From Burkholderia vietnamiensis LMG 10929 (GTDB taxonomy: Bacteria > Pseudomonadota > Gammaproteobacteria > Burkholderiales > Burkholderiaceae), in the NCBI RefSeq assembly GCF_000959445.1, contig NZ_CP009631.1, forward strand, positions 992,001 through 1,056,000: a stretch of 64,000 nt of DNA, written 5' to 3'. Each line of letters begins with the position of its first letter. Position 1 is the stretch's first letter. The position numbers and the translations under genes were made by a program. The notes under the pieces were generated by a model. The model saw only the letters and a list, made by a program, of their open reading frames with translations. It was not told the DNA's origin and searched no databases. Shown in pieces: positions 1 to 64,000 of this stretch.

Positions 1-235
1 AGCTGCCGGCGAGGAGCTTCGCCTGCAGCGTGTCGTCGCTGTCGTAGTTGTCGTACTTGACGTGGATGCCGGTCTGTTTCTGGAAGTTCGGGATCGTGTC
101 CGGCGCGATGTAGTCGGACCAGTTGTACACGTTCAGCTCGTCCGCGTGGGCGCACGGGCTGGCGACCGACGTGAACGCGGCAGCGGCGGCGAGGGCCGCG
201 ATGGAACAGGCTTGGCGAAGAAAGCAGGCACGCAT
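1..235 (-). CDS. potF: Polyamine ABC transporter periplasmic binding protein, PotF family (partial, 3' end beyond window)
   Basis: Reading the minus strand from an ATG at 235 gives 78 residues that run off the window edge. It opens with a signal peptide ([20 protein letters not shown]...) ending near AHA, followed by [17 protein letters not shown]. The NVYNWSDYI stretch at the mature N-terminus is the hallmark of the PotD/PotF putrescine/spermidine-binding proteins. A GGGGAA ribosome-binding site precedes the ATG. It lies 61 bp downstream of the SpuC-type aminotransferase on the same strand, as in spu/puu polyamine clusters, so it likely delivers putrescine or spermidine to an ABC permease encoded beyond the edge. 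Only the N-terminal fifth is seen, so substrate specificity cannot be judged. Confidence 0.9.
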
Positions 236-296
236 GGTGGAGTTCCCCTGGTTATGGCGGCGTGCGGCGCCCGCCGCACGCCCGTAGTCAAAGCCG

Positions 297-1730
297 TTAC
301 GAAAGGCCCAGCTGCTGGGCGGTTGCATCGACGGCTTTCTTCGCCTTCGATACGAGTTCGTCGATTTCCTGACGCGAGATCACGAGCGGCGGCGACAGCA
401 GCATCCGGTCGCCGGTCGCACGCATGACCAGGTTGCCGTTGAAGCAGAAGTCGCGGCAGATCGTGCCCACCTCGCCGCCGTTCGCGAAGCGGCGGCGCTC
501 GGCCGGCGCCTGCGCGAGCTGCAGGCTCGCGACCATCCCCTGGCCGTGCACCTCGCCGACGATCGGATGCTGCGCGAAGGTGTCGCGCATCAGCGCCTGG
601 AAGTACGGGCCCGTGTCGCGCTTCACGCGCTCGACGATGCCTTCGTCGCGCAGCAGCTTCAGGTTCGCGACCGCGACGGCCGCCGCGACCGGGTGGCCCG
701 AGTACGTGAGGCCGTGATTGAACTCGCCGTTGTCGATGATCGGCCGCGCGACGCGCTCGTGAATGCCGACTGCGCCCATCGGCACGTAACCGGACGTGAG
801 GCCCTTGGCCATCGTGATCAGGTCGGGCTCGAAGCCGAAGTGCTGGTGTGCGAACCATTCGCCGGTGCGCCCGAAGCCGCCGATCACTTCGTCGGCGACC
901 AGCAGGATGTCGTACTTGCGGCAGATCCGCTGGATCTCCGGCCAGTACGTCGACGGCGGGAAGATCACGCCGCCCGCGCCCTGGAACGGCTCGCCGATGA
1001 ACGCGGCGACGTTCTCCGCGCCGAGCTCGAGGATCTTCGCCTCCAGTTGCTGCGCGCGGGCGAGGCCGAACGCTTCGGGCGTCTCGCCCGCTTGCGCTTC
1101 GCCGAAGAAGTACGGCTGATCGATGTGCACGATGTGCTCGACCTTCGACGGCATCTGCTCGTGCATGTAGTCCATCCCGCCGAGCGTCGCGCCGGCGATC
1201 GTCGAGCCGTGATAGCCGTTGTGGCGCGAGATCACGTACTTCTTCTGCGGCTTGCCCTGCACGCGCCAGTATTGATAGACGAGGCGCAGCACGGTGTCGT
1301 TGCCTTCCGAGCCGCTGTTGCAATAGAAGAAGTGGTTGAAGCCCGCGGGCGTGACTTCGGCGAGCATCGCCGACAGTTCGATCACCGGCGGGTGCGTGGT
1401 CTTGAAGAACGTGTTGTAGAACGGCAGCTCCTGCAGCTGGCGATACGCGGCGTCGGCGAGTTCCTTGCGGCCGTAGCCGACGTTCACGCACCACAGGCCG
1501 GCCATCCCGTCGATGATCTTGTTGCCGTCCGAGTCCCACAGGTACACGCCGTCGGCCTTCACGATCACGCGGCTGCCCGCGCGATTGAGCGCGCCCATGT
1601 CCGAGAACGGATGGATGTGGTGCGCGGCGTCGAGCGCGCGGTATTCGGCGGTCGTGCGCGCCTGCGTGGTGCGCGGTGCGGTGGCCGGCGCGGCCGGCTG
1701 GACCCAGGCGGATTCGTTGCGGTAAGTCAT
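297..1730 (-). CDS. spuC: Polyamine (putrescine)-pyruvate aminotransferase, class III PLP family, SpuC-like
   Basis: This is a 477-residue class III PLP aminotransferase, normal length for SpuC. Visible family features are [14 protein letters not shown] near residues 75-88, the phosphate-binding NSGSEGND at 138-145, the cofactor-binding [11 protein letters not shown] at 280-290 and the probable Schiff-base lysine K309 in [10 protein letters not shown]. SpuC-type enzymes move the amino group of putrescine or related diamines to pyruvate, giving 4-aminobutyraldehyde. It is followed by the polyamine-binding protein and preceded at 37 bp by a gamma-glutamylpolyamine synthetase, so co-transcription is likely. 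Generic annotation would be aspartate aminotransferase family. The polyamine role rests on the neighbours plus the SpuC-like N-terminus. Confidence 0.9.
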
Positions 1731-1767
1731 GTTTTCTCCGTATTTCCTTGATGCGATCGTGCGCTGC

Positions 1768-3105
1768 TTACACGTGCAGCAGCAGATGGCGGCGTTCCCA
1801 CGAGCTGATCACGCGGAAGAACGCTTCGTATTCGGTTTCCTTCAGCGCGAAATACGCCTTCAGGAACTTGTCGCCGAGGATGCCGGCGAGCGGCTCGCAC
1901 GCGGCCATCAGCGTGAGCCCTTCCTCCAGGTTGCGCGGCAGTTGGTACGGCAGCGAGTAGCCGTCGCTGACGAGCGGCTCGGTCGGCTCGAGGCGCTGCG
2001 TCATCCCGAGGTAGCCGGCTGCGAGCGTCGCCGCGAGCGCGAGATACGGGTTGCAGTCGACGCCCGGAATGCGGTTCTCGATGCGGCGCGCGGCCGGCCC
2101 CGAATGCGGAATGCGGAAGCCCACCGTGCGGTTGTCGTAGCCCCACTGCACGTTGATCGGCGCGGCCATGAAGCGCGACAGCCGGCGATACGAGTTGATG
2201 TACGGCGCGAAGATCGGCATCAGCGCGGGCGTGTACTTCTGCAGCCCGGCGAGGTAGTTGTAGAACAGCGACGTCGCGCCGCCCGTCTCCGGCGACGTGA
2301 ACAGGTTGCGGCCCGTTTCCTCGTCGACGATGCTCTGGTGCACGTGCATCGCGGAGCCCGGCTCGCCTTCCATCGGCTTGGCCATGAAGGTCGCGTACAT
2401 GCTGTGGCGCAGCGCGGCCTCGCGCACCGTGCGCTTGAACAGGAACACCTGGTCCGCAAGCGACAGCGCGTCGCCGTGCATGAAGTTGATCTCCATCTGC
2501 GCGGCGCCCACTTCGTGGATCAGCGTGTCGATGTCGAGGTTCTGCATTTCGCAGTATTCGTAGATGTCCTCGAACAGCGGATCGAACTCGTTGACGGCCT
2601 CGATCGAATACGACTGGCGGCCCGTCTCGGGGCGGCCCGTGCGGCCGACCGGCGGACGCAGCGGCAGGTCCGGATCCTTGTTCATGTCGACCAGGTAGAA
2701 CTCCAGCTCGGGCGCGACCACGGGCTTCCAGCCCTTCGCCTTGTACAGCTCGAGCACACGGCGCAGCACGTAGCGCGGCGAGATCTCGACCGGCGAGCCG
2801 TCGAAGTGCACGCAGTCGTGGATCACCTGCGCGGTCGGATCGACGGCCCACGGAATCAGGCGGATGGTCGACGTGTCGGGCACGCACACCATGTCGGGGT
2901 CGGTCACGCCGGTCAGCGAACCGTCTTCCGGATATTCGCCGGTGACCGTCTGCACCATCACGGCCTGCGGCAGCCGCATCGATTCGCCGGACGTGAACTT
3001 GTTGCGCGGCGTGATCTTGCCGCGCGCGATGCCGGCCATGTCGGGGATGATCGCTTCGATCTCGGTGATCCGGTGCTGCTTCAGAAAGTCTTCGATGTCT
3101 TGCAT
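1768..3105 (-). CDS. Glutamine synthetase family protein, probable gamma-glutamylputrescine synthetase (PuuA/SpuI type)
   Basis: From MQDIEDFLKQ the protein is 445 residues and shows a complete GS fold: the N-terminal beta-grasp (IPDMAGIARGKITPR), the glutamate motif APELEFYLVD, the VGAAQMEINF metal-site segment and the MHVHQSI motif of the GS catalytic domain. PuuA/SpuI enzymes ligate glutamate to putrescine with ATP to start the gamma-glutamylated polyamine pathway. The setting between puuD-like and spuC-like genes points to this rather than ammonia assimilation. An alternative ATG at 3138 overlaps the puuD stop as ATGA and would add 11 residues (MSAPTHITRTN). I prefer 3105 because a GAGAACGA purine stretch precedes it. 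Confidence 0.9.
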   Translation of the reverse strand: MQDIEDFLKQHRITEIEAIIPDMAGIARGKITPRNKFTSGESMRLPQAVMVQTVTGEYPEDGSLTGVTDPDMVCVPDTSTIRLIPWAVDPTAQVIHDCVHFDGSPVEISPRYVLRRVLELYKAKGWKPVVAPELEFYLVDMNKDPDLPLRPPVGRTGRPETGRQSYSIEAVNEFDPLFEDIYEYCEMQNLDIDTLIHEVGAAQMEINFMHGDALSLADQVFLFKRTVREAALRHSMYATFMAKPMEGEPGSAMHVHQSIVDEETGRNLFTSPETGGATSLFYNYLAGLQKYTPALMPIFAPYINSYRRLSRFMAAPINVQWGYDNRTVGFRIPHSGPAARRIENRIPGVDCNPYLALAATLAAGYLGMTQRLEPTEPLVSDGYSLPYQLPRNLEEGLTLMAACEPLAGILGDKFLKAYFALKETEYEAFFRVISSWERRHLLLHV

Positions 3106-3134
3106 GTTCGTTCTCGTTATGTGGGTCGGCGCGC

Positions 3135-3920
3135 TCATGCGAGCGCAGCGGAGCACGCGGCCTGCGTGCGCGCGTGGCGGCGTGCGCGGCATGCGTCGCC
3201 GAACGCGCGGAAGATCGCCGTGGACAGCGGGTCCTGCGCGTGCCGCCATTCCGGATGCCATTGCACGGCGAGCGCGAACGCCGGTGCGTCGACGACGCTG
3301 ACGGCTTCGATCAGACCGTCCGGCGCGACGGCTTCGACGGCGAGGCCGGCGCCGAGCTGCGCGATGCCTTGCTTGTGCAGCGAGTTGACGTGGACGTCGT
3401 CGCGGCCGCCGGCGAGCGTGTGCAGCAGGCCGCCCGGCGTCAGATGCACGACGTGCGCGGGGCCGTACTGCGTGTCCATCGGCGCGTCGTCGTCCTCGCG
3501 GTGATCGTCGAGGCCCGGCACTTCGTGCACGCGCTGATGCAGCGTGCCGCCGCAGACGACGTTCAGCTCCTGAAAGCCGCGGCAGACGGCGAGCACCGGC
3601 ACGCCCGCGTCGAGCGCGGCGCGCAGCAGCGGCAGCGTCGTCGCGTCGCGGGCCGGATCGTGCTTGGTGCCGGGCGCGCTCGGCTCGCCGCCGTATCGAT
3701 GCGGCTCGACGTTCGAGTAGCTGCCGGTAAACAGCAGGCCGTCGACCGTCGCGAGCACGTCGTCCACCGACTGGCGATCGCCGAGCGCGGGCAGCACCAT
3801 CGCAAGCGCGTGCGCGCCGTCGACGATCGCCGCGACGTACTTGTCGCCGACCGTATGCGACGCGTGAGCGCCGATCTGCGTGAGGTCGGCAGTGATGCCG
3901 ACGAGAGGTTTCCTTTCCAT
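3135..3920 (-). CDS. puuD: Gamma-glutamyl-gamma-aminobutyrate hydrolase, class I glutamine amidotransferase family
   Basis: This 261-residue protein starts at MERKPLVGIT and belongs to peptidase family C26. The nucleophile elbow LAVCRGFQELN gives Cys113, and VQWHPEW supplies His222 and Glu224, so the Cys-His-Glu triad is intact. LLFTGSYSNVEP is the family's oxyanion-side motif. PuuD/SpuA releases GABA from gamma-glutamyl-GABA. It heads the minus-strand polyamine operon, and its stop codon lies within the 4-bp ATGA of an alternative start for the downstream synthetase. More upstream in-frame starts exist (to 4115), but the residues they add do not resemble the family. Confidence 0.9.
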   Translation of the reverse strand: MERKPLVGITADLTQIGAHASHTVGDKYVAAIVDGAHALAMVLPALGDRQSVDDVLATVDGLLFTGSYSNVEPHRYGGEPSAPGTKHDPARDATTLPLLRAALDAGVPVLAVCRGFQELNVVCGGTLHQRVHEVPGLDDHREDDDAPMDTQYGPAHVVHLTPGGLLHTLAGGRDDVHVNSLHKQGIAQLGAGLAVEAVAPDGLIEAVSVVDAPAFALAVQWHPEWRHAQDPLSTAIFRAFGDACRARRHARTQAACSAALA

Positions 3921-4841
3921 GACGTCTATCAGTTGTGCGTAGGGCGTGTGCGTGCGCGGTTCCCGAACGTGCAGGAACGCAGGCGCGACACGGCCCCGCA
4001 GCCGCGCGCAACACGCGAGGCCGCTGATGAATGGGCACGACGGGACGATTGGCGACCCGTGCTGTGCGCGACGGTCAGGCCGTCGTTCGTTTCGCTGCGC
4101 GACGCGACGCAGCAACGAATGCGCGAACGCGTTCCGTCACCGCGCGGATGGCGCGGTTAGCGAGCAGGCAGCAGAAACGAACGACGAAAAAGGGGAGAGG
4201 CGCTACGGCAGCAGCGACGCGACTTCGTCGGTGTCGACGGCCACGAATGCACGTGCGGAAACAGCGTTGTGACGCCGAACGGAACGACGGGACAGGATGG
4301 TGTAGATCGACAGGTGCAGCAGGCGAGGACTATGCCAGCCGCAACTGCCATCGGAAGCGGGTCCGGCGCTGCGCGAACTTCGCGCATCGCGTCGATCCCA
4401 CCTCACCAGAGGGCCACGGACTCTCACGATTACACTCGACTGGGTTGTTGAAAGTATTGAACACCTGATCGTTTCGGCGCGCGAGGCGTTTAAAATAATC
4501 GAGGTGCCCGATCCGCATCATTGACGTCGAACTGCACCGGTTTTTGCGTTGCGATAACGCTTTTGGTGCGGATGATCCACGAATGACGCTGACCTGAGAG
4601 CCAGCATATACGAGCCAAAAACGCCGTCAAATGTTTTTTGTCGGTGTCGTGTCAGGGCTTTCCCGAGGCATTCCGAATAAAAGATTCTTAAATGGAATGA
4701 CCCGCTCGCTGTTCATTATTTCGAACGCCTTTCAGGGTTTTCCCCGCTGATCCGGGCGATAAAGTGATTAGAATATTCAACGGCAGCCAATGCGTCGCTT
4801 CACTTTTTTCCCGCACTCCTATCGTGTCCGAAACCGAATCG
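3921..4841. other. Control region between the divergent polyamine genes puuD and the cupin regulator; no gene supported
   Basis: This 0.9 kb gap is unusually long for this genome and becomes more AT-rich between about 4440 and 4800. No reading frame in it has a credible ribosome site or recognisable protein. It holds the divergent promoters of the catabolic operon and the regulator. Two regulator-like sites are visible: an imperfect palindrome at 4446-4463 and a GAATATTC palindrome at 4771-4778. An in-frame GTG at 4764 could extend the regulator by 26 residues, which would place the second palindrome inside the coding sequence. Confidence 0.5.
4446..4463. promoter_or_regulatory. Candidate PuuR-type operator
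   Basis: The arms TGTTGAA and TTGAACA flank AGTA and match as an inverted repeat at 6 of 7 positions. The TTGAACA arm resembles the AATGAACA end of the E. coli PuuR box. Its place between the divergent puuD-like operon and the puuR-like gene fits an operator. This is an inference from position and partial symmetry only. Confidence 0.3.
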
Positions 4842-5393
4842 ATGTCCACTGAAGTCGCCGAGCGTCTGCGTTTCGTGCGCAACAAGCATGGCCTGTCGCA
4901 GCGCGAGCTCGCAAAGCGCGCGGGCGTGACCAACGGCGCGATCTCGCTGATCGAACAGGGGCGCGTGAGCCCGTCGGTCGGCTCGCTGAAGAAGCTGCTC
5001 GAATGTATTCCGATGAGTCTCGCCGAGTTCTTCACGTTCGAACTGGTCGAGTCGCGCTCGGTCGTGTCGCGTCGCGATCAGATGCCGAACCTCGGCAACG
5101 ACGCGCTCGCGTTTCATCTCGTCGGCGCGGGCGTGAAGGATCGCAACATGTGCATCATGCGCGAGATCTATCAGCCGCTCGCCGATACCGGCGCGGAGAT
5201 GCTCGCGCATGCGGGGCACGAGGGCGGCGTCGTCGTGTCGGGGCGGCTCGAGCTGACCGTCGACGGCGAGACGTGGCTGCTCGATCCCGGAGACGGCTAC
5301 TACTTCGAAAGCCGTTTGCCGCACCGTTTTCGCAATCCCAGCGCGGAGCAGCTCTGCGAGGTCGTGTCGGCCAATTCGCCGGCCACCTTCTAA
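4842..5393 (+). CDS. puuR: XRE-family HTH regulator with C-terminal cupin domain, PuuR-like
   Basis: Starting at MSTEVAERLRF the protein is 183 residues, close to the 185 of E. coli PuuR. Residues 1-65 form an XRE helix-turn-helix (LRFVRNKHGLSQRELAKRAG, AISLIEQGRVSPS). The C-terminal half is a cupin_2 barrel (GGVVVSGRLELTVDGE, DPGDGYYFESRLPHRFRNPS) that would bind a ligand. PuuR represses putrescine-use genes and is relieved by putrescine. The divergent PuuD/GS/SpuC operon and the downstream PuuC gene are the expected targets. GTG at 4824 or 4764 are possible longer starts, and no strong ribosome site singles one out. Confidence 0.88.
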   Translation: MSTEVAERLRFVRNKHGLSQRELAKRAGVTNGAISLIEQGRVSPSVGSLKKLLECIPMSLAEFFTFELVESRSVVSRRDQMPNLGNDALAFHLVGAGVKDRNMCIMREIYQPLADTGAEMLAHAGHEGGVVVSGRLELTVDGETWLLDPGDGYYFESRLPHRFRNPSAEQLCEVVSANSPATF

Positions 5394-5476
5394 CCGCGCA
5401 TCACCGCATTCGCCGCCGGCAGCGTTGCCGTTGCGCGGCGTGCCGCAGCGCGAATGCCAAACAATGAGAAATCCTG

Positions 5477-6967
5477 ATGAACAAGTTGACTTTGGCTGAC
5501 TGGCAGGACAAGGCGGCGTCGCTCCGGATCGAAGGGCGCGCATTCATCGACGGCGCGTCGCGCGACGCGCACGGCGGCAAGACGTTCGACTGCGTGAGCC
5601 CGATCGACGGCCGCGTGCTCGCGAAGGTGGCCGACTGCGGCGAAGCCGACGTGAACGCGGCGGTCGCGGCCGCGCGGCGCGCGTTCGACGCCGGCGTGTG
5701 GGCCGGGCTGAACCCGCGCGCGCGCAAGGCCGTGCTGCTGCGCTGGGCCGCGCTGATGCGCACGCATCTCGACGAACTCGCGCTGCTCGAGACGCTCGAT
5801 GCGGGCAAGCCGATCGGCGACACGACGACGGTCGACGTGCCGGGCGCCGCGTATTGCGTCGAGTGGTTCGCCGAAGCGATCGACAAGGTTGGCGGCGAGG
5901 TCGCGCCGGCCGATCATCATCTGGTGGGCCTCGTCACGCGCGAGCCGGTCGGCGTGGTCGCGGCGGTCGTGCCGTGGAACTTCCCGATCCTGATGGCCGC
6001 GTGGAAGTTCGGGCCGGCGCTCGCGGCCGGCAACAGCGTCGTGCTGAAGCCGTCGGAGAAATCGCCGCTGACCGCGATCCGGGTCGCGCAGCTCGCGTAC
6101 GAGGCCGGCATCCCGGCCGGCGTGTTCAACGTCGTGCCGGGCGCAGGCGAGCCGGGCAAGCTGCTCGCGCTGCATCGCGACGTCGACTGCATCGCGTTCA
6201 CCGGTTCGACCGCGGTGGGCAAGCTGATCATGCAGTACGCCGCGCAGTCGAACCTCAAGCGCGCGTGGCTCGAGCTCGGCGGCAAGTCGCCGAACATCGT
6301 GCTGCCCGATTGTCCGGATCTCGAGCGCGCCGCGCAGGCCGCCGCGGGCGCGATCTTCTACAACATGGGCGAGATGTGCACGGCCGGCTCGCGCCTGCTC
6401 GTGCATCGCGACATCAAGGACGCGTTCATCGAGAAGCTGGTCGCGGCCGCGCGTGCGTACGTGCCGGGCAATCCGCTCGATCCGTCGGTGTCGATGGGCG
6501 CGATCGTCGACGGCATCCAGCTCGAGCGTGTGCTCGGCTACATCGAAGCGGGGCGCAGCGAGGGCACGCTGCTCACCGGCGGCGCGCGCGTGCGGCAGGA
6601 GACGGGCGGCTTCTACGTCGAGCCGACCGTGTTCGAAGTGAAGCCCGACGCGAAGATCGCGCGCGAGGAGATCTTCGGGCCGGTGCTGTCGGTGATCGTG
6701 TTCGACGATGTCGACGAGGCCGTGCGGATCGCGAACGACACCGAATACGGGCTCGCGGCCGCCGTCTGGACGTCGGACCTGACGACCGCGCACGACGTGT
6801 CGCGCCGGCTGCGCGCGGGCACGGTGTGGGTGAACTGCTACGACGAAGGCGGCGACATGAACTTCCCGTTCGGCGGCTACAAGCAGTCGGGCAACGGCCG
6901 CGACAAGTCGCTGCATGCGCTCGAGAAATACACCGAGCTGAAGTCGACGCTGATCCGGTTGCGTTGA
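5477..6967 (+). CDS. puuC: Gamma-glutamyl-gamma-aminobutyraldehyde dehydrogenase (aldehyde dehydrogenase superfamily)
   Basis: This is a 496-residue NAD(P)+-dependent aldehyde dehydrogenase of typical length. Catalytic and cofactor residues are present: Asn169 in PWNFP, Lys191 in KPSE, the FTGSTAVGK motif at 241-249, Glu266 in LELGGKSPNIV and the nucleophile Cys301 in NMGEMCTAGSR. The N-terminus (LTLADWQDKAASLRIEGRAFI) is typical of PuuC, which oxidises gamma-glutamyl-gamma-aminobutyraldehyde to gamma-glutamyl-GABA, the substrate of PuuD. It lies 83 bp downstream of the cupin regulator on the same strand and may be co-transcribed with it. Action on free aminobutyraldehyde made by SpuC is equally possible. 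Confidence 0.9.
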   Translation: MNKLTLADWQDKAASLRIEGRAFIDGASRDAHGGKTFDCVSPIDGRVLAKVADCGEADVNAAVAAARRAFDAGVWAGLNPRARKAVLLRWAALMRTHLDELALLETLDAGKPIGDTTTVDVPGAAYCVEWFAEAIDKVGGEVAPADHHLVGLVTREPVGVVAAVVPWNFPILMAAWKFGPALAAGNSVVLKPSEKSPLTAIRVAQLAYEAGIPAGVFNVVPGAGEPGKLLALHRDVDCIAFTGSTAVGKLIMQYAAQSNLKRAWLELGGKSPNIVLPDCPDLERAAQAAAGAIFYNMGEMCTAGSRLLVHRDIKDAFIEKLVAAARAYVPGNPLDPSVSMGAIVDGIQLERVLGYIEAGRSEGTLLTGGARVRQETGGFYVEPTVFEVKPDAKIAREEIFGPVLSVIVFDDVDEAVRIANDTEYGLAAAVWTSDLTTAHDVSRRLRAGTVWVNCYDEGGDMNFPFGGYKQSGNGRDKSLHALEKYTELKSTLIRLR

Positions 6968-7016
6968 GGTGGGAGCGGGGCGCGTGGCGCCGTACCGCCG
7001 CCGCGCCCCGTCTGCG

Positions 7017-7217
7017 TCAAGCCGCGCGCAGCGTCGGATGGAAGCCCGCGGCCTCGATCACCGATTGCACGCGTTCGGCGCCCTGCGCCGATTCGACCTT
7101 GACCGTCTTCGCGGCCACGTCGATGTCGAGCTTCGCGGCGGGATCGGCGGCCGTCACCGCGCGCGTGATCGCATTGGCACAGCCGCCGCAGGTCATGTCC
7201 TGGACTTCGAATTCCAT
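7017..7217 (-). CDS. Heavy-metal-associated (HMA) domain protein, CopZ-like copper chaperone
   Basis: This 66-residue single-domain protein fits the ferredoxin-like HMA fold. The MTCGGC motif places the metal-binding cysteines at residues 10 and 13, and VIEAAGFHP near the end matches the usual second-helix/loop region. Such proteins carry Cu(I) to P-type ATPases. A purine-rich AGGAGAAC lies just upstream of the ATG. No copper ATPase or CueR-type regulator is adjacent, so its partner must be elsewhere. Confidence 0.88.
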   Translation of the reverse strand: MEFEVQDMTCGGCANAITRAVTAADPAAKLDIDVAAKTVKVESAQGAERVQSVIEAAGFHPTLRAA

Positions 7218-7466
7218 CGTGTTCTCCTGAGTTGACGATTGACGAGTAGGTTCAGCATGAAGCTTGCCATGGTGGGAAGGTCAAGCGGCGCGCGAGGGTT
7301 TTCGTCAGCGTGAAGTCAGACGAATCGATCGCCTCCGCCCGTCCGAATTTTTCCCGATTGACGGTGCGATGACGGGGCCAAAACGCGGCGCTCGCGTTGC
7401 CCGGCGCGGTGCGGCACGTGCGCGCACCCATCGATCTTCCCGATTGCTTTAAGGATACGCCAGGGT

Positions 7467-7485
7467 GAAAATGCGAATCGCTCTT
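7467..7485 (+). promoter_or_regulatory. Weak Fur-box-like sequence upstream of the iron-uptake pair
   Basis: The 19 bases GAAAATGCGAATCGCTCTT agree with the GATAATGATAATCATTATC Fur consensus at about 12 of 19 positions and lie 30 bp upstream of the cupredoxin gene. Iron uptake through FTR1-type permeases is usually Fur-controlled, so the location is sensible, but the match is marginal. Confidence 0.25.
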
Positions 7486-7514
7486 AATATCAATCCGCTT
7501 CGGCATTTCACCTC

Positions 7515-7856
7515 ATGATGCACATGAATCGTTTCGTTCTCGGTTTCGCCGTCGCCCTGCTCGGCGCATCGGCCAGCTCCGCATTCGCCGCCGACGACGT
7601 CGTCAACCTGACGTTGAAGGACCACAAGTTTTCGCCCGACGGCGTGACGATCCCGGCCGGCAAGCGCGTGAAGTTCGTCGTGAAGAACCTCGACGCGACG
7701 CCCGCGGAATTCGAGAGCGACGACTTCAAGGCGGAGAAGGTCGTGCCGGCCGGCAAGTCGGTCGAGATCCTCGTCGGGCCGCTGAAGGCCGGGACTTACG
7801 AGTTCCACGACGAGTATCACGAAGCGCAGTCGAAGACGCACCTCACCGTCAAGTAA
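7515..7856 (+). CDS. Periplasmic cupredoxin-domain protein, EfeO-cupredoxin/FtrB-like
   Basis: This 113-residue protein has a signal peptide (hydrophobic FVLGFAVALLGASASSAFA, cleavage before ADD) followed by one cupredoxin_1 domain (LTLKDHKFSPDGVTIPAGKRVKF ... PLKAGTYEFHDEYHEAQSKTHLTVK). The layout matches the cupredoxin domain of EfeO and the FtrB protein that work with FTR1 permeases in iron import. The first three codons contain several ATGs (7515, 7518, 7524), and the true start may be the last. It sits 12 bp upstream of the FTR1 permease gene, so the two are certainly one transcription unit. Its role could be oxidising or presenting ferrous iron in the periplasm. Confidence 0.82.
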   Translation: MMHMNRFVLGFAVALLGASASSAFAADDVVNLTLKDHKFSPDGVTIPAGKRVKFVVKNLDATPAEFESDDFKAEKVVPAGKSVEILVGPLKAGTYEFHDEYHEAQSKTHLTVK

Positions 7857-7868
7857 GCGGACGCCGCC

Positions 7869-8705
7869 ATGCTGTCAACTGCCCTGATCGTGTTCCGTGA
7901 AGTGCTCGAGGCCGCGCTCGTCGTGTCGATCGTGATGGCCGCCACGAAGGGCGTGCCGCGCCGCGGCTGGTGGGTCGGCGGCGGGCTCGTCGGCGGCGTG
8001 ATCGGCGCGGGCCTGATCGCGGCGTTCGCCGACGCGATCTCGCAGTGGGCGTCCGGCATGGGGCAGGAAGTCTTCAACGCGGGCGTGATGTTCGTCGCGA
8101 CGCTGATGCTGGCGTGGCACTGCATCTGGATGAGCCGGCACGGCCGCGAGATCGCGCTGCAGATGGGCGAGGTCGGCCGCGCGGTGGCGGCCGGCAGCCG
8201 GCCGCTGACGGGGCTCGCGATCGTGGTCGGCGCGGCAGTGCTGCGCGAAGGCTCGGAGGCCGTGCTGTTCCTGTACGGCATCGCGGCCGGCGACCCTGGG
8301 CAGACGCCGCAGATGATCGCCGGCGGCCTGCTCGGCGTGCTCGGCGGCGCGGGCCTCGGCTACGCGATGTACGCCGGCCTGCTGCAGATTCCGCTGAAAC
8401 GCCTGTTCTCGGTCACCAACGTGCTGATCGTGCTGCTCGCGGCCGGGATGGCGAGCCAGTGCGTGGGCTTTCTGCTCGCCGCGGGCCTCGTGCCGTCGTG
8501 GGGCGATGCGGTGTGGGACACGTCGTGGCTGCTGAAGGAATCGAGCGTCGTCGGCAAGGCGCTGCATGCGCTGATCGGCTATACCGCGCGTCCGGCCGGC
8601 ATCCAGATCGCCGCGTACGTCGGGACGCTGGTCGCGATCGTCGCGCTGGCACGGCTCGTCGGCCGGCCGCAGCCGGCCGTGCGGCCGCCGCGCGCCGCGG
8701 CCTGA
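7869..8705 (+). CDS. FTR1-family high-affinity iron permease
   Basis: This 278-residue integral membrane protein has about seven hydrophobic helices. The two iron-coordinating REXXE motifs of the FTR1/EfeU family are present: REVLE at 10-14 and REGSE at 126-130. It moves ferric iron across the inner membrane after oxidation of ferrous iron outside. Directly upstream is the cupredoxin gene. The multi-domain EfeO M75 peptidase part, EfeB/P19 and a ferredoxin FtrD are absent here. A strong hairpin at 8721-8757 follows the stop codon. Confidence 0.92.
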   Translation: MLSTALIVFREVLEAALVVSIVMAATKGVPRRGWWVGGGLVGGVIGAGLIAAFADAISQWASGMGQEVFNAGVMFVATLMLAWHCIWMSRHGREIALQMGEVGRAVAAGSRPLTGLAIVVGAAVLREGSEAVLFLYGIAAGDPGQTPQMIAGGLLGVLGGAGLGYAMYAGLLQIPLKRLFSVTNVLIVLLAAGMASQCVGFLLAAGLVPSWGDAVWDTSWLLKESSVVGKALHALIGYTARPAGIQIAAYVGTLVAIVALARLVGRPQPAVRPPRAAA

Positions 8706-8720
8706 ATTTCCGCTATCCGA

Positions 8721-8757
8721 ATGCAACAAGGGGCGTCGTCGACGCCCCTTGTTGCAT
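8721..8757. terminator. Perfect 17-bp stem, 3-nt loop hairpin between convergent genes
   Basis: ATGCAACAAGGGGCGTC is followed by GTC and then its exact reverse complement. The hairpin starts 15 bp after the FTR1 stop and ends 20 bp before the stop of the convergent gene at 8778, so it could end transcription from both sides. No U-tract follows in either direction. Confidence 0.6.
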
Positions 8758-8777
8758 GCGCCCGTCGTGCGGGCCGT

Positions 8778-8996
8778 TCACTGATGACCGTCGATCCACG
8801 CGCGGGCCCATTCGAGGCCGGCTTCGCGCGCTTCGTCTTCGGTATCGAACACGCCGAGCACGCCCGACGCTTCGACGAGCCGGTTGTTCTGCGTGATCGT
8901 GCCGCTCGCCGCGAACCGTTCGGGTTGCAGGATCTCGTCTTGCTGCAGGATCGCATGGCCCCAGATCTGGTAGCCGTGATAGGTCTGCGCTTCCAT
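8778..8996 (-). CDS. Small conserved-looking hypothetical protein, 72 aa
   Basis: This is a 72-residue soluble acidic protein beginning MEAQTYHGYQIWGHAI and ending in an amphipathic EDEAREAGLEWARAWIDG helix. No function is recognised. Its layout (a strand carrying an aromatic GY motif, a central beta region, then an acidic helix introduced by a TEDEA/SEEEA-type motif) is like that of the 73-residue protein at 16677-16898, so both may be members of one small-domain family. Its ATG overlaps the stop of the upstream gene by one base (TAATG), implying translational coupling to that secreted protein. Confidence 0.75.
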   Translation of the reverse strand: MEAQTYHGYQIWGHAILQQDEILQPERFAASGTITQNNRLVEASGVLGVFDTEDEAREAGLEWARAWIDGHQ

Positions 8997-9472
8997 TATC
9001 GCGTCACCTCCGCGGAACGGCTGCCGGTGCCGACGCGCAGCACGTTGCCGTCCGGCGTGTATTGCCGCGGGATGTCGGAGAAGCCCAGCGCGTGCTGCGG
9101 GTCCGGCGCGGCCGGCTGCATCACGGTGAGCCGGCCGGGCGCGGGCTGCGCGACCGGGCGCGGCGCGGCCGGCGCGTCGGCCGCCGCGGCAGGCGGTCGA
9201 TGCGGCGTGGCTTTGACGGCTTGCGCGACGCGGCGCTTGTGCGGCTTGACGGAAGCCTTCGGTTGAGCGCTGGCGTGCTTTTCCGCGGTCTTGCCGCCGG
9301 CATGCGAGTCGGCACTGCTGCCGGTACGTGCGGTAGGCGTACGGGCATCCGCCGCGTGCGCGGCCGGCGTGCGCGCCTCGGGCGGGTTCCAGACCTCGAC
9401 GTAGTGCTCGGCCGCCCAGCCCGTCGACGCGACGCTCAGCGCCAGCAATCCGCATCCAAACAGTCTTACCAT
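8996..9472 (-). CDS. Hypothetical secreted Pro/Ala/Lys-rich protein, 158 aa
   Basis: The N-terminus MVRLFGCGLLALSVASTGWA is a signal peptide, possibly cleaved after AWA/AEH. The body is low-complexity, rich in Ala, Pro, Lys and His (AQPKASVKPHKRRVAQAV), ending in a better-ordered segment (LGFSDIPRQYTPDGNVLRVG). It starts 50 bp downstream of glmS on the same strand and is coupled to the small gene after it. No domain is recognised. The composition suggests a flexible periplasmic or envelope-associated protein. Confidence 0.65.
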   Translation of the reverse strand: MVRLFGCGLLALSVASTGWAAEHYVEVWNPPEARTPAAHAADARTPTARTGSSADSHAGGKTAEKHASAQPKASVKPHKRRVAQAVKATPHRPPAAAADAPAAPRPVAQPAPGRLTVMQPAAPDPQHALGFSDIPRQYTPDGNVLRVGTGSRSAEVTR

Positions 9473-9522
9473 GGTCTCTCCGTCAGTCTCGTCGGCGCGC
9501 CGGGCTGCGCTGCGCCGATTGC

Positions 9523-11340
9523 TTATTCCACCGTCACCGACTTCGCGAGGTTGCGCGGCTTGTCGACGTCGGTGCCGCGCGCGCACGCGGTGTGATACGC
9601 GAGCAGCTGCAGCGGCACCACGTGCAGGATCGGCGACAGCTGCCCGTAGTGTTCCGGCATCCGGATCACGTGCAGGCCGTCGTCGTTGACGATCTGCGTG
9701 TCGGCGTCGGCGAACACGTACAGCTCGCCGCCGCGCGCGCGCACTTCCTGCATGTTCGACTTCAGCTTCTCCAGCAGCGTATCGTTTGGCGCGACCGTGA
9801 CGACCGGCATCGCTTCCGTGACGAGCGCGAGCGGCCCGTGCTTCAGCTCGCCGGCCGGATAGGCTTCGGCGTGGATGTACGAGATTTCCTTCAGCTTCAG
9901 CGCGCCTTCGAGCGCGATCGGGTAATGCAGCCCGCGGCCGAGGAACAGTGCGTTTTCCTTGCGCGCGAATTCTTCCGACCACGCGATGATCTGCGGCTCG
10001 AGCGCGAGCACGCTGTTCAGCGCGGCCGGCAGGTGGCGCAGCTGCTTCAGGAATTGCGCTTCCTGCGCGGCGTCGACGTGCCCGCGCAGCTTGCCGAGCG
10101 TCGCCGCCAGCACGAACAGCGCGACGAGCTGCGTCGTGAACGCCTTGGTCGACGCGACGCCGATCTCGGTGCCCGCGTGCGTGAGGAACTGCATCTCGGT
10201 GAGCCGCACCATCGCGCTCGTCGCGACGTTGCACACGGCGAGCGTGTGCGTGTGGCCGAGCGACTGCGCGTGCTTGAGCGCCGCGAGCGTGTCGGCCGTC
10301 TCGCCCGACTGCGAGATCACGAGCACGAGCTGGCGCGGGTTCGGCACCGACTCGCGGTAGCGGTATTCGCTCGCGATCTCGACCTGGGTCGGGATCTTCG
10401 CGATCGATTCGAGCCAGTACTTCGCGGTGAGGCCCGAGTAGTAGCTGGTGCCGCACGCGAGGATCAGCAGGCTGTCGATGTTCGCGAACGCAGCGCTTGC
10501 CGCCGCGCCGAACAGCGTCGGCTCGAACGCTTCGGTTTGCGGCACCGTGTCGCTGATCGCGCGCGGCTGCTCGAAGATTTCCTTCTGCATGAAGTGGCGA
10601 TAGGGGCCGAGCTCGACCGCGCCGCCGTACGCGCTGACCACGCGCGTCTCGCGCTCGACGAGCGCGCCGTGGCGATCGACGATCTTCACGCCGTCGAGCG
10701 ACAGTTCGCAGACGTCGCCTTCTTCGAGGAACGTGAAGCGGTCGGTGCTGCCGGCCAGCGCGAGCGCATCGGACGCGAGGAAGTTCTCGCCGTCGCCGTG
10801 GCCGACCACGAGCGGCGAGCCCTGGCGCGCGCCGACGACGGTGTGCGGCTGATCCTTGTGCGTGACCGCGATCGCGTATGCGCCGTGCAGCTGCTGCACG
10901 GCCTCGCGCACCGCTTCGAACAGATCGCCGCGATACAGGCTGTGCACCAGATGCGCGATCACTTCGGTGTCGGTCTGCGACACGAACTCGTAGCCCTTCG
11001 CGCGCAGCGCGTCGCGCAGCGTCTCGAAGTTCTCGATGATGCCGTTGTGGACCAGCGCGAGCGCGTTCGACGAGAAGATCGGATGCGCATTCTGCGTGAC
11101 GGGCGCGCCGTGCGTGGCCCAGCGCGTGTGCGCGACGCCGGTCGTGCCTTCGAGATGGGCTTCGTGGACCTGCGCGTCGAGATCGGCGACGCGCGCGACG
11201 CTGCGCGCGCGGCGCGGTGCGTCGGGTTCGAGCACGGCGACGCCGCACGAATCGTAGCCACGGTATTCGAGGCGCCGCAATCCTTCGATCAGCACCGGAA
11301 CGATATTACGCTGCGCAACTGCGCCGACAATGCCGCACAT
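9523..11340 (-). CDS. glmS: Glutamine-fructose-6-phosphate aminotransferase (isomerizing)
   Basis: At 605 residues this is full-length GlmS. The N-terminal Ntn-hydrolase glutaminase begins MCGIVGAV with catalytic Cys2 and contains [11 protein letters not shown]. Two SIS sugar-isomerase domains follow ([33 protein letters not shown]), and the C-terminus is [13 protein letters not shown], which carries the conserved lysine. It makes glucosamine-6-phosphate for peptidoglycan and LPS. It lies 57 bp downstream of glmU on the same strand, the normal glmUS arrangement. No GlmS ribozyme-like structure is expected or seen. Confidence 0.97.
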
Positions 11341-11397
11341 GAGTCGTCAATCCCTGTAAGTCGAAGCGGGCGCCGTGCCGACGCCCGCCGTAGATGT

Positions 11398-12759
11398 TCA
11401 GCTTTTCTTCTTGACCGGGCGGACGTAGCCGCTCTTCGCGGTCTGCGTCTTCTCGTTCAATGCGAGCGTGCCTTCGGCGACGTCCTTCCAGACCGTCGTG
11501 CCGGCCGCGATCGTCACGCCCCGGCCGACGCGCACCGGCGCGACGAGCTGCGTGTCCGAGCCGACGAACACGTCGTCCTCGATCACGGTGCGGAACTTGT
11601 TCGCGCCGTCGTAGTTGCAGGTGATCGTGCCCGCGCCGATGTTCACGCGCGCGCCGATGTCGGCGTCGCCGATGTAGGTCAGGTGGTTCGCCTTCGAGCC
11701 GTGGCCGATCACCGCATTCTTCACCTCGACGAAGTTGCCGACGTGCGCCTCGTCCGCGAGCTGCGCGCCGGGGCGCAGCCGCGCGTACGGGCCGATCACG
11801 GTGTTCGCGCCGAGCTGGGCGCCGTCGATGTGCGTGAACGCGTCGATGCGCGTGCCCGCGCCGATCGACGCGTTGCGGATCACGCAGTTCGGGCCGACCG
11901 TCACGTCGTCGGCGAGCGTCACGTCGCCTTCGAACACGCAGTTCACGTCGATCGACACGTCGCGGCCGCAGCGCAGCGTGCCGCGCACGTCGACGCGCGC
12001 CGGATCGGCCAGCGTGACGCCTTCGACGAGCAGCGCATCGGCGACGTTGCGCTGATGGATGCGCTCCAGCTCCGCGAGCTGCGCCTTGCTGTTCACGCCG
12101 AGCGTTTCCCAGTCGTCGTCGGGCTGCGTGGTGACGATCTCGAAGCCGGCCTCGATCGCGAGCTCGACCACGTCGGTCAGGTAGTACTCGCCCTGCGCGT
12201 TCTCGTTCTTCAGCGCCCCGAGCCACATCGACAGCTGCGCGGTCGGCGTGACGATGATGCCGGTGTTGATCTCGGCGATCTTCAACTGCTCGGGCGACGC
12301 GTCCTTCTGCTCGACGATGCGCGTGACGAAGCCCGCCGCGTCGCGCACGATGCGGCCGTAACCGGTCGGCTCGTCGAGCGTGACGGTCAGAATCCCGTAG
12401 CGGCCGTCGTGTGCCGCGTCGACCAGACGCTTGAGCGTCGTTGCACGCGTGAGCGGCACGTCGCCGTACAGCACGAGCGTCGGTTGCGCGGGATCGAGCA
12501 GCGGCAGCGCCTGGCGCACCGCATGGCCGGTGCCGAGCTGCTCGGCCTGCACCGCGAACTGTACGTCGGGCGCGGCGACCGCGGCCTGCACCTGCTCGGC
12601 GCCATGCCCGACGACGACGACGAGCCGGGACGGCTGCAGCGTGCGCGCGGTAGCGATGACGTGGGAGAGGAGCGGCCTGCCGGCCAGGGGATGGAGCACT
12701 TTCGGCAGCGCGGAACGCATGCGCTTGCCGGTGCCTGCCGCCAAAATCACGATATTCAT
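11398..12759 (-). CDS. glmU: Bifunctional N-acetylglucosamine-1-phosphate uridyltransferase / glucosamine-1-phosphate acetyltransferase
   Basis: This 453-residue protein is normal length. The N-terminal pyrophosphorylase has [20 protein letters not shown] at residues 6-25 and LYGDVPL. The C-terminal half is a left-handed beta-helix of hexapeptide repeats ([27 protein letters not shown]) ending with KKKS. It acetylates glucosamine-1-phosphate and then makes UDP-GlcNAc, directly following GlmS and GlmM. It starts about 135 bp after the stop of ttcA and probably has its own promoter in that gap. Confidence 0.97.
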
Positions 12760-12894
12760 GGCGCCAGCTTGTCAGAGGAGTTCGAAGCCGTCCATTTTAG
12801 CATGCGGCCCCTGGCGTCCCGGGCCTGTCGCGGCGCGGCGACAGCGCCGCAACGGGCGCTCGCGCGCCGTCGCGACGCGCGTTCCGGCCCCTGC

Positions 12895-13908
12895 TTACAG
12901 GTCGTCGAACTGGACGATGGAGATCGGCCGCGCGGCGCCGCTCGTCGTGTTGCCCGCCGCGTCGCCCGCGGCATCGCCGGACGCGCACGGCTCCTCGTCG
13001 AACGCGATGTCGCCCAGCGGATCGGCCACGCCGGTCGCGCGCAGCGACGCGAACGGGAACAGGCCGGTATCCATCAGGTGCGACGGCACGACGTTGGCGA
13101 GCGCGCTGAACATGTTGTCGACGCGGCCCGGGAAGCGCTTGTCCCATTCGCGGATCAGCGCCTTCATTTCCGCGCGCTTCAGGTTCGGCTGGCTGCCGCA
13201 CAGGTTGCACGGGATGATCGGGAATTCGCGCAGCTCGGCGTATTTCTCGAGATCGGTTTCCTTCACGTACGCGAGCGGGCGGATCACGACGTTCCTGCCG
13301 TCGTCCGACTGCAGCTTCGGCGGCATCCCCTTCAGCTTGCCGCCGTAGAACATGTTCAGCAGCAGCGTCTGCAGGATGTCGTCGCGGTGATGGCCGAGCG
13401 CGATCTTGGTCGCGCCGAGCTCGCCGGCCACGCGGTACAGGATCCCGCGGCGCAGCCGCGAGCACAGCGAGCAGGTCGTCTTGCCCTCCGGCACGAGCCG
13501 CTTGACGATGCTGTAGGTGTCCTGGTTCTCGATGTGGAACGGCACGCCGATCTGCGTCAGGTATTCCGGCAGCACGTGCTCGGGGAAGCCCGGCTGCTTC
13601 TGGTCGAGGTTGACCGCGACGATGTCGAAGTCGATCGGCGCGCGCTCGCGCAGGCGCAGCAGCACGTCGAGCATCGCATAACTGTCCTTGCCGCCCGACA
13701 GGCAGACCATCACCTTGTCGCCGGCCTCGATCATGTTGTAATCGCCGATCGCCTGGCCGACCTGGCGCGCGATCCGCTTGAACAGCTTGTTGTTTTCGTA
13801 CGCTTCCTTCTGCTCGCGGCGCGTCAGCGCGCGGCGGCCGGAGTCGGCGGCGATGGCTTCGGTGGCGGCGCCGTCGGCCGCCGTGTCGTTCGTTTGGGGG
13901 GCGTTCAT
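12895..13908 (-). CDS. ttcA: tRNA 2-thiocytidine(32) synthetase
   Basis: This 337-residue protein has the ATP-pyrophosphatase PP-loop SGGKDS at 71-76, the TtcA signature CSLCS (Cys146, Cys149) and CNLCG (Cys234, Cys237) for its Fe-S cluster, and [19 protein letters not shown]. It thiolates cytidine 32 of certain tRNAs. The ATG at 13908 overlaps the folB stop as ATGA, so translation is coupled. The last 40 residues ([20 protein letters not shown]...) form a low-complexity tail beyond the core enzyme. Confidence 0.96.
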
Positions 13909-14309
13909 GCGCGCTCCTCGTCCTTGATGCGAAAGACTTCGACGCCGACGGCGTCGCAGTCCGGATAGGCGTCCGGTTTCTCGGTACAGACGCGTACCGC
14001 GCGCACGGCATCGTGCGCCAGCAGGGTCGCGGCGATCGCGTCGCACAGCGTTTCCTGCAGATGGATGTGGCCGCGCGCGAGACATTGCGCGACGCTTTGC
14101 TTCATCAGATCGTAGTCGACGACTTCATGCAGCCGGTCGTCGATCGGGGTCGACTGCGCGAGCGGCACGAACAGGTCGACGTTGATGACGACGCGCTGCT
14201 CGCCGCGCTTCTCGTGTTCGAAGGCCCCGATGTTGATGTGCACCTCGTAGTCGCGCAGGTAGAGCCTGCGGCAGTCCGCGAGGCGGGGGTGCAGGAGAGC
14301 GGAAAACAT
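13905..14309 (-). CDS. folB: Dihydroneopterin aldolase
   Basis: From [10 protein letters not shown] the product is 134 residues, near the usual 120. FolB features are [29 protein letters not shown], the conserved VVDYD segment and [27 protein letters not shown] with the catalytic Lys of the EKP motif. It converts dihydroneopterin to 6-hydroxymethyl-dihydropterin in folate synthesis. An upstream ATG at 14396 would overlap the SDR stop but adds 29 residues unlike FolB. The gene follows an SDR that may be a relic of a pteridine reductase. Confidence 0.93.
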
Positions 14310-14388
14310 GGTCGTCCCAGTCAAATTGGCGTGCGCACACGCAAAGCGGCGCGGGCGGCGGCCCGCGGGCCGCGCGCTCGCGCGCGAT

Positions 14389-15132
14389 TCATTCATTCGG
14401 GCCGGCGTCCGGCGGCACCAGGTGCTCGCCGCCGTCGACGGTCAGCGTCGCGCCCGTGACGCCGGGCGCGCTCGCCAGATAGCAGGCGGCCGCGGCGATG
14501 TCGTCGGCCTGCGGCGCGTGGCCGCGCACCAGCGCCGCGACCCGCACCTTCGGCGCGAGCGACAGCGCCAGCGCGGCGGTCGCGCGGTTCAGCGCGGCCT
14601 GCATCAGCGCATGCGAGAACTGCGCGGGCGCCGGGTGAAACAGTGCCTGATCGAGCACGTGGATCGCGCACGCGCGCAGCGCCTCGTCGTCGCGCGCCGC
14701 GTCGGGCGTCGTGTCGGCGAGCGCGCGGGCCAGCGCGAGCGCGGCCGTCACGTTGCGCGCGAGCGCGCCGGCCAGCGCCGCGCCGTCGGCCGTGTGCGCG
14801 TCGTCGGCGCCCGCGCACGCGCTGACGAACACCGCGCACGCCGGGCGGCCCAGCGCCGCGCCGCACGCGGCGACCAGCCCGCCGGCGTCGGCCTCCCGCG
14901 CCAGATCGGCGTCGAGCACGACCGCGCGGCGGCCGCGCGCGGCGACTTCGGCGATCAGCGCGTCGGCCGCCGCACGCGGCGCGCCGGGGCTGCGCTGCAG
15001 CGCGACGTCCCAGCCGCGCTGCGCGAATTGCGTCGCGAGCGCACGGCCGAGCGTGGCGGCGTCGGCCGCGCTGCCGAGCGCGCCGGCGACGAGCGCGATG
15101 CGCGGGGGCGACGTATCGGCTGAAACGGTCAT
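14389..15132 (-). CDS. Degenerate short-chain dehydrogenase/reductase-like protein
   Basis: This 247-residue Ala-rich protein has the overall SDR fold order: a beta-alpha start (RIALVAGALGSAADAATLGRALA), a VDGGEHL-type C-terminal motif (TGATLTVDGGEHLVPP) and an LVRGHAPQADDIAAAACYLASAP segment. Two hallmarks are lost. The TGxxxGxG dinucleotide motif reads AGALGSAAD, and the YxxxK catalytic pair aligns with F and L in AQFSHALMQAALN. It precedes folB on the same strand, where other proteobacteria can carry pteridine reductases. It is therefore probably non-catalytic or structurally repurposed. Confidence 0.75.
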   Translation of the reverse strand: MTVSADTSPPRIALVAGALGSAADAATLGRALATQFAQRGWDVALQRSPGAPRAAADALIAEVAARGRRAVVLDADLAREADAGGLVAACGAALGRPACAVFVSACAGADDAHTADGAALAGALARNVTAALALARALADTTPDAARDDEALRACAIHVLDQALFHPAPAQFSHALMQAALNRATAALALSLAPKVRVAALVRGHAPQADDIAAAACYLASAPGVTGATLTVDGGEHLVPPDAGPNE

Positions 15133-15133
15133 T

Positions 15134-15139
15134 TACAAT
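15134..15139 (+). promoter_or_regulatory. Possible -10 element (TACAAT) for the methyltransferase gene
   Basis: TACAAT ends 6 bases before the plus-strand ATG at 15146, which would place the transcript start on or next to the start codon. It lies in the 13-bp gap between divergent start codons. No good -35 element is seen, so confidence is low. Confidence 0.3.
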
Positions 15140-15145
15140 GCCGGG

Positions 15146-16336
15146 ATGAACCCGAAAGCTCACGAACCCGCTAGTTTACCTGCTCCCGGCCCCGACGCGC
15201 TCGCGCAGTCCGAAACCCTTGCCGCGCAACTGCGCGCCGAGATCGCGGCGGCCGGCGGCTGGCTGCCGTTCGATCGCTTCATGGAGCGCGCGCTGTATGC
15301 GCCCGCCCTCGGCTATTACAGCGGCGGCGCGCGCAAGTTCGGCCGCCGCGCCGACGACGGCAGCGACTTCGTGACGGCCCCCGAGCTGTCGCCGCTGTTC
15401 GCGCAGACGCTCGCGAATCCGGTCGCGGACGCGCTCGCGGCGAGCGGCACGCGTCGCGTGATGGAATTCGGCGCGGGCACCGGCAAGCTCGCGGCCGGGC
15501 TGCTCGCGGCGCTCGACGCGCTCGGCGTCGAACTCGACGAATACCTGATCGTGGATCTGTCCGGCGAGCTGCGCGAGCGGCAGCGCGAGACGATCGCGGC
15601 CGCCGCGCCGGCGCTCGCCGGCAAGGTGCGCTGGCTCGACGCGCTGCCGGAGCGCTTCGACGGCGTCGTGGTCGGCAACGAGGTGCTCGACGCGATGCCG
15701 GTGCGCCTGTTCGCGAAGGCGGGCGACACGTGGCTGGAGCGCGGCGTCGCGCTCGACGCGCGGCACGCGTTCGTGTTCGAAGACCGCCCGGCGGGCGCGG
15801 CCGGCGTGCCGGCGGTGCTCGCGACGCTCGACGTCGGCGACGGCTACGTGACCGAGACGCACGAAGCCGCGCTCGCGTTCACGCGCACCGTGTGCACGAT
15901 GCTCGCGCGCGGCGCGGTGCTGCTGGTCGACTACGGCTTTCCGGCGCACGAGTACTACCATCCGCAGCGCGAGCGCGGCACGCTCATGTGCCACTACCGC
16001 CACCACGCGCACGACGATCCCTTCCTGTATCCGGGGCTGCAGGACATCACCGCGCACGTCGAATTCACCGGCATCTACGAAGCCGGCATCGCGACCGGCG
16101 CGGACCTGCTCGGCTACACGTCGCAGGCGCGCTTTCTGTTGAACGCGGGCGTCACCGACGCGCTGGCCGCTATCGATCCGTCCGATATCCGCGCGTTCCT
16201 GCCGGCCGCCAATGCGGTGCAGAAGCTGATTTCGGAAGCGGAAATGGGCGAGCTGTTCAAGGTGATCGGCTTTTCGCGCGGCATCGACGGCACGCTCGAC
16301 GCGTTTGCGCGCGGCGACCGCTCGCACGCGCTCTGA
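15146..16336 (+). CDS. Class I SAM-dependent methyltransferase, MidA/NDUFAF7 (DUF185) family
   Basis: This 396-residue protein has the NDUFAF7-type N-terminus (GGWLPFDRFMERALYAPALGYYSGG, FVTAPELSPLFAQ), the SAM-binding motif MEFGAGTGKLAAGLL near residues 108-122, VVGNEVLDAMPV and LLVDYGFPAHEYYHPQRERGTLMCHYRHH. The mitochondrial relative methylates an arginine of a complex I subunit. The bacterial role is not settled. Its start is only 13 bp from the divergent SDR start. A DUF2905 membrane protein follows 12 bp after its stop, so those two form an operon. Confidence 0.9.
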   Translation: MNPKAHEPASLPAPGPDALAQSETLAAQLRAEIAAAGGWLPFDRFMERALYAPALGYYSGGARKFGRRADDGSDFVTAPELSPLFAQTLANPVADALAASGTRRVMEFGAGTGKLAAGLLAALDALGVELDEYLIVDLSGELRERQRETIAAAAPALAGKVRWLDALPERFDGVVVGNEVLDAMPVRLFAKAGDTWLERGVALDARHAFVFEDRPAGAAGVPAVLATLDVGDGYVTETHEAALAFTRTVCTMLARGAVLLVDYGFPAHEYYHPQRERGTLMCHYRHHAHDDPFLYPGLQDITAHVEFTGIYEAGIATGADLLGYTSQARFLLNAGVTDALAAIDPSDIRAFLPAANAVQKLISEAEMGELFKVIGFSRGIDGTLDAFARGDRSHAL

Positions 16337-16348
16337 AGGGAGCCGGCG

Positions 16349-16543
16349 ATGCTGCGCTGGCTGATGACGTCGTTCGTCGCGGTGATGATCCTGACGCGTT
16401 GCTGGCCGTGGCTCGGCAAGCTGGGCGTCGGGCGCCTGCCGGGCGACGTCACGCTCACACTGGGAGGCCGGCGCTACCCGTTCCCGTTCATGTCGACGCT
16501 GGTGCTGACGATGCTTCTGTCGATGGTCGCGCGGCTACTGTGA
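16349..16543 (+). CDS. DUF2905 family small membrane protein
   Basis: This 64-residue protein has two hydrophobic segments (residues 5-20 and 48-63) around the DUF2905 signature GRLPGDVTLTLGGRRYPFPFMST. AAGGGAGCC is a strong ribosome site just upstream of the ATG at 16349. The function of the family is unknown. It probably shares a transcript with the upstream methyltransferase. Confidence 0.88.
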   Translation: MLRWLMTSFVAVMILTRCWPWLGKLGVGRLPGDVTLTLGGRRYPFPFMSTLVLTMLLSMVARLL

Positions 16544-16627
16544 GCGGCCCGCAACGGCGGCGGCGCGCCACGGCCGGAGTCGTGGCGCGCGCGTGACGGT
16601 TGGGTTGGTTGCGGCGCGTGAGTCGAA

Positions 16628-16666
16628 GCTCGAGGTTCAAACTCGAGGTTCAAGCTCGCGGATCAA
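16628..16666. repeat. Three tandem 13-bp repeats (GCTCGAGGTTCAA)
   Basis: Copies at 16628-16640 and 16641-16653 differ by one base, and a third at 16654-16666 matches at 11 of 13. They sit just downstream of the stop codon of the convergent minus-strand gene at 16677. No function is apparent. Confidence 0.7.
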
Positions 16667-16676
16667 AGCGCACACC

Positions 16677-16898
16677 TCAAAGCTCGATCTCGCCGAGGAT
16701 CCGGTGCGCGAGCGCGATCGCTTCCTCGAATGCCTCTTCCTCGCTCGTGCTCGTCGTATGGACGTCGTAGCGCATGTTTTCGGTCTCGCTGCCGTCGTCC
16801 CGGGCGAGGATCACGTAGCCCTGGAACTGACCGTTGGCGGCGTGGTGCGTATGCGCCTTGGCCGTGTAGATGCCTTTCGTGAACGTGTTCGTGTCCAT
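16677..16898 (-). CDS. Small hypothetical protein, 73 aa
   Basis: It starts MDTNTFTKGIYTAKAHTHHA and ends in an acidic helix (SEEEAFEEAIALAHRILGEIEL). An in-frame ATG one codon earlier at 16901 is possible. GGAGAGGCACG gives good spacing to the second ATG. The pattern of a beta-rich N-terminal half (GYVILARDDG) followed by a T/S-EEEA helix recalls the 72-residue protein at 8778-8996. No function is recognised. It stands alone between a DUF2905 gene and the sugar operon. Confidence 0.75.
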   Translation of the reverse strand: MDTNTFTKGIYTAKAHTHHAANGQFQGYVILARDDGSETENMRYDVHTTSTSEEEAFEEAIALAHRILGEIEL

Positions 16899-17017
16899 CA
16901 TCGTGCCTCTCCCGCAGTAGGACGCCTCATCGTAGCACTGCGGCGCAGCATGTACAGCGCCGCGAAACGGCGACCGATCGACGCGTCGCCGGTGCCCCGT
17001 CCGCGCCCCGTCACGCG

Positions 17018-17926
17018 TCATCGTTCGAGCAGCGCCACGACCTCGTCGAGCGTCGGCGCGTGGGCGCCCGTATGCCGGCACGCTGCCGCGCCGGCCGCGA
17101 GCGCGAATGCGAGGTGCTCGCGCCACGAACGCTGCGGCGCGGCCATCAGGCTGAACAGCATCCCGCCGATCGACGCGTCGCCCGCACCGACCGTATCGAC
17201 CACTTCGACGCGCGGCGGGCTTGCCTCGAGCACGTCGTCGCCGGCGTAGAGCGTGGCCGCTTGCGCGCCGCGCGTGACGAACACCGCCGCACGCGGGTTC
17301 AGCGCGCGCACGGCGGCGATCGCATCGGGGCCGTCGCCGCCGAACAGGTGGCGCAGGTCCTCGTCGGACACCTTGATCAGGTCGGCGAGGCCGGCCATCT
17401 TCTCGAGCGTCGGCCGATACGCGGCCGTCATCAGGTTGCGGTAGTTCGGATCGAAGCTGATCTTCACGCCGCGCGCGTGCAGCTGCGCCGCCAGCGCGAC
17501 CAGCGTGCTCGCGAGCGGCTCGCGCACCAGGCTGATGCAGCCGAAGTGCGCCCACTTCACGTGCTCGGCCCAGCCCTGCGGCAGCCGCGCGGGATCGAAC
17601 GCGAGGTCCGCGCTCGCGTCGCCGATGAAGAAGTATGCGGGCGGGCGCGTCTCGTGCACGATCGCGAGCAGCGGCGCACGCGGCACGCGCTGCAGGAACC
17701 GCAGGTCGAGGCCGGCGGCCTCGCTCGCGCGCCACAGCACGTCGGAGAAGCAGTCCTCGCCGATCGCGCCGGCCAGCGCGCTCGGCAAGCCGAGCCGCGC
17801 GACCGCGCGCGCCACGTTCCAGCCGGCGCCGCCCGGCACCGAGGTCCATTGCGCGTCGCCTGCGCGCACCATGTCGGTCAGGATGTCGCCCGCCGACACG
17901 AAAGCCGGGAAGGTGCCGCCGCTCAT
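17018..17926 (-). CDS. PfkB-family carbohydrate kinase, probable fructokinase
   Basis: This 302-residue ribokinase-fold kinase has the N-terminal PGGAGWNVARAVARLG motif near residues 31-46, a substrate-side SFDPNYRN near 157-163 and the anion hole/catalytic base DTVGAGD with Asp250. Its ATG overlaps the stop of the AGE gene by 4 bp. With an AGE-type isomerase upstream, the natural scheme is isomerisation to a ketose (for example mannose to fructose), then phosphorylation to fructose-6-phosphate. The sugar itself is inferred, not shown. Confidence 0.9.
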   Translation of the reverse strand: MSGGTFPAFVSAGDILTDMVRAGDAQWTSVPGGAGWNVARAVARLGLPSALAGAIGEDCFSDVLWRASEAAGLDLRFLQRVPRAPLLAIVHETRPPAYFFIGDASADLAFDPARLPQGWAEHVKWAHFGCISLVREPLASTLVALAAQLHARGVKISFDPNYRNLMTAAYRPTLEKMAGLADLIKVSDEDLRHLFGGDGPDAIAAVRALNPRAAVFVTRGAQAATLYAGDDVLEASPPRVEVVDTVGAGDASIGGMLFSLMAAPQRSWREHLAFALAAGAAACRHTGAHAPTLDEVVALLER

Positions 17927-19203
17927 TGCGTCGTCTCGCTGCGCGCCGCGCGCGCCAGGGTCGCGAGCACGTCGTAGCACGCGCCCATCGTGTGATAGTC
18001 GGTCTTGCCGGCCGGGCTCTTCTCGTCGCTGTACTTGCGGTTGTCGCAGGTGAGGATGCGGTACCACGCGCCGTAGCGGTGATCGACGAAGTGCGCCCAG
18101 CTGTAGCGCCAGATCTCGTCGTACCAGTCCCAGAAACGCTCGCTGCCGGTGCGCGCGCCGAGCATCGCGGCCGCCGCGAAGGTCTCCGCCTGCACCCAGA
18201 AATACTTGTTGTGATCGCAGATCGTGAAGTCGGGGCCGAAGCCGTAGCAGAGGCCGCCGTGATCGGCGTCCCACGCGTGCGCGAGCGCCGCGTCGAACAG
18301 CTCGGTCGCGCGCGGCACCAGCCAGTCGAGCGGCCGGTGGCGTTCGAGGATCAGCAGCAGCTTCGCCCATTCGGTCTGGTGGCCGGGCTGGAAGCCCCAC
18401 GGCCGGAAGATGTTCGAGCTGTCTTCCTTGTTGTAGTCCCAGTCGACCGACCAGTCCGCGTGGAAGTGCTCCCACACGAGGCCGCCCGACAGCGCCGCCT
18501 GACGCTGCGTGATGTGGCTCGCGACCTTTTCCGCGCGATCCAGATACGTGAGATGGCCGGTCGCCTCGTACGCGGCGAGCAGCGCTTCGGTCATGTGCAT
18601 GTTCGCGTTCTGGCCGCGGTACGACGATACGTGCCAGTTCGGCGTAGCGTCGTCGGCATAGAGGCCGGCGGCGGCGTCCCAGAAGCGGTGCTCGGCGAGC
18701 TCGAAGGTCGATGCGATCAGCGCGCGGGCTTCGTCGATGCCCGCCATCGTCGCATGCGCGGCGGCGAGCAGCACGAACGCGAGCCCGTAGCAGTGGCGCG
18801 TGGCGTCGAGCGTGGCCTGCTTGCGGCCGTCGCGCCACTCGAGTTCCCAGTCGTAGCCCTGCAGCGCGTCGTCCCAGTGCGCGTCGCGCAGGAAGCGCAG
18901 GCCGTGGCGCGCGTAGTCGAGGTGGCGCGCGTCGCCGAAATGCCGGAAAGCCATCGCGTAGTTGTAGACGAACCGGCAGCTGCTCACCAGATGCCGCGAC
19001 GTGGGGTTGTAGATGCTGCCGTCGTCGCGGAAATAGTGGTGGAAGCCGCCCGTCGGGTCGAACGCGTTCGCCGCGTAGAAGCGCAGCGTGTCCTCGACGT
19101 GCGACAGCAGGAACGACGGATCGCGGAAGCTCGCGACGAACGGCGCCGCTTGCGCGTGACCGGCCGGCGCGGCCGGAGTGGGTTGGACCGGAGGCATGTT
19201 CAT
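17923..19203 (-). CDS. N-acylglucosamine 2-epimerase (AGE) family sugar isomerase
   Basis: This 426-residue (alpha/alpha)6-barrel enzyme has AGE-family stretches GGFHHYFRDDGS, RFVYNYAMAFR, RHCYGLAFVLLA, NMHMTEALLAAYEATG, WGFQPGHQTEWAKLL and DHNKYFWVQAETFAAA, which contribute the conserved His residues of the active site. Relatives include mannose isomerase YihS and cellobiose/N-acetylmannosamine epimerases. The GFQPGHQTEW block and a downstream fructokinase favour a mannose or related aldose-ketose isomerase. Its ATG lies within the last codons of the LacI regulator (4-bp overlap). Confidence 0.88.
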   Translation of the reverse strand: MNMPPVQPTPAAPAGHAQAAPFVASFRDPSFLLSHVEDTLRFYAANAFDPTGGFHHYFRDDGSIYNPTSRHLVSSCRFVYNYAMAFRHFGDARHLDYARHGLRFLRDAHWDDALQGYDWELEWRDGRKQATLDATRHCYGLAFVLLAAAHATMAGIDEARALIASTFELAEHRFWDAAAGLYADDATPNWHVSSYRGQNANMHMTEALLAAYEATGHLTYLDRAEKVASHITQRQAALSGGLVWEHFHADWSVDWDYNKEDSSNIFRPWGFQPGHQTEWAKLLLILERHRPLDWLVPRATELFDAALAHAWDADHGGLCYGFGPDFTICDHNKYFWVQAETFAAAAMLGARTGSERFWDWYDEIWRYSWAHFVDHRYGAWYRILTCDNRKYSDEKSPAGKTDYHTMGACYDVLATLARAARSETTQ

Positions 19204-20219
19204 GATTCGTGGACCGTGGCGGTATCGAGTGCCGGTGAGCCGGCGGGCTGGCTGCTGGCCCGCACGATCAGCTCGACGGGCAGGGAGATCTCGGTGTGCT
19301 CGGGCGCTTCCGCGAGCAGCAGTTCGACGCCGCGGCGGCCGAGCGCTTCCTTGTCGACGGCGAGCGTCGTGAGCGGCGGGTTCGCGTGCGCGGCGGCCGG
19401 GATGTCGTCGAAGCCGACGATCGCGATGTCCTGCGGAATCCGCAGGCCGCGCGCGATGCAGACGCGCTGCGCGGCGAGCGCGGCGGCGTCGTTGTACGCG
19501 AACACCGCGTCGGGGCGCGGGCCGGGCGCGTCGAGCAGTTGCTCCATCGCGCGCGCGGCGCCGGTGTCGGGGTCGAGGCCGGCGTCGATCGTCAATTCGT
19601 AGGCGGGATCGAACAGCTTGCCGGCCTCGAAGAACGCGCGCCGATAGCCGATCGCGCGCTGCGCGATGCTGTAGTGCGCGGCCGAGCCGCCGATGAACGC
19701 GATGCGCGAGCGGCCGGTGGCGAGCAGGTGGCGCATCGCGAGCGCGGCGCCGGTCGCATTGTCGATGTTCACCGAACGCAGGCCGGGCGCCCACAGGTCG
19801 ATCAGCACGAGCGGCCGGCCGGTCGCCGCGAGCGCCTCGATCGTCTCGGGCTCGATGAAGCCGGCCACCGCGATCGCGTCGGGCGCGTGCGGACGCATCT
19901 GGCGCAGCACGTCGTCGTTCGGCCCGACCGTGAGCAGCGTGGGTACGATGCCGCGTTCGCGACAGGCGTCTTCGACGCCGTGCAGCACGTGCGAGAAGAA
20001 CGGGCTCGCGGGAAAGCGGTTGTGCTGGCGATGCAGCAGGAAGGTGAGCCGGCGGATGCGCGGCCGCAACTGCGCCTGGTCGTAGCCGAGCCGGTGCGCG
20101 ATTTCGACGATGCGCGCGCGCGTGGCCTCGGACAGGCCGGGCTGGTTTTTCAGCGCGCGCGAGACGGTGCCGATCGAGACCTCTGCCGCCCGCGCCACGT
20201 CGCGAATGGTGGTGCCCAT
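19200..20219 (-). CDS. LacI-family transcriptional regulator of the sugar operon
   Basis: This 339-residue protein has an N-terminal helix-turn-helix (MGTTIRDVARAAEVSIGTVSRALKNQPGLSEATRARI) with the minor-groove hinge, then a periplasmic-binding-protein-like effector domain (VILVGFDDIPAAAHANPPLTTL form). It is the first gene of a three-gene operon with the AGE isomerase and the kinase, all overlapping by 4 bp, so it is likely autoregulated and induced by the pathway sugar. No sugar transporter is attached to the operon. Confidence 0.92.
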   Translation of the reverse strand: MGTTIRDVARAAEVSIGTVSRALKNQPGLSEATRARIVEIAHRLGYDQAQLRPRIRRLTFLLHRQHNRFPASPFFSHVLHGVEDACRERGIVPTLLTVGPNDDVLRQMRPHAPDAIAVAGFIEPETIEALAATGRPLVLIDLWAPGLRSVNIDNATGAALAMRHLLATGRSRIAFIGGSAAHYSIAQRAIGYRRAFFEAGKLFDPAYELTIDAGLDPDTGAARAMEQLLDAPGPRPDAVFAYNDAAALAAQRVCIARGLRIPQDIAIVGFDDIPAAAHANPPLTTLAVDKEALGRRGVELLLAEAPEHTEISLPVELIVRASSQPAGSPALDTATVHES

Positions 20220-20664
20220 CGTTCGGGTCCGGTTTGTTTAGGATGAAGGCGATTGTATAGTAAAAATCCGGGCGCAATTCGGGCCGAATAACCGGGGAAT
20301 ACCCGGAAATAACGGGTTTTTAGGTGCTAATCTGCGAAAACGACGTAACTAAAAATACTAAACAAAACGCGGGAAAGGCAAGGTTGGTGTGGGGCGGTGT
20401 TGCGGTGCGCGGGTGGTCGGCGTGAAGTTGCTCATGGGAGCGGCGGCCAGAGAAGGGGCGCGGCGCGGTGGCGGGGGCGAGCGCGGGCGAATGAGACGAA
20501 CGAAGCGGACGCGGCGAACGAAGCGGACGCGGCGAACGAAGCGAACGAAGCGGACGGGGCCGGACGTGGCGAATGAAGCGAACGAGAGCGAGCGCAAGCG
20601 TACGAAGCGCGCGCCGGCTACCCGATCCCGCCAACCGCCCGCCCCGCCGGTCTCCGCCCGTCGT
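20220..20664. other. Promoter region of the LacI operon plus a low-complexity tract; no gene supported
   Basis: Bases 20245-20370 are AT-richer than the surroundings and hold the minus-strand promoter. ACTATACAAT on the minus strand (20253-20262) is a plausible -10. ACCCG/CGGGT arms around GAAATAA (near 20304-20320) form a small palindrome that could be an operator. From 20497 the DNA becomes a purine-rich repeat tract. The minus-strand frame across it codes only for a repetitive Arg/Ser/Pro stretch, so I call no gene. Confidence 0.45.
20497..20600. repeat. Imperfect tandem repeat of an 18-bp unit (CGAACGAAGCGGACGCGG)
   Basis: Two near-exact copies (about 20497-20514 and 20515-20532) are followed by shortened and diverged units built from GAACGAAGCGGACG. 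The tract lies between the LacI operon promoter and the 3' end of the EAL-GGDEF gene. Slippage between copies is expected. Confidence 0.8.
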
Positions 20665-22506
20665 TCAGCAGGCCACCGCGGCGCGCGGCGGCTCGCCGCG
20701 CTCGCGCAGCGCGGCGCGGCCGGCGTCGAGGTCGACGACCGCGAGTCCGCCCGGTTGCTGCTTCGCGCGTCGCTTCGCGAGCGCGGCGACCGACGCGATC
20801 TCGTCGCTGCCGTAGCGCATCGCGTCGTTGGCGCCGGGCGGCACGCCGACCGCGCCGATCGCCATCGTCACGAAGCCAAAGAACGCGGCGTTGCCGTGGC
20901 GGTCCTCGCCGCGCAGCCCGCCCGCCAGCCGGTCGGCCTGCGTATAGAAGCGCAGCGCGCCTTCGTTGAAGCGCGCGATCGCCTCGGTCGCGCGCGCCTG
21001 CCAGTCGTCGCGCTGGAACAGCACCAGGAAATCGTCGCCGCCGACGTGCCCGAGAAAGTCGCGCTGCGGATCGCACACGCCGGCCAGCACCGTCGCGGCG
21101 AACTTCAGCACTTCGTCGCCCTGCCAGTAGCCGTACTGGTCGTTGAACGGCTTGAACTGGTTCAGGTCGACGTAGCACGCGTGGAAGCCGGCGTCGCGCG
21201 CGAGCAGGCGGTCGATATGCGCGCTGATCGGGATGTTGCCCGGCAGGAACGTCAGCGGATTCGCGTAGCGCGCGGCCTCGATGCGCATCTCGGTCACCGC
21301 GCGCACCAGGCTCTCGCCGGTGCCGAGCCCGACGTAGCGGCCGTGTTCGGTGATCACGAAGCCGTCCGCCAGATAGCGCTGGTCGTGGCGCGCGAGCAGC
21401 ATCGCGAGCTGCTCGACCGTCGTCGCGTTGTCGATCATCAGCGGCGCATCGTTCGCGAACTGCAGACACGGCTTCTTGCCGAACACCTCGCGGTGATACG
21501 GCAGCGCGAAGCGGTCGATGAAGCCGTGCCGGTTCACCAGCGCGACCGGCCGGCTGGCTTCGACGAGCGCGACCGCGTGCAGGCCGGGCATCCGGTTGAA
21601 CAGATCGAGCACGTCGTTGTTGGTCGCGTCGCGCGGCAGCGCCGGCGCGGGCACCAGCATCTTCGCCGCAATCGTCGCGGCTGGACGCACGCTGCGCGTC
21701 GCGCCGGGAAACACCGCGATGTGCGGCGTATGAATCGCGTCGCGGGCGGCCGGCGCGAGCAGCGCCGACGGGCGCGCGCTCGGCCGGCCGAGCAGGAAGC
21801 CCTGCACGCAGCAGATTCCGATGTCGCGCACGACGGTCAGGTCGCTTTCGTTCTCGATCCCTTCCGCGATCAGCTTCGCGCCGCTTGCTTGCGCGAAGTG
21901 CTGCATCGCCCGGACCGCCTCGAACTTGAGCGGATCGCGCGCGATGTCGTGAATGAAGAAGCGGTCGATCTTCACGACGTCGGGATGCAGGCGCAGCCAC
22001 AGGTTCATGCTCGCGTTGGCGGTGCCGTAATCGTCGAGCGCGAACTGGATGCCCGCATCGCGCAGCGTCTCGACCGCCGGCCCGATGCGCGCGATGTCGG
22101 GCATCGTCGCCTGCTCGGTGAGCTCGATCACGATGCGCTCGGCGGACACGCCCGCGCGGGCGAGCAGCTGCCGCGCGCGCTCGCGTTCACGCGCGAGCTG
22201 CACGATCGTGCGCGCACTGAAGTTGAGGAACAGCTTGCCGTCGCAGCCGAGCGCCGCGAACGCGTCGATGCAGGTGAGCGCGGCCGCCTGTTCGAGCGCG
22301 ATGGTGGCGCCGTCGCGGGCGGCCTGCGCGAACAGCGCGTTCGGCGCTTCGAGATCGGTGCCGCGCGGGCCGCGGATCAGCCCTTCGTAGCCGACGACGG
22401 TGCCCGACGCGAGATCGACGATCGGCTGGAATACGGCGGCGAGCGCGCGCTCCGCGATCAGGCGCGTGGTGACGGCGGCAGCGGAGCCGGAAGAGGGCGG
22501 AGGCAT
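20665..22506 (-). CDS. EAL-(middle sensor)-GGDEF cyclic-di-GMP turnover protein
   Basis: This 613-residue cytoplasmic protein has no membrane segment. The EAL domain (about 15-255) has metal and catalytic residues Glu41 (YEGLIRG), Asn95, Glu128, Asp158-Asp159 (DDYGTANAS), Lys179, Glu215/Glu218 and Gln235, so phosphodiesterase activity is likely. Residues about 295-410 look like a CBS-type regulatory segment (FNRMPGLHAVALVEASRPVALVNR ... ADGFVITEHGRYVGLG). The C-terminal GGDEF domain carries GGDDF at 489-493, an allowed variant. The domain order EAL first is the reverse of the commonest architecture. It could make or degrade c-di-GMP depending on the middle domain. Confidence 0.93.
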   Translation of the reverse strand: MPPPSSGSAAAVTTRLIAERALAAVFQPIVDLASGTVVGYEGLIRGPRGTDLEAPNALFAQAARDGATIALEQAAALTCIDAFAALGCDGKLFLNFSARTIVQLARERERARQLLARAGVSAERIVIELTEQATMPDIARIGPAVETLRDAGIQFALDDYGTANASMNLWLRLHPDVVKIDRFFIHDIARDPLKFEAVRAMQHFAQASGAKLIAEGIENESDLTVVRDIGICCVQGFLLGRPSARPSALLAPAARDAIHTPHIAVFPGATRSVRPAATIAAKMLVPAPALPRDATNNDVLDLFNRMPGLHAVALVEASRPVALVNRHGFIDRFALPYHREVFGKKPCLQFANDAPLMIDNATTVEQLAMLLARHDQRYLADGFVITEHGRYVGLGTGESLVRAVTEMRIEAARYANPLTFLPGNIPISAHIDRLLARDAGFHACYVDLNQFKPFNDQYGYWQGDEVLKFAATVLAGVCDPQRDFLGHVGGDDFLVLFQRDDWQARATEAIARFNEGALRFYTQADRLAGGLRGEDRHGNAAFFGFVTMAIGAVGVPPGANDAMRYGSDEIASVAALAKRRAKQQPGGLAVVDLDAGRAALRERGEPPRAAVAC

Positions 22507-22764
22507 GGGCGGGCTGAAGCGAGGGTACGCCAGACTTTAACGGCAACTCGCGCGGACAATTGAGTGAAGATTTCGTGACCTGATGCACGTGGATGGTGCA
22601 TCGGTGTGCGGCGAGCGGCGAAGAGGGCACGGCGCGCAGGCGAGCAGCCGCAAGCGAGAGCGAGCCGGGACCGCAAAACCCACAACGCCGCAGCCCGCGA
22701 ACCCCGCCCGCGGCAAGCACCCAGCCAACCGCCTCCTACCGCTACGCCACTGCGCCCGCCCGCG

Positions 22765-23802
22765 TCAGCGCCTGCCCGCGTTCAGCCCGCGGCCGCCGCG
22801 TGCGCTCGCGGCGACCGGTTCCCCATCTTCGCCGCTCGTGTCGCGCGCGCCCCAGCGTTGCGCGAGGGCCGCGCATGTCATCAGCTGGATCTGATGAAAC
22901 AGCATCAGCGGCAGCACGATCGCGCCGACCGCCTGCGCGGAGAAGATCACCTTCGCCATCGGCACGCCGGCTGCGAGGCTTTTCTTCGATCCGCAGAAGA
23001 TGATCGTGATCTGGTCGGCGCGGTTGAAGCCGAGCCGCTTGCCGACGAAGGTGGTCAGCAGCAGCGCGATCGCCAGCAGCACGATGTTGACGATCAGCAG
23101 GCCGCCCAGCGCGCGCGCCGGAATCTGATGCCACAGCCCCTGGTTCACGGCCTCGCTGAACGCGACGTAGACGACCAGCAGGATCGAGCCCTGATCGACG
23201 AAGCGCAGCACGCCGCGATTGCGGTCGATCCAGCGGCCGATCACCGGACGCAGCAGCTGCCCCGCGATGAACGGCACGAGCAGCTGCATCACGATGCTGC
23301 CGACCGTGCTCCACGGCGACGCGGCCGCGGCCGACTGCGACGTGATCATCAGCCCGACGAGCGCGGGCGTCACGAAGATCCCGAGCAGGCTCGACGCCGA
23401 GGCCGCGCACACGGCGGCCGGCACGTTGCCCTTCGCGATCGAGGTGAACGCGATCGACGACTGCACCGTGGATGGCAGCGTGCAGAGGAACAGCACGCCG
23501 GCGTAGAGCGTCGGCGTGACGAGCGGCTGCAGCACGGGTTTCAGCGCGAGGCCGAGCAGCGGAAACAGCGCGAAGGTGCTGAGCAGCACGACCGCATGCA
23601 GCCGCCAGTGGGTCGCGCCGGCGATGACGGCTTCGCGCGACAGCTTCGCGCCGTGCAGGAAGAACAGCAGGCCGACCGCGACGTTGGTCGCCCAGTTGAA
23701 CGCATGCGCGGCCGCGCCGTGGCACGGCAGCAGGCTCGCCAGCACGACGGTGCCGACCAGCGCGAGCGTGAAATTGTCGGGAAGAAAGCGTGGACGGGCC
23801 AT
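22765..23802 (-). CDS. Bile acid:sodium symporter (BASS/SBF-like) family transporter
   Basis: This 345-residue protein is highly hydrophobic with about ten transmembrane helices. Family segments are LLFFLHGAKLSREAVIAG, FLCTLPSTVQSSIAFTSIAKGN and FCGSKKSLAAGVPMAKVIF, which match the YfeH-type SBF_like group. Substrates in bacteria are mostly unknown organic anions. It is monocistronic: the downstream gene starts 258 bp away and the upstream neighbour is divergent. Confidence 0.9.
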   Translation of the reverse strand: MARPRFLPDNFTLALVGTVVLASLLPCHGAAAHAFNWATNVAVGLLFFLHGAKLSREAVIAGATHWRLHAVVLLSTFALFPLLGLALKPVLQPLVTPTLYAGVLFLCTLPSTVQSSIAFTSIAKGNVPAAVCAASASSLLGIFVTPALVGLMITSQSAAAASPWSTVGSIVMQLLVPFIAGQLLRPVIGRWIDRNRGVLRFVDQGSILLVVYVAFSEAVNQGLWHQIPARALGGLLIVNIVLLAIALLLTTFVGKRLGFNRADQITIIFCGSKKSLAAGVPMAKVIFSAQAVGAIVLPLMLFHQIQLMTCAALAQRWGARDTSGEDGEPVAASARGGRGLNAGRR

Positions 23803-24157
23803 GGTGAAACTCGAGTCGGAAACAACGGCGGGGGCAGGCGCGCGTGTCGCGCGCGCGAAGCCGCTATTGTCCGGCCAGCGAATTCAATACACAAATTCAT
23901 TGTGGGAATCGATTGATGATTCCATTGCGCGGGAGCCGGTGTCGCGGCGGGTCGAAATCTGCGCCAATCCACCGAAGAATGTTCTGCGACGATCGCGTCA
24001 GGAAGTGAAAAAACCTAGCAGTAACATGGTGTTACACCGATGCCGGCGACCTAACACTTTTTGGCTCGACACCGTTTCGGGCCACCCATAAATTACTGCT
24101 GAAAGGCTTGCGTCGGCCGGGGAGTGTCCGGCTGCGGGCCGCAACAGGCACTGAGCG
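23803..24157. other. Divergent promoter region; no gene seen
   Basis: The stretch is AT-rich by local standards (about 23880-24060). It holds partly symmetric motifs such as GAATCGATTGATGATTC (23916-23932) and GTAACATGGTGTTACAC (24023-24039, arms GTAAC/GTTAC), which could be regulator sites for the BASS transporter or the secreted-protein gene. No reading frame is convincing. Confidence 0.4.
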
Positions 24158-24661
24158 ATGGCGGAACGGGCGAAACGGAAGATCGGACGATGGGTGGCAG
24201 GGGCGCTCTGCGCGCTGCTGGTGCCGCTCGCGCTTGCCCAGCCGCCGCGCGGCGGCGCAGGTTTCGGCGCCCAGGGTTTCGGTCACGGCTTCGGTCATGG
24301 CCTCGGCGCCGGCACGCGCGCATACGGCCAACCGGCCGCGGGCGTACCGGTATGGCGTCGCGGTGCGCCGGCCGGCGGCGTGCGCAGCGGCGGCGTGAAC
24401 GGCTACGGCGCCCGCTGGGGGCTGCGGCCGACGCCGTCGTATGGCCACTACGCCGCGCAGAACCCGTACCGGCCGATCAGCGCCGATTCGCGCCAGGTGC
24501 CGCATCCGTCCGGCGGCGGCAACGTGCCGCTGCGCGCGGGCTCGATCCGCGCGGACGTCGCGCGCTACAACGAGGAGCGCGGCGGCCGTCCGATGCCGCC
24601 GCCGCGTGCGCAGGAAGAATCCGGCCGCTCGCCGTTTTTCTCGCCGTTCTACCGAAACTGA
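24158..24661 (+). CDS. Hypothetical secreted Gly/Arg-rich protein, 167 aa
   Basis: The N-terminus MAERAKRKIGRWVAGALCALLVPLALA is a signal peptide ending at about residue 27. It is followed by a Gly-rich repeat region (GGAGFGAQGFGHGFGHGLGAG), then a Gly/Arg/Pro-rich basic tail with aromatic residues. No domain is recognised. Such proteins are often envelope-associated and intrinsically disordered. The signal peptide and codon bias support a real gene, but the function is unknown. Confidence 0.65.
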   Translation: MAERAKRKIGRWVAGALCALLVPLALAQPPRGGAGFGAQGFGHGFGHGLGAGTRAYGQPAAGVPVWRRGAPAGGVRSGGVNGYGARWGLRPTPSYGHYAAQNPYRPISADSRQVPHPSGGGNVPLRAGSIRADVARYNEERGGRPMPPPRAQEESGRSPFFSPFYRN

Positions 24662-25001
24662 GCGCACCGCGGGCTCGTCCCCCGCGCTGTGATGCGAATT
24701 CGCCACAGTCGCCCACACATTTCCGCTGATTTTCCCGACGCATTGCGCTATCTTTCGCGCCCGGCACGCGCGCCGCGCGGCCGGCCGGCCGCGTGTCCGT
24801 CCCGCGCCGGGCTGCCGCGATGCGCCGCCGCGCATGTTCGCGCCGAGAAGTTAATGCCGCCGCTATACCCGCAATAAGTGCGCGCAATTTTGGTCAGATA
24901 AATCTTCCGTAAAGATGGCTGCGCCCCACACGACGCAAGCACTCGGCCCCAAAAACAACGCTCGCGCCGCTTATCGACTATCGACAAAACCTGGAGATCC
25001 C
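24662..25001. other. Leader/promoter region of the porin gene; no gene seen
   Basis: The final 150 bp are AT-enriched and contain GCTATACCCGCAATAAGT (24863-24880), with a possible -10. The ribosome site CTGGAGATCCC lies just before the porin ATG at 25002. No small gene is convincing in the remainder. Confidence 0.4.
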
Positions 25002-26078
25002 ATGAAAGCATTCGCTCGCCGTGCGTCGCGCACGTCCGTCAACCTGATCGCCGCGGCCGCCTGTGTCGCTGCCGCCGCACCCGCCCATGCGCAGTCGAGC
25101 GTGTCGCTCTATGGTCAGGTCGACGAGTGGGTGGGCGCGACCAAGTTCCCGGGCAGCGATCGCGCATGGAACGTGTCGGGCGGCGGGATGTCGACGTCGT
25201 ACTGGGGCCTGCACGGCGCGGAGGATCTCGGCGGCGGCTACAAGGCGATCTTCACGGTGGAGAGCTTCTTCCGGGCGCAGAACGGCCAGTTCGGCCGCTT
25301 CCAGGGCGACACGTTCTTCGCCCGCAACGCGTACGTCGGCGTCAGCTCGCCGTACGGCACGGTGACGGCGGGGCGCCTGACGACGCACCTGTTCCTGTCG
25401 ACGATCCTGTTCAACCCGTTCTACGACTCGTACACGTTCTCGCCGATGGTGTACCACGTGTTCCTCGGCCTCGGCACGTTCCCGACCTATCCGAGCGACC
25501 AGGGTGCGGTCGGCGATTCGGGCTGGAACAATGCGCTGTCGTACACGTCGCCGTCGTTCGGCGGCCTGAATTTCGCGGCGATGTATGCGCTCGGCAACAC
25601 GGCCGGCGACAACCGCTCGAAGAAGTGGAGCGCCCAGTTCAACTACGCGAACGGCCCGTTCGCGGCGACCGCCGTCTACCAGTACGTGAACTTCAACAAC
25701 GGCCCGCAGGATCTCAGCTCGCTCGTGACCGGCCTGAAGAGCCAGGGCATCGGGCTCGTCGGCGCGACCTACGACCTGAAGTACGTGAAGCTGTTCGGCC
25801 AGTACATGTATACGAAGAACGATCAGGCAAGCGGCAGCTGGCACGTGAACACCGCGCAGGGCGGCGTCTCGGTGCCGCTCGGCGTCGGCAACGCGATGGC
25901 GTCGTACGCGTACTCGCGCGACGCCGGCGGCCTCGACCAGACGCGCCAGACCTGGGCCGTCGGCTACGATTACCCGCTGTCCAAGCGCACCGACGTCTAC
26001 GCCGCGTACATGAACGACCACATCAGCGGGCTGTCGAACGGCAACACGTTCGGCGCCGGCATTCGCGCGAAGTTCTGA
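25002..26078 (+). CDS. General Gram-negative porin (Burkholderia OpcP/Omp38-like family)
   Basis: This 358-residue protein has a signal peptide ending AHAQ (MKAFARRASRTSVNLIAA...). The mature N-terminus SSVSLYGQVDEWVGA is the standard start of beta-proteobacterial porins. The SYWGLHGAEDLGGGYKAIFTVESFF and AYVGVSSPYGTVTAGRL segments and the C-terminal IRAKF with terminal Phe (BAM targeting) complete the 16-strand barrel pattern. It forms an outer-membrane trimer for small solutes. It is monocistronic, with a hairpin terminator downstream. Confidence 0.93.
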   Translation: MKAFARRASRTSVNLIAAAACVAAAAPAHAQSSVSLYGQVDEWVGATKFPGSDRAWNVSGGGMSTSYWGLHGAEDLGGGYKAIFTVESFFRAQNGQFGRFQGDTFFARNAYVGVSSPYGTVTAGRLTTHLFLSTILFNPFYDSYTFSPMVYHVFLGLGTFPTYPSDQGAVGDSGWNNALSYTSPSFGGLNFAAMYALGNTAGDNRSKKWSAQFNYANGPFAATAVYQYVNFNNGPQDLSSLVTGLKSQGIGLVGATYDLKYVKLFGQYMYTKNDQASGSWHVNTAQGGVSVPLGVGNAMASYAYSRDAGGLDQTRQTWAVGYDYPLSKRTDVYAAYMNDHISGLSNGNTFGAGIRAKF

Positions 26079-26143
26079 TTCGCGCATTCGCCGCGCGCGC
26101 AGACGCTGCGCGCGCGGCCGGCATGTCGGCCTGCCCGCCCACG

Positions 26144-26172
26144 AACGGCGCCGCTCACCGCGGCGCCGTTTT
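26144..26172 (+). terminator. Rho-independent-type terminator after the porin gene
   Basis: AACGGCGCCGC pairs perfectly with GCGGCGCCGTT across a 5-base loop (11-bp stem), followed by TTTT after the stem's GTT end. It lies 66 bp after the porin stop. Confidence 0.8.
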
Positions 26173-26255
26173 GCGTTTGTTGACCTTTATGTTTCCTCGC
26201 CTTTGTTACCCTATTGCCAAATTGCATGATTACCTAGGAATTGCGGGCTAGTTCG

Positions 26256-27215
26256 ATGGATACCCTCGTCAGCATGAATGTGTTTCGGTACGTCGTCGAA
26301 GTAGGCAGCTTCGTGGGCGCGGCCGAGCGCATGCAGATGTCGGCCGCGATGGCGAGCAAGCACGTGATGCATCTCGAGCAGCAGCTCGGCGCGCGGCTGC
26401 TGCATCGTACGACACGACGCGTCGCGCCGACCGAGGCGGGACGCGAATACTACGAGCGCCTCGTGCAGGCGCTGTCGGAACTCGACGAGGCAGGGCAGGC
26501 GGTGGGCGCCGCGAGCGTCGTGCCGCAGGGGCGGTTGCGCGTGACGTCGCTGTCGGCGTTCGGCTTGCGGCACGTGATGCAGGCCGTCACCGACTATGCG
26601 GGCCGGTTCCCGGACGTGACCGTCGACATGACGCTGTCCGACCGTGTCGTCGATCTGATCGAGGAAGGCTATGACGTCGCGGTGCGCGCGGCGCCGAATG
26701 GGTTGAAGTCGTCGTCGCTGGTCGCGCGGCAGATCGCGACCGCGCACATTCTGCTGGTGGCGTCGCCGGATTATCTGGAGCGGCGCGGCACGCCGCAGAC
26801 GATCGCCGATCTCGCGTACCACAACTATCTGCGGCGCGAGTCGAGCGCCTCGGCGCTCGATGCGCTGGTGATCGACGCGGCCGCCGCGTCGCGCGTGAAC
26901 CTGAACGGCAACCTGATCGTGAACCATCTCGAAGGGCTGCGCGCGGCCGTGCTCGCGGGCGCGGGCATCGCGCTGCTGGGCACCGAGGTGGTCGGCGACG
27001 ACATCGAATCCGGCCGGCTCGTGCCGCTGCTGCTCGACGCGGTGCCGCCGCACGAGGCGCCGATCTATGCGGTGTACGCGAGCCGCCGTCACGTGTCGGC
27101 GAAGGTGCGCTCGTTCGTCGATTTCCTCGCCGCGCGCTTCGAAGGGCAGTCGCTGTGCCCGTCGATCGAGGCGCGGCTGCGCGTGCTGCCGATCACGCGA
27201 ATCAAGCGAGCTTGA
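26256..27215 (+). CDS. LysR-family transcriptional regulator
   Basis: This 319-residue protein starts MDTLVSMNVFRYVVEVGSF. The winged helix-turn-helix spans residues 1-60 (AAERMQMSAAMASKHVMHLEQQLGARLLHRTTRRV), followed by the two-lobed effector domain (GRLRVTSLSAFGLRHV, YDVAVRAAPNGLKSSSLVARQI). It resembles the CrgA/DsdC-like group. The neighbour downstream is convergent and the porin upstream is separated by a terminator, so its target cannot be guessed from position. TTG at 26241 would add five residues and is less likely. Confidence 0.9.
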   Translation: MDTLVSMNVFRYVVEVGSFVGAAERMQMSAAMASKHVMHLEQQLGARLLHRTTRRVAPTEAGREYYERLVQALSELDEAGQAVGAASVVPQGRLRVTSLSAFGLRHVMQAVTDYAGRFPDVTVDMTLSDRVVDLIEEGYDVAVRAAPNGLKSSSLVARQIATAHILLVASPDYLERRGTPQTIADLAYHNYLRRESSASALDALVIDAAAASRVNLNGNLIVNHLEGLRAAVLAGAGIALLGTEVVGDDIESGRLVPLLLDAVPPHEAPIYAVYASRRHVSAKVRSFVDFLAARFEGQSLCPSIEARLRVLPITRIKRA

Positions 27216-27247
27216 CTGGGTTTGCACGCGAGCGTGCGTCGATGAAG

Positions 27248-27282
27248 AAAGCGCGAACCGTAACTGGGTTCGCGCTTTTTTT
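27248..27282 (+). terminator. Rho-independent terminator after the LysR gene
   Basis: AAAGCGCGAACC and GGTTCGCGCTTT form a 12-bp stem with a 7-base loop and are followed by a run of T. It begins 33 bp after the LysR stop. Confidence 0.9.
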
Positions 27283-27430
27283 ATTGCGGCGCGGTTGACG
27301 CCAGTGACGCGACGCGCTCGCGGTGCGTGCGACTTGCAGTGGTCCGCGTGATGGCGCACCCGCAACGTCTGCGTGACATCCGCGCGACCTCCGCGCGACG
27401 CACACGCGGCGCCCGCGCCGCGCGTATCCG

Positions 27431-28390
27431 TCAGCGTGCGATGCCGAGCCGCGCCTTCGCGTCGTCGTACTCGCGTTTCAGCCGCTCGACGAGCTCGCCG
27501 ACGCTCGGCAGGTCGTCCATCAGGCCGACGCCCTGGCCGGCGCCCCAGATGTCCTTCCACGCCTTGGCCTTGTCGTTGCCGAAATTCATCTTCGACTTGT
27601 CCGATTCCGGCAGCGCGTCCGGATCGAGGCCGGCTCGCTCGATGCTCTCGCGGATGTAGTTGCCGTGCACGCCGGTGAACAGGTTCGTATAGACGATGTC
27701 CGACGATTTCGCGTTGAGGATCGCGTGCTTGTACTCGTCGACCGCGTGCGCTTCCTGCGTCGCGATGAAGCGCGTGCCCATGTACGCGAGATCCGCGCCC
27801 ATCGCCTGCGCGGCGAGGATCGAGCCGCCGTTCGCGATCGCACCCGACAGCACGATCGGCCCGTCGAACATCCTGCGCACTTCGCCGACGAGCGCGAACG
27901 GCGACGTCGTGCCCGCATGGCCGCCGGCGCCGGCCGCGACCAGAATCAGCCCGTCGACGCCTGCTTCCAGCGCCTTCTGCGCGTGGCGCAGGTTGATCAC
28001 GTCGTGCAGCACGATGCCGCCGTAGCTGTGTACCGCGTCGACGATCTCGCGCGCCGGCGCGCGCAGGCTCGTGATGAAGATCGGCACCTTGTGTTCGACG
28101 CACACGCGCACGTCGTGCTCGAGCCGTTCGTTGGACTGGTGGACGATCTGGTTCACCGCGATCGGGCCGATCACCGCATCCGGGTGCTGCGCCTTGTGGT
28201 CGGCCAGCGCCGACTGGATCTGCGTGAGCCACTCGTCGAGCAGTTCCGCCGGGCGCGCATTGAGCGCGGGGAACGATCCGACGATCCCCGCCTTGCATTG
28301 CGCGAGCACGAGTTCGGGATAGCTGACGATGAACATCGGCGACGCGATGACGGGCAGCGTCAGATTCTGCAGGACAGCGGGCAATGCCAT
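27431..28390 (-). CDS. Nitronate monooxygenase (2-nitropropane dioxygenase) family flavoprotein
   Basis: This 319-residue TIM-barrel flavoprotein has the FMN-binding segments PVIASPMFIVSYPEL, GLILVAAGAGGHAGTTSPFAL (with the candidate catalytic His) and IVLSGAIANGGSILAAQAMGADLAYMGTRFIAT. The family oxidises alkyl nitronates such as propionate-3-nitronate. Other members are enoyl reductases, so the substrate is uncertain. It is monocistronic, convergent with the upstream LysR gene and divergent from the hydrolase at 28665. Confidence 0.88.
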   Translation of the reverse strand: MALPAVLQNLTLPVIASPMFIVSYPELVLAQCKAGIVGSFPALNARPAELLDEWLTQIQSALADHKAQHPDAVIGPIAVNQIVHQSNERLEHDVRVCVEHKVPIFITSLRAPAREIVDAVHSYGGIVLHDVINLRHAQKALEAGVDGLILVAAGAGGHAGTTSPFALVGEVRRMFDGPIVLSGAIANGGSILAAQAMGADLAYMGTRFIATQEAHAVDEYKHAILNAKSSDIVYTNLFTGVHGNYIRESIERAGLDPDALPESDKSKMNFGNDKAKAWKDIWGAGQGVGLMDDLPSVGELVERLKREYDDAKARLGIAR

Positions 28391-28664
28391 GTGATTGTCT
28401 CCAGTCTCGAGGGCGGCCGGGTCGTGTGCGTGCCGACGCCGGCATCGGTGCTTGCAGTCGAACGAAAGTTCGAGTGTAGCTGCGCAGCGGCGCGTCCGTA
28501 TTGATACGAACGATCGTGCGATTCTACGCGAGCTTAGCAAAGCGCACGGCGTGCCGACAATCGAGGGAGTGTTCTGTCTCTACGCATTCGGCTGTTGATT
28601 GCGCGCAGCGATGTGCCAAGCCTCCTACAATACCGGCCAATAACAAACCGACGAGAAACAAACC

Positions 28665-29561
28665 ATGTCGTTCGACGCGTTCGCACCGTTTCGCGTGACG
28701 GTGCAGGACACCGACATCTTCGGTGTCAAAGGAGGCGCGGGGCCGCCGCTTCTGCTGCTGCACGGTCACCCGCAAACCCACATGATCTGGCATCGCGTCG
28801 CCGCGACGCTCGCTCGTCATTTCACGGTGATCGCCACCGACTTGCGCGGCTACGGCGCGTCCGGCAAGCCGCCGAGCGATGCGCAGCATGCGCCGTATTC
28901 GAAGCGCGCGATGGCCGCCGATCAGCTCGCGGTGATGCGCCATTTCGGCTTCACGCAATTTCACGTGTGCGCACACGATCGCGGCGCGCGCGTCGCGCAT
29001 CGGCTCGCGCTCGATCATCCGGCGGCCGTCGAGCGGATGATGCTGCTCGACATCGCGCCGACGCTCGCGATGTACGAGCAGACCGACCGCGCGTTCGCGA
29101 CCGCGTATTTCCACTGGTTCTTCCTGATCCAGCCGGAGCCGCTGCCCGAAACGCTGATCGAAGGCCGCACCGACGCGTACATCGAGCGCGTGATGGGCAA
29201 TCGCTCGGCCGGACTCGCGCCGTTTGCGCCGCAGGCGCTCGACGCCTATCGCGCGGCGCTCGCGCAGCCTGGCGCCGTGCATGCGATGTGCGAGGACTAC
29301 CGCGCCTCGGCGACGATCGATCTCGAACACGATCGTGCTGACCTCGAGCGCGGCAACAAGGTCGCGTGCCCGCTGCGCGTGCTGTGGGGCGCGAACGGGA
29401 CCGTCGCACGGTGCTTCGATCCGCTGGAAGAATGGCGGCGCGTCGCGCGCGACGTCAGCGGCCGCGCGCTCGACTGCGGCCACTACATTCCGGAAGAAGC
29501 GCCCACGGCGCTGATCGACGAACTGCTGGCGTTCTTCGACGCGCGCGACGCGGCTGCTTGA
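28665..29561 (+). CDS. Alpha/beta hydrolase with the fluoroacetate (haloacetate) dehalogenase residue set
   Basis: This 298-residue alpha/beta hydrolase has every residue known for fluoroacetate dehalogenase FAc-DEX from Burkholderia sp. FA1, shifted by about one position: nucleophile Asp105 in AHDRGAR, carboxylate-binding Arg106 and Arg109, acid Asp129 in LLDIAPT, halide-pocket His150-Trp151 (YFHWFF) and Tyr212 (DYRA), and base His273 (CGHYIPEEAP). The expected chemistry is hydrolysis of haloacetate to glycolate. Close relatives lacking activity on fluoroacetate exist, so a chloro- or bromoacetate or epoxide-like substrate is possible. It is monocistronic. Confidence 0.85.
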   Translation: MSFDAFAPFRVTVQDTDIFGVKGGAGPPLLLLHGHPQTHMIWHRVAATLARHFTVIATDLRGYGASGKPPSDAQHAPYSKRAMAADQLAVMRHFGFTQFHVCAHDRGARVAHRLALDHPAAVERMMLLDIAPTLAMYEQTDRAFATAYFHWFFLIQPEPLPETLIEGRTDAYIERVMGNRSAGLAPFAPQALDAYRAALAQPGAVHAMCEDYRASATIDLEHDRADLERGNKVACPLRVLWGANGTVARCFDPLEEWRRVARDVSGRALDCGHYIPEEAPTALIDELLAFFDARDAAA

Positions 29562-29663
29562 GCGGCAGTACAAGCGGCAGTATGCGCGCCCGGCGCGCTC
29601 GCATTGGTCACGCGCGCTGGCGCTGAGTGGCGCCGAGTGGTACGTAGTCGCTTTCAGTGCCCG

Positions 29664-30155
29664 TCAGCGTCGCCCCGCGTCGTCGTCGACGAGCGGCGGC
29701 AGGCGGCGCGGCACGGGCGTCGATTTGACGATCGCCGTGCTCGTTTCGGCGCGCTCCGTCACTTTCGACAGGATGTCGTCGAGATGCTCGATCGTGCGCA
29801 GGTACAGCCGGCAGATGAAGCAGTCCTCGCCGGTGACCTTGTCGCATTCGACGAATTCAGGAATGCGCCGCAGCACGTCTTCGACGAGATGCAGTTGTCC
29901 CGGCAACGGCTTCACGCGCACGATCGCCTGCAGCGTGTAGCCGAGCGCGCGCGGATCGAGCTCGACGGTGAAGCCGGCGATCACGCCCTGCGCTTCGAGC
30001 CGCCGCACGCGATCGGCGGTCGCGGGCGCCGACAGCCCGATCTGCCGCGCCAGTTCGCTGGTCGCGATGCGCGCATCGTCGGCGAGCGCGGCGACGATCG
30101 CGCGGTCGGTCGCGTCCAGCGATACCGCGGCCGGCGGTGAAAGGCGTTTCGACAT
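29664..30155 (-). CDS. Lrp/AsnC-family transcriptional regulator
   Basis: This 163-residue protein has an N-terminal helix-turn-helix (DRAIVAALADDARIATSELARQIGLSAPATADRVRRLEAQGVI) and a C-terminal RAM ligand-binding domain (GYTLQAIVRVKPLPGQLHLVEDVLRRIPEFVECDKVTGEDCFICRLYL). It lies 112 bp from the divergent EamA transporter gene. Lrp-type regulators commonly control adjacent amino-acid or metabolite exporters, so that pair is the likely regulator-target unit. Confidence 0.92.
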   Translation of the reverse strand: MSKRLSPPAAVSLDATDRAIVAALADDARIATSELARQIGLSAPATADRVRRLEAQGVIAGFTVELDPRALGYTLQAIVRVKPLPGQLHLVEDVLRRIPEFVECDKVTGEDCFICRLYLRTIEHLDDILSKVTERAETSTAIVKSTPVPRRLPPLVDDDAGRR

Positions 30156-30267
30156 GATCGCTTTGGTTTCGAAGGTGAATCGGCGGTTTCGCTTCAGTCT
30201 AGCCGTGGATGCACGGAAAGCAAGCTCCTAGAATCGAAGTCATCTTCCCTCGCCACCGGAGCCCACG

Positions 30268-31170
30268 ATGGTCTCGAACGAAATCCGCCGCGGCGCCGCC
30301 GAGATGCTGGTCGCGATGCTGATGTCCGGCACGATCGGCTGGCTCGTGATGTCGTCGCAGCAGCCGCTGTCCAACGTCGTGTTCTTTCGCTGCGTGTTCG
30401 GCGCGGCGACGCTCGCGATCGTCTGCGCGGCGCTCGGGATGCTGCGCCGCGCGCTGTTCTCGCCGCGCATGCTCGCGCTCGCGGCGTTCGGCAGCCTCGC
30501 GATCGTCGCGAACTGGCTGCTGCTGTTCGCCGCGTATTCGCGCGCGTCGATCTCGATGGCGACCGCCGTCTACAACACGCAGCCGTTCATGCTCGTCGCG
30601 CTCGGCGCAATCGTGTTCCGCGAGCGGATCGGCGCGTCGACGCTCGCGTGGCTCGCGGTCGCGTTCATCGGCCTCGTCTGCGTGGTGCGCGTCGAGCCGG
30701 CGGTGCTCGCGGTGCCCGGCGAATATCTCGAAGGCGTCGCGCTGTCGCTCGGCGCGGCGTTCCTGTACGCGCTGTCGTCGATCGTCACGAAGCATCTGAA
30801 GGGCACGCCACCGCATCTGCTCGCGCTGCTGCAGGTCGGCCTCGGCGTCGTGCTGCTCGCGCCGTTCGCGCAGTTCGGCACGTTGCCGGCGACGGCCGCG
30901 CAGTGGCTCGATCTCGTCGTGCTCGGCGTGATGAACACGGGTGTGATGTATGTGCTGTTGTACGGCGCGATCCAGAAGCTGCCGGTCGCGATGACGGGCG
31001 CGCTGTCGTTCGTCTATCCGGTCGTCGCGATCATCGTCGATCGCATCGCGTACGGGCAGACGCTCGCGTGGACGCAGGCGCTCGGCGCGCTGCTGATCCT
31101 CGTCGCGGCGGCCGGCGTGAACCTCGGCTGGCGCATCGTGCCGGCGCGCCGCGCGGCGCCCGGCAACTGA
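30268..31170 (+). CDS. EamA/DMT-superfamily transporter (probable metabolite exporter)
   Basis: This 300-residue protein has ten predicted helices in two EamA repeats (first repeat IGWLVMSSQQPLSNVVFFRCVFGAATLAI; second repeat GEYLEGVALSLGAAFLYALSSIVTKHL ... GALSFVYPVVAIIVDRIAYGQTLAWTQALGALLILVAAAGVNLG). Members export amino acids, purines or other metabolites, and substrate cannot be read from sequence. The divergent Lrp-type regulator is the likely controller. Confidence 0.9.
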   Translation: MVSNEIRRGAAEMLVAMLMSGTIGWLVMSSQQPLSNVVFFRCVFGAATLAIVCAALGMLRRALFSPRMLALAAFGSLAIVANWLLLFAAYSRASISMATAVYNTQPFMLVALGAIVFRERIGASTLAWLAVAFIGLVCVVRVEPAVLAVPGEYLEGVALSLGAAFLYALSSIVTKHLKGTPPHLLALLQVGLGVVLLAPFAQFGTLPATAAQWLDLVVLGVMNTGVMYVLLYGAIQKLPVAMTGALSFVYPVVAIIVDRIAYGQTLAWTQALGALLILVAAAGVNLGWRIVPARRAAPGN

Positions 31171-31380
31171 GACGGTCGCGCGCTCCGGCTTGCCGTCAGG
31201 GCTCGCGGCCGGGATTTGCTGCAATGGCTTGCCGGCGACGGCAGATGCCCAACGCCCGATGCCCGCCGTTCGACACCCCAAGCCCCAACCCCAAGCCCGA
31301 TCCGCGCCCCCCGCTCACTCCCCCACGCCACTGTAAGAAGTTGTAGGGAAACACCCGATGCGATGCAGCACGGTCGCTCG

Positions 31381-31463
31381 TATGATGCGGGCTGTGACGT
31401 TGATCACGTTCACAGGATTCCGATCTCATGCCGTTCGCCACGCAGGCCGAACGGCATTTTTTT
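31381..31463 (+). ncRNA. Candidate small RNA or orphan attenuator ending in a strong terminator
   Basis: A TATGAT -10-like box at 31381 is followed about 7 bases later by CTGTGA/TCACAG arms (31392-31415), which can fold. Then comes an intrinsic terminator: ATGCCGTTCG (31428-31437) pairs with CGAACGGCAT (31448-31457), followed by seven T. The terminator lies about 260 bp after the EamA stop, too far to be its simple 3' end, which suggests a separate short transcript of about 70-80 nt. The run of T overlaps the stop codon of the convergent DUF1289 gene. The terminator is clear. The RNA itself is inference. Confidence 0.35.
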
Positions 31464-31668
31464 ATGCGCCGCTGCGTGCGATCAGCCGTCGGCGCGCATC
31501 GAGGCGCGCGAGCAGCGCGCGTCGCGCGTCGTCGTCCGACGCGCGCCATCCCTTGATTTCGTCGCGGGTGCGCAGGCAGCCCGCGCACCAGTCGGTGCGC
31601 GGATCGATCCTGCAGACGTCGGTGCACGGCGAGGTCACCGTGCCGACCGGTACCGGCGTGTCGCTCAT
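31462..31668 (-). CDS. DUF1289 domain protein (putative Fe-S or zinc-binding small protein)
   Basis: This 68-residue protein has the DUF1289 pattern: SPCTDVCRIDPRTDWCAGCLRTRDEIKGW with four cysteines at roughly 15, 19, 28 and 31. The spacing suggests a metal or Fe-S site. Its ATG overlaps the YbaK-like stop by 4 bp, so it is translated from the same message. The function of the family is unknown. Confidence 0.88.
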   Translation of the reverse strand: MSDTPVPVGTVTSPCTDVCRIDPRTDWCAGCLRTRDEIKGWRASDDDARRALLARLDARRRLIARSGA

Positions 31669-32171
31669 GCGTCGTTGCGCAGCGCGACGTCGGCGACCGG
31701 CGCGCCCGTCAGCGCGACGAGTTCCTGCGGCGACAGGTTGAACACCGCGTGCGGATGGCCGGCGGCCGCCCACAGGCTGTCGAGCGCGAGGAGATCCGCA
31801 TCGATCAGCGTGACCGGTTCGACGAGATGGCCGATCGGACAGACGCCGCCGATCGCATAGCCGGTGTTGTCGCGCACGAACTTCGCGTCCGCGCGACCGA
31901 CCGCGCCGACCTGCGCCGCGACCTTCTTCTCGTCGACGCGGTTCGCGCCGCTCGCGACGACCAGCACCGGCAGCCCGTCCGATTCGCGGCGAAACAGGAT
32001 CGACTTCGCGATCTGCGCGACCGCGCAGCCGAGCCCGGCCGCGGCTTCGGCGGAGGTCTTGCCGGTTTCGGCGAGCATCACGATGTCTTTCGCATGCCCG
32101 CGTTCGCGCAGCAGCAGCGCGACGCGGCGCGCGGAATCGGGGAGGGTGTCGAACGGAGTGGGTGTCGTCAT
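31665..32171 (-). CDS. YbaK/EbsC-family aminoacyl-tRNA deacylase-like protein
   Basis: This 168-residue protein has the YbaK fold: AQIAKSILFRRESDGLPVLVVASGANRVDEKKVA with the conserved Lys, and a GYAIGGVCPIGH motif typical of the editing pocket. Relatives hydrolyse misacylated tRNAs such as Cys-tRNA(Pro) or Ala-tRNA. It lies 23 bp downstream of HMG-CoA lyase and overlaps the DUF1289 gene. Confidence 0.9.
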   Translation of the reverse strand: MTTPTPFDTLPDSARRVALLLRERGHAKDIVMLAETGKTSAEAAAGLGCAVAQIAKSILFRRESDGLPVLVVASGANRVDEKKVAAQVGAVGRADAKFVRDNTGYAIGGVCPIGHLVEPVTLIDADLLALDSLWAAAGHPHAVFNLSPQELVALTGAPVADVALRNDA

Positions 32172-32194
32172 GGGTGAGTCCGGAAGTGTGAGGC

Positions 32195-33127
32195 TCAGGT
32201 GCAGCTCGGCGCGTCGGCGGCGCTCTGCGCGCGGGCGAGCAGTGCGCGACCGGCGCGCGATGCGTTCGCGCGGCCGATCGCGGTGGAGATGAAGTCGCCG
32301 GCGGCGACCACCTGCGCGAGGTCGATGCCGGTGTCGATGCCGAGGCCCTGCATCAGGTACAGCACGTCTTCGGTCGCGACGTTGCCGGTCGCGCCCTTCG
32401 CGTACGGGCAGCCGCCGAGGCCGGCCACCGACGCGTGGAAGATCTCGATGCCTTCGAACAGCGCCGCATAGATGTTCGCGAGCGCCTGGCCGTAGGTGTC
32501 GTGGAAGTGACCCGACAGCCGCTCGCGCGGGAACACGCGCGTGACGGCCGCGAGCACCTCGCGCGTGCGCTTCGGCGTGCCGACGCCGATCGTGTCGGCG
32601 ATGTCGATCTCGTCGCAGCCGAGCGCGGCGAAGCGCTCCACCACGTCGACCACCGAGGCGACCGGCACGTCGCCCTGGTACGGGCAGCCGAGCGCGCAGG
32701 ACACGCTGCCGCGCAGCCGCAGGCCGGCGTCCTTCGCCGCCTGCGCGACCGGCTCGAAGCGCGCGATGCTTTCCGCGATGCTGCAGTTGATATTGCGCTG
32801 CGAGAACGCCTCGCTCGCCGCGCCGAAGATCACCACTTCGTCGGCGCGCGCGGCGAGCGCGTTCTCGAAGCCCTTCAGGTTCGGCGTGAGCACGGAATAC
32901 ACGGTGCCCGCGCGACGCTCGATACCGGCCATCACGTCGGCGCCGTCGGCCATCTGCGGCACCCACTTCGGCGACACGAACGATGCGGACTCGACGTTGC
33001 GGAAGCCGGCGCGCGACAGCCGGTCGACGAGCGCGATCTTCACGTCGGTCGGCACGAAGGCCTTCTCGTTCTGCAGCCCGTCGCGCGGGCCGACTTCGAC
33101 GATCTTGACGGCGGTGGGGAACGTCAT
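32195..33127 (-). CDS. mvaB: Hydroxymethylglutaryl-CoA lyase
   Basis: This 310-residue TIM-barrel lyase has KIVEVGPRDGLQNEK at residues 8-22 (catalytic Arg and metal-binding Asp), LSGHFHDTYGQALAN with metal His residues and the signature loop GLGGCPYAKGATGNVATED with catalytic Cys. It cleaves HMG-CoA to acetoacetate and acetyl-CoA in leucine breakdown. GGAGACAACC ahead of the ATG at 33127 fixes the start over an upstream ATG at 33145. Other leucine-pathway genes are not in the window. Confidence 0.93.
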   Translation of the reverse strand: MTFPTAVKIVEVGPRDGLQNEKAFVPTDVKIALVDRLSRAGFRNVESASFVSPKWVPQMADGADVMAGIERRAGTVYSVLTPNLKGFENALAARADEVVIFGAASEAFSQRNINCSIAESIARFEPVAQAAKDAGLRLRGSVSCALGCPYQGDVPVASVVDVVERFAALGCDEIDIADTIGVGTPKRTREVLAAVTRVFPRERLSGHFHDTYGQALANIYAALFEGIEIFHASVAGLGGCPYAKGATGNVATEDVLYLMQGLGIDTGIDLAQVVAAGDFISTAIGRANASRAGRALLARAQSAADAPSCT

Positions 33128-33156
33128 GGTTGTCTCCAGTGTCATGTTGTGCGAAT

Positions 33157-34098
33157 TCAGTAGCCGCGCGCGCGGTCGACGATGCCGCCGATCGGCTCGC
33201 CGCGCTCGAGCGCGCGGATCTTGCCCGCGATCTGCTCGACGGCTTCGTCGCGCAGCGTCAGCGCGGCGCTGTGCGGCGTGATCGTGATGCGCGGCGCCTG
33301 CCAGAACGGATGGTCGGCGGGCAGCGGCTCGTGCTCGAACACGTCGAGCGTCGCGGCCGCGATGCGGCCGCTCGCGAGCGCGTCGAGCAGGTCGGCTTCG
33401 ACCAGATGCGCGCCGCGCGCGACGTTCACCAGGTACGCGCCCGGCGCGAGCCGCGCGAAGGTGCGCGCGGACAGGATCGCGTCGGTGTCCGGCGTGCTCG
33501 GCAGCAGGTTGACGAGCACCTTCGCGCCGTCGATGCACGCGTCGAAGGCATGCTCGCCGGCGAAGGTCGCGATGCCGTCGAGCTGCTTCGGGCTGCGGCT
33601 GTAGCCGCGCACCGGCAGGCCGAGCGCGGCGAGCGCCTGCGCGACCTGCGCGCCGAGCACGCCGAGGCCCAGCACCGCGACCGTGAAGCGCGCGCGCGGA
33701 TGCGGCTCGAGCACCTCCCAGCGTCGCTCGTGCTGCAGCGCGTCGTATTCGTCGAAGCGACGCAGGTAGCGCAGCACCGCGTGCGTCACGTATTCGATCA
33801 TCTGCTGCGCCATGCCGGAATCTTCGAGCCGCACGAGCGGTACGTCGGGCGGCAGCGTGCCGGGATGCGCGCGCTCGAGCGCGAGCAGCGCATCGACGCC
33901 GGCGCCGAGATTGAAGATCGCGCGCAGCCGCTCGCGCGGCGCGAACAGCGCGCGCGGCGCGCGCCACACGAGCGCGTAGTCGGCCGCGGCCGTGTCGCCC
34001 GGCTGCCACTCGCGCAGCTCGGCGTCGGGCAGCGCGTGCGCGAGCGCGTCGCGCCATGCGCCGGCTTCCTGGTGCGGCGTATAGAACAGGAGCTTCAT
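33157..34098 (-). CDS. ghrA: Glyoxylate/hydroxypyruvate reductase A (D-2-hydroxyacid dehydrogenase family)
   Basis: This 313-residue protein has the NAD(P)-binding motif VAVLGLGVLGAQVAQALAALG, the Arg-containing YLVNVARGAHLVEADL and the DVFEHEPLPADHPFWQAPRITITPHSAAL segment with the catalytic His. The N-terminus KLLFYTPHQEAGAWRDAL matches the GhrA branch. It reduces glyoxylate or hydroxypyruvate. The upstream VOC gene ends 4 bp before its start codon, so they are co-transcribed. Confidence 0.92.
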   Translation of the reverse strand: MKLLFYTPHQEAGAWRDALAHALPDAELREWQPGDTAAADYALVWRAPRALFAPRERLRAIFNLGAGVDALLALERAHPGTLPPDVPLVRLEDSGMAQQMIEYVTHAVLRYLRRFDEYDALQHERRWEVLEPHPRARFTVAVLGLGVLGAQVAQALAALGLPVRGYSRSPKQLDGIATFAGEHAFDACIDGAKVLVNLLPSTPDTDAILSARTFARLAPGAYLVNVARGAHLVEADLLDALASGRIAAATLDVFEHEPLPADHPFWQAPRITITPHSAALTLRDEAVEQIAGKIRALERGEPIGGIVDRARGY

Positions 34099-34102
34099 CC
34101 GC

Positions 34103-34540
34103 TTACTTCGCGAACAGCTGGCCGATGTCGGCGAATGCCTTGAACTCGAGCGCGTTGCCGCACGGATCGAGGAAGAACATCGTCGCCTGCTCGCCGACCT
34201 CGCCCTTGAAGCGGATGTGCGGCTCGATCACGAAACGCGTGTGCGCGGCGCGGAGTGTATCGGCGAGCGCATGCCATTCGTCCATCGACAGCACGACGCC
34301 GAAATGGCGCACCGGCACGTCGTCGCCGTCGACCGGATTCACCGCGCTCCTGCCGGTCTCGTCAGGGGCGAGATGCGCGACGAGCTGGTGACCGAAGAAG
34401 TCGAAGTCGACCCAGTGTTCCGAGCTGCGGCCTTCGGCGCAGCCGAGCAGGCCGCCGTAGAACGCGCGCGCGGCGGCGAGGCTCGTCACGGGGAAGGCGA
34501 GATGGAACGGGCGCAGCGCGCTGGCGGGCGAAGCGGACAT
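34103..34540 (-). CDS. VOC-family (glyoxalase/bleomycin resistance/dioxygenase) protein
   Basis: This 145-residue protein contains one vicinal-oxygen-chelate module pair: [56 protein letters not shown] and [17 protein letters not shown]. The metal-ligand His and Glu positions are present. AGGAGACGCCCG precedes the ATG. Substrate is unknown. Being first in an operon with ghrA suggests a small-aldehyde or 2-oxoacid link. Confidence 0.87.
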
Positions 34541-34783
34541 CGGGCGTCTCCTGTCGATCGGAACGGCGCGGCGGCGCGCGGCTCCGATCCGGTGCATGGC
34601 AAGCGGGAAGCCCACATTCTACGGTCTCGCGGCGCGTTGCGCCGTCGCCGGGCTGCCGGCGACGCCGAGCGGCCGCGGCGCGTGCCGCCGGCGCACAAGC
34701 AAAGCACAAAAAATTGGTTCGGCCGCGATGCGCGGCGCGCGAGAATCGACGCTCGTCTTCAAGCAACGCAAGCGAGGGCAATC

Positions 34784-35407
34784 ATGCGCGCATGCAGCAA
34801 ATCGGCGTGGCCGCCGCGGCTCGTGACCGTTCCGGGCCTGCACGGCAGCGAAGGCGCCCACTGGCAGAGCTGGCTCGAACGGCAGTTCGCGCGTTCGTTG
34901 CGCGTCGAGCAGGCCGACTGGGATGCGCCCGACCTCGTGCGCTGGGCGCAGTCGGTGCGCGCGCTGCTCGAGCGCGAGCGCGGCCCGTTCGTGCTGGCCG
35001 CGCACAGCTTCGGCTGCCTCGCCGCCGCGCATGCGCTCGCGCAATGGCCGCAGGCCGCCGACGTCGCGGGCGTGCTGCTCGTCGCGCCGGCCAGTCCGAA
35101 GAAGTTCACGTTCGCCGGGCCGTTCGACGCGCGCCGGCTCGCGGTGCCGTCGATCGTGATCGGCAGCGAGACCGATCCGTGGATGCCGCTCGCCGACGCG
35201 CGCACGCTCGCGCGGCAGCTCGGCAGCGCGTTCGTGAACCTCGGCGACGCGGGGCACGTCAACACCGCGGCGGGCTTCGGGCCGTGGCCGCGCGCGAAGT
35301 ATTTCATCGACACGCTCGTGCATTGCGCGGCGCCGCTGCGCTTTCGCGACGCGGCCGACGGCTTCGACCGCGCGCTCGTCGAGCGCGCGCTCGCGCATGC
35401 GGTGTGA
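34784..35407 (+). CDS. RBBP9/YdeN-family serine hydrolase
   Basis: This 207-residue small alpha/beta hydrolase has the RBBP9 start LVTVPGLHGSEGAHWQSWLER, the nucleophile elbow AAHSFGCLAAAHAL (Ser in HSFG), the acid in VIGSETDPWMPL and His in GDAGHVNTAAGFGPWPR. The physiological substrate of this family is not known. It is divergent from the VOC/ghrA operon and convergent with phospholipase C. Confidence 0.88.
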   Translation: MRACSKSAWPPRLVTVPGLHGSEGAHWQSWLERQFARSLRVEQADWDAPDLVRWAQSVRALLERERGPFVLAAHSFGCLAAAHALAQWPQAADVAGVLLVAPASPKKFTFAGPFDARRLAVPSIVIGSETDPWMPLADARTLARQLGSAFVNLGDAGHVNTAAGFGPWPRAKYFIDTLVHCAAPLRFRDAADGFDRALVERALAHAV

Positions 35408-35449
35408 CGCGCGCGGCGCGCGCCCGCGTCACACCCCGCGTCACCCCGC

Positions 35450-37570
35450 TTACGACACCGTGACGGGCTTCACCGCCGCCGGGTCCGAATAGCTCGGCCG
35501 GCCGTTCTCGACGTGGCCCGCGAAGCGCCGCGAGAACGTGGGGTTCGCGCCGTCGCTCACCGTCACGTCATACCAGTGATGGCTCGCCGCGAGCGCCCAT
35601 TGCTCGACGCGCTCGTCGCCGCCGTGCAGCGTGACCTGTCGCGACGGCGCGCCGTACGCGTTGTCGGTCAGCGTCAACGTCACGTGGCCGCTGCCTTGAT
35701 TGCGCAGCTTCAGATACAGATTGCCGTTCGCGACGTCGTAGCCGGCCTTCACCTCGGGCTGCGCATGGTTGCGGCGGCGCGCCGTCGCGGCCGACACGTC
35801 GCCCGCGAAGACCCGCACGAACCCGTTCGGGCCGTACACCGAGAACGCGTACGCACCGTTCGTCTCGGTCAGATCGAAGTCCGCGTGCAGCACGCGGCGC
35901 GCGCCGACCGTGTAGCGCCACGGGCCGTCGGTGCGGTTCGTCGCGTACACGTGGAAGTGCGCGCCCTGGTTGCCGCGGTTCGCGAATTCGATGCGCAGCG
36001 TGTTGCCGCCGTAAATGCTCGCGTTCACGTGCAGCTCGTACGGCAGCGCGCGGGCCGGCCGCACGCCCGGCTCCTGCGGATCGATCGGCGACGGCGTCGC
36101 GGGCACCGTGGGCGCGGGCTGCGACGTGCATTGCTGATCGGCGATCGAGCGGTACTGGCTCGTGTCGGGCAGCGCCGGGAAGGTCGCGTCCGACGAGCGG
36201 AAGTCGAACGCGGCGGTGAGGTCGCCGCACACGGTGCGGCGCCACGGCGTGATGTTCGGCTCGTCGACGCCGAAGCGTTCGCCGATGAAGCGGATCACCG
36301 ACGTGTGGTCGAACACCTGCGAGCACACGAAGCCGCCCTTCGACCACGGCGACACGACCGTCATCGGCACGCGCGGCCCGAGGCCGTACGGCAGCCCGTC
36401 GGCCGTATAGCTGCCGCCGCGGCCGGGGTTCACGACCGTGTGCAGCTCGCCGTCGGTGGTCACCGTCGAGGCGCCCTGCGCGGCCGAGGTCGGCGGCTGC
36501 GGCGGCACGACGTGATCGAAGAAGCCGTCGTTCTCGTCGTACATGATGAACAGCACCGTCTTCGCCCACACGTCGGGGTTCGACGTCAGCGCGTCGAGGA
36601 TCTGCGACGTGTAGTTCGCGCCGTACGCGGGCGTGTATTTCGGATGCTCGGAGAACGCGGCCGGCGGCAGCAGCCACGACACCTGCGGCAGCCGGTCGTT
36701 GATCACGTCGTCCTTCAGGTTGTCGAGCGTGCGCACCGTCTGCGCGCGCCGATACAGCGACGAGCCCGGCTTCGCGTCGATGAAGTTCGCGAAGTTCTGC
36801 AGGATGTTGGTGCCGTAGTTGCCGTTGTACGGATCGGCCCACGTGAGCCCCTGCTGGTAGATCTGCCAAGACACGCCGCGCGCCTCGAGCCGTTCCGGGA
36901 AGGTCGTCCACGACAGCAGCTGGTAGGCGGGCGGCAGGTCGCCGTCGACGTAGTCGGCGTTGTCGAGCAGCGGGCCGCCGAACTTGCCGGTCGGATCGAT
37001 CGTGCCGGTCATCAGGTACGAGCGGTTCGGGTGCGTCGGCCCCGGCAGCGAGCAGAAATAGTTGTCGCAGACGGTGAACGCATCGGCGAGCGCGTAGTGG
37101 AACGGGATGTCGTCGCGGACGTGATAGCCCATCGTCATGTCGGTCTTGTTCGCGGGCCACTGGTCGTAGCGGCCGCCGTCGATCGCCGCGTGCGTCTTCG
37201 CCCACGAGTGGTCGAGCGCGCCGAGACATTGCGCGCTGGTCGTCTTCGTGTCGAGCCGGAACGGCAGCACCGGCTTGCCCGGATCCTCCTTCGACGGCTG
37301 GTACCACACCGGCTTGCCGTTCGGCAGCGGGATCGGGAAGCGGTCGTTGTAGCCGCGCACGCCGCGCAGGTGTCCGAAGTAATGGTCGAACGAGCGGTTC
37401 TCCTGCATGAACACGACGATGTGCTGGACATCGCGGATCGTGCCGGTGCCGCGCGCGGCGGGAATCGCGAGCGCACGGCGGATCGATTCGGGGAAGGCGT
37501 TGAGCGCGACGGCGGCGCCCGCCGATTGCGCGACGGTATGCAGGAAACGGCGGCGGCTGGATGACGTCAT
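35450..37570 (-). CDS. plcN: Phosphocholine-specific phospholipase C (non-hemolytic, Tat-exported)
   Basis: This 706-residue protein begins with a twin-arginine signal (MTSSSRRRFLHTVAQSAGAAVALNA). The phosphoesterase domain (PF04185) has MQENRSFDHYFGHLRGVRGYND near residues 52-75, MTVVSPWSKGGFVCSQVFDHTSVIRF near 390-415 and the acidic metal ligands of the acid phosphatase/PLC fold. Two C-terminal DUF756 beta-sandwich repeats follow (DLTETNGAYAFSVYGPNGFVRVFAGD and the last 90 residues). PlcN-type enzymes hydrolyse phosphatidylcholine outside the cell and release phosphate. A small lipoprotein gene lies 49 bp upstream on the same strand. Confidence 0.93.
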   Translation of the reverse strand: MTSSSRRRFLHTVAQSAGAAVALNAFPESIRRALAIPAARGTGTIRDVQHIVVFMQENRSFDHYFGHLRGVRGYNDRFPIPLPNGKPVWYQPSKEDPGKPVLPFRLDTKTTSAQCLGALDHSWAKTHAAIDGGRYDQWPANKTDMTMGYHVRDDIPFHYALADAFTVCDNYFCSLPGPTHPNRSYLMTGTIDPTGKFGGPLLDNADYVDGDLPPAYQLLSWTTFPERLEARGVSWQIYQQGLTWADPYNGNYGTNILQNFANFIDAKPGSSLYRRAQTVRTLDNLKDDVINDRLPQVSWLLPPAAFSEHPKYTPAYGANYTSQILDALTSNPDVWAKTVLFIMYDENDGFFDHVVPPQPPTSAAQGASTVTTDGELHTVVNPGRGGSYTADGLPYGLGPRVPMTVVSPWSKGGFVCSQVFDHTSVIRFIGERFGVDEPNITPWRRTVCGDLTAAFDFRSSDATFPALPDTSQYRSIADQQCTSQPAPTVPATPSPIDPQEPGVRPARALPYELHVNASIYGGNTLRIEFANRGNQGAHFHVYATNRTDGPWRYTVGARRVLHADFDLTETNGAYAFSVYGPNGFVRVFAGDVSAATARRRNHAQPEVKAGYDVANGNLYLKLRNQGSGHVTLTLTDNAYGAPSRQVTLHGGDERVEQWALAASHHWYDVTVSDGANPTFSRRFAGHVENGRPSYSDPAAVKPVTVS

Positions 37571-37619
37571 GTCGTTTTACCTCGGTTCTGCGAACGGGAC
37601 GGGAGCGGGGACGGCGCGA

Positions 37620-37901
37620 TCAATGCGGCGACGATGCCGCGGCGGCCGACGCATCGGCCGCCGGTTTTGCATCGTCGTCGTCGTCGGGCGGGAAGTGGAC
37701 GACGGGCGGCGCGAGCGGCGCGGCATCCGCCGCGGCAGCGTGCGCGCCGGCATCGCTGTTGAACGCGCTCGCGGTGCCCGACGACGCGCCGGCCTGCTGC
37801 GACGCGTCGGCCGCTTGCGCGTCGTGCGGCGCGTCGTCGCTGCAGGCGGCGACGAGCGCGGTGGCACACAGAACGGCGGCAACGACGACACGACGCATCA
37901 C
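37620..37901 (-). CDS. Small lipoprotein upstream of phospholipase C, 93 aa
   Basis: MMRRVVVAAVLCATALVAAC gives a lipoprotein signal with lipobox VAAC and lipidated Cys20. The mature part is Ala/Asp-rich and disordered with a DDDDD run near residue 73. It precedes the phospholipase C gene by 49 bp on the same strand and is likely in one transcript. P. aeruginosa places the PlcR chaperone beside PlcH, but this protein shows no similarity I can see. Function is unknown. Confidence 0.7.
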   Translation of the reverse strand: MMRRVVVAAVLCATALVAACSDDAPHDAQAADASQQAGASSGTASAFNSDAGAHAAAADAAPLAPPVVHFPPDDDDDAKPAADASAAAASSPH

Positions 37902-38443
37902 TTCTCTCCTGGCAGGCTGATTGGCAAACGTTTTCCAGTATGCCGGCGCGATGCGACGTTTCGGTGAATCGTTTGCGACCGGAACATGATCGCGAAACGC
38001 TTTCGCGAAGCTGTCCCGTGGCTTTCGGCGAAGGCTGCATGAGGCAGACGTGCATGGCGGAATTTGCCAGCGGGACGCGCACGACGTGCCGCATTTACAT
38101 GCGTGTGCAACGCGAAGGCGCGAACCGGTGTCGCGCGCGATGTGCGCGCAGTGCGACGCGGCCAGCGCGCGAGCGGCGGTCGATATGTCGCCTCCGATGC
38201 CGCGAGCCGGTATTTGTTGCCGCTTCGTCGGCGCGTTGCCAGCAGCGCGTCAGCGTGCCGCCATCCAGCGCTCGGATACGGCCGCGCATCGCGATCCCGG
38301 CCGAGTGCGCGGCACACGCGCGCCGGCGTCGCTGCTGCGCGGCACCGGAATTGCTCCGAGCGCCGCTGCGCGCGCGCTCGCGCACGACCGGTCCGGCACG
38401 GGCCGCCTTTCCGCGTCCATCCCTCATCGAGCGAGCAGAACTC
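37902..38443. other. Divergent control region between phospholipase C and molybdenum hydroxylase operons; no gene supported
   Basis: Bases 37991-38007 are a perfect palindrome CGCGAAA-CGC-TTTCGCG, similar in type to LacI/GalR-family operators. The stretch as a whole is less codon-biased than its flanks, and no frame is convincing. Nothing further is recognised. Confidence 0.4.
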
Positions 38444-39190
38444 ATGTCCACCGATCGATCCGATTCCTCATCCGCCGAACCCGGGCGCGCCGCTTCGCGC
38501 GCGCCGCTCGGCGAAAGCCGGCCCGCCCCGTCGCAGCCGGCCGATACGCCGTCGAGCGCGGCGCGTCGCCGCTTCCTGCAATCGGCGGCGGCGGCCGCGA
38601 CGGTCGGCGCCGCGCCGCACGTGCATGCGCAGGGCGAGGCCGCCGCAGCGCCGCCTGCGCACCGCGACGCGGTGCCCGCGCGGCCGGTGCATCTCGACAT
38701 CAACGGACGCGCGTACACGCTGCAACTCGAGCCGCGCGTCACGCTGCTCGACGCGCTGCGCGAGTACGCGGGGCTCACCGGCACGAAGAAGGGATGCGAC
38801 CGCGGGCAGTGCGGCGCCTGCACGGTGCTCGTCGACGGGCGGCGCATCAATGCGTGTCTGACGCTCGCGGTGATGCACGAAGGCCAGCGCATCACGACGG
38901 TCGAAGGGCTCGCGCGCGACGGCGTGCCGAGCGCGGTGCAGCGCGCGTTCGTCGCACACGATGCGTTCCAGTGCGGTTACTGCACGCCCGGCCAGGTGTG
39001 CGCCGCGACCGCGCTGCTCGACGAGTTCGCGGCCGGCGCGGCGAGCGCGGTCACCGCCGACGTGCGGCATCGCCCGGTGCAGCTGACGGACGCCGAGATC
39101 CGCGAACGCATGAGCGGCAACCTGTGCCGCTGCGGCGCGTATTCCAACATCGTCGCCGCCGTGCGCGCCGCGCACGCGGCGAGCGCATAG
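38444..39190 (+). CDS. paoA: Periplasmic aldehyde oxidoreductase iron-sulfur (2Fe-2S) subunit, Tat-exported
   Basis: This 248-residue protein has a Tat signal around residues 40-62 (SSAARRRFLQSAAAAA...AHA). The plant-type 2Fe-2S domain has Cys118, 123, 126 and 138 (KKGCDRGQCGACTVL...NAC), and the helical second cluster domain has Cys177, 180, 228 and 230 (QCGYC, NLCRC). Organisation and order match E. coli PaoA/YagT. It passes electrons from the Mo subunit and carries the export signal for the whole trimer. The gene starts the paoABC operon. Confidence 0.93.
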   Translation: MSTDRSDSSSAEPGRAASRAPLGESRPAPSQPADTPSSAARRRFLQSAAAAATVGAAPHVHAQGEAAAAPPAHRDAVPARPVHLDINGRAYTLQLEPRVTLLDALREYAGLTGTKKGCDRGQCGACTVLVDGRRINACLTLAVMHEGQRITTVEGLARDGVPSAVQRAFVAHDAFQCGYCTPGQVCAATALLDEFAAGAASAVTADVRHRPVQLTDAEIRERMSGNLCRCGAYSNIVAAVRAAHAASA

Positions 39191-39208
39191 CCGGCGGAGG
39201 GCATCGCA

Positions 39209-40203
<995 letters not shown>

Positions 40204-40207
<4 letters not shown>

Positions 40208-42429
40208 ACACGCTGACCGGACAGCCGCTCGATCGCGTCGACGGCATGCTGAAGGTGACGGGCGGCGCGCATTACGCGGCGGAATTCGCCGATCCGCGGC
40301 TCGCGCACGCGGTGCTCGTGACGAGCACGATCGCGGCCGGGCGGATCGAATCGATCGACACGGCGCGTGCGCGGGCGATGCCCGGCGTGCTGCTCGTGAT
40401 CACGCACGAGAACGCGATGCGGCTGCCCAACGGCGGCCGGCCGCCGCTGTCGCCGCCCGCGGGCCGGCACCTCACGCTGCTGCAGGACGACACGGTGCGC
40501 TACAGCAACGAGCCCGTCGCGGTCGTCGTCGCGCAGACGCTCGAGCAGGCGAGCGCCGCCGCCGATGCGGTGCGCGTGCGCTATCGCCCGGGCGCCGCCG
40601 CGCTCGATTTCGCGCGCGAGAAGGCGGCCGCGCGCGTGCCGCCGAAGCAGCAGGGGCGGCCGATGGACACGCAGCGCGGCGACGTCGACGCGGGGCTGCG
40701 CGAAGGCGCGGTGCGCATCGACGCGACCTACACGACGCCGATGCAGCATCACAACCCGATCGAGCCGCATGCGACGATGGCCCGCTGGGACGGCCCGACG
40801 CTCACGCTGCACGACGCGACGCAGGGCGTGTCGGGCGCGAGCACCGCGGTGGCCGCGGTGTTCGGCATCGCGCCGGAGCAGGTGCGCGTGCTGTCGCCGT
40901 TCCTCGGCGGCGGCTTCGGCTGCAAGGGCTCGTCGTGGTCGCACGTGTCGCTGTGCGCGATGGCCGCGAAGCAGGCCGGTCGGCCGGTGCGGCTCGTGCT
41001 GACGCGGCCGCAGATGTTCGGTCCGGTCGGCTCGCGGCCGTACACCGAGCAGCGCGTCGTGCTGGCCGCACGCGCCGACGGCACGCTGACCGCGATGCGC
41101 CACGATTCGATCGTGACCACCTCGACGTTCGAGGACTGGACCGAGATGTGCGGGATGCCGTCGCGGATCATGTACGCGGTGCCGAGCCAGGCGACGACGC
41201 ACCGGATCGTGTCGCTGAACGTCGGCACGCCGACCTTCATGCGCGCGCCGGGCGAGGCGTCGGGGTCGTTCGCGCTCGAGTCGGCGATGGACGAACTCGC
41301 GTGGCAGCTGCGGATGGACCCGGTCGAATTGCGGCTCGCGAACTACGCGCAGGTCGATCCGCAGGACGGCAAGCCGTGGTCGAGCAACGAACTGCGCGCG
41401 TGCTACCGGCTCGGCGCGCAGCGCTTCGGCTGGTCGCGCCGCACCGGCGCGCCGCGCACGATGCGCGACGGCGACACGCTGATCGGTCTCGGGATGGCGG
41501 CCGCCACGTACCCGGCGAACCGCAGCGAGGCGTCGGCGCGCGCGCGCATTCTGCCGGACGGTACGGCCGAAGTGGCATCGGGCACGCAGGACATCGGCAC
41601 GGGCACCTACACGGTGATGACGCAGGTGGCCGCCGACGCGCTCGGCTTCGCGGTGCGCGACGTGCGTTTCGTGTTGGGCGACTCCGGGCTGCCGCGCGCG
41701 CCGGTGTCGGGCGGCTCGCAGACGGCGGCGAGCGTCGCGCCTGCCGTGCGCGAGGCCGCGCTGCAGGCGCGCGCGCAGCTGATCGCGCTGGCCGTGGGCG
41801 CACCCGGTTCGCCGCTGCACGGCGTCGCGGCCGACGACGTGACGGTCGACGACGGCTGGGTCGTGCATCGCCGCGATCCGTCGCGGCGCGATCCCGCCGC
41901 GGCGGTGATCGCGCGCGCGGGCGGCCGGCCGATCGACGTGCAGGCGACGACGAAGCCGGGCGACGAGAAGTCGCGCTATGCGTCGCATTCGTTCGGGGCG
42001 GTGTTCGCGGAGGTGCACGTCGACGCCGAGCTGGGCACGATCCGCGTGCCGCGCATCGTCGGCGCATACAGCGTCGGCAGCGTGCTGAACGCGAAGACGG
42101 CGCGCAGCCAGCTGATCGGCGGCATGGTGTGGGGGCTCGGCACCGCGCTCGAGGAGGGGTCGTATCTCGACGTGCGGCACGGCCGCTTCACGAACGCGAA
42201 CCTCGCCGAATATCACGTGCCGGTGAACGCGGACATCGGCGAACTCGACGTGATCTTCGTCGACGAGCGCGACACGCATTTCAATCCGCTCGGCATCCGC
42301 GGGATCGGCGAGATCGGCATCACCGGCGTGCCGGCCGCGATCGCCAATGCCGTCTATCACGCGACCGGCGTGCGCGTGCGCGATCTGCCGATCACGCTCG
42401 ACAAGGTGGCGACGTCGGCGATGGGCTGA
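40204..42429 (+). CDS. paoC: Periplasmic aldehyde oxidoreductase molybdenum-binding subunit
   Basis: This 741-residue xanthine oxidase-family large subunit has QPLDRVDGMLKVTGGAHYAAE at the N-terminus, HNPIEPHATMARWDG, FLGGGFGCKGSSW near residues 234-246, FMRAPGEASGSFALESAMDELA and the catalytic-Glu segment GIRGIGEIGITGVPAAIANA near the C-terminus. The cofactor is molybdopterin cytosine dinucleotide. PaoABC oxidises aromatic and other aldehydes in the periplasm. The maturation chaperone PaoD (XdhC-like) is not adjacent. Confidence 0.93.
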
Positions 42430-42606
42430 GCGTCAGCGGCGCGGGGTTCTGCGCCGCAAGTTGCTGCGCATGGGGCGTTGTCGCGCGCGGTGCGAGCGCG
42501 TGCGGCTGCGGCTGCATGTGCCGCGTGTATCGCGTGGCGTGTGCCGCGCGCCGACTCGCCCGCGCGTGAGTCGGCGGGTGGCTTGGTCCGTCGATTAGCT
42601 CGTGAG

Positions 42607-44028
42607 TTAGCGTGCGAACAGCGGATAAGTCGCCGCTGCGATCAACGCGGTCGCGAGCCATACGACGCTCCACGAACTGACGGCGAGCAGCGGCGGGATC
42701 GCGAGCGGCGTGGCGAAGAGGCCGAGATAGACGACCGTGTTTGCCATCCCGAGCGCGGTGCCCGCGTGGTTTGCGCCGGCGAGCGTCGCCAGTTCGGTGT
42801 ACGCGACGCCGTGCCACGCGGACACGCAGATGCCGGCGAACACGAGAATCGCGACGATCGCGCCGAGCGGTACGTAGGGGCTGGCGGCCGTCGCTGCGGC
42901 GAGCAGCGCGAACGCGCCGGCCGCGACGCAGACCGACCCGCGCAGGTACGCACGCCGGTTGCCGTGCCGGTCGGTATGGCGGCCGCTCCACACGCGCATC
43001 ACCATGGCGCCGGCCTGCAGCGCGACCATCGCCGTGCTGATGCCGGCGAGCCCGAGCCGGCCGAAATCGTGCAGGAACACGGTCGCGAACGTGAGCACCG
43101 CGAACTGCGGCGCGCACAACGCGCCGATGCCGAGCACGATGCGCCACACGCGGGCGCTCGCCAGCGGGCCGCGCGCGGGAGCGGCGGACGCTTGCTGTGC
43201 GGCGGGCGGCGTGGTCGAGGTGCTCGAGGTGGCCGGCGCGACGGATGCGACCGATGAGTCGGATGTGCGGGATGTTGCCGATGGGACCGATGCGGCGGAT
43301 GCGAACGACGAGTCCGATGAGTCTGATGCGCCGGATGTAGCCGTCGCGACCGATGCGGCGGAAGTGGCGGACGGCGCGAACGCAACCACCCCAACCGGCG
43401 GCTCGTGCAACCAGCGCCACGTGAGCGCCGCCGACACCGCGCACAGCAGCATCAACGCGCCGTACACCGCGGCGAAGCCCGCATGCGACGCGAGCGCCGG
43501 CAGCAGCGCCGCGCCGACGCCGCCGCCCAGCGGCACGGCCGTCTGCCGGATGCTCATCGCGAGCCCGCGTTCGCGTTCGCCGAACCAGCGCATCACCGCG
43601 CGTCCGCTCGAACCGTTCACGCTGCCGCCGAGCAGGCCGACGCAGCACATCGCCGCCACGACGCGCAGCAGCGGCGGCACGGCATGCGCGCTCGGCACGA
43701 TCGCGGCGACCATCACCGCGAGCATCGCGGCGGTCGCGACGAGGCCGGTGAGCAGCACGCGCCGATCGCCGAAGCGATCGGCCGCGATGCCCCACGGCAA
43801 CTCCGACAGCGCGACGCCGAAGCCCAGCGCGCCGAGCACGAGGCCGAGCGCGGCGTTGTCGAGGTGATAGGCCGAGCGCATCCACACGGCGGTGGTCGGA
43901 ATGCCGGCCGCGGCGGCCGAAAAGCTCATGTTCGCCGCGACGCCGGCAGCGAGCACGCGCCAGCGATGCGCCGGGCCGCGCGCAGCGCCGGCGCGCGCGG
44001 ACGGGGAAGCGAGGCAGGAGGTATCCAT
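42607..44028 (-). CDS. MFS transporter with a long Ser/Ala/Thr-rich central loop
   Basis: This 473-residue protein has twelve predicted helices and a typical MFS loop (PWGIAADRFGDRRVLL near 78-93, and SGRHTDRHGNRRAYL in the second half). Between helices 6 and 7, residues about 211-292 are almost entirely Ser, Ala, Thr, Val and Asp, encoded by NNNGAT-like repetitive DNA. Core helices look intact, so transport is probably preserved. The divergent LysR gene 97 bp away is the likely regulator. The substrate is unknown. Confidence 0.88.
   Translation of the reverse strand: MDTSCLASPSARAGAARGPAHRWRVLAAGVAANMSFSAAAAGIPTTAVWMRSAYHLDNAALGLVLGALGFGVALSELPWGIAADRFGDRRVLLTGLVATAAMLAVMVAAIVPSAHAVPPLLRVVAAMCCVGLLGGSVNGSSGRAVMRWFGERERGLAMSIRQTAVPLGGGVGAALLPALASHAGFAAVYGALMLLCAVSAALTWRWLHEPPVGVVAFAPSATSAASVATATSGASDSSDSSFASAASVPSATSRTSDSSVASVAPATSSTSTTPPAAQQASAAPARGPLASARVWRIVLGIGALCAPQFAVLTFATVFLHDFGRLGLAGISTAMVALQAGAMVMRVWSGRHTDRHGNRRAYLRGSVCVAAGAFALLAAATAASPYVPLGAIVAILVFAGICVSAWHGVAYTELATLAGANHAGTALGMANTVVYLGLFATPLAIPPLLAVSSWSVVWLATALIAAATYPLFAR
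43174..43395 (-). repeat. Low-complexity coding repeat in the MFS central loop
   Basis: On the plus strand the DNA reads as degenerate NNNGAT/GATGCG triplet-pair repeats (GACGGATGCGACCGATGAGT...), translating in-frame to SVATATSGASDSSDSSFAS-type sequence. It remains in-frame with the gene and does not interrupt any predicted helix. Confidence 0.75.
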
Positions 44029-44125
44029 GACGACGGGTCCGTGCGCAAATTGACATCGTCAGTGTGGCGACCTACATTCATCCTGAAAATTGGAAAGTTT
44101 TTGATGAATCGTTCGACAAAACGGG

Positions 44126-45217
44126 ATGATCGAGATGCCGATGCGAGACCCTAGCGACGCCGCGCTTGCGCGTCCCAATTTCGATGTCGCGGCGCTGCGC
44201 AGCCTGGTGGCGGGCGTCGACCTCGGCAGCTTCACGAAGGCGGCCGATCGCGTCGCGCGCTCGTCGTCGGCGGTGAGCGCGCAGATCCGCAAGCTCGAGG
44301 AGCAGGCCGGCACGCCGCTGTTCGTGAAGGCCGGCCGCGGGCTGGCGCTGACCGACGCGGGCGACGCGATGCTGCGCTACGCGCGCCGCATGATCGAACT
44401 GAACGACGAAGCGGCCGCGGCCGTGCGCGGCGTGAATCTCGACGGCTGGGTGCGGGTCGGGCTGCAGGAGGATTTCGGCGAAGCGATCCTGCCCGACGTG
44501 CTCGGGCGTTTTGCGCGCGCGCATCCGAAGGTGCGGATCGAGGCGCGCGTCGCGCGCAATGCCGAGCTGCTCGAGCGGCTCGACGCGAATCAGCTCGATC
44601 TCGCACTCGTGTGGGGCGATCCGGCATCGGCGAGCCTGATGTTGCGCGCGGGCATCGACAGCGACGCGATCGCCCAGGTGCCGATGCAGTGGATCGCGGC
44701 GGTGGGCGCGGGCGACGTCGGCGTGGCCGACACCGGCGCAACGTCGGATGCCGCACGCGACGGCGCTGCGAGTACCGCCGCGGAGCGCACGCCGGGTGCG
44801 CAGGCAGAGCAGGCAGAGCAGGCAGAGCAGGCAGAGCAGGCAGAGCAGGCAGAGCGTGGAGAGCCGCTGCCGCTCGTCGTGTTCGACCGGCCGTGCCGCT
44901 TCTTCGCCGCGGCGACCGACGCGCTCGACCGCGCGGGCTTGCCGTGGCGCGTCGCATTCACCACGCCGAGCCTGGCCGGACTATGGGCGGCCGCGGCGGC
45001 CGGGCTGGGCGTCACGGTGCGCTCGCATTACGGGTTGCCCGCGTCGGTGCGCGCACTCGACACGGCCGCGTGCGGCCTGCCCGCGCTGCCGAGCCTGCCG
45101 CTGCTGTTGCTGCGCCGCACGTCGTCGGCGACGCCGACCGTGGAACGGCTCGCGCAGATCGTGACGCAGGCCGTGCGCGACGCGACCCGGCGCGACGCGG
45201 TGGCGCTGGCGGCCTGA
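44126..45217 (+). CDS. LysR-family transcriptional regulator with an inserted low-complexity segment
   Basis: This 363-residue protein is about 60 longer than a standard LysR. The winged HTH is at residues 20-80 (LRSLVAGVDLGSFTKAADRVARSSSAVSAQIRKLEEQAG), and the effector domain begins near 108 (WVRVGLQEDFGEAILPDVLG) and resumes with PLPLVVFDRPCRFF at 247. Residues 194-247 are an insertion rich in Ala, Asp, Gln and Glu, ending in six QAE repeats. Several in-frame ATGs (44126, 44135, 44141) leave the exact start open. It is divergent from the MFS gene. Confidence 0.9.
   Translation: MIEMPMRDPSDAALARPNFDVAALRSLVAGVDLGSFTKAADRVARSSSAVSAQIRKLEEQAGTPLFVKAGRGLALTDAGDAMLRYARRMIELNDEAAAAVRGVNLDGWVRVGLQEDFGEAILPDVLGRFARAHPKVRIEARVARNAELLERLDANQLDLALVWGDPASASLMLRAGIDSDAIAQVPMQWIAAVGAGDVGVADTGATSDAARDGAASTAAERTPGAQAEQAEQAEQAEQAEQAERGEPLPLVVFDRPCRFFAAATDALDRAGLPWRVAFTTPSLAGLWAAAAAGLGVTVRSHYGLPASVRALDTAACGLPALPSLPLLLLRRTSSATPTVERLAQIVTQAVRDATRRDAVALAA
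44801..44854 (+). repeat. Six perfect tandem copies of the 9-bp unit CAGGCAGAG
   Basis: The copies are identical and contiguous, encoding Gln-Ala-Glu six times inside the LysR effector domain. Copy-number change by slippage would add or remove three residues each time without shifting frame. Confidence 0.95.
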
Positions 45218-45562
45218 GGTTCGTCGGGGCGGTGTCGCGTGAGGCGGCGCGCGCGGCTCGAGTGAGCGGGCGCGCTCGCCGCTGGCGCTCAGGCTTCGAT
45301 GGGCGGCGTGAGCGTCCGGCACGCCGCCGCATCGACGGTAGCCCGTTCGATCGTCCGCCGCGTTCGCCCGCTCGCCTGCGCGCCCGCTCGCTCGTTCGCT
45401 CGCCCGCTCGCTCGCCCGCGCGCCGACGGCCGTGTCGCGCAGCGGCGCCGTCCGGTCGGCGAAACGCACCGCTTGCGGTTCACCCGGCGCCCCGGCACAC
45501 CGACCGCCTCGCCGTACTCCGACCCCCACCCCAGCCGGCCCCACGCGCCCATACCCCTCGCC
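45218..45562. other. Convergent intergenic stretch with GCTC/GCCC-type simple repeats; no gene supported
   Basis: Between about 45360 and 45425 the DNA is a run of CGCTCGCCCGCTCG-type tetranucleotide variants. It separates the LysR gene from the convergent DapA-like gene. Nothing else is recognised. Confidence 0.5.
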
Positions 45563-46456
45563 CTACACCGCCGCAACCGCCGGCGCGTGCGCCTGCAGCG
45601 CCGCCCACAGCTCGCCGAGCCTGTCGCGCAACGCGGCGCTCGCGGGCACGAACGGCAACCGCAGCCCGTCTTCGCACCATCCTTGCGCGGCCAGCAGCGC
45701 CTTCACCGGCGCGGGATTCGGCTCGGCGAACAGCGCCGCGACGAGCGGTTGCAACGCGACCGCCAGCCGTCGCGCGTCGGCGAGGCGGCCGTCGCGCAGC
45801 AGCGCGTGGATGCGCACGTGCCATTCGGGCAGCACGTGCGCGCTGCTCGCGATCGCGCCGTGCGCGCCTGCACAGAGCGCCGCGAAGTTCTGGTTGTCGT
45901 CGCCGGACAGGATCGCGAGCGGCGTGTCGTGCACGAGCCGGCTCAGCCGGTCGAGCGTGCCGCCGCACTCCTTGACGCCGGCCACGCGCGCATCGCGCGC
46001 GAGCGCCTGCAACGTCTCCAGTTCGACGTTCACGCCGGTGCGGTACGGGATGTTGTAGACGAGCACCGGCCCATCGGCCGCGGCGACGATCGCCTCGACG
46101 TGACGGCGGATGCCGTCCTGCGTCGGCCTCACGTAGACGGGCGGCGTGACGAGCAGCCCGTCGGGCCGCAGCGCGGCGAGCTCGCGTGCGCGGGCGGCCG
46201 CGAAGTGGGTCGCGCTCGCGGTGAGCCCGACGACGATCGGCATGCCGGGCGCCGCGTCGCGCAGCGTCGCGAACACCGCATCCTGTTCGCGCGCGTCGAG
46301 CAGCACGCCCTCGCCGGTCGTCGCGCCCGCGACGAAGCCGGCGATGCCGGCCGCCGCGTAATGGCGCGCGAGCCGCGCGAGCGCGCCGTGGTCGACCTCG
46401 CCGTCGTGGAACGGCGTGATGATCGGCAGCCAGATACCTTCGAAACGTGTGTGCAT
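45563..46456 (-). CDS. Dihydrodipicolinate synthase (DapA) family lyase/synthase
   Basis: This 297-residue TIM-barrel protein has the pyruvate-binding GATTGEG near residues 44-50, Tyr134 in LVYNIPYRTG, Arg139 and the Schiff-base Lys162 in VAGVKECGG. Tyr134, Arg139 and Lys162 are the residues of true DapA. The pattern is shared with several sugar-acid lyases, and isolation from lysine genes leaves the reaction open. TGAGGCTTTGC gives an ideal ribosome site for the ATG at 46456, favouring it over upstream starts at 46468 or 46531. Confidence 0.88.
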   Translation of the reverse strand: MHTRFEGIWLPIITPFHDGEVDHGALARLARHYAAAGIAGFVAGATTGEGVLLDAREQDAVFATLRDAAPGMPIVVGLTASATHFAAARARELAALRPDGLLVTPPVYVRPTQDGIRRHVEAIVAAADGPVLVYNIPYRTGVNVELETLQALARDARVAGVKECGGTLDRLSRLVHDTPLAILSGDDNQNFAALCAGAHGAIASSAHVLPEWHVRIHALLRDGRLADARRLAVALQPLVAALFAEPNPAPVKALLAAQGWCEDGLRLPFVPASAALRDRLGELWAALQAHAPAVAAV

Positions 46457-46907
46457 GCAAAGCCTCATGGTGAGAACGGAGTGGAGAGGAACCGTTCCGC
46501 CGGCGGGCGCCGGAGCGAGGCATGCGGGCAAGGAGAAAGCAACGACCCGCGGGCATCCCGTCCGGCATTCGCCTGACGGGACGCGACGTCCCCGTCAGTC
46601 GAGGAGTCGTTTTTTCAGTTTCAGCCCGGCCGCGCGCACACCTGCCGCGGTGGCGGCGAGGATCGACAGCGAGCGCGGAGCAGCGGACATGGATGGACCG
46701 GGAAAAGGGCTGAGCGGCGATCTTAACACCGCGGCCGGCGCGCGCGCGCGCCGGCGTGCCGCGTTAGCAGAATTCCAGATTTGCTTTCCACGACAGATTG
46801 GAAGGCGCGCGGCGCCCGGCCGCTAGAATGCCCGCTTACGTTTCGATGACGGTGCGCACGCGCGCCGTCACGCACATTCACCACCACTGGAAACGGGGTA
46901 TATCGCG
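46457..46907. other. Divergent control region between the DapA-like gene and the sulfate-binding protein gene
   Basis: The region separates divergent genes and carries a possible small minus-strand ORF (46595-46690, listed separately). A TAGAAT box at 46824-46829, about 80 bp before the sulfate-binding protein ATG, is a candidate -10. No CysB-like site is evident by eye. Confidence 0.4.
46595..46690 (-). CDS. Possible 31-aa small protein (low confidence)
   Basis: The minus strand reads MSAAPRSLSILAATAAGV then RAAGLKLKKRLLD and stops. The peptide has a hydrophobic-alanine middle and a basic LKLKKR end, like a short amphipathic membrane-associated helix. A GACGGG-based hairpin follows the stop (about 46574-46595). 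No ribosome site is visible, so it may be chance. Confidence 0.22.
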   Translation of the reverse strand: MSAAPRSLSILAATAAGVRAAGLKLKKRLLD

Positions 46908-47927
46908 ATGGCAGGCATCAAGGTGATCGGCCGCTGGCTGCACGCCGGCACGGCGGCGGCGCTGGTCGTGGCGGCAACGGCCGCGCACGCGGACACGTCG
47001 ATCCTCAACGTGTCGTACGACGTGACGCGCGAGCTGTACAAGGACATCAACGCGAGCTTCGCCGCGGCGTACAAGCAGCAGACCGGCGAAACGGTGACGA
47101 TCAAGCAGTCGCACGGCGCGTCGAGCGCGCAGGCGCTGTCGGTGCTGCAAGGGCTGCAGGCCGACGTCGTGACGATGAACCAGCCGAACGACATCGACCT
47201 GCTCGCCGAGCGCGGCCAGCTGCTGTCGAAGGACTGGCGCGCGCGCTTGCCCGACAACAGCTCGCCGTACTCGACGACGATGGTGTTCCTCGTGCGCAAG
47301 GGCAACCCGAAGGCCATCAAGGACTGGAGCGATCTCGCGAAGCCGGGCGTGCAGGTGGTCATCGCGAATCCGAAGACGTCGGGCAACGGCCGCTACGCGT
47401 ATCTTGCCGCGTGGGGCTATCAGAAGCAGAAGGGCGCGACCGACCAGCAGGCGCTCGATTTCGAGAAGGCGATCTTCCGCAACGTGCCGGTGCTCGATTC
47501 GGGCGGCCGCGGCGCGACGACGACCTTCACGCAGCGCGGCATCGGCGACGTGCTCGTCACGTTCGAGAACGAGGTCGCGCTGATGGACACCGGCGCATCG
47601 GGCGCGCAATTCGACGCGGTGTATCCGTCGGCGAGCATTCTCGCGGAGCCGCCCGTCGCCGTGGTCGACAAGGTCGTCGACAAAAAGGGCACGCGCAAGG
47701 TCGCGCAGGCCTATCTCGCTTATCTGTACACGCCGCAGGCGCAGGAGATCGTCGCGCAGCACCATCTGCGCCCGCGCGATCCGAACGTGCTGAAAAAGCA
47801 CGCGGCCGAGTTCAAGCCGCTGAAGACGTTCAGCGTCGAGCAGGTTTTCGGCAGCTGGGCGAACGCGCAGAAGACGCACTTCGCCGACGGCGGCACGTTC
47901 GATCGCGTGATCGTCGACCGGAAGTAA
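46908..47927 (+). CDS. sbp: Sulfate/thiosulfate ABC transporter periplasmic binding protein
   Basis: This 339-residue protein has a signal peptide ending AHAD near residue 27. The mature start TSILNVSYDVTRELYKDINASF matches Sbp/CysP, as do IKQSHGASSAQALSVLQGLQADVVTMNQPNDID, VFLVRKGNPKAIKDWSDLAKPGVQVVIANPKTSGNGRYAYL and YLYTPQAQEIVAQHHLRPRD. It binds sulfate or thiosulfate for CysTWA. The permease and ATPase genes are not adjacent, so it is an orphan receptor. Confidence 0.94.
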   Translation: MAGIKVIGRWLHAGTAAALVVAATAAHADTSILNVSYDVTRELYKDINASFAAAYKQQTGETVTIKQSHGASSAQALSVLQGLQADVVTMNQPNDIDLLAERGQLLSKDWRARLPDNSSPYSTTMVFLVRKGNPKAIKDWSDLAKPGVQVVIANPKTSGNGRYAYLAAWGYQKQKGATDQQALDFEKAIFRNVPVLDSGGRGATTTFTQRGIGDVLVTFENEVALMDTGASGAQFDAVYPSASILAEPPVAVVDKVVDKKGTRKVAQAYLAYLYTPQAQEIVAQHHLRPRDPNVLKKHAAEFKPLKTFSVEQVFGSWANAQKTHFADGGTFDRVIVDRK

Positions 47928-48123
47928 GGGCGGCGCGCGCGGAGGGCGCGATCTTTCGCGCGCCGCGCGTCCGTCGGCGCAGCGCCGATCTCGCGCGCAC
48001 CGCGGCCTCGGTGCAGCGCGTGAGCGCTGCACGAAACCCCTCCCCGCGCGACCTCCGCACCGTACGCGCGCCCCGCGCCCGCGCATGCTACGCTCATCGC
48101 CTTCCTGTCCCAGGCGTCGCGCG

Positions 48124-49092
48124 ATGAACGTCGATCCGTCTTCCCCTTTCTCCCGCGGCCGGGGCCGCCGGATCTGGTCCGGCACCCGCCCGGTGATCGC
48201 GTACGGCATGCCGCCGCTCGGCTGGCGCGACCTGTATCACCGCGCGCTGACGGTCACCTGGCCCGTGTTCTTCCTGTCGCTCGCGGTGCTGTTCCTGCTG
48301 ATCAACGGCGGCTTCGCGCTGCTCTACCTGCTCGGCCACGAGCCGATCGCGAACCAGTCGCCGGCCGGCTTCACCGGCGCGTTCTTCTTCAGCGTCGAGA
48401 CGCTCGCGACGGTCGGCTACGGCGACATGCATCCGCAGACCGTCTACGCGCACGTCGTCGCCACGTTCGAGATCTTCATCGGGATGTCGGGCATCGCATT
48501 GGCCACCGGCCTCGTGTTCGCGCGCTTTTCGCGACCGCAGGCGAAGATCCTGTTCGCGCGCTACGCGATCGTGCGGCCGCTGGACGGGCGGATGACGCTG
48601 ATGGTCCGCGCCGCCAACGCGCGTCAGAACGTGATCGCCGAAGCGCAGGCGAAACTGCGGCTGATGCGGGTCGAAGGCACGCACGAAGGCTATACGCTGC
48701 GCAAGATCCACGATCTGCCGCTCGTGCGCAACGAGCATCCGATCTTCCTGCTCGGCTGGAACCTGATGCACGTGATCGACGAAACCAGCCCGCTGTTCGG
48801 CGAAACGGCCGAATCGCTCGCTGCGCGCGACGCGTCGCTGCTGATCACGATCGAGGGCTCCGACGAGACGACGTCGCAGGTCATGCAGGCGCGCCACACG
48901 TGGACCCACGCCGAGATCCGCTGGCGTCACCGCTATGTCGACCTGATGCGCGACGAGGGCGGCATCACGCACATCGACTACACGCATTTTCACGAGGTCG
49001 TGCCGGTCGACGCGGACAGCGACGCAGGCGGTCTGCCGGGCGAGGTGGTCGATGCGGGCGGGTCGGCGCGCGCGCCCGGGCCGGCCGCATGA
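48124..49092 (+). CDS. Inward-rectifier-type potassium channel, KirBac1.1-like
   Basis: This 322-residue protein has the slide helix (WRDLYHRALTVTWP), outer helix (VFFLSLAVLFLLINGGFALLYLL), pore helix plus selectivity filter ATVGYGD (TVGYGD at 96-101), inner helix (FEIFIGMSGIALATGLVFARF) and an immunoglobulin-like C-domain (ARYAIVRPLDGRMTLMVRAANARQNVIAEA). It forms a tetrameric inner-membrane K+ channel gated through the cytoplasmic domain. Similarity to the structurally solved B. pseudomallei protein is evident by eye. An acetyltransferase gene follows 63 bp later. Confidence 0.96.
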   Translation: MNVDPSSPFSRGRGRRIWSGTRPVIAYGMPPLGWRDLYHRALTVTWPVFFLSLAVLFLLINGGFALLYLLGHEPIANQSPAGFTGAFFFSVETLATVGYGDMHPQTVYAHVVATFEIFIGMSGIALATGLVFARFSRPQAKILFARYAIVRPLDGRMTLMVRAANARQNVIAEAQAKLRLMRVEGTHEGYTLRKIHDLPLVRNEHPIFLLGWNLMHVIDETSPLFGETAESLAARDASLLITIEGSDETTSQVMQARHTWTHAEIRWRHRYVDLMRDEGGITHIDYTHFHEVVPVDADSDAGGLPGEVVDAGGSARAPGPAA

Positions 49093-49155
49093 GCGGCGCG
49101 CCGCACCCAGCGTGATGCGCCGCGCGCCGGATCGAACCCACGGAGAAGGCACCGC

Positions 49156-49713
49156 ATGGCCCACGACGACCGCACGACGGTCATTTCCCGGCGCACGCCC
49201 GAATCGGCGGCGATGCGCGCCGAGCTCGCGCGCGCGATGGCGATCACCGCGCGGCTCAACCGGCTGACGTTCGCCGATGCGGACGAAGTCCGCAGCCTGT
49301 TCGGCGAACTGACGGGCAAGCCGATCGACGACGGCTTCCTGCTGATTCCGCCGTTCTACGCAACCGGCGGCGCAGCCACGCGGATCGGCCGGAACGTGTT
49401 CGTCAACCAGAACTGCACGTTCTACGACCTCGGCGGCCTCGACATCGGCGACGACGCGATGATCGGGCCGAACGTGAGCCTCATCACGTCCGGCCATCCG
49501 CTCGAGCCGTCGCGCCGACGCGACGCGGTCGTGGCCCGGCCGATCTCGATCGGCAACAACGTGTGGATCGGCGCGGGCGCGACGATCCTCGGCGGCGTGA
49601 CGGTCGGCGAGAACGCGGTGGTCGGCGCCGGCTCGGTCGTGACGCGCGACGTCCCGCCGGATACGCTGGTCGCCGGCAACCCGGCGCGGATCGTCCGTTC
49701 GATCGCGGAGTGA
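49156..49713 (+). CDS. Maltose/galactoside O-acetyltransferase-type hexapeptide acetyltransferase
   Basis: This 185-residue protein has the Mac/LacA N-terminal segment (ARAMAITARLNRLTFADADEVRSLFGELTGKP) and left-handed beta-helix repeats (IGRNVFVNQNCTFYDLGGLDIGDDAMIGPNVSLITSGHPLEP, with His near 115 as the expected base; IGAGATILGGVTVGENAVVGAGSVVTRDV). It acetylates sugars using acetyl-CoA, and the natural acceptor is unknown. It directly precedes the repeat array and is the last gene before the 1.8 kb gene-free stretch. Confidence 0.92.
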   Translation: MAHDDRTTVISRRTPESAAMRAELARAMAITARLNRLTFADADEVRSLFGELTGKPIDDGFLLIPPFYATGGAATRIGRNVFVNQNCTFYDLGGLDIGDDAMIGPNVSLITSGHPLEPSRRRDAVVARPISIGNNVWIGAGATILGGVTVGENAVVGAGSVVTRDVPPDTLVAGNPARIVRSIAE

Positions 49714-50182
49714 CGGCGTGGGGCGGCGGCGACGCCACTGCGCGGCGGATGTGGACAACCGGCATTTCGCTCAATCGAAATGCTGTGCAAGCGACCGGTG
49801 AGCATGCGGCGCAAGCCTGAAGCGGCGCGGCTTTGCGGCGGTTGGCGCGGGCGCGCCGGCGTGTGCATTAGCCGACGTTGCGCATGCGCGGGCGGCCAAC
49901 CTCCGCGCGATGTCGGTTGTGGATATCTCGCTTCGCACGCAGTCGCAATGCTGTGCATTTGGTCGGTGAGCATGCACCCGTGGGCAAGAATGCCTGCCGC
50001 AGCATGTGGACAACCTGGCGCGCAACGACGAAAAACGCTGTGCTCGCGGACGGTGAGCGCCGGCGTCCGCTCGCGTGTGACGCTTGCGCCGCGCGGGCTT
50101 CCGCGCGCCGCACGACATTCGGCACGTTGCGCGTTCAGGCGCTCGGCTCGCTTCGACGATCGATCGCGCGCGCGTTTCGCGT

Positions 50183-50191
50183 TGTGGATAA
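50183..50191 (-). promoter_or_regulatory. Perfect DnaA box inside a repeat unit
   Basis: TGTGGATAA is the reverse complement of TTATCCACA, the strict DnaA box. It forms the left end of the repeat unit 50183-50237. Confidence 0.6.
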
Positions 50192-51081
50192 CTTGCCGCC
50201 GAACGCAGTCGCAGCGCTGTGTATTCCGATGGTGAGCGTCGCGGCCCGGTCGCGCCCGAGGTCTGCCTGCGTGGCCTAGCGCGTTCCCGTGGACGGCTTC
50301 GGCGGTCGCGCATTCTAACCGCACTCGCGATCGCGCGTTTCATTCGACTGCTTGCCGCGATGTGGATATGCGCTCGCCCGAACCAGTCGATGTGCTGTGT
50401 ATCCCGACGGTGAGCGCCGATGCGTGCGGCGCGGCCGCGTGCGCGCGAGCCCCGGCGCGCGGGGCTGCGCGGCATCGCTCGCGTCGGTTCGCGCCCGAAT
50501 CGGCGGTCGTCATGCGATACCCCGCCGACGCTCACCGTTCGATTTCACAGTGTTGCGAGTGGTTGCGTGGGTGAGTTGTCCACATCGATCTCCCGATCGC
50601 CGCTCACCCTTGAAGTGCACGGCGTTTCGAGTGATCGCGGAAAGGGCCGTTCATTCCCGAATCGGCGCGACCGTCCGATCGATTTGCCGTCGCTCACCGT
50701 CGGAATGCACAGCGTTCCGAGTCGTGATGGGTGGGTTCTATCCACAGCCAAATCGGCCTCCTCATTCGCTTGCGTGCCGCTGCTCACCATCGGAACTCAC
50801 AGGGTTTTTAGTGTGTGGCTGCCCCCGAGGTGCCCCGCACCTACACGCTTCCGCGCCTGCCGCGCCGGCAGTAAATAGAGCATCGCGAGCCGCACACCGC
50901 TGCGGACAATCGCCCCCGCTCAATCGACTCGCAATCCTGTGCATTGGACCGGTGAGCGTCGCCGCCGCATCGGCGGGAAGCGGGCAGGCGGGTGTGGATA
51001 TCCGGCCTCCGCATCGACTCGCAGCCCTGTGGATTTGAATGGTGAGCGCCTCGATCCGCTGGATGGGCGGGCCGATTGCGT

Positions 51082-51090
51082 TGTGGATAA
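51082..51090 (-). promoter_or_regulatory. Second perfect DnaA box inside a repeat unit
   Basis: TGTGGATAA again matches TTATCCACA on the other strand, at the left end of unit 51082-51137. Other units carry ATATCCACA, CTATCCACA or TTGTCCACA, one or more bases off the strict box. Confidence 0.6.
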
Positions 51091-51546
51091 TCCACCCCCC
51101 GACGACACTCGAAACGCTGTGCAATCGACCGGTGAGCGTCCGCCTGCAGCCGGGCGTTGTGGATATCCGGCGCCCGCGACCAATTCGAACGCTGTGCATT
51201 TCACGGGTGAGGACGCTAGAGATCCGCCGCGCAAACCGTTGCCGCGCGGCCTTGCGCGCACGTGCCGCTGCTCCCGCGGCCGCCGCCTCGCCGCGTGAGC
51301 GCTGCAGCGCGCCCGCCCGTCTCGACATGCGCCGCGAGCCGCCCAGCGGCCTGCGGCAGAACTCTCTCAATTCCGCTGCAAAACCTGCGCAGTCTTTCTC
51401 GCTTCGACGCCGCGTCAGCAAGATGAGAAAAAACTTTCTCGCCTTCCCGCGAAAAAATAGAGCCATCCCGCTGCTCGCGGCCGGCGTCGTCCGGCGCCGC
51501 GGCGCGCGGCCCGGCACAGCACAAAGCACAATCAGGAGACATCCCC

Positions 51547-54500
51547 ATGACCGCCCGCCTGCCCGTCGACGGCACGCCCGCTCTATCCGACTACCGGCTG
51601 ACCGACAACCTGACCGCCACGCGCGGCCGCATCTTCCTGACCGGCACGCAGGCGCTGGTCCGCCTGCTGCTGATGCAGCGCGCAGCCGACACCGCGCAGG
51701 GCCTGAACACGGCCGGCTTCGTCAGCGGCTACCGCGGCTCGCCGCTCGGGATGGTCGACCAGCAGCTGTGGAAGGCGAAGAAGCTGCTCGACGCCGGCGG
51801 CGTGCGCTTCCTGCCCGCGATCAACGAGGAGCTCGGCGGCACCGCGGTGCTCGGCACCCAGCGCGTCGAGGCCGACCCGGAGCGCACCGTCGATGGCGTG
51901 TATGCGATGTGGTACGGCAAGGGCCCGGGCGTCGACCGCGCCGGCGACGCGCTGAAGCACGGCAACGCGTACGGCTCGTCGCTGCACGGCGGCGTGCTGG
52001 TGGTGGCGGGCGACGACCACGGCTGCGTGTCGTCGTCGATGCCGCATCAGAGCGACTTCGCGATGATGGCGTGGCACATGCCGATCGTGAACCCGTCGAA
52101 CATCGCCGACATGCTCGAATTCGGCCTGTACGGCTGGGCGCTGTCGCGTTACTCGGGCGCATGGGTCGGCTTCAAGGCGATCTCGGAGACGGTGGAGTCG
52201 GGCTCGACCGTCGATCTCGACGCGCTGCAGACGCAGTGGCCGGCGCCGGCCGGCTTCGCGCCGCCGGCCGGCGGCCTGCACAACCGCTGGCCCGACCTGC
52301 CGAGCCTGACGATCGAAGCGCGCCTCGCCGCCAAGCTCGACGCGGTGCGCCATTTCGCGCGGGCCAACAGCATCGACAAGTGGATCGCGCCGGGCGCGCA
52401 CGCGAACGTCGGCATCGTCACGTGCGGCAAGGCGCATCTGGACCTGATGGAGGCGCTGCGCCGCCTCGACCTGACGGTCGACGATCTCGACGCGGCCGGC
52501 GTGCGGATCTACAAGGTCGGCCTGTCGTATCCGCTCGAAATGACGCGCATCGACACCTTCGTCGACGGGCTCGCCGAGGTGCTGGTTATCGAGGAGAAGG
52601 GCCCCGTCATCGAGCAGCAGATCAAGGACTACCTGTACAACCGCGCGGACGGCGCGCGCCCGCGCGTGCTCGGCAAGCACGACGCGGCCGGCGCGTGCCT
52701 GCTGTCGGAACTCGGCGAGCTGCGTCCGTCGCGCATCCTGCCGGTGTTCGCCGACTGGCTCGCGCGCCACAAGCCGGCGCTCGATCGCCGCGAACGCGTG
52801 GTCGATCTCGTCGCCCCGCAGATCCTGTCGAACGAAGCCGACGCGGTGAAGCGCACGCCGTATTTCTGCTCGGGCTGCCCGCACAACACGTCGACCAAGG
52901 TGCCGGAAGGCTCGATCGCGCAGGCCGGCATCGGCTGTCACTTCATGGCGTCGTGGATGGAGCGCGACACGACCGGCCTGATCCAGATGGGCGGCGAAGG
53001 CGTCGACTGGGCCGCGCACGCGATGTTCACCAACACGAAGCACGTGTTCCAGAACCTCGGCGACGGCACCTACTTCCATTCGGGGATCCTCGCGATCCGT
53101 CAGGCGGTCGCCGCGAAAGCGAACATCACGTACAAGATCCTCTACAACGACGCGGTGGCGATGACGGGCGGCCAGCCGGTCGACGGCAGCATCTCGGTGC
53201 CGCAGATCGCGCGGCAGGTCGAAGCCGAAGGCGTGTCGCGCTTCGTCGTGGTGTCGGACGAGCCGCAGAAGTACGACGGCCATCACGGGCAGTTCCCGGC
53301 CGGCACGACGTTCCATCACCGCAGCGAGCTCGATGCGGTGCAGCGCGAGCTGCGCGAGACGCCGGGCGTCACCGTGCTGATCTACGACCAGACCTGCGCG
53401 GCGGAGAAGCGCCGCCGCCGCAAGAAGGGCGAGTTCCCCGATCCGGATAAGCGGCTGTTCATCAACGACGCGGTGTGCGAAGGCTGCGGCGACTGCGGCG
53501 TGCAGTCGAACTGCCTGTCGGTCGAGCCGCTCGAGACGCCGCTCGGCCGCAAGCGCCGCATCGACCAGTCGTCGTGCAACAAGGACTACTCGTGCGTGAA
53601 CGGCTTCTGCCCGAGCTTCGTGACGGTCGAAGGCGCGGCGCTGAAGAAGGCGGCCGGCGCGGCGTTCGACGAGGCCGCGCTCGCCGCGCGCGTCGACGCG
53701 CTGCCGGTGCCCGCGACGCATCTCGACGCGGCGCCGTACGACATGCTGGTGACCGGGGTCGGCGGCACGGGCGTCGTGACGGTCGGCGCGCTGATCAGCA
53801 TGGCCGCGCACCTCGAGGGCAAGAGCGCGTCGGTGCTCGACTTCATGGGCTTTGCGCAGAAGGGCGGCTCGGTGCTGTCGTTCGTGCGGATCGCGTCGAG
53901 CGACCGCTGGCTGAACCAGGTGCGCATCGACACGCAGCAGGCCGACGTGCTGCTCGCATGCGACATGGTGGTCGGCGCGAGCGCCGAGGCGCTGCAGACG
54001 GTGCGCCACGAGCGCACGCGCATCGTCGTCAACACGCACCGGATTCCGAACGCGTCGTTCGTGCAGAACCCGGACGCGAACCTGCACGCTGACGCGCTGC
54101 TCGAGAAAATGCGTCACGCGGCCGGCGCCGGCCATCTGTCGAGCTGCGACGCGCAGGCGCTCGCCGCGAAATTCCTCGGCGACTCGATCGGCGCGAACAT
54201 CCTGATGCTCGGCTACGCGTGGCAGCTCGGTCTCGTGCCGGTGTCGCTCGCCGCGATGATGCGCGCGATCGAGCTGAACAACGTCGCGGTGCCGATGAAC
54301 AAGCTCGCGTTCTCGATCGGCCGGATGGCGGCCGGCGACGCCACGGGGCTCGACGCGTTGTGGCGGGCGCGCCATGCGGGGCTCGCGCCGATGGTTTCCA
54401 CAGCCGCCGCCTCCGACACGCTGGACACGCCTGCCCCGCTCGACGCGTTGATCGCCGATCGCGAGACGCGCCTGTCGGCATACGGCGGCGCACGTTACGT

Positions 54501-55152
54501 CGAGCGCTACCGCGCGCTGGTGAACGCGGCGCGCGCGAAGGGCGACGAGGCGCTGACGCGCGCGGTCGCGACGACCTTCTACCGCCTGCTCGCGGTGAAG
54601 GACGAATACGAGGTCGCACGGCTCTATGCGGACGGCGCGTTCCGCGCGGCGCTCGAAGCGCAGTTCGAAGGCGTGCCGGGGCAGGACTATCGCGTGAAGT
54701 TCAATCTCGCGCCGCCGGCGCTCGCGAAGGCCGGCCGCGACGGCAGCGCACCGAACAAGCGCGTGTTCGGCCAGTGGCTGTGGCCGGTGCTCGGCGTGCT
54801 CGCGCGCGTGCGCAGCCTGCGCGGCACGCCGCTCGATCCGTTCGGCCGCACGGCCGAGCGCCGGATGGAGCGCGCGCTCGCCGACGACTACGAGACGACG
54901 CTCACGCGCGCGCTCGCCGCGATGACGGCCGCCAACGCGGCGCAGGTCGCGCAACTGGCCGAACTGCATGCGCGCGTGCGCGGCTTCGGCCACGTGAAGG
55001 TGCGCAACCTCGCGGGCGTGAAGCGGGCGGAGCGTGAGCTCGCGCTGCAGCTCGGCATCGACGCGGCGACGAGCGCGGCCGTGCAGCATGCGCTCGACGA
55101 GATGAAGGGCGCCGGCATGCTGAAGGGGATTCCGGTGGTCGTCGCGAAATAA
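51547..55152 (+). CDS. Indolepyruvate ferredoxin oxidoreductase family protein (fused alpha-beta)
   Basis: This is a 1201-residue fused 2-oxoacid:acceptor oxidoreductase. Order: an N-terminal pyrimidine-binding domain (NTAGFVSGYRGSPLGMVDQ, EELGGTAVLGTQ), a TPP-binding domain (GIGCHFMASWMERD near 460, TYFHSGILAIRQAV, YNDAVAMTGGQPVDG near 535-550), a ferredoxin-like Fe-S segment (CEGCGDCGVQSNC near 644-656 and CNKDYSCVNGFCPS) and a C-terminal gamma-type domain (LVTGVGGTGVVTVGALISMAAHLEGK). It oxidatively decarboxylates arylpyruvates from aromatic amino acids to aryl-acetyl-CoA with ferredoxin. It is monocistronic, with AGGAGACATCCCC before the ATG and a terminator after it. Confidence 0.95.
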   Translation: MTARLPVDGTPALSDYRLTDNLTATRGRIFLTGTQALVRLLLMQRAADTAQGLNTAGFVSGYRGSPLGMVDQQLWKAKKLLDAGGVRFLPAINEELGGTAVLGTQRVEADPERTVDGVYAMWYGKGPGVDRAGDALKHGNAYGSSLHGGVLVVAGDDHGCVSSSMPHQSDFAMMAWHMPIVNPSNIADMLEFGLYGWALSRYSGAWVGFKAISETVESGSTVDLDALQTQWPAPAGFAPPAGGLHNRWPDLPSLTIEARLAAKLDAVRHFARANSIDKWIAPGAHANVGIVTCGKAHLDLMEALRRLDLTVDDLDAAGVRIYKVGLSYPLEMTRIDTFVDGLAEVLVIEEKGPVIEQQIKDYLYNRADGARPRVLGKHDAAGACLLSELGELRPSRILPVFADWLARHKPALDRRERVVDLVAPQILSNEADAVKRTPYFCSGCPHNTSTKVPEGSIAQAGIGCHFMASWMERDTTGLIQMGGEGVDWAAHAMFTNTKHVFQNLGDGTYFHSGILAIRQAVAAKANITYKILYNDAVAMTGGQPVDGSISVPQIARQVEAEGVSRFVVVSDEPQKYDGHHGQFPAGTTFHHRSELDAVQRELRETPGVTVLIYDQTCAAEKRRRRKKGEFPDPDKRLFINDAVCEGCGDCGVQSNCLSVEPLETPLGRKRRIDQSSCNKDYSCVNGFCPSFVTVEGAALKKAAGAAFDEAALAARVDALPVPATHLDAAPYDMLVTGVGGTGVVTVGALISMAAHLEGKSASVLDFMGFAQKGGSVLSFVRIASSDRWLNQVRIDTQQADVLLACDMVVGASAEALQTVRHERTRIVVNTHRIPNASFVQNPDANLHADALLEKMRHAAGAGHLSSCDAQALAAKFLGDSIGANILMLGYAWQLGLVPVSLAAMMRAIELNNVAVPMNKLAFSIGRMAAGDATGLDALWRARHAGLAPMVSTAAASDTLDTPAPLDALIADRETRLSAYGGARYVERYRALVNAARAKGDEALTRAVATTFYRLLAVKDEYEVARLYADGAFRAALEAQFEGVPGQDYRVKFNLAPPALAKAGRDGSAPNKRVFGQWLWPVLGVLARVRSLRGTPLDPFGRTAERRMERALADDYETTLTRALAAMTAANAAQVAQLAELHARVRGFGHVKVRNLAGVKRAERELALQLGIDAATSAAVQHALDEMKGAGMLKGIPVVVAK

Positions 55153-55174
55153 CGCAACCGCCCGCCCGATGCGA

Positions 55175-55202
55175 AAACGGCGACGCGCGAGCGTCGCCGT
55201 TT
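55175..55202. terminator. Bidirectional hairpin terminator between convergent genes
   Basis: AAACGGCGACGC and GCGTCGCCGTTT form a perfect 12-bp stem around a GCGA tetraloop, with A-rich and T-rich ends on the two sides. It lies between the indolepyruvate oxidoreductase stop and the antiporter stop. Confidence 0.85.
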
Positions 55203-55242
55203 CTTCATGCGGTGGCCGTGCGCGGCGGCGTGCATCGACGCA

Positions 55243-56910
55243 TCAGACGAGGCCCTTCTTGCGCGTCGACAGCGCCGTCTCCGACAGATCGATCTCGCGG
55301 ATCAGCTTCGTCAGCGTTTCGTCCGAGATGCGGCTTTCGCTGCGCAGCCGATACAGCACCGTGCGCTCCGCGCGCACCGCGGCGATCCGCATCTGCAGCT
55401 CCATCGTTTCGCTCTGATGCGCCTGCGCGCGCGGCGTCGGGCCGTCGTCGGCGAGCGAGGCGAGGCGGCGGCGGTACAGGTCCATCACGCGCGCCGAGAT
55501 GTCCGCGCAGCGCGCGGCGCCCGATTCGTCGAGCGCGGCCGCGATCGCGTCGTGCGACGCGTCGATCGCGCGGATCGCGGCCTGCGCGGCGGCCGCGCGC
55601 GCGGCGCGCTCCTCGGCGGCGAGCGGGTTGCGCGCCGTGCGCATGCCGCGCAGCAGCAGCGGCAAGCCGATCATTGCGACGATCAGCGAGCCGAGGATCA
55701 CCGCCGACGCGATGAAGATCGCGGCGTCGCGCCCCGGCAGCGGCGCGCCGTTCGACAGCGCGACCGGAATCGACAGCACGCCGGCGAGCGTGACCGCGCC
55801 GCGCACGCCGCCGACCGTCATCACCGCGATCGTGCGCACGCCGGCCATCGTGCCGGGCAGCCCCTGACGCGCGGCGCGGCGGCTCGCGATCCAGCGCAGC
55901 AGCCACACCCACAGGAAGCGGATCGCATACAGCGCGACCATCATCGCGCAGACGTTGAAGATCATCCGGCCGACGAGCGCGTCGCTCGTGTGGTGCGCGT
56001 CGACCAGCGCGCTGCCGATGATGTGCGGCAGCTGCAGCCCGAGCATGATGAACACCATGCCGTTGAACACGAACTCGATCATCGCCCACGTGCTCTCCGC
56101 GCGCACGCGCGACGCGACGGTGCTTTTGCGCGAGAAGCTCGTGTAATTCATCATCATCCCGGCCGACACGGCCGCGAGCACGCCCGACAGCTCGAGATGC
56201 TCGGCGAACAGGTAGGCGGCGAACGGCACCAGCAGCGTCATCACGATGCCGGGGGCCGGATCGCCTTCCTGCTCGGCGTTGAGAAAGCGCGTCGACAGCG
56301 CGCTGAACAGCCACGCGACGCCCGCGCCGGTGGCGAGCCCGCCGGCCGCGACGATCACGAACGTGATCGACGCGTCGCGCAGCGAGAACATGCCGGTGAG
56401 CGCGGCGGCGATCGCGAACTTCAGCGCGACGAGGCCCGACGCGTCGTTCATCAGCGCCTCGCCTTCGAGGATGTGCATCAGCTGCGGCGGGATGCGGCCC
56501 TTGCCGGCGATGCCGGACAGCGCCACCGCATCGGTCGGCGACAGCACGGCCGCGAGCGCGAACGCGATCGGCAGCGGCAACTCGGGTATCAGCCAGTGCG
56601 CGAAATACCCGACGGCGAGTACCGTCATGAACACGAGCCCGAACGCGAGCATCAGGATCGCGCGGCGCTGCATGTACAGTTCGCGCTTCGGGATCCGCCA
56701 GCCGTCGGCGAACAGCAGCGGCGGAATGAACAGCAGCATGAAGATCTCGGGATCGAACGTGACGTGCAGGTTCAGCCTGGGCCACGCGAGCATCGCGCCG
56801 AACGCGATCTGCATCAGCGGCAGCGGCAGCCGCAACGGCAGCACACGCGTGAGCGCGCCCGACAGCGCGACCGTGAGCAGCAGAATGAGGACGGTGAAGA
56901 CGATTTCCAT
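55243..56910 (-). CDS. Na+/H+ antiporter, CPA1 family (NhaP/YjcE-like)
   Basis: This 555-residue protein has about 12 helices up to residue 410. CPA1 markers are PPLLFADGWRIPKRELYMQRR, AAVLSPTDAVALSGIAGKGRIP with the transport Asp, EGEALMNDASGLVALKFA with the ND pair, and VRTIAVMTVGGVRGAVTLAGVLSIP. A 130-residue cytoplasmic tail with charged helices follows (AEERAARAAAAQAAIRAIDA...). It extrudes Na+ in exchange for protons. It is monocistronic, its start being well upstream-separated from the EAL region. Confidence 0.93.
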   Translation of the reverse strand: MEIVFTVLILLLTVALSGALTRVLPLRLPLPLMQIAFGAMLAWPRLNLHVTFDPEIFMLLFIPPLLFADGWRIPKRELYMQRRAILMLAFGLVFMTVLAVGYFAHWLIPELPLPIAFALAAVLSPTDAVALSGIAGKGRIPPQLMHILEGEALMNDASGLVALKFAIAAALTGMFSLRDASITFVIVAAGGLATGAGVAWLFSALSTRFLNAEQEGDPAPGIVMTLLVPFAAYLFAEHLELSGVLAAVSAGMMMNYTSFSRKSTVASRVRAESTWAMIEFVFNGMVFIMLGLQLPHIIGSALVDAHHTSDALVGRMIFNVCAMMVALYAIRFLWVWLLRWIASRRAARQGLPGTMAGVRTIAVMTVGGVRGAVTLAGVLSIPVALSNGAPLPGRDAAIFIASAVILGSLIVAMIGLPLLLRGMRTARNPLAAEERAARAAAAQAAIRAIDASHDAIAAALDESGAARCADISARVMDLYRRRLASLADDGPTPRAQAHQSETMELQMRIAAVRAERTVLYRLRSESRISDETLTKLIREIDLSETALSTRKKGLV

Positions 56911-57137
56911 CGATACGGCACGAGGAGAATGGAACGACCGTACGCAGTGTAGCGTGACGACGTGCGCGCTGCGCTCGAGTGCGCCGGTGCGCGCGCACGC
57001 AAACGGTGCAGCGCGGCTGCGCCAGGCTGGTGCGGCGGGCGCGCAGGCGCGTGCGGCATATGTGTTCAGCGCTTGCACGGAGCTTGCTTGATGCTTGCGT
57101 ACCGTCCGGCAACGACCGGAGCACCGAGGAATTCACC

Positions 57138-57203
57138 ATGACATTGCGCGCGCCGCCCCGTTCACCCGCCACGTTCGGCCGCATCGGCAGGAGGCAGCCA
57201 TGA
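57138..57203 (+). CDS. 21-aa leader peptide coupled to the EAL gene (candidate)
   Basis: The ORF reads MTLRAPPRSPATFGRIGRRQP and stops in the ATGA that also starts the EAL protein. It has its own well-spaced ribosome site (CGAGGAATTCACC before the ATG). The EAL gene's own AGGAGG lies inside the last codons of this ORF, so ribosomes finishing the leader would expose or reload that site. The peptide is very basic (five Arg). It could be a coupling or attenuating leader, or a chance ORF. Confidence 0.5.
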   Translation: MTLRAPPRSPATFGRIGRRQP

Positions 57204-58486
57204 CCATCGTGCAGCAGGAGCGTCCGGCTGCCGCGTCGCCGTATCGTTTCGAGCGGGAGATGAGCTCCGGCTTCGAACGGCTGGCGACCCAGCACCACGA
57301 GCTGACGCTCACGACCGTGTTTCAGCCGATCTTCAGCCTGTCGCACCAGCGCGCGGTGGGCTACGAGGCGCTGCTGCGCGCGCACGATCCGCTCGACCGC
57401 GCGGTGTCGCCGCTCGACGTGTTCGGCGAGGCCGCGCGCCAAGGCGAATTGCTGCAGCTCGACCGGCTCGCGCAGGCGCTGCATCTCGAGAATTTCGCGC
57501 TGCTCGGCGCGGAGCGCGAATGGCTGTTTCTCAACGTGCATCCGGGCGTGCTGACCGACCCGTTCCAGGCCGCCGCGCTGCTCGCGAACCTGAAGCGGCT
57601 CGGCATGCCGCCGCGCCGCGTCGTGCTCGAAGTGCTCGAACAGCGCGCGGAAGACGTCGAGCGGCTCGCCGACGCCGTGCGCGAGTTTCGCGCGCAGGGC
57701 TTCCTGATCGCGCTCGACGATTTCGGCGCCGGCCACTCGAACATCGAGCGGATCTGGCAACTGAACCCGGACATCGTGAAGCTCGACCGCATCATGCTGT
57801 CGCACGCCGCGCATCGCACGGGGCTCACCGCGATCCTGCACGGGCTCGTCACGCTGTTGCACGAGGCCGGCAAGCTGGTGCTCGTCGAGGGGATCGAGAC
57901 CGAGCACGACGCGCAGATCGCGCTGTCGTGCGAGGCCGATTTCGTGCAGGGCTATTACTTCGGCCGCCCGGCGCCCGGCTTGCCCGACAGCGCGGCGGCG
58001 ACCGGCTGCATCGGCGAGCTGACCGAGCGCTTCCGGCAGCAATCGGAAGCGCGCGAGCGGCGCGATGCGCAGCGGCTCGCGCCGTACCTGCGCGCGTTCG
58101 AACGCGCGGCCGAACGGCTCGCGGCCGGCGAAGCGCTCGACGAGGTGTGCTGGAACTTTCTCGCGCTCGACGACGCCGCGCGCTGCTTCCTGCTCGACGC
58201 GCGCGGCCGTCAGTCCGGCCGCAACGTCGTGCTGCGCGCGGACCGCGCGCTCGCCGAGGCGCGGTTCTCGCCGCTGGCCGATGCGCAGGGCGCGAACTGG
58301 TTGCGCCGGCCGTATTTCCGCACCGCGATCGCCGAGCCGGGGCGCGTGCAGCTGACGCGCCCGTATCTGTCGATCAGCGAGGCGCAGCCGTGCGTGACCT
58401 TGTCGGTGGCCGTGCGCATCGGCGATGCGCTGCACGTGCTGTGCGGCGATATCGACTGGCGCGACGACACGGCCGACGGCGCGTAG
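57200..58486 (+). CDS. EAL-domain cyclic-di-GMP phosphodiesterase with C-terminal sensor domain
   Basis: This 428-residue soluble protein. The EAL domain at about 33-260 has Glu56 (YEALLR), Asn112, Glu144, Asp173-Asp174 (DDFGAGHSN), Lys194, Glu230/Glu233 and Gln250, all the metal and catalytic positions, so it should be active. Residues about 290-420 form an alpha/beta sensor-like domain (LDEVCWNFLALDDAARCFLLDARGRQSGRNVV ... LTRPYLSISEAQPCVTLSVAV) resembling PDC/Cache folds but without membrane helices. GCAGGAGGCAGCC is an excellent ribosome site and fixes the start at 57200. Confidence 0.93.
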   Translation: MTIVQQERPAAASPYRFEREMSSGFERLATQHHELTLTTVFQPIFSLSHQRAVGYEALLRAHDPLDRAVSPLDVFGEAARQGELLQLDRLAQALHLENFALLGAEREWLFLNVHPGVLTDPFQAAALLANLKRLGMPPRRVVLEVLEQRAEDVERLADAVREFRAQGFLIALDDFGAGHSNIERIWQLNPDIVKLDRIMLSHAAHRTGLTAILHGLVTLLHEAGKLVLVEGIETEHDAQIALSCEADFVQGYYFGRPAPGLPDSAAATGCIGELTERFRQQSEARERRDAQRLAPYLRAFERAAERLAAGEALDEVCWNFLALDDAARCFLLDARGRQSGRNVVLRADRALAEARFSPLADAQGANWLRRPYFRTAIAEPGRVQLTRPYLSISEAQPCVTLSVAVRIGDALHVLCGDIDWRDDTADGA

Positions 58487-58646
58487 GGCCGGCCCCGCGA
58501 ACGAATCTTTCCAAACAGGGGAGCAAGCCCGTTTTTCGCATGAACGGGCCGTAGCGCACCGACGGGCGGCGCGCGCCGGATGCTGGCGCGCGTCGCGCCG
58601 CTCGGCTAGGATGCGCGAATTGTCCAGACGATTCGCGAGCCTGCCG

Positions 58647-59372
58647 ATGAACCGAACTGCCGCTTCCTCCGTCCTTCTCGAAGTCATCGCGACGACCGTC
58701 GGCGACGCGCGGGCCGCCGCGCGCGCGGGCGCCGACCGCCTCGAGCTCGTGACCGCGATCAGCGAAGGCGGGCTCACGCCGAGCGTCGGCCTGATCGAGG
58801 CCGTCGTCGCCGCGGTGCCGATTCCGGTCAACGTGATCGTGCGCCCGCACAGCCGCTCGTTCGTCTACGACGCCGACGACCTGCGCGTGATCGAGCGCGA
58901 CGTGCGCGCGGCCGTCGCGGCCGGCGCGCACGGCGTCGTGTTCGGCGCGCTCGATGCGCACGGCGACGTCGATGTCGACGCGCTCGCGCGGATCGCGGCC
59001 GCCGCCGACGGGCGCGCGCTCACGTTCCACCGCGCCTTCGACGTCGCCCGCGATCTGAACGCCGCGTTCGACGCGCTGCTGCGCGTGCCGGCCGTCACGT
59101 CGGTGCTGACCTCGGGCGGCCATCCGTCGGTGCTCGACGCGGTCGCGACGATCACGCGGCTGGTGCGGCAGGCGGCCGGCACGACGTGCACGGTGCTGGC
59201 CGGCTCGGGGCTGACGGTCGATGCGGTCGGCGATTTCGTGCGCGCCACCGGCGTGCGGGCGGTGCATTTCGGCTCGGGCGTGCGGCCGCGCGGCGAAGTG
59301 CTCGCGCCCGTCGACGCGGAGCAGGTCGCGCGCGTGCGCGCCGCGCTCGACGGCGCGGCGGCGCACGTGTGA
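58647..59372 (+). CDS. cutC: CutC family protein
   Basis: This 241-residue TIM-barrel protein has CutC segments LLEVIATTVGDARAAARAGADRLELVTAISEGGLTPS, VNVIVRPHSRSFVYD, GAHGVVFGALDAHGDVD, LTFHRAFDVARD, VLTSGGHPS and VRAVHFGSGVRP. The family was tied to copper homeostasis, though its biochemical role is debated. An in-frame ATG at 58611 would add 12 residues. The EAL gene ends 160 bp upstream, so sharing a transcript is uncertain. Confidence 0.92.
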   Translation: MNRTAASSVLLEVIATTVGDARAAARAGADRLELVTAISEGGLTPSVGLIEAVVAAVPIPVNVIVRPHSRSFVYDADDLRVIERDVRAAVAAGAHGVVFGALDAHGDVDVDALARIAAAADGRALTFHRAFDVARDLNAAFDALLRVPAVTSVLTSGGHPSVLDAVATITRLVRQAAGTTCTVLAGSGLTVDAVGDFVRATGVRAVHFGSGVRPRGEVLAPVDAEQVARVRAALDGAAAHV

Positions 59373-59446
59373 GGCGGGCGCCGGCGTCGCGCGCCGGCGT
59401 TGCGGAGAGAAAAAGCCGGCGGATGTCCCGGCTCGGAACGCTGACG

Positions 59447-59476
59447 AACCCCATGTTTTTCGGAGCATGGGGTTTT
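59447..59476 (+). terminator. Probable Rho-independent terminator after cutC
   Basis: AACCCCATG and CATGGGGTT form a 9-bp stem with a 10-base loop, followed by TTTT. It lies between the cutC stop and the convergent bioB stop. Confidence 0.7.
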
Positions 59477-59622
59477 GTCGTTTACGCGGCGGCGTCGTTG
59501 GCGCGCTTCGTTCAGGCAAGCCCGCGAGATCGCCGAACAGCCGCTGCCCCGGCGCGTGGGAGCGCCGGAAGCCGCGCAGATCCGCCCGCCGCTTCGTGCG
59601 CGGCGGGCGAGCGCGCTGACGC

Positions 59623-60642
59623 TTACGCGTCGGCGGACATCGCGTCCGCGTCGCTCGCGCGCATGCCGAGCCGCTCGAACAGCGCGCGATCCTTCTGCGA
59701 TTGCGGGTTGCTCGTCGTCAGCAGCTGGTCGCCGTAGAACATCGAGTTCGCGCCCGCGAGGAAGCACAGTGCCTGCAGCCCGTCGTCGAGCTGCTCGCGG
59801 CCGGCCGACAGGCGCACGACGGCCTTCGGCATCGTGATGCGCGCGACCGCGATCGTGCGCACGAACTCGAACGGATCGAGCGGCGCGGTGCCTTCGAGCG
59901 GCGTGCCTTCGATCGCGACGAGGTTGTTGATCGGCACCGAATCCGGATACGGATTCAGGTTCGCGAGCTGCGAAATCAGCCCCGCGCGCTCGCGGCGCGA
60001 CTCGCCCATCCCGATGATGCCGCCGCAGCACACGTTGATGCCCGCGTCGCGCACGCGGTCGAGCGTGTCGAGACGGTCCTGGTACGTGCGCGTCGAGATC
60101 ACCTGGCCGTAGAACTCCGGCGACGTGTCGAGGTTGTGGTTGTAGTAGTCGAGGCCCGCGTGCGCGAGCTGCTGCGCCTGCTCGTCCTCGAGCATGCCGA
60201 GCGTCATGCAGGTTTCGAGGCCGAGCTCCTTCACGCCGCGCACCATCTCGGTCAGCGCCGGCATGTGGCGTTCTTTCGGATTGCGCCATGCGGCGCCCAT
60301 GCAGAAGCGGCTCGCGCCGCTCGCCTTCGCCGCGCGCGCGGCCTCGAGCACCGCATCGACGTCCATCAGCTTCTCGGCCTTCAGCCCCGTGTCGTGGTGC
60401 GACGACTGCGAGCAATAGCCGCAATCCTCCTCGCAGCCGCCCGTCTTGATCGACAGCAGCGTCGACAGCTGCACCGCGTTCGCATCGAAATGCTCGCGAT
60501 GCACCTGCTGCGCGCGGAACATCAGGTCGTTGAACGGCAGCTCGAACAGCGCGACGACGTCGGCGACGCGCCAGCGCTGCGGCGTCGGTGCCGCGACGGG
60601 GATCGCGTCGGGTTGCACGGCGGCGGTCTGGGCTTGGGTCAT
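59623..60642 (-). CDS. bioB: Biotin synthase
   Basis: This 339-residue radical-SAM enzyme has the cluster motif CEEDCGYC (Cys70, Cys74, Cys77), followed by [29 protein letters not shown], and [33 protein letters not shown] with second-cluster ligands. It inserts sulfur into dethiobiotin. The start at 60642 ([10 protein letters not shown]) gives a normal length. Upstream in-frame residues add nothing family-like. It is the last gene of the bioAFDB operon, 44 bp after bioD. Confidence 0.97.
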
Positions 60643-60686
60643 GGTGGTTTTCCTGTGCTGGATGCGGGAACGTGGGGATGGGGGCG

Positions 60687-61406
60687 TCAATGCTGCGCGC
60701 GGCGCAGCGTGTCGACGAGCGCGGCGATGTCGAGCATCGCCGCGGCGGATTCGGGGGCGGCGGGCCGCAGGTGCGCCACGCGGCCGAGCAGCGGCGCGCG
60801 ATGCTCGCGCGCGAGCCAGTCGCGAATCGTCGCGACGTTTTCGTCGGCGTACGACATCGCCGGATCGACGTGGTTCGCGACCCAGCCGGCGAGCGTGAGG
60901 CCGCGCTGGCGGATCGCGTCGGCCGTCAGCAGCGCATGGCTGATGCAGCCGAGCCGGATGCCGACGACGAGCACGACCGGCAAGCCGAGCGCGACCGCGA
61001 GATCGGCCGTGTCCTGCGTGTCGTTGAGCGGCACGCGAAAGCCGCCGACGCCTTCGACGACGACGACGTCCGCGCGCGTCAGCGCTTCGCGATGGCTCGC
61101 GACGATCGTGTCGATGTCGAGCGTCACGCCTTCGTGCGCGGCGACGATGTGCGGCGCGGCCGGCGCCTTCAGCAGGAACGGCGTGCGCAGCTCGGGCGGC
61201 AGCGCGACGTTCGCGGCGGCGTCGAGCTGGTCGGCGTCCTCATTGCGCCAGATGCCGTCGCGCTCGTACGCGCCGGCGGCGACCGGCTTCAGCGCGGCCG
61301 CGCGCAGTCCGTGCCGCGCGAAGCCGTGCAGCATCGCGGCCGATACGAAGGTCTTGCCGATCTCGGTGTCGGTGCCGGTGACGAAAACGGACAGTGCGGT
61401 GCTCAT
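60687..61406 (-). CDS. bioD: ATP-dependent dethiobiotin synthetase
   Basis: This 239-residue protein has the P-loop GTDTEIGKT at 11-19, the substrate-binding [25 protein letters not shown] and [27 protein letters not shown]. It closes the ureido ring of dethiobiotin with CO2 and ATP. Its ATG overlaps the bioF stop by 4 bp. Confidence 0.96.
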
Positions 61407-62614
61407 GCGCTCGCCTCGCTGGCTGCGATCAGCGCGGCTTCGAGCCGCGCGAGATCGTCGAACGAATGGGCGGCCGACAGCGAGATGCGCAGCCGCGACG
61501 TGCCGGCCGGCACCGTCGGCGGGCGGATCGCCGGCACCCACAGCCCGCGGGCGTCGAGCGCGCGCATCGCCGCGAGCGTCGCGTCGTTGCTGCCGATCAC
61601 GAGCGGCTGCACGGCCGTGTGCGAATCGACCGGCTGCCAGCGCGTCGCGCGCAGCAGCGCGCGCGTGCGTTCGATCAGCGCGGCGAGATGCGCGCGGCGC
61701 GCGTCGCCTTCGTCGCCGCCGATCACCTTCAGGCTCGCCGACACCGCGTGCGCGACCGCCGGCGGCGCGGCCGTCGTGAAGATGTAGCTGCGCGCGCGCT
61801 GGATCATCCATTCGATCGCGGTCTCGTGCGCGACGACGAACGCGCCGGCGACGCCGGCGGCCTTGCCGAGCGTGCCGACGTAGACGAGGTTCGGCGAGCG
61901 CAGCGCGGCGGCCGCGAGCGCGCCGCGGCCTTGCGGGCCGAGCACGCCGAAGCCGTGCGCGTCGTCGACGACGAGCCATGCGCCGTGGCGTTCGGCCAGC
62001 GCGACGAGTTCGGCGAGCGGCGCGAGGTCGCCGTCCATGCTGAACACGGTGTCGCTGACGATCAGCTTCGTCGGCGCATCGGACGCATCGAGCAGCGCGC
62101 CGAGCGCGTGCATGTCGGCGTGCGGATAGATCTGCACGTTCGCGCGCGACAGCCGGATGCCGTCGATCAGCGACGCGTGGTTCAGCGCGTCGGAGAAGAT
62201 CGTCGCCTGCTTGCCGGTGAGCGCGGTCATCGCGGCGAGGTTGGCCATGTAGCCGGTGCTGAAGTACAGCGCGCGCGGCGCGTCGGAGAAGCCGCCCGCG
62301 AAGCCGGCGAGTTCGTCCTCGAGGCGCGCGTGCGCGCGCGAATGGCCGCCGAGCAGATGCGAGCCGCCGCTGCCCGACCCGTAACGCTGCGCGCCTTCGG
62401 CGAACGCGGCGACGAGCGCCGGATGGGCGGCGAGGCCGAGGTAATCGTTGCTCGCGAAGCCGACGATGTCGCGGCCGTCGACGCGCATGTGCGCGTCGCA
62501 GGCGGTGTCGGCGGTGCGGCGCACGCGGCGCAGGCCCTGTGCGTCGAGCTCGGCGAGGCCGCGCTGCAGCGTGTCGAGCAGCGGCGTGGCGATGGGTGGC
62601 GCGCCCGGCTTCAT
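61403..62614 (-). CDS. bioF: 8-amino-7-oxononanoate synthase
   Basis: This 403-residue alpha-oxoamine synthase has [25 protein letters not shown] near residues 79-103, the PLP aspartate in DDAHGFG (217-223), the Schiff-base Lys251 in [11 protein letters not shown] and [10 protein letters not shown]. It condenses pimeloyl-CoA or -ACP with alanine. Its start overlaps the bioA stop by 4 bp and its stop overlaps the bioD start by 4 bp. Confidence 0.96.
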
Positions 62615-63957
62615 CGTGCGGCCTCCGCGAGCGTGGCGTCGAGCGTGTCGCGCGTGCGTTGCGCGAGCCACGCGATGTCGTCGTCGGTCATCACGTACGG
62701 CGGCATCAGGTACACGGTCGTGCCGATCGGGCGCAGCAGCAGTTCGCGCTCGAGCGCGCGCTCGAAGAAGCGGCGCGAGAAGCCGCGCGCCGCGTCGCCG
62801 TCGAGCGCGACGTCGAACGCGAACAGCGTGCCACGCTCGCGCAGGTGGCGCACCTGCGGATGCGCGTCGAGCGGCGCGAGCGCGGCGCGCAGCGCGGCCG
62901 ACTTGCGCGCGTTGGCGGCGAGCACGTCGTCGCGCGCGAACAGCTCGAGCGTGGCGACCGCCGCGCGGCACGCGAGCGGGTTGCCGGTGTACGAATGCGA
63001 ATGCAGGAAGCCGCGCGTCGTGTCGTCGTCGTAGAACGCCGCGTACACGTCGTCGCGCGTGAGCACCAGCGACAACGGCAGATAGCCGCCGCTGATCCCT
63101 TTCGACAGGCACAGGAAATCGGGCCATACGCCGGCCTGCTCGCACGCGAAGAAGGTGCCGGTGCGGCCGCAGCCGACCGCGATCTCGTCGGCGATCAGAT
63201 GCACGCCGAACTCGTCGCACAGCGCGCGCAGCCCGCGCACGTACGACGGATCGTGCATCGCCATGCCGGCCGCGCACTGCACGAGCGGCTCGACGAGCAG
63301 CGCGGCGATCTGCCCGGCGCGTTCGGCGAACAGGCGGCGTACGTCGCCGAGCGCGCGCTGCGCGACGTCGGCGGCCGTCTCGCCCGGCTGCGCGCCGCGC
63401 GCATCGGGCGAGGCGACCACGTGCGCGTTGCGGATCAGCGGGTCGTACGCATCCTTGAACAGCGCGACGTCGGTCACGCCGAGCGCGCCGATCGTCTCGC
63501 CGTGATAGCTGTTGGCGACGCACACGAATTCGCGCTTGTCCCCCTGGCCGCGATTGCGCCACGCGTGGAAGCTCATCTTCAGCGCGATCTCGACGGCCGA
63601 TGCGCCGTCCGACGCGAAGAACGCGTGGCCGAGCGTGCGCGCGGTGAGCGCATGCAGCCGCTCGGCGAGTTCGATCGCCGGCTCGTGCGTGCAGCCGGCG
63701 AGCATCGCGTGCTCGAGCGTGTCGAGCTGGTCCTTCAGCGCGGCGTTGATGTGCGGATTCGCATGGCCGAACAGGTTCACCCACCACGAGCTGATCGCGT
63801 CGAAGTAGCGGCGGCCGTCGCGGTCGTACAGCCATACGCCGGCGCCGCGCGCGACGGGGACGAGCGGCAGGCGCTCGTGGTGTTTCATCTGGGTGCAGGG
63901 GTGCCAGACCGCGCGCAGGCTGCGCGCGACCCAGTCGTCGGTGGCTGGCGTACTCAA
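62611..63957 (-). CDS. bioA: Adenosylmethionine-8-amino-7-oxononanoate aminotransferase
   Basis: From a TTG at 63957 the product is 448 residues: a class III aminotransferase starting [93 protein letters not shown] and [19 protein letters not shown] (PLP Lys near 287) are BioA signatures. A GGAG five bases upstream supports the TTG. An alternative TTG at 63975 adds six residues, and the frame stays open to the window edge, so a distal start cannot be excluded. It is the first gene of the bioAFDB operon. Confidence 0.95.
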
Positions 63958-64000
63958 GGCAACTCCGGGAGACAAACGGCGGCGGGCATCGAACCGGATG

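What the first reader, a model, noticed from the sequence alone, without database searches (positions are those of the whole stretch)
49750..51212. Array of 13 divergent ~55-bp repeats with a fixed-spacing core in a gene-free 1.5 kb region
Seen directly: 13 units of 54-57 bp, most starting TGTGGAYA and 12 of 13 holding CTGTG and then, exactly nine bases later, GGTGAGC (the 13th unit reads CCGTG-N9-GGTGAGC, and the last unit ends GGTGAGG). Spacing between units is irregular (about 17-125 bp) and middles diverge strongly, so this is not a recent tandem duplication. Fixed spacing of the two core blocks despite diverged flanks suggests each unit is a binding site or a structured element. I do not recognise it as REP, BOX, ERIC, a CRISPR or iterons. 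Inference: a sequence-specific protein recognises each unit.
Basis: partly seen in the sequence, partly recalled or inferred. Interest (0 to 1): 0.88.

Follow-up and report, generated by a model that had tools for sequence, protein, structure and literature searches.

The report
Origin-like repeat array on chromosome 1
A gene-free stretch of the main chromosome in one group of Burkholderia carries around a dozen copies of a three-part DNA site that looks like parts of the cell's replication origins, so it may help time the copying of its several chromosomes.

Summary
In detail: 13 units lie at 49750-51212 (9 on +, 4 on -). All 11 exact matches to CTGTG-N9-GGTGAGC in the 6.93-Mb genome are in this array. 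A profile of the units finds three further, degenerate copies below E 0.01, about 250 kb away near the chromosome-1 origin region. Units occur in 52 of 65 genomes of the genus and in no other genus among 398 family genomes. Boxes are 83-100% identical between species; spacers are 48-59%. Most units join a DnaA-box-like 9-mer, a CACAG site (methylated in B. cenocepacia, per literature) and GGTGAG, which matches half of the chromosome-2 iteron. In the 1.0 Mb sampled, only the array and origin regions are CACAG-dense, and chromosome-2 origins have more CACAG in the array-bearing genomes examined. Best explanation: an extra-origin, initiator-binding replication-control site, working like datA/DARS or crtS. 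No protein binding or function is shown. The bound protein is uncertain: box 1 prefers ATATCCACA to TTATCCACA, and the iteron half stands alone.

The parts
49750..51212 (.). Whole array of 13 units between a hexapeptide-repeat acetyltransferase gene and the indolepyruvate oxidoreductase gene
49750..49803 (+). unit 1: box 1 TGTGGACAA, CTGTG-N9-GGTGAGC
49918..49971 (+). unit 2: box 1 TGTGGATAT
50005..50058 (+). unit 3: box 1 TGTGGACAA
50183..50237 (+). unit 4: box 1 TGTGGATAA, exact DnaA box
50361..50415 (+). unit 5: box 1 TGTGGATAT
50530..50584 (-). unit 6: box 1 TGTGGACAA
50602..50632 (-). unit 7: core only (CCGTG variant), no box 1
50692..50746 (-). unit 8: box 1 TGTGGATAG
50782..50812 (-). 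unit 9: core only, no box 1
50901..50957 (+). unit 10: box 1 TGCGGACAA (two mismatches to the DnaA box)
50993..51047 (+). unit 11: box 1 TGTGGATAT
51082..51137 (+). unit 12: box 1 TGTGGATAA, exact DnaA box
51158..51212 (+). unit 13: box 1 TGTGGATAT, core ends GGTGAGG

Best explanation
The array is a non-coding replication-control site on chromosome 1 that binds replication-initiator protein. It works like datA/DARS or crtS: an extra-origin cluster copied early, about 250-320 kb from an origin-region marker in 11 of 12 genomes, whose duplication and change of methylation state alter how much initiator is free or active. Shown: three boxes in most units (DnaA-box-like; CACAG; GGTGAG), strong conservation of the boxes, presence at only two places in the genome, both on chromosome 1, and the CACAG density otherwise seen only at origin regions in the sequence sampled. 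Inferred: that DnaA binds box 1, that methylation of CACAG switches binding at box 2, that the chromosome-2 RepA contacts GGTGAG, and that the outcome is timing of chromosome 1 and/or 2 initiation.
For: (a) In 968 kb of chosen stretches of this genome the densest CACAG 1-kb windows are two chromosome-1 origin-region clusters (14 and 12), the c2 origin (11), the c3 origin (10), this array (9) and the region of dnaA (7), then 5 or fewer; 40 kb more adds a peak of 8 beside mnmG/parS. (b) 10 of 13 box 1 copies lie within one mismatch of TTATCCACA, two exact. (c) Three degenerate units lie about 1.5-2 kb from a DnaA-box cluster of the origin region; in the 7 relatives where both positions are listed, such a second cluster lies 1.4-12 kb from the origin marker. 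(d) Box 3 AAnGGTGAG matches AAAGGTGAG of the c2 iteron: of 5000 column shuffles of iteron / of unit, 1 / 0 reach the score at width 8, 1 / 1 at width 10, 3 / 5 at width 12 (13 of the 15 iterons); with all 15, 0 of 60 at widths 8, 10 and 12 and 1 of 60 at width 16. The c3 iteron does not match. (e) C stands before box 1 in only 7 of 356 (3 of 337 by a stricter box), so CACAG is avoided there although CTGTG is kept in box 2. (f) CACAG/CTGTG near c2 iterons, per 2 kb: 21, 28, 22, 23, 29 in 5 array-positive genomes against 6, 6, 10, 5, 12, 5, 16 in 7 array-negative ones. (g) Boxes conserved, spacers not. (h) Distance to the origin marker 251-317 kb in 11 of 12 genomes.
Against: Box 1 is ATATCCACA in 194 and TTATCCACA in only 19 of 356, so it is not tuned to the usual DnaA consensus. 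Box 2 has two or more mismatches to it in all 463 units. E. coli DnaA prefers pairs 2-3 bp apart (PMC11317965, abstract and passages), here 35 bp. The other half of the c2 iteron (TTTTCGGG) is missing. The distance does not track chromosome sizes as a crtS set for simultaneous termination would (r = -0.14 with all 12, 0.12 without G009). 13 of 65 genus genomes have no unit. Origin clusters of two array-negative genomes also show CACAG peaks of 8-9 per kb, so the origin signature is not confined to array-bearers. The CACAG survey covers about 15% of the genome. No binding data exist, and the presence of the methyltransferase in this genome was not tested.
Confidence: 0.5

Rival explanations
1. 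A dedicated DNA-binding protein of the B. cepacia-complex lineage, not an initiator, reads CTGTG-N9-GGTGAG plus box 1 and uses the two clusters as anchors for nucleoid organisation or segregation of the origin domain.
For: Only two target clusters in the genome, both on chromosome 1; clade-restricted, 52 of 65 and 50 of 398 genomes; the most conserved boxes are GGTGAG and CTGTG rather than the DnaA-like box; many sites in one place are typical of centromere-like loci (established knowledge, recalled).
Against: No candidate gene among the four neighbours examined (a solute-binding protein, a K+ channel, an acetyltransferase and an oxidoreductase). It does not explain the shared CACAG density with the origins or the box-3 match to the c2 iteron.
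Confidence: 0.27
2. A regulatory array for transcription of the indolepyruvate oxidoreductase gene or the acetyltransferase gene.
For: It ends 335 bp upstream of the oxidoreductase start codon.
Against: Both strands are used in blocks and units span 1.5 kb; no sigma-70-like promoter found; the same units occur near the origin region, away from these genes; the acetyltransferase was found in only 6 of the 10 array-bearing loci (one of the other 4 is cut short) and the oxidoreductase lacks the array in 70 of 80 loci.
Confidence: 0.08
3. A neutral or selfish satellite-like tandem repeat of about 89 bp that expands and decays without function.
For: The 86-91 bp period is strong (228 of 400 spacings); the number of matching units per genome varies from 8 to 22 (origin-proximal units included); runs of near-identical units occur in some relatives.
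Against: Between species GGTGAG is 94-100% and CTGTG 92-98% identical while spacers are 48-59%, below third codon positions of the next gene at 85.5-86.4%; no genome in the genus search shows a remnant of 1-7 units at E <= 0.001 (strict filters).
Confidence: 0.09
4. Transcribed structured RNA elements or small RNAs.
For: Regular units in an intergenic region.
Against: No Rfam match; no consensus structure in 48 diverse units, 0 predicted pairs; no promoter-like site.
Confidence: 0.03

Closest known systems
datA and DARS1/DARS2 of E. coli (PMC4585315, PMC5010248: start of abstract in the search listing only)
   Same: Non-coding, extra-origin, at a conserved distance from the origin, with several DnaA-box-like sites.
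   Different: A dozen or so repeated units with CACAG and GGTGAG boxes; box 1 mostly ATATCCACA; no IHF or Fis site was looked for; no biochemistry.
crtS of Vibrio cholerae (PMC5991422, PMC11711613: start of abstract in the search listing only)
   Same: A site on chromosome 1 that carries part of the chromosome-2 initiator's recognition sequence, in a genome with secondary chromosomes.
   Different: Many units; only half an iteron; distance not related to chromosome sizes; no dependence of chromosome 2 shown; absent from 13 of 65 genus genomes although all 65 have a c2-type RepA match.
7-mer CTGTGCA clusters at the B. cenocepacia origins (PMC4948915, passages) with CACAG methylation (PMC7364216, abstract and passages)
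   Same: The second box of the units is the same CTGTG(CA) / CACAG motif.
   Different: The published clusters are at the origins; this array is 250-320 kb away and has a three-box design. I found no mention of it in the passages read.
Iteron arrays of Rep3-family replicons
   Same: Multiple short sites; GGTGAG shared with the c2 iteron CTCCCGAAAANNCTCACC.
   Different: No rep gene among the four neighbours, 35-bp paired boxes, iteron half only.

Membership tests
datA / DARS-type DnaA control locus | Cluster of DnaA boxes outside the origin | tested here: inconclusive
   10 of 13 box 1 copies within one mismatch, 2 exact; over related arrays only 19 of 356 exact and ATATCCACA preferred
datA / DARS-type DnaA control locus | Conserved distance from the origin | tested here: met
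   251-317 kb in 11 of 12 genomes, 545 kb in G009; may also reflect conserved gene order
datA / DARS-type DnaA control locus | IHF (and Fis) binding sites | not tested
   No scan for IHF or Fis sites was made
datA / DARS-type DnaA control locus | Changes the ATP/ADP state or free level of DnaA | not testable with these tools
   Needs biochemistry
crtS-type checkpoint | Located on chromosome 1 in a genome with secondary chromosomes | tested here: met
   Contig C3 holds dnaA; C2 and C4 hold Rep3-type initiators with iterons
crtS-type checkpoint | Bound by the chromosome-2 initiator | tested here: inconclusive
   Half-iteron match only; no exact full c2 iteron on chromosome 1, the one match with a mismatch lies elsewhere
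crtS-type checkpoint | Position set so that chromosomes finish together | tested here: not met
   No relation between distance and (L1-L2)/2 over 12 genomes
Plasmid-type iteron array | Direct repeats of the full initiator site beside a rep gene | tested here: not met
   Pattern GGTGAGNNTTTTCGGG has no match with fewer than 3 mismatches in the window; 8 with 3 mismatches, one of them in the array; no rep gene among the four neighbours
CRISPR | Near-identical repeats with regular unique spacers | tested here: not met
   Mean column identity 71% among units, both strands used, uneven spacing; cas genes were not searched
REP/BOX/ERIC-type dispersed repeat | Scattered over the genome | tested here: not met
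   Two places only at E < 0.01 (the 150 best of 3697 first-look candidates were scored)
Structured RNA element | Conserved base pairs | tested here: not met
   0 pairs; no Rfam family

The most novel reading that the evidence does not exclude
The array is a communication hub between chromosomes that arose in the Burkholderia cepacia complex. Each full unit couples a chromosome-1 initiator site (DnaA-like box), a methylation switch (CACAG, kept in box 2 and avoided at box 1) and half of a chromosome-2 iteron, so that passage of the chromosome-1 fork sets the start of the secondary chromosomes. It would be a second, independently evolved solution to the problem that crtS solves in Vibrio.
Probability: 0.22. 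Interest if true: 0.92.

Novelty: new variant of a known kind. Interest (0 to 1): 0.74.

Why it matters
How bacteria with several chromosomes coordinate their replication is known for very few cases (crtS in Vibrio, methylation-based control in Agrobacterium, per PMC13342612 passages). That paper reports that chromosome 2's origin in B. cepacia contacts a large part of chromosome 1 and names the identification of further timers as an open task. This array is a concrete, deletable candidate, conserved across the group, and it offers a use for the unexplained CTGTGCA 7-mers and CACAG methylation at Burkholderia origins. Another paper (PMC11925244, passages, citing earlier work) states that deletion of all three adenine methyltransferases raises the loss of the third replicon.

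Tried and rejected
RNA element: no Rfam hit and no consensus structure. CRISPR, REP/BOX/ERIC: not met (membership rows). Full iterons of c2 or c3 in the array: not found. c3 iteron resemblance: not above shuffles (8, 41, 44 and 46 of 60 shuffles reach it at widths 8, 10, 12 and 16).

Link to c3: 51 of 52 array-positive genomes carry a c3-type RepA of at least 95% identity, but so do two array-negative genomes (G025, G053), and G009 has the array without it. Shared ancestry alone could give this, so I do not claim dependence.

Plasmid-collection blast: in the 20 rows listed of 377 records only the acetyltransferase part of the query matched. A combined two-box pattern with strict bases found 0 in the own genome; the looser pattern gave 10 in the own genome, 8 or more in all 52 array-positive genomes except G024 (7), and 0 to 5 in the 13 array-negative ones; these counts include a few conserved single sites outside the arrays. 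The exact core also has 0 to 3 matches in each of the 13 array-negative genomes.

Selection effect to keep in mind: the 463 units were chosen by a matrix over -10 to +23, so conservation of CTGTG and GGTGAG in that set is partly built in; box 1 (-36 to -24) lies outside the matrix. The species comparison does not use the matrix.

Full report
OBSERVATION. The region holds 13 units, 9 on the + and 4 on the - strand. The core CTGTG-N9-GGTGAGC is exact in 11; one unit has CCGTG and the last has GGTGAGG. In the window, 23 matches with up to two mismatches stand against 6.95 expected from shuffles, none of 100 shuffles reaching 23. In the whole genome (6,930,496 bases, 4 contigs) the exact core occurs 11 times, all in this array. 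No Rfam family, tRNA or promoter-like site was found there, and none of 10 overlapping ORFs scanned (of 16 listed) matches Pfam.

ANATOMY. Each complete unit has box 1, TGTGGAYA or a close variant; then, 33-36 bp from box 1 to CTGTG, a partly conserved ACTCGNAACG leading into CTGTG; nine bases; and GGTGAGC. Over 463 distinct units from 48 loci scanned, box 1 is found in 356, at -34 in 285 and -33 in 66. This set was chosen by a matrix covering -10 to +23, so box 1 is an independent finding while the strength of CTGTG and GGTGAG is partly built in. Box 1 is most often ATATCCACA read on the other strand (194 of 356), then TTGTCCACA (51), ATGTCCACA (51) and TTATCCACA (19). The base before box 1 is C in only 7 of 356, so the CACAG motif is avoided there, whereas box 2 is itself CTGTG, that is CACAG on the other strand. 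Adjacent same-strand units are mostly 86-91 bp apart (228 of 400), or 174-182 bp (49), with smaller groups near 156 and 168 bp.

WHERE IT OCCURS. A profile of the 13 units (R1) searched over the whole own genome gives the 13 units and three degenerate ones at C3:793643-794015 (E 8.5e-7, 8.9e-5, 0.0022); the next hit has E 0.2 (the 150 best of 3697 first-look candidates were scored). Those three lie about 1.5-2 kb from a DnaA-box and CACAG cluster at 791.7-792.4 kb of the same contig, which also holds dnaA at 823.7-824.1 kb. Nine relatives from which I fetched a second cluster show units there too; where its position and that of the origin marker are both listed (G002, G007, G008, G009, G011, G018, G023) they are 1.4-12 kb apart. 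With R1, 52 of 65 genus genomes have 8-22 matching units, origin-proximal ones included, and 13 have none at E <= 0.001. With a broader model (R2), 50 of 398 family genomes match, all in one of 25 genera. At the oxidoreductase locus of 80 named genomes, 10 have the array (L106-L112, L114, L176, L181: B. latens, B. territorii, B. cenocepacia, B. ubonensis, B. pseudomultivorans and five unnamed species), with 8-16 units found in them, one locus being cut short; 70 do not, including Paraburkholderia, Caballeronia, Trinickia, Pandoraea and four loci labelled Burkholderia at 85-91% identity (L113, L117, L154, L166). Five of those 70 hold 3.1 kb or less upstream of the gene, or start inside it, so absence there is weaker (L123, L141, L165, L174, L185). 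In 27 of the 70 the match to the kir gene ends within 0.5 kb of the oxidoreductase, so the array, often with the acetyltransferase (6 of 10), sits in a gap that is nearly closed there. That the positive clade is the B. cepacia complex is my reading of these names.

CONSERVATION. Aligning the array with three relatives (L108, L176, L106), GGTGAG is 97, 100 and 94% identical, CTGTG 92, 97 and 98%, box 1 88, 90 and 83%, the stretch before CTGTG 75, 79 and 66%, the nine middle bases 55, 61 and 52%, and spacers 56, 59 and 48%; third codon positions of the neighbouring gene are 85.5, 86.3 and 86.4%. Boxes are thus kept while spacers are free to change.

LINK TO REPLICATION. In B. cenocepacia the 7-mer CTGTGCA was reported clustered at the origins of all three chromosomes with unknown meaning (PMC4948915, passages read), and CACAG was reported as a methylation motif present at those origins (PMC7364216, abstract and passages). 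In 968,367 bases of this genome, chosen to include the origins, the densest CACAG windows are 791.75 kb (14 per kb), 744.5 kb (12), the c2 origin (11), the c3 origin (10), this array (9) and the region of dnaA (7); then 5 or fewer. Another 40 kb adds a peak of 8 beside mnmG and parS at 718 kb. In this sample of about 15% of the genome the array is the only peak of 7 or more outside an origin region. The c2 and c3 origins were identified by Rep3-family initiators and iterons. Box 3 matches the inner half of the c2 iteron: of 5000 column shuffles of the iteron / of the unit, 1 / 0 reach the score at width 8, 1 / 1 at width 10 and 3 / 5 at width 12 (13 of 15 iterons; with all 15 gives 0 of 60 at widths 8-12 and 1 of 60 at width 16). 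The outer half of the iteron is missing, and the c3 iteron does not match. At the c2 origin, CACAG/CTGTG counts in 2 kb are 21-29 in 5 array-positive genomes and 5-16 in 7 array-negative ones, although the iteron core is the same in all 12. At chromosome-1 origin clusters, two array-negative genomes have peaks of 8-9 per kb and one array-positive genome 11-14. Array and CACAG enrichment thus go together, but the groups are also clades and CACAG at origins is not confined to array-bearers.

POSITION. In the 12 genomes with the origin marker and the array on one contig (of 31 of 65 in which the marker was found), the distance is 251-317 kb in 11 (mean 278, sd 20) and 545 kb in G009. It does not follow half the size difference of chromosomes 1 and 2 (r = -0.14 with all, 0.12 without G009). 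The marker belongs to the 792-kb cluster; the working origin may instead lie near 718-745 kb. Fixed relative distance is known for datA and DARS (PMC5010248, start of abstract in the listing) but may also follow from gene order.

LINK TO THE THIRD REPLICON. 53 of 65 genomes have a c3-type RepA of at least 95% identity; 51 of the 52 array-positive ones do, and so do 2 of the 13 array-negative ones. G009 has the array and no such RepA. Natural loss of this replicon is reported (PMC11925244, passages). No dependence is claimed.

MECHANISM. I commit to an extra-origin, initiator-binding replication-control site, at 0.5. The alternatives I rate next are a dedicated lineage-specific anchor protein (0.27), a neutral satellite (0.09), a local transcription regulator (0.08) and RNA elements (0.03). 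The weakest point is the identity of the bound protein: box 1 departs from the E. coli consensus at its first base, the paired boxes are 35 bp apart while E. coli DnaA prefers 2-3 bp (PMC11317965, abstract and passages), and the iteron half stands alone.

NOVELTY. Searches for the core, for the 7-mer with Burkholderia and origin, for DARS/datA with Burkholderia, for crtS and iterons with Burkholderia, for CACAG methylation with Burkholderia and replication, for B. cepacia-complex tandem repeats with DnaA, and for pC3 with DnaA showed no paper on this array among the titles and abstract starts listed (capped lists in several); I read passages only, of PMC4948915, PMC7364216, PMC13342612, PMC12371093, PMC11317965 and PMC11925244. 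That TTATCCACA is the DnaA box is general knowledge and is also stated in PMC4948915.

Noticed in passing
G000 contigs C2, C3, C4, e.g. L015, L016, L018: CTGTTAACTTTCGCGGTGAGC occurs in 10 identical copies (3 on C2, 1 on C3, 6 on C4), a dispersed element that is not part of the array.
   Followed up: no
G000:C4:3665-3680 and G000:C2:28618-28864: A full c2 iteron sits alone on the third replicon, and a second small c2 iteron cluster lies about 100 kb from the main one on C2 (if C2 is circular).
   Followed up: no
G000:C3:744900-745300 and 791700-792400 (L079, L081): Two origin-like clusters 47 kb apart share TATACATACGTA, DnaA-box-like sites and dense CACAG; which is the working origin of chromosome 1 is open.
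   Followed up: partly
G009 contig C1 (L200): The only array-positive genome without a c3-type RepA is also the only one of 12 with the array much farther (545 kb) from the origin marker.
   Followed up: partly
c2 origins, L307-L318: CACAG/CTGTG counts around the c2 iterons are 21-29 per 2 kb in 5 array-positive and 5-16 in 7 array-negative genomes, with the same iteron core.
   Followed up: partly
box 1 of units in related arrays: C is nearly absent before TGTGGA of box 1 (7 of 356), which keeps the CACAG methylation motif out of that box.
   Followed up: partly
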